Positions 1 to 34,505 of a stretch of 34,505 nucleotides of DNA are shown here, in pieces (within the stretch, counting starts at the first letter, position 1; the number at the start of each line of letters is the position of its first letter). The notes below the pieces were generated by a model, which saw nothing but the letters and a program-made list of their open reading frames with translations, was not told the DNA's origin and did no database searches. Where the stretch lies: the NCBI GenBank assembly GCA_017465475.1, contig JAFTWC010000062.1:1-34505 (forward strand), in the 5' to 3' direction. The DNA is from Lachnospiraceae bacterium. Its GTDB lineage: Bacteria > Bacillota > Clostridia > Lachnospirales > Lachnospiraceae. Both the position numbers and the translations under genes were made by a program.

Positions 1-40
1 AGCAGACGCTTTTGTCATCTGCGAGTTTACGAGCAGATGA

Positions 41-64
41 ATACGACGAAGTCGTATCTATTTT
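41..64 (+). terminator. Terminator-like hairpin, gene upstream of window
   Basis: ATACGAC (41-47), loop GAA, GTCGTAT (51-57) form a 7-bp hairpin followed by CTATTTTC. A second inverted repeat, TCATCTGC/GCAGATGA, lies just before it at about 16-41. They may end a gene lying left of the window. The tail is short, so this is tentative. Confidence 0.35.
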
Positions 65-210
65 CATGAGCAAGGAGCGAAGCGGATTGCGAATGACCAA
101 GGCCGCGTAGCCGCCTATTTTCATGAGCAAGGAGCGAAGCGGATTGCGAATGACCAAGGCCGCGTAGCGCCTATTTTCATGAGCAAGGAGCGCAGCGGAT
201 TGCGAATGAT
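58..210. repeat. Three tandem REP-like mirror-symmetric repeats
   Basis: Three copies start at 58, 115 and 171 (periods 57 and 56 bp; the third lacks the 3' part). Each has a 31-nt core (65-95, 122-152, 178-208) that folds on itself: CAT/ATG pairs, a GA/GA mismatch block, GCAA/TTGC pairs, a GGA/GGA mismatch block, then GC-GAA-GC at the tip. The third copy has loop GCA, so the GNA loop form is kept. Spacers contain GGCCGCGTAG. The copies are intergenic, directly upstream of the flagellin promoter. Function is unknown; a REP-type or single-strand DNA hairpin element is an inference. Confidence 0.8.
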
Positions 211-236
211 TTTTGTAATTTTTTTCATTTTTCTAT

Positions 237-263
237 TAAGTACACCTTTCCCTTTGCCGATAT
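237..263 (+). promoter_or_regulatory. Sigma-28 (FliA/SigD) promoter of flagellin
   Basis: TAAG (237-240), exactly 15 nt, then GCCGATAT (256-263) matches the sigma-28 consensus TAAA-N15-GCCGATAA almost perfectly. Transcription would start near 270, leaving a leader of about 150 nt. That leader has two GGA motifs (about 298-301 and in the Shine-Dalgarno at 405-410), the kind of element CsrA binds on flagellin messages. CsrA control is an inference. Confidence 0.92.
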
Positions 264-418
264 AATTTACAAGTGAATGAAACACAGCCATACTGAAAGG
301 ACTCAGTTATCACCCGAACGGATTCGAGGGGCATGTATTCATCGAAAAAATACAACCTATCGCAATTTAAGACATGCTCATACAGAAGAGCAAATTCAAC
401 TATCGGGAGGTAACGACT

Positions 419-2080
419 ATGGCAATGATCGTTCAACACAACATGCAGGCAATGAATGCCAATCGTATGCTGGGTATTGTTTCTAACCAGCAGGCAAAAT
501 CTACAGAGAAACTTTCTTCGGGCTATCGCATCAACCGTGCCGCTGATGATGCAGCAGGCTTAGCAATTTCCGAAAAGATGCGTTCCCAGATTCGCGGCCT
601 CACGCAGGCTTCCACCAATGCAGAAGACGGTATTTCCATGATTCAGACCGCAGAAGGTGCATTAAACGAATCCCACAGCATTTTACAAAGAATGCGTCAG
701 CTGGCTGTACAGGCTGCCAACGGCACCGAAACAGACAACGACCGTGATAATATTCAGGATGAAATCGAGCAGTTGCAGGATGAGCTTGATCGTATCGCAG
801 AAACCACCGAGTTCAACACCATGAAACTTCTCGACGGCACTTTCGACGGTACCAATACCGCTACTACCAGTGCAGGTCCGAAGTATGGTGACTATAACGG
901 TACTTTAGGTGCTTTCATTACATCCGATGTGGTTGGTGTACAAATTCAGACCAATACCAGTGCTACCGTAGGTGGCGAATCTGCTATTTGGGACAGCACC
1001 GGTAAGATTTTAACTATTAGTCTTGCTGATAACAAGACCTATACCCAGGCTGACATTGACGGTTTGATTAAAAATGCAAAGCAGGAAGACTTTTCTGCTC
1101 AGAATACTCCGGCAAATGTGACCATGAAACTGGCCACCGGCGTTTATACCGCTACTGCAAACTCTGCAGCAACCTCTGCAGGTACTGTAGCCGGTGCAAA
1201 AGCAAGCGGTTCCAGCACCATTACCGGAAGCAGCTTTGTAGGTGCCAATACCATTGATATTACTTCCAATAAATACGGTGCTGACTACAACATCGACATT
1301 AAATTCCTGTTCGATGCCGATGCAGGAGAAGAAGAAGTAGAGCTTTCCACTTCCCCTGTTTACAACATGGGGGCTACCAGCATTGCAGGATCCGGTACCT
1401 CTGCACCGGGTGTTATGACCACAAATGCCGGCTATGAAGTACACTTACAGTCCGGTAAAGAATACACCGCTGAAGATATCGAAGATTTATTGGCAACCAT
1501 CGGTCTTAATGTAGACGTAGAATTAAGCGGAACCGCTGCTCCGGGTACCGATGAGCCTAACACCCTCTTTGTTACGGATTCCAATGTCACCACCACAGTA
1601 GAGCTTGATGGAGGTACCGGTCTCGGTGATGACGATGCCTTCCTGACCCAGAACAATTATGACAGTATTGCTTCCGCAGGAGGCATGACCTTACAAGTAG
1701 GTGCAAACGAAGGACAGACCATGACCTTTAACATCGGCGACATGAGTGCCGCAGCACTGGGTGTCAGCGGTAACAATGTCCGTGTAGATGAACAGGATCG
1801 TGCATCTGCTGCTATCACCGTAATCGACGCCGCTATCGAAAAAGTTTCCAAGCAGCGTTCCACTCTCGGTGCAGTACAGAATCGTTTGGAGCACACCATT
1901 GCAAACCTGGATACTTCCGCAGAGAACTTACAACAGGCAGAATCCAGAATCCGCGATGTGGACATGGCAGCAGAGATGGTGGAATACAGCAAGTACAACA
2001 TTCTCTCTCAGGCTTCCCAGTCCATGCTGGCGCAGGCAAATCAGTCCACACAGGGTGTTCTTTCCCTCTTACAGGGCTAA
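419..2080 (+). CDS. Flagellin, long variable domain
   Basis: Main filament subunit, exported through the flagellar type III apparatus. The start at 419 is chosen because GGGAGG sits 9 nt upstream and the protein then begins [16 protein letters not shown], the classic flagellin N-terminus; an in-frame ATG at 374 is rejected. The product is 553 aa. D0/D1 N-terminal helices span about 1-140 ([23 protein letters not shown], cited here only in part, residues near 35-57). The C-terminal D1/D0 helices span about 480-553, ending SLLQG. Residues about 145-475 are a Thr/Ser/Gly/Ala-rich variable region that makes it larger than common 270-400 aa flagellins. It is alone, with a sigma-28 promoter and its own terminator. 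The segment [11 protein letters not shown] corresponds to the D1 helix seen by TLR5 in other flagellins. Confidence 0.97.
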
Positions 2081-2122
2081 TCAATCAAAATGCATACATA
2101 GGAAATTTCTTGTCCATCCTGG

Positions 2123-2165
2123 GATGCCGTTCGCGCGACTGCGTGAGCGGCATCTTCTATTTCTT
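2123..2165 (+). terminator. Rho-independent terminator of flagellin
   Basis: GATGCCGTTC (2123-2132) pairs with GAGCGGCATC (2145-2154) with one G-U pair, followed by TTCTATTTCTTC. It is 43 bp after the flagellin stop. Confidence 0.8.
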
Positions 2166-2333
2166 CAATATATCCCTACTATTTCGCATCATTTTTTACA
2201 GTTCCGCTCTACTATTCAAAAAATTTGTACTTTTTATTGATATTTTTCTTTTTTTGTAGAATTCTATATCATCTTGTGTTAAAATAATAGGCAAGGGATT
2301 TACAACTTTATTTCATTTCTTAGGAGGCTACTT

Positions 2334-4424
2334 ATGGAGTATAATGAAGAATACTTTAAGGCACGGGCCAATAAAGGAGCATGCACTCTTTGGCTTATTA
2401 TGAATCTTGTCTTTACAGCTCTCTACATATTAGAGTTGATAAAGGGTGGCAGAACCCCCCTGTATTTGGCAGTCTTTTTATGCATCTGCTGGATTCCGTT
2501 TTTTATCGGTCTTTTGGTAATGAAGCTGAAAGGCGCCAGCACCTGGGTCTATCGCGAGATTATTGCAGTAGGTTACGGCGTATTTTATTTCTTTGTTCTT
2601 ATGACCACAAACACCAATGTAACTTACGGCTATATTTTCCCGATTGCCAGCATGTTAATCTTATATAAAAACCGTGCTTTGCTCGTTCGATGCGGTATTG
2701 CAAATGTTCTGGTTATTCTGTCTTATTTATTAAAGATACATTTGACCACCGGATTTGATGCACACTCCGTTACGGACGCGGAAATCCAGATTGGCGTAAT
2801 TATATTCTGTTATCTTGCCTATGTCCTTGCCATCAACCATATCAGCAAATCCGACGGTGCCTTGCTGAATTCGGTACAGGCAAATTTGGACCGGGTCATT
2901 CTTACAATCCAACAAGTAAAAAGTGCCAGCCACTCCATCGTGGACGGAGTTACTGTTGTAAACGAGCTTTCCGATGAAAATAAAGAAAGTGCTGATATCG
3001 TTGTAAACAATATGGAACAGTTAACCATGAACAACGGAATTCTGCACGATCGGGCCGACTCTTCATTAGATATGACCCGCCAGATTAACCTCCAGGTAGA
3101 AAATGTAGTTGCTATGGTACAGGATATGGTTCGTTTAGTAGATGAATCGGTAAATGATTCCCGTACCAGTTCCGCACAATTAGCCGATGTAGTAGCTTCT
3201 ACCAACGAAATGGCACAACTCTCCAAGGAAGTTGATACTATCTTAAAAGAATTCCGCACCGAATTTAATATGGTAAAAGCCGAAACCGGCACCATTGAAA
3301 AAATATCCGGTCAAACCAACCTTCTGGCCTTAAATGCCTCTATCGAGGCCGCAAGAGCCGGTGAATCCGGCAAAGGCTTTGCGGTGGTTGCGGATGAAAT
3401 CCGGGATTTAAGTACCGGAACAAAAAACTCTTCCACCAGCATTATGAGTGCTCTTGCTAATTTAGAAGTAACTGCGGACCGTATGACCGATTCTATTACC
3501 AGAACCTTAGAGTTGATTCAAACCACACTTGAAAAAATTGCTCAGGTGGACACCAGCGTGGCAAGAATCGCAACAGATGCCGCAAAACTGGGAAGCAATG
3601 TTCAGGTCATTGATTCGGCCATGCAGGAAGTAGAAAGTTCCAACCGTAACATGGTAGACAACATGAACCAGATTTGCGATGTTATGGATTCCATGACAGC
3701 AAGTATTACCCAAGCTGACGAAAGTACCCGTGTTATGCGCAGCAAATATGCCGAAACTACCGCAAACGTTACCACAATCAGTTCCATCGTAGGACAATTA
3801 ATCGAAGAATTGGGCGACGGTGGCTTTATGGGTACGGACGATGTCAAGCCGGGGATGTATCTCACCTTAGAGGAAGTACAGGGAAATGAAACAAAAGAAT
3901 ACAGCGAACAAGTAGTAAAGGTAAATGAGAATCGTATTACCGTGAAGCATCTTCGTGGTACCCTCAATGTTTCAAAATCTTCCGCTTATCACGTAACCAT
4001 CGTGGTTGACAACGGTATTTATCAGTGGAAGAACATTAAGGTAACACAAGAAAAAGACGGTACTCACACCTTAACCGTTTCCGGCAATCCAAAGGTATTT
4101 AACCGTAGAAAATATCGTCGCATGCCACTTTCTAACTCATGTTCTCTTTACCTGGACGGTATGGATCACCCAATCATCGGCAGAATGATAAACATCAGCG
4201 GTGGCGGCTTTGCTTTCTCCTCTACGTCCAAAGAGTTACAAAACGCAAAGGAAAAGCAACTAAGACTAATCATAGATGATTTTGATGTGTTACAGGAAAA
4301 GGCAGTAGAAGGCTCCATCATTCGGGTTACCGACAATAACGGTACTTATATTGTAGGCTGCCGTATGTTAGCCGACAACAAACTCATAAATGATTATGTG
4401 GAACGTAATCACCGAGCATCCTAG
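2334..4424 (+). CDS. Chemoreceptor (MCP) with C-terminal YcgR/PilZ module
   Basis: Membrane chemotaxis receptor, 696 aa, that should feed CheA/CheW and also bind cyclic di-GMP. About six hydrophobic segments fill residues 15-175, with no large extracellular ligand domain. A coiled-coil signalling domain spans about 190-500; its hairpin tip is recognisable ([20 protein letters not shown], about 323-342). Residues about 505-585 ([12 protein letters not shown] onward) resemble the YcgR-N/PilZN fold. A PilZ domain follows with an RRKYRR box (591-596; RxxxR) and NISGGG (620-625; [D/N]xSxxG), the residues that hold c-di-GMP. AGGAGG at 2322-2327 sets the start. No sigma-28 promoter is visible. Receptors usually end after the signalling helices, so the fused c-di-GMP module is the unusual part. 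Confidence 0.93.
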
Positions 4425-4465
4425 TATAACACAAATTCATTTTCATTACATATTTCTCCTAATAC

Positions 4466-4500
4466 AAAAAGCCGTAGGGAAACATCCCTACGGCTTTCTT
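4466..4500. terminator. Bidirectional terminator between convergent genes
   Basis: AAGCCGTAGGGA (4469-4480), loop AACA, TCCCTACGGCTT (4485-4496) is a perfect 12-bp stem. T-rich tails lie on both strands, serving the chemoreceptor (+) and the purine permease (-). Confidence 0.92.
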
Positions 4501-4516
4501 ATATTATCTCATTATT

Positions 4517-5950
4517 TTACATATAAACCAACGCAAACTTCAATACAAACAGCAATGCAATGATAGTAACAACAATGTCTTTCTTCTTATACTTACCGGT
4601 AAACAACGCAATCAACACATAGGATATTGCGCCGATACCGATACCATTGGAAATGGAATAAGTAAGCGGCATCATAACCAGCGTTAAGAAAGCCGGAACC
4701 GCAGACAACATGTCCTCCATATCAACCTTTGCGAAATTCTTAAGCATCAATACACCGACAAAAATTAACGCCGGAGCAGTTGCGCATCCCGGAACGATAC
4801 TTGCCACCGGACTTAAGAATAAGCAAACCGCAAAACAGATAGAAACAACAACACTGGTAAGACCGGTTCTTCCGCCTTCCGCAACACCGGATGCAGACTC
4901 AACGAAGGTGGTAACCGTACTGGTACCGAATACAGCACCTGCTACAGTACCGACAGAGTCAGCCGTCATTGCCTTATTCACATTAATCGGGTCACCGTTT
5001 TCGTCAAGCATATCTGCCTGTGCACTTGCACCGTAAAGCGTACCTACGGTATCAAACATATCTACAAGACAGAAGGTAATAATAAGCATAATTGCATTGA
5101 ATAAGCTACCCACATGAGCACCGGTAAATGCCTTGGACCAAGCTTCGCCGTCCAAAAGACCGGTAATACCTACTGCACCGAAATCTTTGAACGCCTGTCC
5201 TACTCCGGAAATATCAAAGCTCGGAACCTGTAAGGTAAATACATAGTAAAGCACCGTGGAAGCCGCAATACCGATAATGATATTTCCCTTTACCTTTAAC
5301 TTATTTAGAATTGCAATAATGATGAAGCCGATAAACGCAACAAGTGCCGGAGCAACCTGTGTCACCCAGTCGCCGTCTTTAATATTAACAAACTGCACTA
5401 AAGTATACTGGTTTGCCTGAATCAATCCTGCATTCTGCATACCCAGGAATGCGATAAACAAACCGATACCTGCCGGAATTGCTTTCTTTAAACAATCCGG
5501 CATTGCTTTTGCAATGTACTCTCTTAACCCCGTTATACTTAAAAGAAGGAACACAAGACCGGACAAGAAAATCACAACCACACCGGAATGATATCCTGTC
5601 ATGACATCCTCACCCGCAAAAAATGCTCCGGACACGAAACAGGTACAGAAAAACGCATTCAGACCCATGCCGCATGCCAACGCAAACGGCAGCTTCGCAT
5701 AAAGACCCATAAGCAAGGTTCCGACGATGGCACCTAAAATGGATGCAATATAAACCGCATTCCAAATCTGTCCCAACTTTGATCCATCAGCACCGAGAGC
5801 TGCAAGCCAACCGTTTGCACCTTCCGCCGCTACCTGATTCGGATTCACAAATACAATGTACGCCATGGCAAAGAATGTGGTCAAACCAGCCATAAGTTCG
5901 GTGCGTACCGTGGTATTGTTTTCCTTCAGTTTGAAAAACTTCTCCAACAT
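4517..5950 (-). CDS. AzgA/PbuG-type purine permease (NCS2)
   Basis: Proton-coupled importer of hypoxanthine/guanine, or adenine, in the inner membrane. The 477-aa product has 12 or more hydrophobic segments and AzgA-subfamily signatures: TTFFAMAYIVFVNP near the N-terminus, PFALACGMGLNAFF in TM3, VDMFDTVGTLYG in the middle and TSTVTTFVESASGVAEGGRTG in the second half (only the core quoted). Length matches the family (430-490 aa). The start is supported by AAAGG and AGGTAGG about 8-15 nt upstream. It is monocistronic with a strong promoter at 6020-6048. The leader of about 65 nt is too short for a purine riboswitch and none is visible. Substrate preference among purines cannot be read from sequence. 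Confidence 0.93.
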   Translation of the reverse strand: MLEKFFKLKENNTTVRTELMAGLTTFFAMAYIVFVNPNQVAAEGANGWLAALGADGSKLGQIWNAVYIASILGAIVGTLLMGLYAKLPFALACGMGLNAFFCTCFVSGAFFAGEDVMTGYHSGVVVIFLSGLVFLLLSITGLREYIAKAMPDCLKKAIPAGIGLFIAFLGMQNAGLIQANQYTLVQFVNIKDGDWVTQVAPALVAFIGFIIIAILNKLKVKGNIIIGIAASTVLYYVFTLQVPSFDISGVGQAFKDFGAVGITGLLDGEAWSKAFTGAHVGSLFNAIMLIITFCLVDMFDTVGTLYGASAQADMLDENGDPINVNKAMTADSVGTVAGAVFGTSTVTTFVESASGVAEGGRTGLTSVVVSICFAVCLFLSPVASIVPGCATAPALIFVGVLMLKNFAKVDMEDMLSAVPAFLTLVMMPLTYSISNGIGIGAISYVLIALFTGKYKKKDIVVTIIALLFVLKFALVYM

Positions 5951-5978
5951 CGTTAACTACCTACCTTTCCTTTTTGTA

Positions 5979-5999
5979 AAAAGAACCCCTCGTTCTTTT
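5979..5999 (-). promoter_or_regulatory. Hairpin in purine permease leader
   Basis: AAAAGAAC (5979-5986) and GTTCTTTT (5992-5999) form an 8-bp stem with a 5-nt loop. On the minus strand a short T-run follows, then the ribosome-binding site. It could act as a weak attenuator or RNA stabiliser. No aptamer is evident upstream of it. Confidence 0.35.
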
Positions 6000-6019
6000 C
6001 CTTAATTTGCTACAGTTTC

Positions 6020-6048
6020 ATTATACCTGTTCCATTGTTTAATTGCAA
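6020..6048 (-). promoter_or_regulatory. Sigma-A promoter of purine permease
   Basis: On the minus strand TTGCAA (6043-6048), 17-nt spacer, TATAAT (6020-6025). Predicted start near 6013. Confidence 0.82.
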
Positions 6049-6077
6049 GATAAGGCATTGCTGTTTTTTCAAAATTT

Positions 6078-6122
6078 TCAAAAAAACTCCGTAGCATTCT
6101 TCACTGAACACTACGGAGTTTA
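6078..6122 (-). terminator. Terminator of LRR lipoprotein gene
   Basis: AAACTCCGTAG (6084-6094) pairs with CTACGGAGTTT (6111-6121). The minus-strand transcript runs into a T-run at 6086-6079, right after the stop codon at 6129. Confidence 0.9.
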
Positions 6123-6128
6123 TTACAA

Positions 6129-7247
6129 TTACTTAATTACATAATCCATACCTTTTTCCTTTGCAAAGGATTCCGCATAAGAACCTTTCCCGCAAACAAT
6201 GGTCATACCGGTATATTCAATCATCCCCTCCGGAATTTGAATAATACAATCCGGAATTGTGAGTTCCTGAATTCCCGTATAACCGCCAAAGGCAAATTCA
6301 CCGATTCCGATTACCGTTCTTCCGCAAAGAGTTTCAGGAATAGAAAACGTATCTAAGTACACATACTCTGTCCATCCCTCAAAGATAATCGTATCATCAT
6401 CCACAACGGTATATGCATACTGCGGAATTCCCTCCGCCAACTTCCCGTTTTTGTTGTAGCAACCGCTGAATGCAGCAGCTCCGATACTCAAAATCGTCTC
6501 TGGCATAGTTATTCGTTCCAATCGGCAATAGTTAAATACGCCCATTCCAATCTTTGTTAGGCCCTTCGGTAAATCAATTGCCACCAAATTCCCACACTCT
6601 GCAAAAGCATACTCTGCAATCGCCTTTACACCTTCCGGCACAATAACTTCACTCAACGTCTGTATCCCCATAAAAGAATAAGACCCGATTTCAACCACCG
6701 GCTTTCCTTCGATTTTCTCCGGCACAACAACCACACTATCCTTACCCTTATAACCGGTAATTACCATTCCGCCCTTTTCTTCATCAAAGGTATACAGAAA
6801 ATCTTCTGCCGGAGACGCCTTATAGTCCAGCTTCGGTGCCTCAGTCGGTTCCGGGGCCGCGGTTGGTTCCGGAGTAGCTGTCGGCTTTGGCTCCTTGGTC
6901 GGTTCCGGTGTAGCTGTCGGCTCCGGGGCTTTCGTCGGCTCCGGGGCTTTCGTCGGTTCCGGTGTTGCAGTCGGTTCCGGGGCTACGGTCGGTTCCGGGG
7001 CTACGGTCGGCTCCGGGGTGGCTGTTGGTTCCGGCGCTGCGGTCGGTTCCGGAGTGACGGTCGGTTCCGGCGTAGCTGTCGGTTCCGGCGCCGTGGTTAG
7101 TTCTGCCTCCGCGGTCGGTTCCGGATTTTCCGTTACTATAGGTTGTTTTGTCGGTACATCCGGTTCTGTGTTTGCATCACTTTGGCAACCTGCCAAGCCT
7201 GCTGCAAGCATCAAAACGGAACATACTATTAAAACTCTTTTTTTCAT
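6129..7247 (-). CDS. Lipoprotein with PT-rich linker and BspA-like LRR domain
   Basis: Surface-anchored protein of 372 aa. The start at 7247 (MKKRVLIV) is chosen over an upstream in-frame start because AAAGGAGAG lies just before it and it opens a lipoprotein signal peptide, lipobox LAGC with Cys about 20. Residues about 35-135 are a Pro/Glu/Thr linker built of PEPTAT-like hexads (18-bp DNA repeats). Residues about 145-372 carry LRR_5/BspA-type repeats, with recurring patterns such as IGSYSFMGI, IAEYAFAECG and IGAAAFSGC. Such repeats usually mediate binding to host or matrix proteins; the ligand here is unknown. It has an extended -10 promoter at 7303-7311 and its own terminator. Confidence 0.87.
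   Translation of the reverse strand: MKKRVLIVCSVLMLAAGLAGCQSDANTEPDVPTKQPIVTENPEPTAEAELTTAPEPTATPEPTVTPEPTAAPEPTATPEPTVAPEPTVAPEPTATPEPTKAPEPTKAPEPTATPEPTKEPKPTATPEPTAAPEPTEAPKLDYKASPAEDFLYTFDEEKGGMVITGYKGKDSVVVVPEKIEGKPVVEIGSYSFMGIQTLSEVIVPEGVKAIAEYAFAECGNLVAIDLPKGLTKIGMGVFNYCRLERITMPETILSIGAAAFSGCYNKNGKLAEGIPQYAYTVVDDDTIIFEGWTEYVYLDTFSIPETLCGRTVIGIGEFAFGGYTGIQELTIPDCIIQIPEGMIEYTGMTIVCGKGSYAESFAKEKGMDYVIK
6838..7098 (-). repeat. 18-bp repeats encoding PEPTxx linker
   Basis: About 14 imperfect copies of an 18-bp unit (GGTTCCGG plus variable bases, on the + strand) encode the hexads PEPTAT, PEPTVA, PEPTKA. Such tracts are prone to copy-number change. The antisense frame reads as an open VGSGxx frame only because of this periodicity. 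Confidence 0.85.
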
Positions 7248-7302
7248 ATAACTCTCCTTTCTCATCTTTCGCCATAAGAATTCGGTAACATATCTTTGCT
7301 CC

Positions 7303-7311
7303 ATTGTAGCA
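7303..7311 (-). promoter_or_regulatory. Extended -10 promoter of LRR lipoprotein
   Basis: The minus strand reads TGCTACAAT (TGn plus TACAAT), about 56 nt before the start at 7247. No convincing -35 is seen. Confidence 0.5.
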
Positions 7312-7375
7312 AAAAAACGGTCCGATGTCTTACACTCGGAGAATAATTCAGAGAGTGAAACATATAAAGCAGAGC

Positions 7376-7413
7376 CTCGCGTTCCTTCTGAACGCTCGGT
7401 CGCTTCGCTCCTT
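7376..7413 (-). repeat. Intergenic element sharing core with 58-210 repeats
   Basis: Minus-strand AAGGAGCGAAGCG (7413-7401) is identical to 13 nt of the core in the repeats at 58-210, including the GC-GAA-GC tip. A separate hairpin GCGTTC/GAACGC (7379-7395) abuts it. It lies between the rpsR terminator and the lipoprotein promoter. It may be a relative or remnant of the same repeat family. Confidence 0.5.
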
Positions 7414-7423
7414 AAGAGAACAG

Positions 7424-7467
7424 AAAAACCCATGTACCTGCAAGCAAGCTTGCAATACATGGGTTTT
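7424..7467 (-). terminator. Terminator of rpsF-ssb-rpsR operon
   Basis: AAAACCCATGTA (7425-7436) pairs with TACATGGGTTTT (7456-7467). The intervening sequence contains a further TGCAAGC/GCTTGCA pair, giving a long stem, and the minus strand continues with T's. It is 29 bp after the rpsR stop. Confidence 0.9.
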
Positions 7468-7495
7468 GATTCTCTTACTTCGCTTTGTACGAAGA

Positions 7496-7756
7496 TTAGT
7501 CAAGAGTGTACGGCATGAGTGCAACGTGACGAGCGCGCTTTACAGCTACGGTCAATGCTCTCTGATGCTTTGCACAGTTTCCGGTAATTCTTCTCGGAAG
7601 AATCTTACCTCTCTCGGAAACGTATCTCTTTAACTTATTTACATCCTTATAATCGATGCCTGCGTTAGTCTTATCTGCGCAGAAAGCACAAACCTTCTTT
7701 CTTCTGCGAACTACGCGTCTCTTGGCACCAAGATCTGCCTTATCCGGTCTTTCCAT
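7496..7756 (-). CDS. rpsR: 30S ribosomal protein S18
   Basis: Small-subunit protein that pairs with S6 on the platform of the 30S subunit. The 86-aa product matches family length. It shows the S18 core ([32 protein letters not shown]) and a basic N-terminus. Cys23, Cys26 and Cys61 mark a cysteine-bearing form that may hold zinc. AAGGAGGT lies 7 nt before the ATG. It is the last gene of the conserved rpsF-ssb-rpsR operon, 57 bp after ssb, and is followed by a strong terminator. Confidence 0.97.
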
Positions 7757-7813
7757 TTGGTTCTACCTCCTTATTCAAATCGTGCGGCCATGCCGCTTCT
7801 TATAGTTTACTTC

Positions 7814-8248
7814 CTAGTTAAACGGAAGCTCTTCGTCGATACCGTCAGGGATATTCATGAATCCGTCACCTGCTGCAGACGGCTCCGGTCTTGCGCTCGG
7901 ACGATATTCCGAACCTTCTCCTGCCGCATTTCTGCTTTCGGCAAACTCTAATTCATCTACCATAATACGTGTACTGTATACCTTCTGGCCTTCTTTGTTT
8001 GTATAGTTGTCGTTCTGGATACGTCCCACAACAACCATCTTCGTTCCCTTCTTCAGGTAACGTTCTACAAACTCTGCCTGCTTTCCGAAAGCAGTGCAGT
8101 TAAAGAAATCCGCATCCGGTTCACCGTCACGCTTAAAACGTCTGTCAACAGCGATACTGAATGTACCTACTGCCGTAGAGCTTGCGCCCTGCGAATATCT
8201 GATTTCCGGGTCTCTGGTTAATCTACCGATTAAAATGACTTTGTTCAT
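7814..8248 (-). CDS. ssb: Single-stranded DNA-binding protein
   Basis: Coats single-stranded DNA in replication and repair and recruits partners through its tail. The 144-aa protein opens MNKVILIGRLTRDPEIRYS, the OB-fold start shared by SSBs. FFNCTAFGKQAEFVERYLKKG and VVVGRI lie in the core. A flexible linker of about 35 residues ends in the acidic tip DEELPFN, a variant of the usual DDDIPF with one extra residue. It sits between rpsF and rpsR, 15 bp after rpsF, in the standard bacterial order. Confidence 0.97.
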   Translation of the reverse strand: MNKVILIGRLTRDPEIRYSQGASSTAVGTFSIAVDRRFKRDGEPDADFFNCTAFGKQAEFVERYLKKGTKMVVVGRIQNDNYTNKEGQKVYSTRIMVDELEFAESRNAAGEGSEYRPSARPEPSAAGDGFMNIPDGIDEELPFN

Positions 8249-8263
8249 TAAGGAATTCCTCCT

Positions 8264-8554
8264 TTACTCCTCGTCCCGTCTAATGCATAAGAATCTGAGC
8301 ACATTGTCCATAATACGAAGTCTGGATTCGATCTCCGCCGGAACAGTTGCTTCAGCATCGAACTGAATGAAGAAATAGTAACCTTCCTTCATCTTCTGGA
8401 TTTCGTATGCGAGTCTCTTCTTGCCTGCGTCTTCAACGTTAGTAACGTTACCGCCGAATCTTGCAATGAGCTCCTTTGCTGCCTCAACAACAGCATTCTT
8501 TACGTCATCCTCGACTTTTGCATTTACAACTAAGGCTAATTCATACTGATTCAT
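8264..8554 (-). CDS. rpsF: 30S ribosomal protein S6
   Basis: Ribosomal platform protein, 96 aa. The start at 8554 (MNQYELALVVNAKVED) is chosen because AAGGAGGT lies upstream and it matches the S6 N-terminus; a longer in-frame start at 8596 would run through the ribosome-binding site. Typical motifs are KKRLAYEIQKMKEGYYFFIQ (65-residue region) and a C-terminus rich in Arg and acidic residues. It is first in the operon with ssb and rpsR, with a strong sigma-A promoter at 8642-8670. Confidence 0.97.
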   Translation of the reverse strand: MNQYELALVVNAKVEDDVKNAVVEAAKELIARFGGNVTNVEDAGKKRLAYEIQKMKEGYYFFIQFDAEATVPAEIESRLRIMDNVLRFLCIRRDEE

Positions 8555-8569
8555 AGTTGCGTGCACCTC

Positions 8570-8620
8570 CTTCTGGTCTCCGGCCCTTCCCGTCACGAAA
8601 GAGCAAGGAAAAATATTGTG
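8570..8620 (-). promoter_or_regulatory. Candidate S6:S18 leader structure
   Basis: In the roughly 80-nt rpsF leader the minus strand can form a stem CTCTTTCG/CGGGAAGGG (one bulge, G-U pairs), with CCGGAG directly 3' of it. S6:S18 autoregulatory leaders known from many bacteria carry a hairpin with a conserved CCG. The match is by eye only. Confidence 0.35.
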
Positions 8621-8641
8621 TTTTGCATATCACAGTTTTTC

Positions 8642-8670
8642 ATTATATCATAGGTCTACACAGATTGCAA
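8642..8670 (-). promoter_or_regulatory. Sigma-A promoter of rpsF operon
   Basis: Minus strand TTGCAA (8665-8670), 17 nt, TATAAT (8642-8647). Confidence 0.85.
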
Positions 8671-8720
8671 GCACTTTTTTCCAAATTCTCATACATGAGC
8701 TTTCAATCGAACCATCGAGG

Positions 8721-10532
8721 CTAAGCCCCTTCTCTTAGGGTGTATTCCGTATCTTCATCCATAATATTCAGAATCACATCCGCAATCATAGGATCAAACT
8801 GCGTACCCCTACCCTTTACTATTTCATTCCGAACCTTAAGCTGCGGCATAGCATCCCGATAACTACGTTTACTGGTCATAGCATCATAGGCATCCGCCAC
8901 ACATATGATACGAGCATACTCCGGTATTTCATCACCTTTCAGTCCATCCGGATATCCGGTTCCGTCATAACGCTCATGATGCCATCTCGCACCCTTTTCG
9001 ATGTTGGAAATCTCCGACATATCTCTCAATATGTCATACCCAATGGTAGAGTGACGACGAATCGAAGAAAACTCTTCATCCGTCAATAGGCCCGGCTTAT
9101 TAATAATGTCATCTTTAATACCGATTTTTCCGATATCATGCAGCAGGCCCATGAAATAAATGGAATTCTGTGTCTTTTCGTCCTTCCCCATGCGTTTAGC
9201 AATCTCCCTTGCATATTTTGCCACCCGGGTGGAATGACCCCTGGTATAGTTATCCTTTGCATCTATAGTGTTGGCTAAGGTTTCCATTGCCTGATAGGAA
9301 AGTCGTTCCATCTTTAAATTCTTCTCGTTTACCTCTATGCTCAACTGTTCCTTTTCTTTTCCCAGCTTAAACCACTTGATAATCCAATCCGCAATAGACG
9401 TCAATAATGTAAGTAAAACACCGAGAGCTACCACTCCTCCCACATAACTGACACCTTGGAAGAAATACGTAACCGCCTGAATTACCCCCGCTACAAGCAA
9501 GAAGCAGAAACCGACTAACACAAGTCTGTAATTCTTTATATACCCTTTTTTCCAGTCCCTGCAAAGCGCTCTTAAAATATAGAAGCAACCGATTCCGAGC
9601 AAAATAAAATTCATCGGAACCACAGCAGAACTATCCGTTGTTCCGCTTAATACCAGCGCATTGGAAGTAATACAATTTACCAATGTTAAGATTTCAAAGG
9701 TCAAACATTCCCGTTCATAGCGTTTTCCGAAAATAACATTAAAATACATAGCAAGGGGCATCAAAAACAACGTGGAACATGCCATGGCCACATCGCCGAT
9801 TACCGAAATGTTTTTGAAAAGTAACTGCCGCATATCCGATTGGGCAATGAGCCAACTTGATAACAAAAACATGGACCAGCCGAAATAGAAAATGCTGACA
9901 TCTTTTTTTGTACGGATACGAACTACCGTACATGAAATAATTACGATAGCAGACAAAATCAACACAAATGCCGTAATACCCAAAGATAAAATATTACCCT
10001 CAATATAAAAATGCCATATAGCTGCTTTGTCTCCGTAATAAATCTGCTTTACAGTACCTGCATGAGAAGATTCACTTACAATCTCCACACGAAGCGTCTT
10101 ACCGGAATCTTCCCTGCAAATATCTACAAATACATAGGAACGCGGACTACAATTCCCGAACATTCTTGTATTTTTTGTAGAATACTCTGTTCTTAATGAA
10201 TCCCCTATATAAATCTTCATATCCTGCTTAAGGGAATAAAACGACAATGCCGAGCCTTGAGCAACATCCCCCAATGTCGTCTCAATCACATACGGCTCTC
10301 CCGGTGTAGTCTGACACTCTCCCGGAATTGTTACCGGCTCCCTTCTCCCGTCGTCAAACACCTGATACCACTGCGCATCAAATGCCTCACATCGACGATA
10401 CGATTCTTCCATTTCGTCAGGCAATAATGCCTGTCCCAAAATGAAATATCCAATCACAGCAAATACAACTACTAGAAAAATCCCCTCCAAGACATTTCTT
10501 AAAACTTTCTGTTTCTTTTTTGCTTCAACCAT
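8721..10532 (-). CDS. 7TM sensor HD-GYP c-di-GMP phosphodiesterase
   Basis: Membrane protein of 603 aa predicted to break down cyclic di-GMP. One N-terminal TM (about 12-33) is followed by an extracellular beta-rich domain (about 40-180) and about seven TM segments (185-395). The arrangement resembles 7TMR-DISM receptors. A short coiled linker leads to an HD-GYP domain (about 415-595): HDIGKIGIKD (H465, D466), HHERYDGTGYP and DAYDAMTSKRSYR. The metal ligands and the GYP box look intact, so activity is likely. The start is less certain because the AAAGGAAC box is about 15 nt away. No clear terminator follows. A structured leader is described at 10563-10606. The ligand of the extracellular domain is unknown. 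Confidence 0.9.
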   Translation of the reverse strand: MVEAKKKQKVLRNVLEGIFLVVVFAVIGYFILGQALLPDEMEESYRRCEAFDAQWYQVFDDGRREPVTIPGECQTTPGEPYVIETTLGDVAQGSALSFYSLKQDMKIYIGDSLRTEYSTKNTRMFGNCSPRSYVFVDICREDSGKTLRVEIVSESSHAGTVKQIYYGDKAAIWHFYIEGNILSLGITAFVLILSAIVIISCTVVRIRTKKDVSIFYFGWSMFLLSSWLIAQSDMRQLLFKNISVIGDVAMACSTLFLMPLAMYFNVIFGKRYERECLTFEILTLVNCITSNALVLSGTTDSSAVVPMNFILLGIGCFYILRALCRDWKKGYIKNYRLVLVGFCFLLVAGVIQAVTYFFQGVSYVGGVVALGVLLTLLTSIADWIIKWFKLGKEKEQLSIEVNEKNLKMERLSYQAMETLANTIDAKDNYTRGHSTRVAKYAREIAKRMGKDEKTQNSIYFMGLLHDIGKIGIKDDIINKPGLLTDEEFSSIRRHSTIGYDILRDMSEISNIEKGARWHHERYDGTGYPDGLKGDEIPEYARIICVADAYDAMTSKRSYRDAMPQLKVRNEIVKGRGTQFDPMIADVILNIMDEDTEYTLREGA

Positions 10533-10562
10533 ATAAGTACTACTGTTCCTTTACTTCTTAGT

Positions 10563-10606
10563 TCGGTTTTCCGCCTTCGGAGCCTTCTCTCTCCTGACGG
10601 AACCGA
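10563..10606 (-). promoter_or_regulatory. Inverted repeat in HD-GYP gene leader
   Basis: TCGGTTTTCCG (10563-10573) pairs imperfectly with CGGAACCGA (10598-10606). It lies about 30-75 nt upstream of the HD-GYP start, downstream of a possible extended -10 (TGGTAAAAT on the minus strand near 10614-10622). It does not match a c-di-GMP riboswitch core as far as I can see. Confidence 0.35.
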
Positions 10607-10951
10607 CAAAATATTTTACCATGTTTTTACATTTTTTTCCATAGTTTTATGTAATCTTGCTTGTATTTTTATATCTTTTTTCTTCTTGTTCGAAAGATGT
10701 GAACCTCTGTAATTCGCTGCATTTTGACAAATAATTACCAATCTCTCGTTTTTCCTTTCTTAGCCCCCCTTTTTTGTCCGTTTATCGTGAAAAAAACGCA
10801 AAAAAAGTAGGACTAATTTCCCGTTTTTTCCCTGTCCGCTCATTCACCTGCAGCCAGACCGTTTCCATTCCCAGTCCTGTCATATAACACAAGATTTCAT
10901 CTCTTTACCACTGTTCTTTATTAAAATCTTTATACTTTTCCCAAGAAAACA
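10607..10951. other. A/T-rich intergenic stretch, no gene seen
   Basis: It lies between the HD-GYP gene leader and the asnB terminator. It is rich in homopolymer T tracts, with no ribosome-binding site plus open frame on either strand and no recognisable RNA fold. It probably contains the HD-GYP promoter at its left end. Confidence 0.5.
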
Positions 10952-11000
10952 GACAAAAAACGATACCGTTATCGTACAAAACACATCTACCCGGTATCGT
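10952..11000 (-). terminator. Terminator of asnB
   Basis: ACGATACCG (10960-10968) pairs with CGGTATCGT (10992-11000). The minus-strand product continues TTTTTTGTCTG. Confidence 0.9.
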
Positions 11001-11022
11001 TTCTTTCTATTTTACAACAATT

Positions 11023-12864
11023 TTACACGCTCTCAAAAAACTCTCCATACCAAATACCGAAGCAATACAGGCACCATAACTTTCTGGAATAGTCCCTCTT
11101 TCCGGTATAGTGAGCATCAAGAAGCTCCATCATTTCTTTTTCCTTAAAAAGTTTTGTCATATACGGACGAAGAAGAACTTCTTTCACACGATTATAGTAC
11201 TGTTCCTCGCGAAGCCAAACACGAATCGGCACCGGGAAGCCCAGTTTCTTACGTTCCGTGGATGCTTTCGGGGTATTCTTTAACGCGGCCAGGCGAAGTG
11301 CTTTCTTCGTAGTATTTTTATCCACTTTCAAAGAAAGCGGCAAGGTTCCCGCCACCTTCATCACCTCGTAATCGAGGAACGGCACACGAAGTTCCAGCGA
11401 ATGAGCCATACTCATACGATCTGCTTTACGTAGAATATCCCCGCGAAGCCAGAACTTCATATCAATATACTGCATTTTCTGCACATCATCCAAATCCTTG
11501 GCACGCTCATAATACGGCGCAGTCAACTCACTGGTCTTCATCTTTCCTGTCGGTTTTACAAGCAAACGGTCGATTTCCTTTTCCCTGAAAATATATGCAT
11601 TACCGATATATCGCTCCGAAAGGGGCGTTCCGGTACGAATCAGGTACTCTTTTCCTTTAAAACGGAACGGAATACACTTCATTACCTTCGCTACCGCAGC
11701 CCGTAACGGCTTCGGCATCCAGTCCATAGCGCGGTTGGCAATCACCGTTTGGTACACATTGTAGCCGCCGAACAGCTCGTCCGCTCCTTCACCGGAACAA
11801 ACTACCTTTACATACTTGCTGGCAAGCTGGCTCACAAAATACAATGCCACTGCAGACGGGTCCGCCACCGGCTCATCCATATGATACTGTACCTTCGGAA
11901 TAGCCTCCCAATACTCTTCCGGTGTAATCACTTTACTGTGATTTTCCACACCAAGAATGCTTGCCAATTCCTTTGCATAGGCAATCTCGCTGTATCCGCC
12001 GTCAGAGAAGCCTACGGTAAATGTCTTCGGGCACTTTGCGGTGCTGACTACATAACTGGAATCAATACCGCCGGAAAGGAAGCTGCCAACCTCTGTATCC
12101 GCGGTTAAATGCACTTTAACGGAATCATCAAATACATCTTCGATACGTTTTACGGCCTCTTCCAGTGTAAGATCTTCCTCCACCGCAAATTTCGGATCCC
12201 AATACTCTTTTACGCGAAGCCCCTCCTCTTCGGAATACGTAATGAAGTGTCCCGGAGGGAGTTCAAAAATCCCTTTAAAAAAGCTTTCGCTTCGTGCGGA
12301 AAACTGGAAAGACAGGTAACTGTAAATCGCTTCCTCATTTAACTCCTTCTTTACGGAAGCATATTGCAAAATCGACTTAATCTCCGATCCGAACACCAAC
12401 TCATTATCGGAAGGAGTGGTATAATAGAAAGGCTTGATTCCGAATCCGTCTCGTGCCGCAAACAGACTCTTTTTCTTAATATCCCAAACCACAAAACAGT
12501 ACATTCCGCGTAAACGATCCAAAATCTGCTGTCCGTACTCTTCAAACCCGTGTAATATGACTTCGGAATCACTGTCTGTAGTAAACACATGACCCTTTTC
12601 CCGCAGTTCTTCACGAATTCCCGCATAATTATAAATTTCACCGTTAAAGGTCAGTACCATACTGCCGTCTTCATTTAAAATCGGCTGTTGACCGTTCTCA
12701 ATACCGATAATACTAAGACGCCGAAAGACCAGTCCTACTGCATCATCCTCATAATATCCCACAGAATCCGGACCGCGATGAATAATGACTTCCGTCATCT
12801 TCCGCAATTCTTCTCTGTGGTCTTTTACTCTTTTATAATCAACATATCCGGCAAATCCACACAT
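11023..12864 (-). CDS. asnB: Glutamine-hydrolysing asparagine synthase
   Basis: Makes asparagine from aspartate, ATP and glutamine. The start at 12864 is chosen because GGGAGGG lies upstream and the product then begins MCGFAGYV, placing the nucleophile Cys at position 2 after Met removal as in all class II amidotransferases; an upstream in-frame start would bury it. The product is 613 aa. The N-terminal glutaminase domain (about 1-210) shows HRGPDSVG and NGEIYNY. The C-terminal synthetase domain has the PP-loop SGGIDSS (264-270), and later CSGEGADELFGGY and RADRMSMAHSLELRVPFLD (in part). It is monocistronic, with a sigma-A promoter, a leader hairpin and its own terminator. Confidence 0.96.
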   Translation of the reverse strand: MCGFAGYVDYKRVKDHREELRKMTEVIIHRGPDSVGYYEDDAVGLVFRRLSIIGIENGQQPILNEDGSMVLTFNGEIYNYAGIREELREKGHVFTTDSDSEVILHGFEEYGQQILDRLRGMYCFVVWDIKKKSLFAARDGFGIKPFYYTTPSDNELVFGSEIKSILQYASVKKELNEEAIYSYLSFQFSARSESFFKGIFELPPGHFITYSEEEGLRVKEYWDPKFAVEEDLTLEEAVKRIEDVFDDSVKVHLTADTEVGSFLSGGIDSSYVVSTAKCPKTFTVGFSDGGYSEIAYAKELASILGVENHSKVITPEEYWEAIPKVQYHMDEPVADPSAVALYFVSQLASKYVKVVCSGEGADELFGGYNVYQTVIANRAMDWMPKPLRAAVAKVMKCIPFRFKGKEYLIRTGTPLSERYIGNAYIFREKEIDRLLVKPTGKMKTSELTAPYYERAKDLDDVQKMQYIDMKFWLRGDILRKADRMSMAHSLELRVPFLDYEVMKVAGTLPLSLKVDKNTTKKALRLAALKNTPKASTERKKLGFPVPIRVWLREEQYYNRVKEVLLRPYMTKLFKEKEMMELLDAHYTGKRDYSRKLWCLYCFGIWYGEFFESV

Positions 12865-12892
12865 TGTGTTTACCCTCCCTTTTGCATAATAG

Positions 12893-12922
12893 CGCCTGTT
12901 TTTGTGCGAGCACAAACAGGCG
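12893..12922 (-). promoter_or_regulatory. Strong hairpin in asnB 5' leader
   Basis: CGCCTGTTTTTGTGC (12893-12907) pairs with GCACAAACAGGCG (12910-12922), a stem of about 13 bp with a 2-nt bulge and tiny loop. It ends 12 nt before the GGGAGGG ribosome-binding site and lies within the predicted 75-nt leader. There is no T-run on either side, so it is not a simple terminator. Roles in RNA stability or translation, or as a DNA operator, are possible. No T-box motif is present. Confidence 0.6.
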
Positions 12923-12945
12923 TATGTATTTCTGCACTCTGTATT

Positions 12946-12974
12946 ATCATATCAATTCTTCCCATTTTTTTCAA
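12946..12974 (-). promoter_or_regulatory. Sigma-A promoter of asnB
   Basis: Minus strand TTGAAA (12969-12974), 17 nt, TATGAT (12946-12951). Confidence 0.75.
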
Positions 12975-13002
12975 GTCTTAGCCTGAATTTCTCACAAAAC
13001 GC

Positions 13003-13032
13003 TTTACAAATCCAGCATTTCAGGTGTATACT
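13003..13032 (+). promoter_or_regulatory. Sigma-A-like promoter of FliD-like gene
   Basis: TTTACA (13003-13008), 18 nt, TATACT (13027-13032). No sigma-28 motif was found here, unlike the flagellin gene. Confidence 0.6.
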
Positions 13033-13148
13033 ATATATGGGAAATTGTCTTTTTTTGTAAATTGCAGGGCAGGATGCCCGCAGTACCGCAATTTCCAATG
13101 TTTATTTCTATGCTCTTTCTGAGACTAAGTGAGAAAGGAGGCTTGCTT

Positions 13149-14432
13149 ATGTTGAATGTGTACAACTATTATATTCAGGACTACGTATCCCGTACTCCCC
13201 ATTATTCCACTCACAAACGGCGCGAGCTGCGCGATATTTATAAAAATATCGTAAAAATGTCAGCCTCCGAACCTCTTTATAAGATTGATTTATCGGAAGA
13301 GAAGCAGGCCTGCGCCCTTTCCATTAAAGAAAGCGCCCTCGCCTTAAAGGAGTTCAGCAACAAGTTGCAGGACACGCCTTTATTGCACACCGCCGGCGTT
13401 CATTCCTCCGATTCCAATTCCGTTCGCGCTGCTTTACTTCACCGGATGGATTTGTCGGAGTTCCCGGAAGATGCCCGCTATACGGTTGACGTAAAACAAC
13501 TTGCTTCCGGCCAGCGAAACATAGGCTATCTTCTCCCATCGGAAAAAGCACCTCTTCCGGAAGGAAGCTACAACTTCACTGTTGCCTTCGAGCAGGAGCA
13601 ATACTCCTTCCGCTTTAATGTTGCCAAAGAGTCCACTGCCTTTGATTTGCAAAGCAAATTGGCGGATTTTATCAATAAAACCGGTATCGGTCTGAAGGCC
13701 CAGGTGGCACTCCACAAAGAGATGGGGATCAGCCGCTTGGAACTTACCGCCGCACAAACCGGCATTTACGGAAAAAGTTCGTTTGTACTGAAAGATGTAG
13801 AAAAGCCGGAAGTTGCCGAAGCCGGACTTGTAGATACCTTTGGGCTGAACCAAATATCTGCTCCTGCACAAAACGCTCTTTATACCGTAAATAATGTCAC
13901 CTATACAGCACCGGAAAATACGGTTACTCATGCAGATACTTTGTTACTTACTTTTTATTCCGACACCCCATCTCCGGTTACTGTCACACCGGTACCCGAC
14001 AGAACTGTGGTTTATGATGCCATGGAAGAATTTACTCTGGCCTACAACCGTTTGGTTCAAGCCGGCAAAAAGACCGTCCAGGAAAACAAAAGCTCTGCCT
14101 TTTTATTACGCGGATTATCCCACTTGGTTGCGTCCCATTATTCCGCACTTCATTCGGTAGGAATTACCGCAGACGAAGAAGGCTATCTTACCTTAGATCC
14201 GGAAAAAGTGGATCAGGCCGCCGTTTCCGGCGACGCGGATTCGATACTCCGACAGGATGCTTCTTTTCTGAACGCATTAAATGCCCGTCTGGAATCCGTT
14301 ATACTGAATCCGATGCGTTTTGTGGACAAAAAACTGGTTGCATATCCGGATCCGACCGCTCCTGTCAGTGAACGAACCAGTCCTTATACCACTTCCATTT
14401 ACACCGGCATGCTGTTTAACAATTATTGTTAA
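13149..14432 (+). CDS. FliD-like (hook-associated protein 2-like) protein
   Basis: A 427-aa protein related to the flagellar cap protein FliD. The start at 13149 follows AAAGGAGG at 13134-13141. Residues about 1-75 are a basic/helical N-terminus unlike the usual FliD start. From about 105 on there is FliD-type sequence: YTVDVKQLASGQRN, FNVAKESTAFDLQSKLADFI with NKTGIGLKAQV, and an LELTAAQTG segment. A hook-IN-like stretch (ALYTVNNVTYTAPENTVTHAD) and a C-terminal part (VGITADEEGYLTLDPEKV) follow. There is no signal peptide, as expected for type III export. It sits outside a flagellar operon and upstream of a secreted protease. Alternative roles include a second cap or a hook-filament adaptor. 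Confidence 0.75.
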   Translation: MLNVYNYYIQDYVSRTPHYSTHKRRELRDIYKNIVKMSASEPLYKIDLSEEKQACALSIKESALALKEFSNKLQDTPLLHTAGVHSSDSNSVRAALLHRMDLSEFPEDARYTVDVKQLASGQRNIGYLLPSEKAPLPEGSYNFTVAFEQEQYSFRFNVAKESTAFDLQSKLADFINKTGIGLKAQVALHKEMGISRLELTAAQTGIYGKSSFVLKDVEKPEVAEAGLVDTFGLNQISAPAQNALYTVNNVTYTAPENTVTHADTLLLTFYSDTPSPVTVTPVPDRTVVYDAMEEFTLAYNRLVQAGKKTVQENKSSAFLLRGLSHLVASHYSALHSVGITADEEGYLTLDPEKVDQAAVSGDADSILRQDASFLNALNARLESVILNPMRFVDKKLVAYPDPTAPVSERTSPYTTSIYTGMLFNNYC

Positions 14433-14519
14433 GCAAACCGTAAACATTTTGCCACATAACTGCCATTTTCTCAAGCTAGTTTAGAAGGTGGACGAATTGT
14501 TTATAGAAAGAGGCCGGTC

Positions 14520-16703
14520 ATGCAAAAGTCATTAAAAAAACACTTATATAAATTTATACCGGCACTGTTACTTTGTCTTTCGTTTTTGTTCCTTTCCGGA
14601 ACCGAGACAAAAAACAGTGCTTTTTTTGCTGAGCAGGAAGTACTTATTCTTTGGACAACTCCTATTTCCGCGCAAGAAGCGGAAATACACTTGTCCGCAC
14701 TTTGCTCTGACCTGATTATTTCGGAACATTCCGATGATTTCAGCATCTGTAAAAATACCGCAGGTCCCGTTCCGTCCTCTGTGCTTTCCGCCTTAAATGC
14801 ATCTCCCCATATTCGTGTAGCGGAACTCAGTTCTGTAGCAACCCTTTGGAGCTCTCCGGAAACAGCGTCCCATTTTAACGGGCAGTGGGCATTCCACAAT
14901 ACCGGAGACTACATTTACTACATTAACGACATCCCGATTCAACGTACTTCCACGCCGGACGTGGACATCAATCTGCCGGAGGCATACGCATATTTAGAAG
15001 AACATCCTGCTACTCACGAGGTCACGGTTGCCGTTATAGATACAGGTGTAGACATTCTTCACCCGGCCTTAAGCAACCATATCTGGATTAATAGAAACGA
15101 GATTCCGGATAACGGCATGGACGATGACCGAAACGGTTACGTTGACGACTGCTACGGATGGGATTTTTATAATAATGACAATACTGTTTGTCACTATGTC
15201 ACCACAACTCACGGTCAGACCAATGCCAATCCGGAAGACAACGACAACCACGGCACCCACTGTGCCGGAATTATCGCAGCTACCGGCGATGTATTTGGTG
15301 TTGCCGGCGGTATCAATATTCGCATCTTACCACTTAAAATCCACGGCGGACTGAAGAATTCCGGTTCCGTTTCCCAGGCAATAAAGGCCATCAAATACGC
15401 TCAGGCAGCCGGTGCAAAGATTTGCAATTTAAGCTGGGGCACCACCGTATACAGCGAAATTCTGGAAACCGTTATGAGGGAATCCGATATGTTATTTGTA
15501 GTAGCTGCCGGAAATTCCGGAGGCAATAACAATTCTACACCGCTATATCCTGCTTCCTATTCTTTGGATAATATGATTTCTGTTGCTTACGTTACCCAGT
15601 CCGGAACTTTAGCTTCCGATTCAAACTACGGGGTATCTACAGTTGACATTGCCGCACCGGGACAGGATATTTACAGCACTACCGTAGGGGGAGAGTATCA
15701 CTATCTTTCCGGCACCTCTATGGCAGCCCCTGTGGTGTCGGGTGTTGCAGCATTGCTGTATGCCGTTACAGATGCACCTTATCCTCAAACCGTAAAAGAA
15801 GTTCTTCTGCAGACCCTAAAACCGTTGGAATCTTTAGAAGGTTTCATCCGTTATCCGGGTATCGTGGATGCTGCAGCTGCACTTTCTGCCGCAGAGCACA
15901 TAGCTTCCGATACCATTGCTCCTACACTGTCTGCAGACACCTCCTTTGAGGAGTCCTCTCTTCTTGTCAGCGTTACTGCGGAAGACTTGGGGGGCAGCGG
16001 ACTCAGAGTGGTACGTTTTGCCTTAGGTGCCTTAGATGCTGCCTATTTCCGAAACGGAACTCTGGGCAATCCGGTAGAACGCTCTACCATTACTTTTCAC
16101 CGGTCCGGGACCTATACCTTTTATGCTGCCGACTATGCAGGCAACGAAACCACATTGGTTTATGCCATTCCGGACGACACCGTTCCACCGGAGCTATCCG
16201 CCGTTTACACAGAAAATCCGGACGGCACATTTACAGTTACCGTATCCGCCACCGATGGGGAAAGCGGTCTAAAACGTCTCCGCTACCTATCCGGAACCCA
16301 CGGCGAGCAGCATTTTCTTTCTGCCGGAACTGACCTTCCGACAGATTCTGTCTGTACCTTTATTGCAGACAGCGAACAAAGATATACCATCTGTGCCACA
16401 GATTACCGTGGGAACAAGACACTCACTTATTTAGATGTAAAGAAAGTACCGGCAGAGCAGCTGTATCTAAACACCCTGGAACGCACCTTGCAAATAGGAG
16501 AAACTTATCAGCTTCTTCCGCTGTTGCTTCCATATACTGCCACTGACTATCTTTTCTTTACGGTAAATGACGAAACCTTACTCCACGCATCCGCCGACGG
16601 TCTTCTGACCGCACTGGCACCGGGCTCTGCTTCTGTTACGGTTTCTACCACCGGAGGATTAGTAAAGGAATGTATTATCCACATCCAGGAACCGTCTTCC
16701 TGA
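14520..16703 (+). CDS. Secreted subtilisin-family (S8) protease with Ig-like domains
   Basis: Predicted extracellular serine endopeptidase, 727 aa. An N-terminal hydrophobic signal segment (about 9-27) is followed by a propeptide-like region (about 35-125). The catalytic domain (about 140-460) has an intact triad: Asp174 in AVIDTGVD, His244 in NDNHGTHCAG, Ser400 in SGTSMAAP, with AAGNSGG for the oxyanion Asn. An Asp/Asn-rich loop (IPDNGMDDDRNGYVDD) may bind calcium. The C-terminal half has two Ig/fibronectin-like modules (about 470-560 and 560-640) and a Big_2 domain (about 645-722). There is no LPxTG or TM anchor. It follows the FliD-like gene by 87 bp with no terminator between, so co-transcription is plausible. 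Its substrate is unknown. Confidence 0.92.
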   Translation: MQKSLKKHLYKFIPALLLCLSFLFLSGTETKNSAFFAEQEVLILWTTPISAQEAEIHLSALCSDLIISEHSDDFSICKNTAGPVPSSVLSALNASPHIRVAELSSVATLWSSPETASHFNGQWAFHNTGDYIYYINDIPIQRTSTPDVDINLPEAYAYLEEHPATHEVTVAVIDTGVDILHPALSNHIWINRNEIPDNGMDDDRNGYVDDCYGWDFYNNDNTVCHYVTTTHGQTNANPEDNDNHGTHCAGIIAATGDVFGVAGGINIRILPLKIHGGLKNSGSVSQAIKAIKYAQAAGAKICNLSWGTTVYSEILETVMRESDMLFVVAAGNSGGNNNSTPLYPASYSLDNMISVAYVTQSGTLASDSNYGVSTVDIAAPGQDIYSTTVGGEYHYLSGTSMAAPVVSGVAALLYAVTDAPYPQTVKEVLLQTLKPLESLEGFIRYPGIVDAAAALSAAEHIASDTIAPTLSADTSFEESSLLVSVTAEDLGGSGLRVVRFALGALDAAYFRNGTLGNPVERSTITFHRSGTYTFYAADYAGNETTLVYAIPDDTVPPELSAVYTENPDGTFTVTVSATDGESGLKRLRYLSGTHGEQHFLSAGTDLPTDSVCTFIADSEQRYTICATDYRGNKTLTYLDVKKVPAEQLYLNTLERTLQIGETYQLLPLLLPYTATDYLFFTVNDETLLHASADGLLTALAPGSASVTVSTTGGLVKECIIHIQEPSS

Positions 16704-16775
16704 TTTCTATACACAGAACAAAGCGTCCGCTTGTGAAACTCACACGCCGCTTTCATGAGACATTTCCTGCAAATC

Positions 16776-16812
16776 AAAAAGTTCCGTCATTCCGACGGAA
16801 CTTTTTCTCTTT
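16776..16812. terminator. Bidirectional terminator, S8 protease / HD-GYP
   Basis: AAAAAGTTCCGTC (16776-16788) pairs perfectly with GACGGAACTTTTT (16794-16806) around a 5-nt loop, with U-tracts on both strands. Confidence 0.93.
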
Positions 16813-16828
16813 CATTTTCTTTTCAGAC

Positions 16829-17926
16829 TTATAGCTCATCCGGAGACACCGGACGCTTCGTTTTTATAATCTCCAATTCGGATTCTATAATAGTCACACT
16901 TAAGGTTTCCATCATGTCCAGCTCGTACGGTTCAATCTCTGTACCGTTTGAATCCATAATAATTCGTATCACCGGCCGAAGAGGCATACTGCGGTTCTGT
17001 CTGGCCACAATTCCTATACATTGATTTGATAACCGCACCATGGAACCGTTCGGATATACCGCCAGCTGTTGTGTAAACAGGCCTACCAACACCGGATCAA
17101 ACTCTTTCTCGCTTCGTTCCAGTAAATAATCCATGGCTTTATTTGCCGGCCACCGTTTCCGATAACACCGGTCCGTAGTCAAGGCATCATATACATCCGC
17201 AATGGAAACAATACGTATCATCTCATTTAAATCCGGCCCGGAAAGTCCCTGAGGATATCCGCTCCCATCCAGTCTTTCGTGATGCAAGTACGCAATCTGT
17301 CTCACCTGCTCCGGCAAAACCGTAATCCGGCGCAATGCCTGATATCCGTAGAGTGTATGCATCTTTACATACTCATACTCCTGCTTTGTCAGTTTCCCTT
17401 CTTTGAACATTACCTCTTTATCAATCAACATCTTTCCGATATCATGAAGTAAGGTTCCCATTCCTAAGACCACCAGTTTCTGCTCACTGTAATTTAGCTT
17501 TCTGGCAATCATCAGCGCATAGACCATGGTACTTACCGAGTGGGTATACGTATATTCGTCGTTGGACGCAATATCATTTAGACTTACCTGTATATCCGGA
17601 CTATTCAAAATTTCCGAAATAACGGTATTTACACAATCCTCCAGCCCCTTGGTTTCCAATTTATCCGATATGGAAAACTGTTGCATCGTATTTTGCAAAA
17701 TCTGTTTACAACTGGTTCTGGTCCGTTCTGCAATCGCATCGGGAATCTCAATCCCTGCACTTTTGTCATCCTCTACGTAAACATAATCTACCCCCATATT
17801 ACGCAGATTGGTAATATACTTATCCACCCCGGAACGGCCGGCAGGAAGCACCAACGCGCCTTGATTATATACCGCTCTGGCAATCCTCATCTCCGGCTTC
17901 AGCATCTCAATGGATACAAGTCGCAT
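16829..17926 (-). CDS. Soluble HD-GYP c-di-GMP phosphodiesterase
   Basis: Cytosolic 365-aa protein. Residues 1-90 (MRLVSIEMLKPEMRIARAVY) resemble the DUF3391-type module often placed before HD-GYP domains. The HD-GYP core (about 125-290) has HDIGKMLID (H161, D162), HHERLDGSGYPQGLSG and DVYDALTTDRCYR. The usual IP after the GYP loop is replaced by LN. A C-terminal beta-rich extension (about 295-365) is of unknown role. The start follows AAAGGGGGAAGG. It has its own promoter at 17956-17984 but could also receive read-through from the ABC operon, which shows no terminator. Together with the 8721-10532 protein it gives two c-di-GMP hydrolases in this window. Confidence 0.92.
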   Translation of the reverse strand: MRLVSIEMLKPEMRIARAVYNQGALVLPAGRSGVDKYITNLRNMGVDYVYVEDDKSAGIEIPDAIAERTRTSCKQILQNTMQQFSISDKLETKGLEDCVNTVISEILNSPDIQVSLNDIASNDEYTYTHSVSTMVYALMIARKLNYSEQKLVVLGMGTLLHDIGKMLIDKEVMFKEGKLTKQEYEYVKMHTLYGYQALRRITVLPEQVRQIAYLHHERLDGSGYPQGLSGPDLNEMIRIVSIADVYDALTTDRCYRKRWPANKAMDYLLERSEKEFDPVLVGLFTQQLAVYPNGSMVRLSNQCIGIVARQNRSMPLRPVIRIIMDSNGTEIEPYELDMMETLSVTIIESELEIIKTKRPVSPDEL

Positions 17927-17955
17927 GGCCTTCCCCCTTTCTCTTGCTTACAAAA

Positions 17956-17984
17956 AATATAACATATTTTCATCAAATATGCAA
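17956..17984 (-). promoter_or_regulatory. Sigma-A promoter of HD-GYP gene
   Basis: Minus strand TTGCAT (17979-17984), 17 nt, TATATT (17956-17961). Confidence 0.7.
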
Positions 17985-18030
17985 GAACAAGGAGGACTTT
18001 CTTTGTAATTTCAAGAAAATTCGTACACTT

Positions 18031-19347
18031 TTAGCCTTCGGTTTTCATCGCCTCGATGGCTCGAATTCTGGTGGCTCTGCGTGCCGGAAAATATCCGGAC
18101 AACACTCCGATTAACATACCGAATGCCGCTGCCGCAAACGGCAGCCAAAACGGAATCACGGAAAGCTTTCCTGTTGTTTCCATTCCCACAAGAGATCCCA
18201 TAATACCGGAACCGTACTTGTTTATCAGGAAGGACAGCACATAGCTTATCAAGATACCTATGATACCGCCAAGTAAACCAAGCAAACCCGCTTCCAGTAA
18301 AAACTGCCTCTTAATATCTCTTACCAGACACCCCAGCACCTTCATAATACCGATTTCCTTGGTACGCTCATAGATGGACATGACCATGGTATTGGCAATA
18401 TTGATTGCAGATACCAGCATTGCAATACTACCGATAACACCGAGACCTAACTGTATCATATTGGAGGCCTCCTTTATCGGCTCCATAAACTGCATCTCAC
18501 TGTAAGCTGCATATCCAAGGGCTTTGATTGCCTCTTGTACTTCTGTAACATTATCGATATTGTCTACATTAATTCGAATCTCTTCATAGCTATCCAGAAC
18601 ACTCATGGCACGTTTCCGTTCCTCTAACGTCAACGTATTAGCATACTTCTGCCAAATTTCCCGGAAATAGTCAATATCCATATAAAAATTGTAGCAATAC
18701 TCATAGTTATCCGTTTCTTCCATCATGGCAAAATCTTTCAGTTCCATCTCAAACTCTTTCTTTCTCGGATGAGTCTGATACTGCCGAAACTTCATGGTCA
18801 CTTCTTCGGTTAACGGATCCACATCCTTCTCTTCAAAGTTTCTGCCGCTAAAATTGTAGAAATACTTCATGGTTTCCGTGCCCATGACAACCGTAGACGG
18901 ATTTTCTTTGGTTGGATAACTGCCGTAAGCAAGGGGTGGGAACCCAAATGCTTCGAAAGACTCGCTATCCATTGCCATTACATTGACACCCTTCTCAAAT
19001 TTTCCGCTGTAGAGTTCCGCATAAGTACTAATCACCGGAGATACCGCCCGTACATGGTCAATTCCTTTTAACAATTCCACAACGGAATCATCCAGCATCT
19101 GCTCCTTTTCATCTACAAAATTTCCGTCCTCGTCATAGATGATACCGTACTTTTGCACCTGAATCATGGTCATACTTCCGTTTTGCATAATGGCTTCATC
19201 GAAACTACGATTCACTCCGATACCAATGGACACCATAACCACAATGGAAATGGTACCGATCACCATACCGATTACCGTAAGAGCGGTTCTTGCTTTTCGT
19301 CTTAACAGATTTCGCAATGCCAGTTTCAGTAAATCACTAATTCTCAT
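18031..19347 (-). CDS. MacB/FtsX-type ABC transporter permease
   Basis: Membrane subunit of a type VII (MacB-like) ABC system, 438 aa. An N-terminal helix (LRRKARTALTVIGMVIGTIS) leads to a large extracellular domain (about 50-305). Three C-terminal TMs form the FtsX domain (about 310-435): IANTMVMSIYERTKEIGIMK is the cytoplasmic coupling segment and GGIIGILISYVLSFLI the next helix. The ATG overlaps the end of the 81-aa gene by 11 nt, implying translational coupling. It is the last gene of a four-gene operon with the ATPase at 21830-22624. Such systems often do mechanotransmission or export rather than import; the substrate is unknown. Confidence 0.9.
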   Translation of the reverse strand: MRISDLLKLALRNLLRRKARTALTVIGMVIGTISIVVMVSIGIGVNRSFDEAIMQNGSMTMIQVQKYGIIYDEDGNFVDEKEQMLDDSVVELLKGIDHVRAVSPVISTYAELYSGKFEKGVNVMAMDSESFEAFGFPPLAYGSYPTKENPSTVVMGTETMKYFYNFSGRNFEEKDVDPLTEEVTMKFRQYQTHPRKKEFEMELKDFAMMEETDNYEYCYNFYMDIDYFREIWQKYANTLTLEERKRAMSVLDSYEEIRINVDNIDNVTEVQEAIKALGYAAYSEMQFMEPIKEASNMIQLGLGVIGSIAMLVSAINIANTMVMSIYERTKEIGIMKVLGCLVRDIKRQFLLEAGLLGLLGGIIGILISYVLSFLINKYGSGIMGSLVGMETTGKLSVIPFWLPFAAAAFGMLIGVLSGYFPARRATRIRAIEAMKTEG

Positions 19348-19582
19348 ACAATTCCATTTCCTTTTTTATCTTCCGCTTTGCAGCGAGAAGTCCGAACAAC
19401 ACACCCAGTGCCAGCACCACTGCCGTTACACCGCCCACAAACACCCAGGAACTCATTAATTCATCTACTTTGGAAACCTGTTGCGTCTCTTCCGTCATAT
19501 CATACATCCCGTCGGTATAAGACATACCTCCCATGTCTACCATGGCATTTCCCACAAATTCATCCATTACCATTACTTCCAT
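19337..19582 (-). CDS. Small membrane protein in ABC operon (81 aa)
   Basis: A short protein with a Met/Asp/Gly-rich N-terminus (about 1-40) and one TM (about 46-68, SWVFVGGVTAVVLALGVLFG), then a basic tail AAKRKIKKE. No family is recognised. AAAGGTGA 4 nt before the start, its position between two operon genes and the 11-nt overlap with the permease support it as real. It may be an accessory or assembly subunit of the ABC complex. Confidence 0.75.
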   Translation of the reverse strand: MEVMVMDEFVGNAMVDMGGMSYTDGMYDMTEETQQVSKVDELMSSWVFVGGVTAVVLALGVLFGLLAAKRKIKKEMELYEN

Positions 19583-19644
19583 ATCTTCACCTTTCCCATG
19601 CAGCTCCCGAATTGCCCGGAGGCTGTATCATTCTGCTTTCCTGC

Positions 19645-21798
19645 TTACTCATCATAACGATTCTTTTTCTTATAACAGCCCAATTTGATTCCCCATGCCG
19701 CAAAGAATGAAACTAAAAATACTGCCACTAAAATCACTGCAAAGATTGGCAAAGATACAATCGGTTTTGCCGGCTCCTCCGGCTCCTCCATCGGCGGAAC
19801 ATCTACCGGAATATCCATTCCCGGGTCTTCAAAGCCGATATCCCCGCCTCCCATTTCCATAACAAACCCGGTCAGTTCGGATGTATAGGTCACTTCATCA
19901 CCGTTGCTGTCCTCCATATGTATGGTCAGCGTACCTACCGCATCTCCTGCCACTAACGGCATAATATCCATCTCCACATAGTCCGGATATCCGGCCTGTA
20001 AGGAACCGTAATAGTAAGAGCTTCCGTTGGCCACGGCATAATCCCCTTCTACGGTAAAATAGACGTTATTCAAAGTGGACTTACCCATGTTGTAAATAGA
20101 AAATGATAACGGAGTCGGCTGATTCACATACGTTGTACCCCAGCCAATCATGACATTTTCCACGGAAACCCTGAGATTTTCTTTGACGAGAATCATCTTC
20201 GTCTCCGTTACAAGAACTCCGCCGGCATTTGCCTCCGAAGCCGGCATCCCGTCATATTCATATTCCATCTGAATATTTACCGGATAACTGCCGGTCATGG
20301 CCGCCGCACTGGCTTTTAAGTTTATGGTAATTTCTCCGTCCTGCCCCGGCTTGATTTCCCGAAGGAAAAAGCTGTTGCTTCCCTTGGTTACGGAAAACAG
20401 TTCGCTGTTTACCGTAATCTTAATGTTTTTCGCTGCAAGTTCGCTGTGGGTATTATACACCGTAAAATTAAAGTCAAACTCTTCTCCGGACTTGATTACA
20501 TCACTGCTGGTGCTAAATTCGGAAACCATCAGCTTCGGTCTGCTGACCGTGGTTTCTTCTTTCACCGCTTCAATCACGTTCAGCACATATAATTCCACCA
20601 TGCCGCTTGCTTCTTCTTCCCTGCCGTCTTTATAAGTATAATTCATTCCCAACTTATTTAAGCCTGCCGGAATATCCTTACCCGCTTTCACTTCCACGGT
20701 AACCGTTTTCTTCTTTCCTGCCTTTATGGTTCCTACATACTGATACGGTTCCGCATTTACAGGCTCAAATCCCGTATTCGATACATAATTCAAATACACC
20801 TTTGCATCGGTGTAATCCTTCTCACCGGTATTTTCCATATCAAAGCTTAAGGAAACCTTTTGTCCCGCCTTCGGCTTTGCCGGAGTCTGCTTTACATTAT
20901 TAATCAATAAGGTGCCGTTTTCAAATTGCTCCTTTTCTTCTTCCGGTAATGTAATTTCCAAATAAAGAATGTTATTCACATCTGCCCTGTACTCATTACC
21001 TGCACTGTCTTTATATACAATGTCCAGAGGAAGCTGTACCAGATTACTGGACACATTTTTCAGTACCTTTATTTGCAACGACACCAGGACCGAATCTCCC
21101 TGATACAATTCACCCAATCGTTTGGTATAATCCGTATAATTCGGAACCAGCTGCCCACCGGCTGCCCCGTAATCCGCAGACAATCTGACATTTCTTGCCG
21201 TAATCTCACCGGTATTGGTCAACTGAAAAGAAACCGAAATCTCACCACCCGGTTCTGCCTTCCCCCGTACCTTTATGTTACTGATGGCAAGCTCTGCCGG
21301 GAGCTTTTCTTCTTTTACCACAGCAGTAAGGGTCATACGCTGCTTATACTCTTTATCCCCCTCTTTTACAGACAACCCGTCTCCCCATACATCTTCGTAT
21401 ACAATGGTAAAATCATACTCTCCGATTTTAGCAATTTCATCTGTTAATACGTAAAATGTCAATCTGGAACAATCACTGTATGTGGTAATATAATTCTCTT
21501 CAGAGCGCATCCCCCCGGTCAACTGATAGACATCGAATTCTTTTACCTCAATCGGTGCATCCTCCGAAAGAATGACACTGAATTTCGGATTCGAAATGTG
21601 GTCCTCTGTCGCTCTTACCGGTATGGTTATTTTGGTGGCCACACCCGGTTTTACTTCAAACTTTGTGGCAGCCCCCGTATCCGCCACCAGATTGGTTTTA
21701 TCCGCATCTGCGTAAGCATACGGAAGTTCCTTCATTCCTCCTGCCGTTACCCCCAACACCATTGCCGCAAGCAATGCTACGATTGTTTTCTTTTTCAT
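19645..21798 (-). CDS. CARDB/COG1361-like surface protein, C-terminal TM
   Basis: Exported 717-aa protein. The start at 21798 (MKKKTIVALLAAMVLG) gives a signal peptide and follows AAAGGGC; an upstream TTG frame start is rejected. Several beta-sandwich modules resembling CARDB/NEW3 domains span about 45-640, with recurring phrases such as PGGEISVSFQLTNTGEITARN and KSGEEFDFNFTVYNT. A Pro-rich acidic stretch precedes a C-terminal TM (about 685-707, LPIFAVILVAVFLVSFFAAWG) and a basic end KKKNRYDE. It is thus anchored with its body outside. It lies 31 bp after the ATPase gene. A role as the extracellular partner of the ABC permease is inferred from the operon. Confidence 0.85.
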   Translation of the reverse strand: MKKKTIVALLAAMVLGVTAGGMKELPYAYADADKTNLVADTGAATKFEVKPGVATKITIPVRATEDHISNPKFSVILSEDAPIEVKEFDVYQLTGGMRSEENYITTYSDCSRLTFYVLTDEIAKIGEYDFTIVYEDVWGDGLSVKEGDKEYKQRMTLTAVVKEEKLPAELAISNIKVRGKAEPGGEISVSFQLTNTGEITARNVRLSADYGAAGGQLVPNYTDYTKRLGELYQGDSVLVSLQIKVLKNVSSNLVQLPLDIVYKDSAGNEYRADVNNILYLEITLPEEEKEQFENGTLLINNVKQTPAKPKAGQKVSLSFDMENTGEKDYTDAKVYLNYVSNTGFEPVNAEPYQYVGTIKAGKKKTVTVEVKAGKDIPAGLNKLGMNYTYKDGREEEASGMVELYVLNVIEAVKEETTVSRPKLMVSEFSTSSDVIKSGEEFDFNFTVYNTHSELAAKNIKITVNSELFSVTKGSNSFFLREIKPGQDGEITINLKASAAAMTGSYPVNIQMEYEYDGMPASEANAGGVLVTETKMILVKENLRVSVENVMIGWGTTYVNQPTPLSFSIYNMGKSTLNNVYFTVEGDYAVANGSSYYYGSLQAGYPDYVEMDIMPLVAGDAVGTLTIHMEDSNGDEVTYTSELTGFVMEMGGGDIGFEDPGMDIPVDVPPMEEPEEPAKPIVSLPIFAVILVAVFLVSFFAAWGIKLGCYKKKNRYDE

Positions 21799-21829
21799 GA
21801 TTCTGCCCTTTCTGTTGATTCCTTTCAAT

Positions 21830-22624
21830 TTACGTTTCCGTCGACACCTGTTCTCCGCCCCGGTCCAGAAGAAGCTTTTTTGATACTTCCTTTAACCGAA
21901 CCTGCATATCCTCCGACGATGCTCTATCCGTTATCTCTATGCTCTGTATCTTTCCATCCAAAATATGTATTACCTTGTCTGCATATGCCGCCAGACTCCG
22001 GTCATGGGTAACCATAACTATGGTCTGCTGATTTTCCCTGGCCATCCGTTTAATCAGTTCCATCACTTCGATGGTGGTCTTTGTATCCAAATTTCCCGTA
22101 GGCTCATCCGCAAATACAATCTCCGGTTTCGCCACAAAGGCTCTTGCAATACCTACACGCTGCTGCTGACCGCCGCTCATTTCCTTCGGCTTATGCATCA
22201 ACCGGCTTCCCAATCCTACTTGTGCCAGCATATCTTTTGCCAGTTTTTTACGCTTTTTAGGCGCGATTCGTTTAAATACCAGCGGAAATTCCACATTCTC
22301 CAAAGCAGTCATGGAATTAATCAAATTGTAGGCTTGAAACACAAACCCCAAATACCGCTGTCTGAACCGCGCCAAATTATTTTCATTCATCTTCGGAATA
22401 TCTTTTCCCTTGATGATAATTTGCCCGGAGGTCGCCTTCTCGATTCCAGCCATCAGGTTCAGCAAAGTTGACTTACCGGAACCCGAAGTTCCCAGCAAAC
22501 AACAAAACTCTCCTTTTTTAATATCAAAACTGACATCATCCACCGCATAAATCTTCTCATTTCCCATGCGGTAAATTTTCTTCACGTTCACCAGCTCGAT
22601 TATTTTTTCCGGCTCCTTTTCCAT
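21830..22624 (-). CDS. ABC transporter ATP-binding protein (MacB/LolD type)
   Basis: Cytosolic ATPase of 264 aa that powers the permease at 18031-19347. Walker A GTSGSGKST (45-53), Q-loop VFQAYN, signature MSGGQQQR (149-156), Walker B IVFADE (169-174) and H-loop VTHD are all intact. The LolD/MacB-like order (ENVEFPL, DEPTGNLD) fits type VII systems. About 30 extra residues follow the ATPase core. First gene of the four-gene operon. No regulator or kinase is next to it, unlike bacitracin-type modules. Confidence 0.95.
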   Translation of the reverse strand: MEKEPEKIIELVNVKKIYRMGNEKIYAVDDVSFDIKKGEFCCLLGTSGSGKSTLLNLMAGIEKATSGQIIIKGKDIPKMNENNLARFRQRYLGFVFQAYNLINSMTALENVEFPLVFKRIAPKKRKKLAKDMLAQVGLGSRLMHKPKEMSGGQQQRVGIARAFVAKPEIVFADEPTGNLDTKTTIEVMELIKRMARENQQTIVMVTHDRSLAAYADKVIHILDGKIQSIEITDRASSEDMQVRLKEVSKKLLLDRGGEQVSTET

Positions 22625-22839
22625 ACCTTTTCGGCGGCCTCCTTTTTACTGCATCACTATCTAAAAACTTTCTTTCCCCTACCTATGATGTAAACAAAAA
22701 CATTTACTCTCTCAGTGTAACATGTATTTCTAAATAATACTGTATCTAAATTCTTAATTTTTTATTATGATTTTACAATGTTTTCCACTTTTTTTCAATA
22801 GTCACGTGCGCTTATTCCCAAAATCCATAATTTCCTCAC
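22625..22839. other. Intergenic region upstream of ABC operon
   Basis: A/T-rich, with no gene seen. The minus strand has an extended -10 candidate TGTTACACT about 90 nt before the ATPase start, without a clear -35. A short imperfect inverted repeat (GTAAATG...GTTTAC) lies nearer the gene. AAAGGAGG is present before the ATPase start. Confidence 0.4.
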
Positions 22840-22873
22840 AAAAAAAAGGCCGCACATTTTGCATGCGACAGCC
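22840..22873 (-). terminator. Terminator of CE15 lipoprotein gene
   Basis: The minus strand reads AGGCTGTCGCA...TGCGGCCT followed by seven T's (22846-22840), 33 nt after the stop at 22906. The stem has small mismatches. Confidence 0.75.
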
Positions 22874-22905
22874 TCTTCCTCCCGATTCTGACTTATATTG
22901 GCAGA

Positions 22906-24519
22906 TTATCTATGCCACTTTTCATTGAAATTGTCAAAAATCGGGTCATAATTTGCTTCTTCCTCAAATACCGAAGTTTTTAACGCAGAATGATCCAGTG
23001 CCGGTTCCTTTCCGTATACATGATAATTGAAATAATCAATCATGTATCTCATATCTTCCTCAATCACCGCATGACCCTCTTTATGAATATTTACCACAAT
23101 GTGGTCTTCCAAACCAAGGAACTTATAAATGGAATTAGCCGCCTTATAACACAAATACATGGACGGTGCATTTACCCAGTCCTCGGAAATGCAGGAACCG
23201 ATAATAAACATATATCTGTCCTCGGTTGCACACATGGATGCCAGCATGTACTGTTCTACCGGTAAATACTTTACATTGGTGAACTCTAAGAACTTATCAT
23301 TAAACCAGCCCTGTTCTCCCGGTGCCTGTAAGCTTCCCAGCGGCTCATTTGCGCCGTAGGTATACGCTGCCGGAGCTCCCTTAGAGGAAAAGTCGTAGGT
23401 ATTCCCTTCCGACATGTAGCGGTAAATTGCCAGACCGCCTGCACCGGAACAGGACGGAGCCACCATCTTAAATCTGGTTTCAAAGGCACCGCATACAGCT
23501 GCAGCCTTACCCCAACGGGATACACCTGTTACAATAGAGTTTGCTCCGTTTATGTTAAGTTCCGCACCAAGCCCTGCCTCAATGGCATCCAATACCTTGG
23601 ATGCGCCCCAGGACCATGCAAGTAACACACCGGTCTGATCCTGCCAGTTTTCACCGTACGGATACAACTGATAAAACGCTCCTACATGCTTGTTATCATC
23701 CGATGCAATCTCATATGTATTTAAGATAACCGTAGCATAGCCGTTTTCCACTGCCAGGTTTTCCTGAATCATACCGTGCATTCCCACAATTACCGGCCAT
23801 CCGCCTGCCGGCATCTCACACTTTGTTGCATCCGGCACAGATACCGTCACGGTAAAGGAAGCACTCTTCCCTTCCCGTTCCACGGTAATCTTTAACTTAT
23901 TACCATCCAAGTCATAGGACAGGTTTTCTCCCGTTCCGTCACGCCACACACCATACATATAGTACTGATACATGTTCTTTAATTCATCCACGCGCTTTCC
24001 CCAATCCTCCGGGGTTTCCACATAGGTGCCGTCCGCAAACTTATACGGGTCCGGCAACTCTTCCATTGCTTCCAAATTCTTTACGGTAACCAATCCGCTT
24101 CCGTCATTTAACATATTGACTGCCTGCTTTAATTCTTCCAATGCCATGTCTACCTCCTCCTGGGTTACATTTGTATTCTCCAATATCTGCTCTGCCTTTT
24201 GCTTTGGCGCATCCAGCACCTCCGGATTTTCGTAAGGTGTCAAATCCAGACTTTTTAATGAAATCATATATCCTTTCAATTTCATTTTGTCTGCCTTCTT
24301 TGTTTCCGGTACCTTCGTACTTTCCGGCGCCGGTGTCGCTGTCGGCTGTTCTGCCGGTACTTCCGCCTCCCCGGAACTTACATCATTTCCTACTTCTTCC
24401 ACAGAAGCCGGTGTTGCGGTAGGATTCAGCGTTTCCTTCGGTTCCGTCTTTCCGCAGGCGGTAAGACAAGCCAAAAGCAACACGGTTCCCACCACGATTA
24501 ATTTGTTCTTGCTTTTCAT
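22906..24519 (-). CDS. CE15-type glucuronoyl esterase lipoprotein
   Basis: Surface lipoprotein of 537 aa, predicted to cleave ester bonds between glucuronoxylan and lignin alcohols. Lipobox LTAC with Cys22 and a Thr/Pro/Glu-rich linker (about 25-80) are followed by a short helical FIVAR-like segment (about 100-140). The alpha/beta-hydrolase domain (about 150-537) has LLAWSWGASKVLDAIE and the nucleophile motif GVSRWGKAA with Ser334; the family norm is GCSRxGK, so Cys is replaced by Val. His483 in KEGHAV is the probable catalytic His. Start: an AAGGAAACGAAGGG region precedes the ATG. Monocistronic, with a terminator. The gene points to a plant-fibre-degrading niche. Confidence 0.82.
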   Translation of the reverse strand: MKSKNKLIVVGTVLLLACLTACGKTEPKETLNPTATPASVEEVGNDVSSGEAEVPAEQPTATPAPESTKVPETKKADKMKLKGYMISLKSLDLTPYENPEVLDAPKQKAEQILENTNVTQEEVDMALEELKQAVNMLNDGSGLVTVKNLEAMEELPDPYKFADGTYVETPEDWGKRVDELKNMYQYYMYGVWRDGTGENLSYDLDGNKLKITVEREGKSASFTVTVSVPDATKCEMPAGGWPVIVGMHGMIQENLAVENGYATVILNTYEIASDDNKHVGAFYQLYPYGENWQDQTGVLLAWSWGASKVLDAIEAGLGAELNINGANSIVTGVSRWGKAAAVCGAFETRFKMVAPSCSGAGGLAIYRYMSEGNTYDFSSKGAPAAYTYGANEPLGSLQAPGEQGWFNDKFLEFTNVKYLPVEQYMLASMCATEDRYMFIIGSCISEDWVNAPSMYLCYKAANSIYKFLGLEDHIVVNIHKEGHAVIEEDMRYMIDYFNYHVYGKEPALDHSALKTSVFEEEANYDPIFDNFNEKWHR

Positions 24520-24648
24520 CCCTTCGTTTCCTTTCTTTGTATTTTACAAAAATACCAAGTACTATTTTACACCATCCGCCGAATTTTTGCCACTATTCTT
24601 TTTAAAATTATACTAGTTTTTTTATTTTACCGTCAACCTGTCCGTCAC

Positions 24649-24677
24649 TTGATTTTTCTGTCAAAAATGTGTATAAT
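24649..24677 (+). promoter_or_regulatory. Sigma-A promoter of cytidylate-kinase-like gene
   Basis: TTGATT (24649-24654), 17 nt, TATAAT (24672-24677). Confidence 0.8.
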
Positions 24678-24736
24678 TATATTAAATAAAACAATACAAT
24701 TATGCAGTTTTTATCATCCGAAAGGGGGTAACTTTT

Positions 24737-25348
24737 ATGAATAAAGTAATTACTATCAGCAGACAATTCGGTAGCGGCGGTCGTGAAATCGGTAAAAAGC
24801 TGGCGGAAAAATTAGGTATTCCGTTTTATGACAACGAACTGATTACCCGTGCCGCACAGGAAAGCGGGTTCGCAGAGGCCGTGTTTGAGAATGCAGAAAA
24901 AAAAGCCACCAACAGTCTTCTGTACTCCATCGCCATGGGTATGAGTTCTTACGGCAGTCAGGACTTAGGTTTTTCCAATCTTTCTTTGGACGACCGGATT
25001 TATTTAGCCCAATCCAATGTCATTCGTAAAGTTGCGGAAGAAGGTCCGTGTGTTATCATCGGTCGTTGTTCTCATTATGTTTTAAAGGATTTGGAAAATG
25101 CGGTTCACATCTTTATTCATGCCGACATGCCGTTCCGTATCAACCGCGCCATCACCGTGGAAGGTGTAGAAGCGGACAAAGCGGAAGAAATCGTTTTAAA
25201 GAACGACAAACGTCGTGCCAACTACTACAACTACCATTCCGGTGAAAAGTGGGGCATTGCTTCCAATTACCATTTATCCGTGGACAGCAGCTTGTGCGGC
25301 ATTGATCACACGGTAGATACCATTTACAATTTTGTAAAGAACTTATAA
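24737..25348 (+). CDS. Cytidylate-kinase-like family protein
   Basis: P-loop protein of 203 aa in the cytidylate kinase-like (AAA_26) family. The N-terminus MNKVITISRQFGSGGREIGK carries a Walker-A-like loop of the kind seen in this family, in which GSGGREIG replaces the classic GxxGxGK[ST]. A strand VIIGRCSHYVLKD and the Arg-bearing lid region (NDKRRANYYNYHSG) follow. It differs from canonical Cmk, so the nucleotide substrate is uncertain. AAAGGGGG precedes the ATG. Monocistronic. Confidence 0.88.
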   Translation: MNKVITISRQFGSGGREIGKKLAEKLGIPFYDNELITRAAQESGFAEAVFENAEKKATNSLLYSIAMGMSSYGSQDLGFSNLSLDDRIYLAQSNVIRKVAEEGPCVIIGRCSHYVLKDLENAVHIFIHADMPFRINRAITVEGVEADKAEEIVLKNDKRRANYYNYHSGEKWGIASNYHLSVDSSLCGIDHTVDTIYNFVKNL

Positions 25349-25360
25349 TTCCAAACAACA

Positions 25361-25413
25361 AAAAGGCGGTATGCTTTGTGATTTCTTATCACAGTGCTTA
25401 CCGCCTCTTTTTT
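25361..25413. terminator. Bidirectional terminator
   Basis: AGGCGGTA and TACCGCCT close a long stem that also contains TTTGTGAT/ATCACAG, with A/T runs on both sides. It serves the cytidylate-kinase-like gene (+) and the Ig-like protein gene (-). Confidence 0.9.
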
Positions 25414-25434
25414 GTGATACAGCAAAGAAACCTT

Positions 25435-27528
25435 CTACTCTTCTTCGCTTTGCTCCTCTTGTTCTTCTTCCTGTTCTTTGGAATTCTCTATTTCTTTAAA
25501 TAAGTCCTCCCAGGCAGCTTTCATCTCCTCATAATATTCCTCATCCCCGAATTCCTCCAGCATTTCCTCGAAGAATCCCTCTTTGAACGCTTTAAAAAAT
25601 TCTTCATCTTCTGCCGCCAGCTCCAGCATGAGGTAAAATACATATTCCCACTCGTCCTCCGGCATGTTGTCAAAGGTATCCTCATCCCAGCTGTTCATCC
25701 AATCTTCCACTTCTCTGGTATAAAGAATGAATTCATGTTCTTCCAGCTCGTAGGCCTTATCTGCAATCTCCCATGCCAGATAGTCCAAAAATGCAATGTA
25801 ATCTTCTGCAGTCTCTACTTCACTTGCAACATCACAATAATCCGCAATCTCCGTGTCAAACATGCCCTTCTTTTCCACCACGTTAACACGAATCTTTGCT
25901 TTCTTTCCGCTTCCGTCCTGCGCCTCTACCGTAATAATGGCTGACCCGGTTCGCAGTCCCTTTATTTTTCCGTATTCGGACACGGATACTATATGCGGTT
26001 TGGAAGATTTATACGACAGGGACTGATCCGTAGCCATATGCGGAGTAATCTCCGGATCCAAGGAATAACTTCTTCCCAAACGCAGGTTAATCTCATCCTC
26101 TTCGAACTGAATGGATTTTACATAAATGCGCGGCGTACAATCCGCAATAATATAGGTACCCGGCTGGAACATTTTGAACTCATAGGTTCCGTCGTTTAAA
26201 AACTCGCCGTTCATCTGGGCCATAATGGTTTTCTTGTTCGGGGTATAGAACACACCAAACATTTCCTTATCGATTCCATCCGGCACGGTTACCTTCATAG
26301 TCATCGGCAGATAGGAATCCAGTTCCGGTCCGTCAAAAATCACTTCGAAAGCCATATATTTATCGGACTTTACCGAGCGACGCATGGCCTTTTCCACGCT
26401 CTGTATGCTTACCTTTTCGATTCGCACTCCCTTCGGGTCCGCCTTCCCGCCTACCGCCAGTTTGATTTCGGATGTCAGGCCGTTATCCCGAATCACCTTA
26501 TATGCACTATTTTCATAGTCGATAATCTCTGCTTCTACACCGCGTACGGTAATATGGGCAGTGGCTTTGTCGCAGAATACGGTAATCAGGTTATCTCCAA
26601 TCTTATAAATCACGGAACCGGACAGACTGAAGCCGGTCACTGTATCTTTACTTCCGTCATTAAAGGTCGCCGTTACTTTAATATCTTCTTTCGCCACTGA
26701 TTTTCCTACCACCACCGGCAAGCCCGTGTACTCCGCTTCAATGCTCACTACCGTCTTTGCCAGTCCTGTCACGGACACTTCCTGGGATAAGCCTCCGAAG
26801 GACACTACCATCGTATTTTTCCCTTCCCGTTGTACGATAGACGGGGACAGTTCAAACGAAGTAACTTCCTCCATTGTGCCGTCGTTATAAAGCACACTGA
26901 CATAAAAATCTTCCCGTTTTGGTGTATTTCCCACAATTACCGGAGAACCGCTGTACATTGCATATAAACTCTCCGGCTTTTTCTCTTTCTTACCTTCCAC
27001 AACAAATGTAACGCTTACATCATCATAAACAACCTTAAATTCATTTTTCCCGAGATTTGCTACCGTTGTATGAGACAGCGTATAGTCCAGTACTTTTTCT
27101 ACCGACCCGTCCGTATAATATGCCGTAACGGTGATTTTATCCCGCACCAGCTGCTCTCCTATGGTTGCACTGGTTGTTTCATAGTAGGCATCAATAAACA
27201 TCGCCTTTTTTCCCATTACGGTAAAGGAAGATTTGATTCCCTCACTATATATTTCGATTTCATTCATACCATCCTTGTTCACCACATAGGTAGACAAAGA
27301 AAAATCTTTTAACTTCTCATAGCTACCGTCCGAATACATGCCCATAACGGTCAACTTATCCAGTTTTATGGACTCACCTACCCGAAGGGTATCTCCGGTA
27401 TATACCGCTGTAATATCCGAAAGGCGCTTCGGTGCCGCCTGCGCCGCTTTTCCCGGAACTGTCAATAACACCGTTGCTACTATTATTAAAAATGCAAAAA
27501 AACGGATTCTTTTTTTCATTTTATTCAT
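25435..27528 (-). CDS. Secreted Ig-like (Big) domain surface protein, acidic tail
   Basis: Exported 697-aa protein; start 27528 follows AGGAGGTG at good spacing. Signal peptide about 1-31 (ends AAQAA). Four tandem Ig-like modules (about 36-330) share a pattern: a [YF]TG/YSG start, V[VR]G, a KxDxxVTA strand, a YNDGS/FNDGS turn and a closing V.G strand. A beta-rich segment (about 335-470) follows, then a Big_2 domain (about 475-560, SLDPEITPHMATDQSLSYKS). The last about 125 residues are helical and very acidic (Glu/Asp/Trp/Tyr-rich, ending EEQEEQSEEE). No LPxTG, TM or lipobox. A sigma-28-type promoter at 27565-27591 suggests co-expression with flagella. Function unknown; adhesin or filament-associated roles are possible. 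Confidence 0.88.
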   Translation of the reverse strand: MNKMKKRIRFFAFLIIVATVLLTVPGKAAQAAPKRLSDITAVYTGDTLRVGESIKLDKLTVMGMYSDGSYEKLKDFSLSTYVVNKDGMNEIEIYSEGIKSSFTVMGKKAMFIDAYYETTSATIGEQLVRDKITVTAYYTDGSVEKVLDYTLSHTTVANLGKNEFKVVYDDVSVTFVVEGKKEKKPESLYAMYSGSPVIVGNTPKREDFYVSVLYNDGTMEEVTSFELSPSIVQREGKNTMVVSFGGLSQEVSVTGLAKTVVSIEAEYTGLPVVVGKSVAKEDIKVTATFNDGSKDTVTGFSLSGSVIYKIGDNLITVFCDKATAHITVRGVEAEIIDYENSAYKVIRDNGLTSEIKLAVGGKADPKGVRIEKVSIQSVEKAMRRSVKSDKYMAFEVIFDGPELDSYLPMTMKVTVPDGIDKEMFGVFYTPNKKTIMAQMNGEFLNDGTYEFKMFQPGTYIIADCTPRIYVKSIQFEEDEINLRLGRSYSLDPEITPHMATDQSLSYKSSKPHIVSVSEYGKIKGLRTGSAIITVEAQDGSGKKAKIRVNVVEKKGMFDTEIADYCDVASEVETAEDYIAFLDYLAWEIADKAYELEEHEFILYTREVEDWMNSWDEDTFDNMPEDEWEYVFYLMLELAAEDEEFFKAFKEGFFEEMLEEFGDEEYYEEMKAAWEDLFKEIENSKEQEEEQEEQSEEE

Positions 27529-27564
27529 ATCGCACCTCCTGTAGGGCGAACTACCCCATATAAT

Positions 27565-27591
27565 ATATCGGACAGAGTTTTGGGAAACTTA
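27565..27591 (-). promoter_or_regulatory. Sigma-28-type promoter of Ig-like surface protein
   Basis: The minus strand reads TAAG (27591-27588), exactly 15 nt, TCCGATAT (27572-27565). The flagellin promoter here is TAAG-N15-GCCGATAT, so only one base differs. The start site would be near 27558, about 30 nt before the ATG. No good sigma-A pair is seen in this gap. Confidence 0.78.
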
Positions 27592-27631
27592 ACAGTAAAA
27601 TTTTTTTACAGGAAATTGCGTAATTTTCTGT

Positions 27632-27673
27632 AAAGTAAAAAAGCGAAACCGTCCGTTTCCGAACAGTTCCGCT
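27632..27673 (-). terminator. Terminator with GAAA tetraloop
   Basis: On the minus strand AGCGGAACTGTTCG and CGGACGGTTTCGCT form a 14-bp stem (three G-U pairs) capped by GAAA, followed by six T's. It lies 190 bp after the M23 stop codon, so the M23 transcript has a long 3' region. Confidence 0.9.
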
Positions 27674-27682
27674 CATCTATAC

Positions 27683-27820
27683 TCAAGCAGTCAGCAAACC
27701 TTGTACCTTACCATGCCCTTGCAACATATTTCCAGTAGAAAATACCGACTGCATATTTTCATAAATATGTAACGCAGGTCTGCCGGGAACAGCCGGATTG
27801 CCGTTCCCCGTATACTTTAA
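27683..27820 (-). other. Unassigned 45-codon open frame before terminator
   Basis: Between the M23 gene and its terminator the minus strand has an open frame from an ATT at 27820 to TGA at 27685-27683. The first ATG is at 27754 (MQSVFSTGNMLQGHGKVQGL, 23 aa in all). No ribosome-binding site precedes either. The composition looks protein-like, so it may be a gene remnant, a very small gene or part of a structured 3' UTR (GGGAAC/GTTCCC and CATATTT/AAATATG pairs are present). No family is recognised. Confidence 0.3.
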
Positions 27821-27861
27821 TCTATGACAGTACTGTTGTCTTTGTTCCGGACTTTTACCGC

Positions 27862-28665
27862 TTACTGCAAAAACAACATCGGATTTACTGCTTCTCCTTT
27901 TTCCAGCACCTGAATATACAGGCCTGTCCCGTCTTCTGCGAAGTATCTTGTCGGTTGCGCCACAGTCGCAAACACAGTTCCCGCATCTACAAAATCGCCT
28001 TCCTTCACTGTTACATCAGAAAGCATTCCGTAGGTTATTTCATAGTCTTCTGCCACCCGCATGGTAACGGTAATTCCCGTCCGCAATTCCTCTTTCACGG
28101 AGGTAACCACACCGTCTGCCGCAGCACTGACATGAGTTCCCACCTCACCACTCAAAAAAACATAATCGCTGGTACGATAAGAATCCAAGGTTTTATGATA
28201 AATCGCATGATCCGGACTGTAAGCAATCAATGCTTCTCCGGTAATCGGCCACAGCATTCCCGTCTCTGCAGAAAAATTCAACCCTTTTATCACGCCGTCC
28301 GGGCTCAATACCGCAGTATCTTCCGGAGCAGTCGTCTCTGCTACCTGTTGCGTATCCGGTGTCGTAATCTCTGCCACCTGCTGCTTTGGCTCCGTTGTTT
28401 CCGGTGTATTCTCCTGCTTATCTGACTTCGGCTCCGCTGTCGGTACCGGTGTCACCTGCTGCACCGGATCTTGTTTTGCTATTTCCTTCGGTTGCTGTCC
28501 CGGAGTCGGTGTTGCATTTAAATCAATTCTGCCCGGTTCATTTTTATCTCCCTGATTCATCAGGCCTATCCCAAGCGCAGCCACCGCAATCAGAGCCGCC
28601 GCGCCAAAGGTTGCCACCAGATACATTCCTTTTTTCTTTGGCTGTTCCTCTGTCTTTTTCATCAT
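27862..28665 (-). CDS. Degenerate M23 (SpoIIQ-like) membrane protein
   Basis: Single-pass membrane protein of 267 aa with an extracellular LytM-type domain. The start at 28665 (ATG ATG AAA) is preferred to an upstream GTG at 28713 that lacks a ribosome-binding site; 28662 is equally possible. TM about 15-36 (MYLVATFGAAALIAVAALGI). A Thr/Pro/Gln/Glu linker (about 45-125) precedes the M23 fold (about 135-267). The C-terminus LYIQVLEKGEAVNPMLFL aligns with the HVHFELRKDGKAVNP segment known from SpoIIQ, but both zinc-site His residues are lost, so hydrolase activity is unlikely. SpoIIQ is the forespore partner of SpoIIIAH; whether this is its orthologue cannot be told. Confidence 0.75.
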   Translation of the reverse strand: MMKKTEEQPKKKGMYLVATFGAAALIAVAALGIGLMNQGDKNEPGRIDLNATPTPGQQPKEIAKQDPVQQVTPVPTAEPKSDKQENTPETTEPKQQVAEITTPDTQQVAETTAPEDTAVLSPDGVIKGLNFSAETGMLWPITGEALIAYSPDHAIYHKTLDSYRTSDYVFLSGEVGTHVSAAADGVVTSVKEELRTGITVTMRVAEDYEITYGMLSDVTVKEGDFVDAGTVFATVAQPTRYFAEDGTGLYIQVLEKGEAVNPMLFLQ

Positions 28666-28734
28666 CTCTTCCACGCCTTTCCTTTCCACTGCAAGCAAGG
28701 AAGCCTTCGCCACCCCGCAATTTCTTTTTTCGTA

Positions 28735-28740
28735 ACTATA
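28735..28740 (-). promoter_or_regulatory. Possible -10 of M23 gene
   Basis: Minus strand TATAGT, with a weak TTTCTT about 16 nt upstream. Weak evidence. Confidence 0.3.
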
Positions 28741-28805
28741 GTTTCACCTGAAATTCAAGAAATATACATCAGCAGAACGAATCCACGGAAGGGTTTCTTC
28801 TTTAC

Positions 28806-28854
28806 CCAACAAAGAAAGCAGAAAACCGCGACATTTCTTTTCGCAATTTTCTGC
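28806..28854 (-). terminator. Terminator of zinc-ribbon-hisC-queH operon
   Basis: GCAGAAAACCGCG (28818-28830) pairs with CGCAATTTTCTGC (28842-28854) through 13 bp including two G-U pairs. On the minus strand TTTCTTTGTT follows. Confidence 0.85.
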
Positions 28855-28896
28855 CTATATTGTATCCTTTTTTATTCTGTATATCCGCAACAACCG

Positions 28897-29547
28897 TTAC
28901 GGTTTCTCCGACGCTTCTTTACGCAGTCGTTGTTCTTCTTTTGAGAACACACAGCCGCAATAATCCTGACGATACAATCCGTACTGTGCCGACAGTTCCG
29001 TGGAACGTTTATACCCGTTTTTCTTTTTAAAATCCGAATATAAATAGGAAAGTCCGTACTCCTCCGCCAAAGCCTCACCGATAGAATTTAACCTTACCGC
29101 ATCCTTTAACGGGCTGATGGACAATGTGGTAGTAAAATAATCAAATCCACCGCGTTTTGCAACTTCCGCAGCCTCTCTGAGCCGCATTTCATAGCAAACC
29201 GTGCAACGGTCTCCCCCTTCCGGGCACTGTTCCAATCCTTTTACAGCTTTATAAAACTGTTCCGGCACATACTCCCCTGCCAAAAACGAAACCGGATGTT
29301 TTGTAGGAAGCTCCGCAATCAACCGCCGTTGCTCCTCTACCCGAGCCATGTACTCTTTTTCCGGAGAAATATTCGGATTATAGTATAATACAGTAACAGA
29401 AAAATAATCCGACAAATACTCCAATACATAACTGCTGCACGGAGCACAGCAACTGTGCAACAAAAGTGTAGGAACTCTTCCCTCTTTTTGCTCCTTTGTA
29501 ATAAGTTCTTCCGTCTTCTTTTGATAGTTTACTTTCTGCATCTGCAT
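28897..29547 (-). CDS. queH: Epoxyqueuosine reductase QueH
   Basis: Last step of queuosine synthesis: reduces epoxyqueuosine in tRNA to queuosine. The start at 29547 (MQMQKVNYQ) is chosen because AAAGGAAACAGGTG is upstream; the longer frame to 29610 lacks a site. The product is 216 aa, normal for the family. Cys33, Cys34 and Cys37 in HSCCAPCSSY, YYNPNI at 55-60, Cys115 and Cys118 in DRCTVCYEMRL, and Cys197 and Cys199 in YRQDYCGC match the cysteine set that holds the QueH metal/iron-sulphur centres. It is the last gene of a three-gene run with hisC and a zinc-ribbon gene. Confidence 0.93.
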   Translation of the reverse strand: MQMQKVNYQKKTEELITKEQKEGRVPTLLLHSCCAPCSSYVLEYLSDYFSVTVLYYNPNISPEKEYMARVEEQRRLIAELPTKHPVSFLAGEYVPEQFYKAVKGLEQCPEGGDRCTVCYEMRLREAAEVAKRGGFDYFTTTLSISPLKDAVRLNSIGEALAEEYGLSYLYSDFKKKNGYKRSTELSAQYGLYRQDYCGCVFSKEEQRLRKEASEKP

Positions 29548-29632
29548 AGAATGCACCTGTTTCCTTTCGCTTGCGATTCCGCCACACACCCTTCGTCTGC
29601 CGGCTCCCAAACTCTTCTTCCGCCGTTACGGT

Positions 29633-30700
29633 CTATTTCCCAAGATAGTCCTTCAATCCCTCAACCAGCCGGTCCATCTGAGCATCGGTTCCGATGGTAA
29701 TTCTTAAATAGTTATCAATACGCGGTGTCTTAAAGTATCGTACAAAGATATGTTTTTCCCGCAACATGGTAAACAACTCCACTGCCGGTACACTTTCGTG
29801 GGTGGCAAACAGGAAGTTTGTTTTTGAATCCGGGAACGAAAATCCAAGTTCCGACAGCTCTTTCTTCATCCGTTCTCTTGTCGCTATTACTTTTTCCGTA
29901 GACTCCTTAAAATATGCGGTATCCTTCAATGCTTCCGCACCGCACATAATGGACGGATAATTCATGGTATAAGAATTGTAGGAGTTGCGCACCGCATAAA
30001 TGGCAGAAATCACACGCTCACTACCGAAGGCATATCCGATTCTCATGCCGGCCATGGAACGGGACTTGGAAAAGGTCTGCACCACCAGCAGATTTTCATA
30101 CTTATCCAAAAGAGAAAATGCCGATTCTCCTCCGAAATCAATGTAAGCCTCATCTACCACTACAATAGAGTCCTGATTGTGTTTTAAGATATCCTCAATA
30201 AAATCTACACCTACCGCAATGGAGGTCGGCGCATTGGGATTGGCGATAACAATGCCGCCGTTTTCTTCAAAATAATCTTCTTTTTTCATACAAAACTGTG
30301 CATCTAACGGCACTCTCTTATACGGTATACGGAACAAATCCGCCCATACATCATAGAAAGAGTATGTAATATCCGGAAACAAAATCGGCTTGTCCGAACA
30401 AAAGCAGGTCATGAAAATCATGCCCAAAACATCATCGGAACCTACGCCCACAAAAATACGTTCCGGCGCAATCTTGTACTGATTGGACAACTCATCCACC
30501 AATAACTTTGCGCTTGGATTCGGATATAAGGTAAGCTTACCGGCATCCATCTCCTTTAACAGCTTTGCCACACCCGGTGCCGGCGGATACGGATTCTCAT
30601 TTGTATTTAACTTAATCATATCCGGAAAATCCGGCTGTTCTCCCGGAACATACGGCGTAATTTCTCTTAACTTCTTTTCCCAATTCTTCATCTTACTCAT
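29633..30700 (-). CDS. hisC: Histidinol-phosphate aminotransferase
   Basis: PLP enzyme of histidine synthesis (imidazole-acetol phosphate to histidinol phosphate). About 355 aa. Class I/II aminotransferase motifs: LNTNENPYPP near residue 31, VGVGSDDVLGM, ANPNAPTS, VVDEAYIDF and the PLP lysine in TFSKSRSMAGMRIGYA (Lys212). ATG at 30700 is chosen; GTG at 30706 and ATG at 30691 are alternatives, since AAGGA overlaps the stop of the upstream zinc-ribbon gene. No other his genes are nearby. HisC homologues can act on other aromatic substrates, so the role in histidine synthesis is likely but not certain. Confidence 0.92.
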   Translation of the reverse strand: MSKMKNWEKKLREITPYVPGEQPDFPDMIKLNTNENPYPPAPGVAKLLKEMDAGKLTLYPNPSAKLLVDELSNQYKIAPERIFVGVGSDDVLGMIFMTCFCSDKPILFPDITYSFYDVWADLFRIPYKRVPLDAQFCMKKEDYFEENGGIVIANPNAPTSIAVGVDFIEDILKHNQDSIVVVDEAYIDFGGESAFSLLDKYENLLVVQTFSKSRSMAGMRIGYAFGSERVISAIYAVRNSYNSYTMNYPSIMCGAEALKDTAYFKESTEKVIATRERMKKELSELGFSFPDSKTNFLFATHESVPAVELFTMLREKHIFVRYFKTPRIDNYLRITIGTDAQMDRLVEGLKDYLGK

Positions 30701-30706
30701 CCTCAC

Positions 30707-30979
30707 TTATTCCTTATTTACTAATGCAGCACCACATTTATCACAATAAGACAGTCCGGTTAAGGTAGTCCCGTGACATGTCGGACAATTCATCCTGCTT
30801 GGGGGAATTTCCCGAAGCAAAATCGGATGTTCGCAATCCGCCGTTTGTTTCGCCAATACCTGCACCTGATCTTTCATCTCAAAATACTCCGCAGGGATTC
30901 CTTCCAGTTCCTCGCTGGTCTTACCGATTTGAATCTGTTTTTTCGGCAACAATCTGTATAACCTTTTTCGAAGGGACAT
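30707..30979 (-). CDS. Small zinc-ribbon protein
   Basis: A 90-aa protein with a basic N-terminus and a C-terminal treble-clef/zinc-ribbon: Cys65-Pro-Thr-Cys68 and Cys79-Asp-Lys-Cys82. No specific family recognised. AAAGGGGG precedes the ATG. It is the first gene of the run with hisC and queH; its stop is 6 bp from the hisC start, implying translational coupling. The function is unknown. Confidence 0.8.
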   Translation of the reverse strand: MSLRKRLYRLLPKKQIQIGKTSEELEGIPAEYFEMKDQVQVLAKQTADCEHPILLREIPPSRMNCPTCHGTTLTGLSYCDKCGAALVNKE

Positions 30980-31008
30980 AACATTCCCCCTTTCGCGATA
31001 TTGATTCT

Positions 31009-31037
31009 ATTGTAGACTCCTTTTCTTCAAAAAGCAA
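31009..31037 (-). promoter_or_regulatory. Sigma-A promoter of zinc-ribbon-hisC-queH operon
   Basis: Minus strand TTGCTT (31032-31037), 17 nt, TACAAT (31009-31014), about 30 nt before the first start. Confidence 0.7.
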
Positions 31038-31103
31038 GGGGAATTTACAATTGTGGTATCACATTAAAGCTTTGATGTAATAAAATTTTTACACGTTTTT
31101 ATA

Positions 31104-31132
31104 TTGACATTTTTAAATTTTGCCTTTATTCT
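31104..31132 (+). promoter_or_regulatory. Sigma-A promoter of response regulator
   Basis: TTGACA (31104-31109), 17 nt, TATTCT (31127-31132). The -35 is perfect and the -10 weak. Confidence 0.6.
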
Positions 31133-31177
31133 TATTATTATGATAATTTATGGCTTTTAAATTAATATGGAGAGTTT

Positions 31178-31978
31178 ATGAACATTATTTTAGTTGACGA
31201 CGACATGGCCTCCTTACGGCTGATTACAAAATTTTGCACCATGATTCCGGATATTACGGTAGCCGGGAGTTTTTCCGATGCCGAAGAAGCGTTTCTCTAT
31301 GCTAAAAATAATCCTGTAGAGGCTGCTATTTTAGATATTATCATGCCGATACAAGACGGTATTACCCTGGCGGACCGCTTGTACGAAACAAATCCGGATA
31401 TGCTGATTTTCTTTGCTACTGCCAGCGAACAGTTTGCCTTGTCCGCATTTCGCAGAAGGGCAGTCTCCTATATCACAAAGCCGTACAGTTTTTCCGATAT
31501 TTACGAAGCGGTGGAACGGGCAAAACTTCTTTGTTCTCAAAAACGAATCCATATCAAAGTACGTACCTTCGGGCATTTCGACATTTTTGTAAACGGTACT
31601 TTATTAAAATTCCCGCGTCAGAAATGTAAAGAACTGCTTGCCTTTTTTGTGGACCGCAAAGGCGGTGCCGTGACCGCAGAGCAGATTATCGACTCTCTTT
31701 GGGAAGAACGTTACGACGAGTCTGTCCGGGCCTACTTCCATGTTGTGTTACGGGATTTGAAAAAAGCCTTAAAGCAAGCCGGCATCGAAGAACTTCTTGT
31801 GTGCAACCGCAACCAGAATGCCATCAATCCTGCGCTGCTCGACTGCGACTATTACCGCTTTTTAGACGGTGACGTTTCCGCAATACAGGAATTTAATGAC
31901 GAATATATGGTGGATTACAGCTGGGCGGAACCCACCGTGGCCACTCTCATGCATAAAAAAAATAAATTTGTCCAATAA
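31178..31978 (+). CDS. Orphan response regulator, REC plus SARP-like DNA-binding domain
   Basis: Transcription regulator of 266 aa. The receiver domain (1-120) has the acidic pocket D7-D8-D9, phospho-acceptor Asp53 in ILDIIMP and Lys101 in YITKPYS. The second half (about 128-230) is a winged-helix OmpR/SARP-type domain (RTFGHFDIFVNG, LLAFFVDRKGGAVTAEQIID). The full BTAD repeat region of SARP proteins is missing. No histidine kinase is adjacent, so the input is unknown. GGAGA precedes the ATG. Confidence 0.9.
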   Translation: MNIILVDDDMASLRLITKFCTMIPDITVAGSFSDAEEAFLYAKNNPVEAAILDIIMPIQDGITLADRLYETNPDMLIFFATASEQFALSAFRRRAVSYITKPYSFSDIYEAVERAKLLCSQKRIHIKVRTFGHFDIFVNGTLLKFPRQKCKELLAFFVDRKGGAVTAEQIIDSLWEERYDESVRAYFHVVLRDLKKALKQAGIEELLVCNRNQNAINPALLDCDYYRFLDGDVSAIQEFNDEYMVDYSWAEPTVATLMHKKNKFVQ

Positions 31979-31995
31979 TTGTTAGAACACTGTCA

Positions 31996-32035
31996 TATAA
32001 TGGTAGCATAAACCAAGTACAGGAGGATGCTACCA
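31996..32035 (+). promoter_or_regulatory. -10 TATAAT and dyad around the ribosome-binding site
   Basis: TATAAT (31996-32001) has no clear -35. TGGTAGCAT (32001-32009) and ATGCTACCA (32027-32035) form a 9-bp dyad with a 17-nt loop that ends with AGGAGG (32021-32026). The last A is the first base of the start codon at 32035. It could be an RNA hairpin over the start, or a DNA operator, since the -10 overlaps the left arm by one base. Confidence 0.55.
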
Positions 32036-32295
32036 TGTCTTTAGCATATGCTTTCGATGCCGTAACTTATGAATACCGTTCTTTTACCCACATTTTAAAC
32101 ACCGAAGACAACTTATCCTATCTTGCCTACGGAATTGAAGTATATCGCCACGACTTTTCCGGATATGAAAAGGTGGACTGCATTCACGGCATTACTACCA
32201 AAAACGAAAAAATGAGCCACTTATTGGAGCTTTTAAACCGTGCCCAGGTTTCTCCGTGCCAGTTTCGTGATGTTATTGAAGATTTTCTGTCTTAA
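32035..32295 (+). CDS. Small conserved protein (DUF6514-like?)
   Basis: An 86-aa soluble protein with no signal or TM. The central YGIEVYR strand, the KMSHLLELLNRAQVSPCQFR helix and the ending DVIEDFL recall the DUF6514 family as I remember it; this is not verified. AGGAGG lies 8 nt before the ATG. Its neighbours are a response regulator (+) and a Csp-like gene (-). The function is unknown. Confidence 0.75.
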   Translation: MSLAYAFDAVTYEYRSFTHILNTEDNLSYLAYGIEVYRHDFSGYEKVDCIHGITTKNEKMSHLLELLNRAQVSPCQFRDVIEDFLS

Positions 32296-32324
32296 GCATC
32301 GCCATAGATTGTCTCGGAGTCACA

Positions 32325-34079
32325 TTACAGCAATGTTCTCCCCGGCGAACGGACAAATACACCATATACATCCAGTTTACCGTATCCCCATTCCCGGTTC
32401 GGGTAATCTCTCCCGTTCCGCTTTGCAGATGCGGTAAACAAGCGTTTCATAACAAGAGTATCCAAGATTACATAAGCCTCCCGCCGGATAGCTGCTTCAA
32501 ATACAAGGGCTGCACATCCGGCACCGAAGGCCGTTCCCATGCCGGTTCCCTCATAGAGCACTTCTCCTTTCGGTGCTGCCAGATCCGGCTTTATTCTGTT
32601 ATCTGCCGTATATCCGTAGGATGCTTCCCGGTACAGGCTCCCGCTAATCACATCATATGCCGTAAAGGTCAACACCTCCCTTGCTGCCCCCGGGTCACAA
32701 ACCTGTACATAAGGGTCCGGACGCAGAAAAGCTGTCTCTTCCCGCAAAAAGTTCTTCATGGGAAGCCACATGTGAAAGCTTTTTGAAAATTCTCCTTCCC
32801 CATACACCCGGATTCGCCATACCCCCGGAGCCGTCCCGGCAAACCGAATCCAAATCCCTTGGGTACCCACTGACTGATCATATAAATTAGACTGAATCCA
32901 AATCGTTCCCCCTTCAAAGTATAGACGATACTGCCGGTTAAAGGTAGGCCTTCCCTGAATTCTCGGAATCACCTCGCCCCCCGGAGAAATAAGTTCCAGA
33001 GTAAACAGGTCCGGATCCACCGCCCAAAGTTCTACTGAAAATCCCTCTTCCCCCTCTGCCACATTGATTTCCACCTCTTCGTATCCATCTTCCTGTACCC
33101 TTCCGAAGAAGTGATGCCCGGTGCCTCCTTCGTTTCCTGCGGCAGTACAGACACAGACACCGGGAATCTGCGACACTTGGTTCAGATACCCGGAAAGCAC
33201 CGTCTGTCCGGTGTGATTCCCCTGGTTGCTTCCAAGGGCAATACAAAGCACCAACGGCATGCTTTCCCGTCTTGCCACTGAAAGCAACCATTCAATACCG
33301 TAAATAATATCCTCCTCCGCCACGCAAAAAGCACTCTCCGGGATTTGATAGAAATCACGTAAGTAAGGTTTTGCCTGTTTTAGTTTTACCATGGCAATAG
33401 AAGCAAGCGGTGCCACACCGGCACCGCGCAGAGGGAAACGACCGGCGCGCATCTCGCTGGCCGCCGCAGCCCGTACCAGGGCACTGCCGTGCCCATTCTC
33501 ATCCCGTGACGGAATCACCGTATATGGATTCTCTGTTTGCAACGCACGATTAATCTCTTCCTCCGAAAACTCACTGCCGTAAAATGCAAAATCAAAGGTA
33601 GTTTCTCCTCTCAGACCGTAAATCATTCCGGCAGACTGACCTTGCTGTTCCAACTCCGATATTTCCATCCCGCTTGGCTCTCCTTCCAGCGTCTGATCCC
33701 ATAACCCCACCAGTCTTGTACTGCCGTCCGCATTTCGAAATGCATTGTCCGCAAACTCAATCCCGGTATCGATAAAACCAAGCAGCACTCCGCTTCCGTA
33801 AAAACTGGTCAGTGGTCCTTCCCGTAACTGCAACACCCCAGATGCCGCCAGTTCCTCTTCGGATAACAAACCGTAACATTTTTGCATAATTCCAAAGGGA
33901 AACTCCCTTCCTCCCTGCTCCGGTTCCGGATAGTAAAAATAAGCAAAGGCCAGATTGTCCGAAACTCTCCTGACACAATCCGCCCGAAGAAGGCGGGCCA
34001 CTTCCTCTTCACTACCTCTATTAGCTACCCCGAATCCTTTATACGCATCGGAAATCACCGCTTCCCTGCACACTGCCAT
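32325..34079 (-). CDS. Csp-like S8 family protein, catalytic Ser replaced by Gly
   Basis: A 584-aa subtilisin-fold protein with the architecture of clostridial Csp germination proteases: short pro-region (about 1-90), S8 core, and a jelly-roll insert (about 330-470) between His and the Ser site. Asp104 in GFIDTGIEF and His197 in ENGHGSALV are kept, as is AAGNEGG. The Ser loop reads GTGMGTAF with Gly513 where GTS is expected, so it is likely a pseudoprotease. GGC differs from AGC by one base. There is no signal peptide. GGAGGTG precedes the ATG. CspA and CspC of C. difficile are known pseudoproteases in spore germination; a like role here is inferred. Confidence 0.85.
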   Translation of the reverse strand: MAVCREAVISDAYKGFGVANRGSEEEVARLLRADCVRRVSDNLAFAYFYYPEPEQGGREFPFGIMQKCYGLLSEEELAASGVLQLREGPLTSFYGSGVLLGFIDTGIEFADNAFRNADGSTRLVGLWDQTLEGEPSGMEISELEQQGQSAGMIYGLRGETTFDFAFYGSEFSEEEINRALQTENPYTVIPSRDENGHGSALVRAAAASEMRAGRFPLRGAGVAPLASIAMVKLKQAKPYLRDFYQIPESAFCVAEEDIIYGIEWLLSVARRESMPLVLCIALGSNQGNHTGQTVLSGYLNQVSQIPGVCVCTAAGNEGGTGHHFFGRVQEDGYEEVEINVAEGEEGFSVELWAVDPDLFTLELISPGGEVIPRIQGRPTFNRQYRLYFEGGTIWIQSNLYDQSVGTQGIWIRFAGTAPGVWRIRVYGEGEFSKSFHMWLPMKNFLREETAFLRPDPYVQVCDPGAAREVLTFTAYDVISGSLYREASYGYTADNRIKPDLAAPKGEVLYEGTGMGTAFGAGCAALVFEAAIRREAYVILDTLVMKRLFTASAKRNGRDYPNREWGYGKLDVYGVFVRSPGRTLL

Positions 34080-34118
34080 AGCACACCTCCGTCTCAGGCT
34101 CTATGGATAATGTATGCC

Positions 34119-34156
34119 AAAAAAGAAGAGACGTGACTTTTTAAAAGTACGTCTCT
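34119..34156 (-). terminator. Terminator of Rpn-type gene
   Basis: AGAGACGT (34127-34134) pairs with ACGTCTCT (34149-34156), with inner ACTTTT/AAAAGT pairing. TCTTTTTT follows on the minus strand. Confidence 0.85.
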
Positions 34157-34180
34157 CCTCACATCTTTACAAAATTTTCT

Positions 34181-34505
34181 TTAACGATTCTCTAAAAGTG
34201 CCTTCAACCGAACTATTTCTGCTTCTTTCTCTGATAGAAGCCTTTTTGTATCTGTCAACTCTTCTTCTGTTTCCGTCAGCTTCCCTTCTGTTTCCGCTAA
34301 CTTCCCTTCTGTTTCCGCTAGCTTCCCTTCTGTTTCCGTCAGCTTCCCTTCTGTTTCCGTCAGTTTCCCTTCTATTACCGACAATTCGACCTTCCCTTTT
34401 TCAATCTTTTCCTTCATATCATCCACCATATACCGAATGGTATTGCGGTCCATTTCCCGTAACATCTCTGAAAACATCGTCATCAACTCCTCCGGCTTTC
34501 GCCCA
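34181..34505 (-). CDS. Rpn/PD-(D/E)XK nuclease-transposase C-terminus, partial
   Basis: The frame is open to the window edge, so the N-terminus (and any nuclease core) is outside. Residues visible include KPEELMTMFSEMLREMDRNT, a segment typical of the C-terminal region of Rpn-family recombination-promoting nucleases in Lachnospiraceae. A coiled coil of heptads GKLTETE/GKLAETE follows, encoded by 21-bp repeats, and then KALLENR. An internal TTG/ATG start at 34486-34478 is unlikely. A self-contained coiled-coil protein is the alternative. Confidence 0.65.
   Translation of the reverse strand, partial: GRKPEELMTMFSEMLREMDRNTIRYMVDDMKEKIEKGKVELSVIEGKLTETEGKLTETEGKLAETEGKLAETEGKLTETEEELTDTKRLLSEKEAEIVRLKALLENR
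34262..34385 (-). repeat. 21-bp tandem repeats (six copies) encoding heptads
   Basis: Units start near 34262, 34281, 34302, 34323, 34344 and 34365. The first and last are diverged, the middle four nearly identical (TTCCCTTCTGTTTCCG then CTAAC/TCAGC, + strand). They encode the heptads GKLTETE/GKLAETE. Confidence 0.85.

Follow-up and report, generated by a model that had tools for sequence, protein, structure and literature searches.

The Ig-rod gene and its upstream region

The window, by which we mean the whole 34,505-nt stretch of DNA that was analysed, carries on its minus strand a gene for a 697-aa Ig-rod protein (25435..27528). A leader is followed by four Big_3-like repeats (about residues 36-331, placed from the repeats and a predicted model), a conserved domain that weakly resembles ZU5 (about 333-469), a Big_2 domain (470-545) and a helical, acidic tail (about 556-697). 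The whole-protein Pfam score for Big_2 (PF02368) is 40.8 bits against a gathering score of 22.8, with one stretch passing alone, and that for Big_3 (PF07523) is 32.3 bits against 21.2, with no single stretch passing; NCBIfam gave no match. Because both families exceed their whole-protein cut-offs and orthologues with 51-60% identity were found in all nine other genomes of the genus, we regard the open reading frame as a real gene. The N-terminus, judged by eye, is a hydrophobic Sec-type leader with an AQA|AP-like site, and the protein looks Sec-secreted, a route that we infer. The description of the product as a multi-Ig secreted protein in the initial annotation therefore fits the sequence.

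The predicted structure consists of four similar beta domains, a different fifth domain, the Big_2 domain and the helical tail; its mean pLDDT of 78 and pTM of 0.32 make the relative placement of the domains unreliable. The model suggests a beads-on-a-string rod, which, together with scores above the curated cut-offs, likens the protein to Ig-like surface proteins of the Big_2 and Big_3 families. Folded alone, the fifth domain reached a pLDDT of 89 and weakly resembled ZU5-type folds. S-layer proteins were found among the Foldseek matches of the rod, alongside many other Ig rods. The helical tail occurs in five of the ten genus members, the window's protein included. A Pfam scan with E values up to 0.01 found no flagellin, hook, cap or rod domain; neither the Pfam scan nor inspection by eye found LPXTG, SLH or wall-binding repeats, and no ligand-binding motif was found. 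In one partial homologue (G143) the C-terminal end looks, by eye, like wall-binding repeats.

Upstream of the gene lies a sigma-28 type promoter, TTAAG-N15-TCCGATAT, identified by pattern match at 27565..27592 on the minus strand and kept across the genus, with its -35 box TTAAG at 27592-27588 and its -10 box TCCGATAT at 27572-27565. The two boxes agree with the TAA(A/G)-like -35 and CCGATA(T/A) -10 elements of sigma-28 (FliA/SigD) promoters and are spaced as is usual for them. The site noted previously at 27565..27591 is thus real, and its end coordinate was one base short. The -10 box ends 36 nt before the ATG (27528), in place of the approximately 30 nt first claimed. The reference for comparison is the sigma-28 type flagellin promoter TTAAG-N15-GCCGATAT at 236..263 (+), ahead of a gene with Flagellin_N and Flagellin_C domains (374..2080, +; probable start at ATG 419, by eye). 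Both boxes and the spacing are common to the two sites, the sole difference being G/T preceding CCGATAT, so the claim of a one-base difference at equal spacing was accurate; the spacer sequences are unrelated. The pattern TTAAG-N15-NCCGATAT has exactly two matches in the window, at 236-263 (+) and 27565-27592 (-), and none in 100 dinucleotide shuffles of it; CCGATAT alone occurs 10 times. A chemoreceptor-like protein with an MCP signalling domain and a PilZ domain (Pfam) is encoded 3' of the flagellin gene (2334-4424, +).

Just upstream of the Ig promoter is an intrinsic terminator with a 15-pair stem and a T run (27641..27674, -), and no sigma-70-like site was found between it and the Ig ATG. 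The position of the terminator indicates that the Ig gene is isolated.

Distribution of the motif and of Ig-rod homologues

Promoter sequence is conserved among the ten Ig genes of the genus. The initial annotation had tied its reading to conservation upstream of orthologues, and the scan bore this out: the CGATATA core is invariant in 10/10 genes, as is a TATG a short way 3' of it, and the Shine-Dalgarno region aligned in 9/10, with divergence of the spacer and flanks. The -10 box starts 41-43 nt ahead of the ATG in nine genes and 70 nt ahead of it in G008. Exact matches to TTAAG-N16-CCGATAT precede six of the ten genes, and the other four have altered boxes (TAATT; TTATG; TAATG; TTAAC with TCGATAT).

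A profile search of 397 genomes of the family, with the best three candidates scored per genome, gave ten homologues outside the genus that cover at least 430 of the 554 profile positions (G048, G401, G334, G357, G245, G173, G219, G288, G331 and G180). The match stops before the Big_2 domain in five of them (G048, G173, G219, G288 and G180). Contig ends truncate the homologues of G401 and G245; the latter, which has no upstream sequence, was left out, giving nine testable long homologues. Both boxes are present in six of the nine: G048, G401, G331, G180, G334 (with TAAT) and G173 (with ACGATAA). G357 has a -10 box only, and neither box was found upstream of the Ig gene in G219 or G288. The G288 gene lies in an apparent operon, 3' of a gene that looks by eye like mgsA. 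In G219 the homologue (L139:7481-9837, -) overlaps the preceding gene, which by eye encodes another secreted, Big_2-like protein, of 302 aa; the arrangement resembles an operon over which the two Ig parts have been divided. Among nine partial homologues, a sigma-28-like site was present in two (G318 and G143) and none was seen in five; the remaining two had too little upstream sequence.

The motif was also followed through the genomes themselves. TWAAG-N16-CCGATAT has six matches in the window's own genome versus two for a reversed-pattern control; one match each lies upstream of two flagellin genes (C32 and C65), FlgM (C76) and the Ig gene, one (C52) falls within a long ORF and for one (C33) no suitable gene follows. 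Across the ten genus genomes, TTAAG-N16-CCGATAT has 51 matches versus one for the control. We inspected 30 of these 51 loci, the window's own Ig site (L002) being left out of the re-inspection; Pfam was run on one downstream gene per named kind, and the others were assigned by eye. The downstream genes were flgM (6), an unnamed 235-aa protein (6), flagellin (4) and the Ig gene (4), with one case each of an unnamed 395-aa protein, a DUF6033 protein, a penicillin-binding protein and a nucleotidyltransferase. Three further matches represent one conserved stretch within coding sequence and three lack a plausible gene start within reach; some matches of the stringent motif are not promoters. Neither the 235-aa nor the 395-aa protein matched a Pfam family. 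The 235-aa protein (MNTNQILSATN..., L045:677-1381, -), 3' of the stringent motif in 6/30 loci, is probably the product of a flagellar-regulon gene. One match in the window's genome (L004:1501-1528, +) falls inside a long ORF, some 1 kb ahead of a flagellin gene; its spacer is near-unchanged, it recurs by position in G001, and several other genus genomes have a similar match. This intra-ORF motif may owe its conservation to its coding role or to an internal promoter.

A scoring matrix was trained on 17 sites selected by the stringent pattern, located before flagellin (5, including that of the window), flgM (6) and the 235-aa gene (6), and none before an Ig gene. Among 182 ORFs of at least 120 aa in the fetched regions, 16 scored at least 12: 11 Ig-rod orthologues, three copies of a second Ig protein and two flagellins. 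The best ORF below 12 is unrelated and scored 8.7. Orthologues such as those of G007 and G009 are absent from the 16, probably because the longest ORF was chosen automatically, which shifts the start. With starts set by hand, the ten genus Ig genes scored from 12.9 to 34.7, and the nine homologues outside the genus scored 16.0, 12.8, 12.5, 12.0, 7.9, 2.2, 1.0, -6.0 and -11.3, the low values including the variant-box homologues of G334 (7.9) and G173 (1.0). An additional, partial homologue in G048 (L179) scored -5.5. At 14 loci encoding other Ig proteins, 13 scores were 0.1 or less and one was 8.2.

The second Ig protein, which also looks secreted, is encoded on another contig of the window's genome (L134:2820-6605, +). 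It has about 1260 aa and ten Big_2 stretches. A CCGATATA-type sigma-28-like site precedes it in all nine genus genomes examined; G005 gave no match to the protein. The site scored lowest (-1.3) in the window's genome, which has a poor -35 box, and highest (29.3) in G008, so that sigma-28 control is less well supported than for the first protein.

Probable regulon membership and possible role of the protein

The regulators that such a promoter presupposes are encoded. FliA was over the cut-off in all ten genus genomes, FlgM in the window's genome lies 3' of the same motif, and a gene that we take to be FlaG-like lies 3' of a relaxed form of it. Flagellin was found in 213 of the 397 family genomes. 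Thirteen of the 397 carried a homologue that reached E 1e-60 or better (the ten outside the genus, two from the genus itself and G291, a partial match), all 13 with flagellin; by number and genome labels, the two counts refer to the same sample of 397. Fisher's test of 13/13 against 213/397 gives P = 0.0003, for a threshold set afterwards and uncorrected for phylogeny. When the genus itself is dropped and G048 and G401, which belong to one genus, are counted once, ten genomes remain and P = 0.002, with the same after-the-fact threshold and again uncorrected for phylogeny.

The promoter, its conservation, the form it shares with flagellar genes, the domain make-up of the protein and its co-occurrence with flagellin are observed by computation. 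Promoter conservation, the specificity of the motif, the presence of FliA and FlgM and the co-occurrence with flagellin make membership of the Ig gene in the sigma-28 regulon, as originally proposed from the sequence, well supported. The filament-associated or motility-phase adhesin that had also been proposed is a possible product, and no computed result places it on the filament. At E 1e-60 or better, with the best three candidates scored per genome, 200 of the 213 flagellated genomes have no match; because of this, the Sec-type leader and the lack of a flagellar Pfam domain, the protein looks accessory. Sequence alone could hardly make the regulon claim stronger, and a secreted multi-Ig product fits; a physical association with the filament is a possibility.

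Completion of the hook frees FliA from FlgM. If the Ig gene follows this schedule, RNA polymerase with the released sigma-28 would transcribe it from 27565-27592, alongside flagellin, flgM and the flaG-like gene. The product would be exported by the Sec route, not by the flagellar export apparatus, and would form a flexible rod of Ig domains at the cell surface or be released from it, where it may serve as an accessory factor; a role as adhesin or envelope factor, directed at mucus, food particles or other cells, would be the most likely. Dependence on FliA, timing, secretion route, location and function are here predicted roles. Since the gene appears to share its regulator with the flagellar filament, the protein is probably made only in swimming cells. 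We hold it likely, with some room for doubt, that this is a late gene of the sigma-28 regulon and that its product is an accessory, Sec-route rod of swimming cells, on the surface or released.

The same regulator would equally serve a physical part of the flagellum, such as a coat of the filament or a lining of its passage through the wall, made together with flagellin. Such a part would account for the presence of flagellin in all 13 genomes with a strong homologue and would suit an Ig rod that counts S-layer proteins among its many Foldseek matches to Ig rods. It is harder to reconcile with the 200 of 213 flagellated genomes that lack a match at E 1e-60 (best three candidates per genome), with a leader that by eye is of Sec type, with the lack of any flagellar Pfam family and with the position of the gene near tRNA-Leu in 7/8 regions outside the genus; we consider it rather improbable, and expect an accessory surface protein sooner than a component that the filament requires. 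A related idea is that both secreted Ig-rod proteins, timed by sigma-28, partner the flagellum outside the cell and form, for instance, a filament coat or wall bushing. In our estimate it has a slim chance of being correct; we know of no accessory layer described so far for Gram-positive flagella. Ig rods on or beside filaments, if real, would matter for the contact of such flagellates with mucus and host.

It is also unlikely, in our judgement, that the protein is needed in other states, with sigma-28 one of several controls and the link to motility incidental. The G288 gene, in its apparent operon with the mgsA-like gene and without a sigma-28 site, and the G219 gene, 3' of another Big_2-like protein and without a clear site, point that way; against this, the terminator just upstream in the window, the lack of a sigma-70-like site before the ATG and the sigma-28 core kept in 10/10 genus genomes can be set. 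That the motif is a chance match, or the site of another sigma factor, is very improbable. CCGATAT is common enough in the window, and stringent matches do fall within coding sequence, but the full pattern is missing from all 100 shuffles, outnumbers its control 51 to 1 in ten genomes and leaves a footprint across the orthologues, while 13 of the 14 other-Ig loci score 0.1 or less (the exception scoring 8.2).

By analogy, C. difficile SigD-dependent proteins and the Campylobacter Feds are precedents for surface proteins under sigma-28 control; some Feds are exported through the flagellum. Like the Ig gene as we read it, the Feds belong to the flagellar sigma-28 regulon and are linked to colonisation, not to assembly (PMC6196472, in the part available); by description they are different proteins, and the leader of the Ig-rod protein points to Sec export. 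The C. difficile surface proteins CbpA, which is described as surface-exposed, and CD0514 have lower expression in a sigD mutant, and the available part of that paper documents the sigma-28 type motif for B. subtilis and for C. difficile SigD, with promoters of the TAAA-N-CCGATAA type in the latter (PMC3865298). The likeness drawn here is one of description. In the available part of Table 3 of that paper, cbpA and CD0514 are not listed among the SigD-consensus genes (PMC3865298). The Ig gene, from an uncultured Lachnospiraceae, has its own conserved promoter. A motif of this type is also found in the flagellin promoters of Roseburia and Eubacterium, taaa-16-ccgatat, which were assigned to sigma-28; that analysis, in the part available, concerns flagellin genes, and the main text nowhere uses the term 'Ig-like' (PMC3720852).

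The likely output of FliA in motile gut Lachnospiraceae would thus comprise the filament genes and one, probably two, secreted Ig-rod proteins. An unnamed protein family gains a clear condition of expression, and therefore a direct route to its function.

A conserved non-coding element and tRNA neighbours

Between an M23 peptidase gene and the Ig gene lies a conserved non-coding element (27674..27778, -) of 105 nt, present in all ten genus genomes with a mean column identity of 89%. It is predicted to form a multi-stem fold, followed by the terminator, whose stem varies in sequence, and inspection by eye suggests a possible pseudoknot (GCAGTCGG/CCGACTGC). The element has no match in Rfam, and a covariance model run against 150 family genomes matched only the two among them that belong to the genus, with strict filters that lose weak matches. 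On this sequence evidence it is a candidate for a new small structured RNA of the genus.

Neither the window nor two genus regions yielded a tRNA-Leu gene. Beyond the genus, such genes (AAG and/or CAG) lie near the Ig gene in 7/8 regions of 11-14 kb (L139-L144 and L146), and in G173 and G288 the Ig gene sits between the AAG and CAG tRNA-Leu genes.
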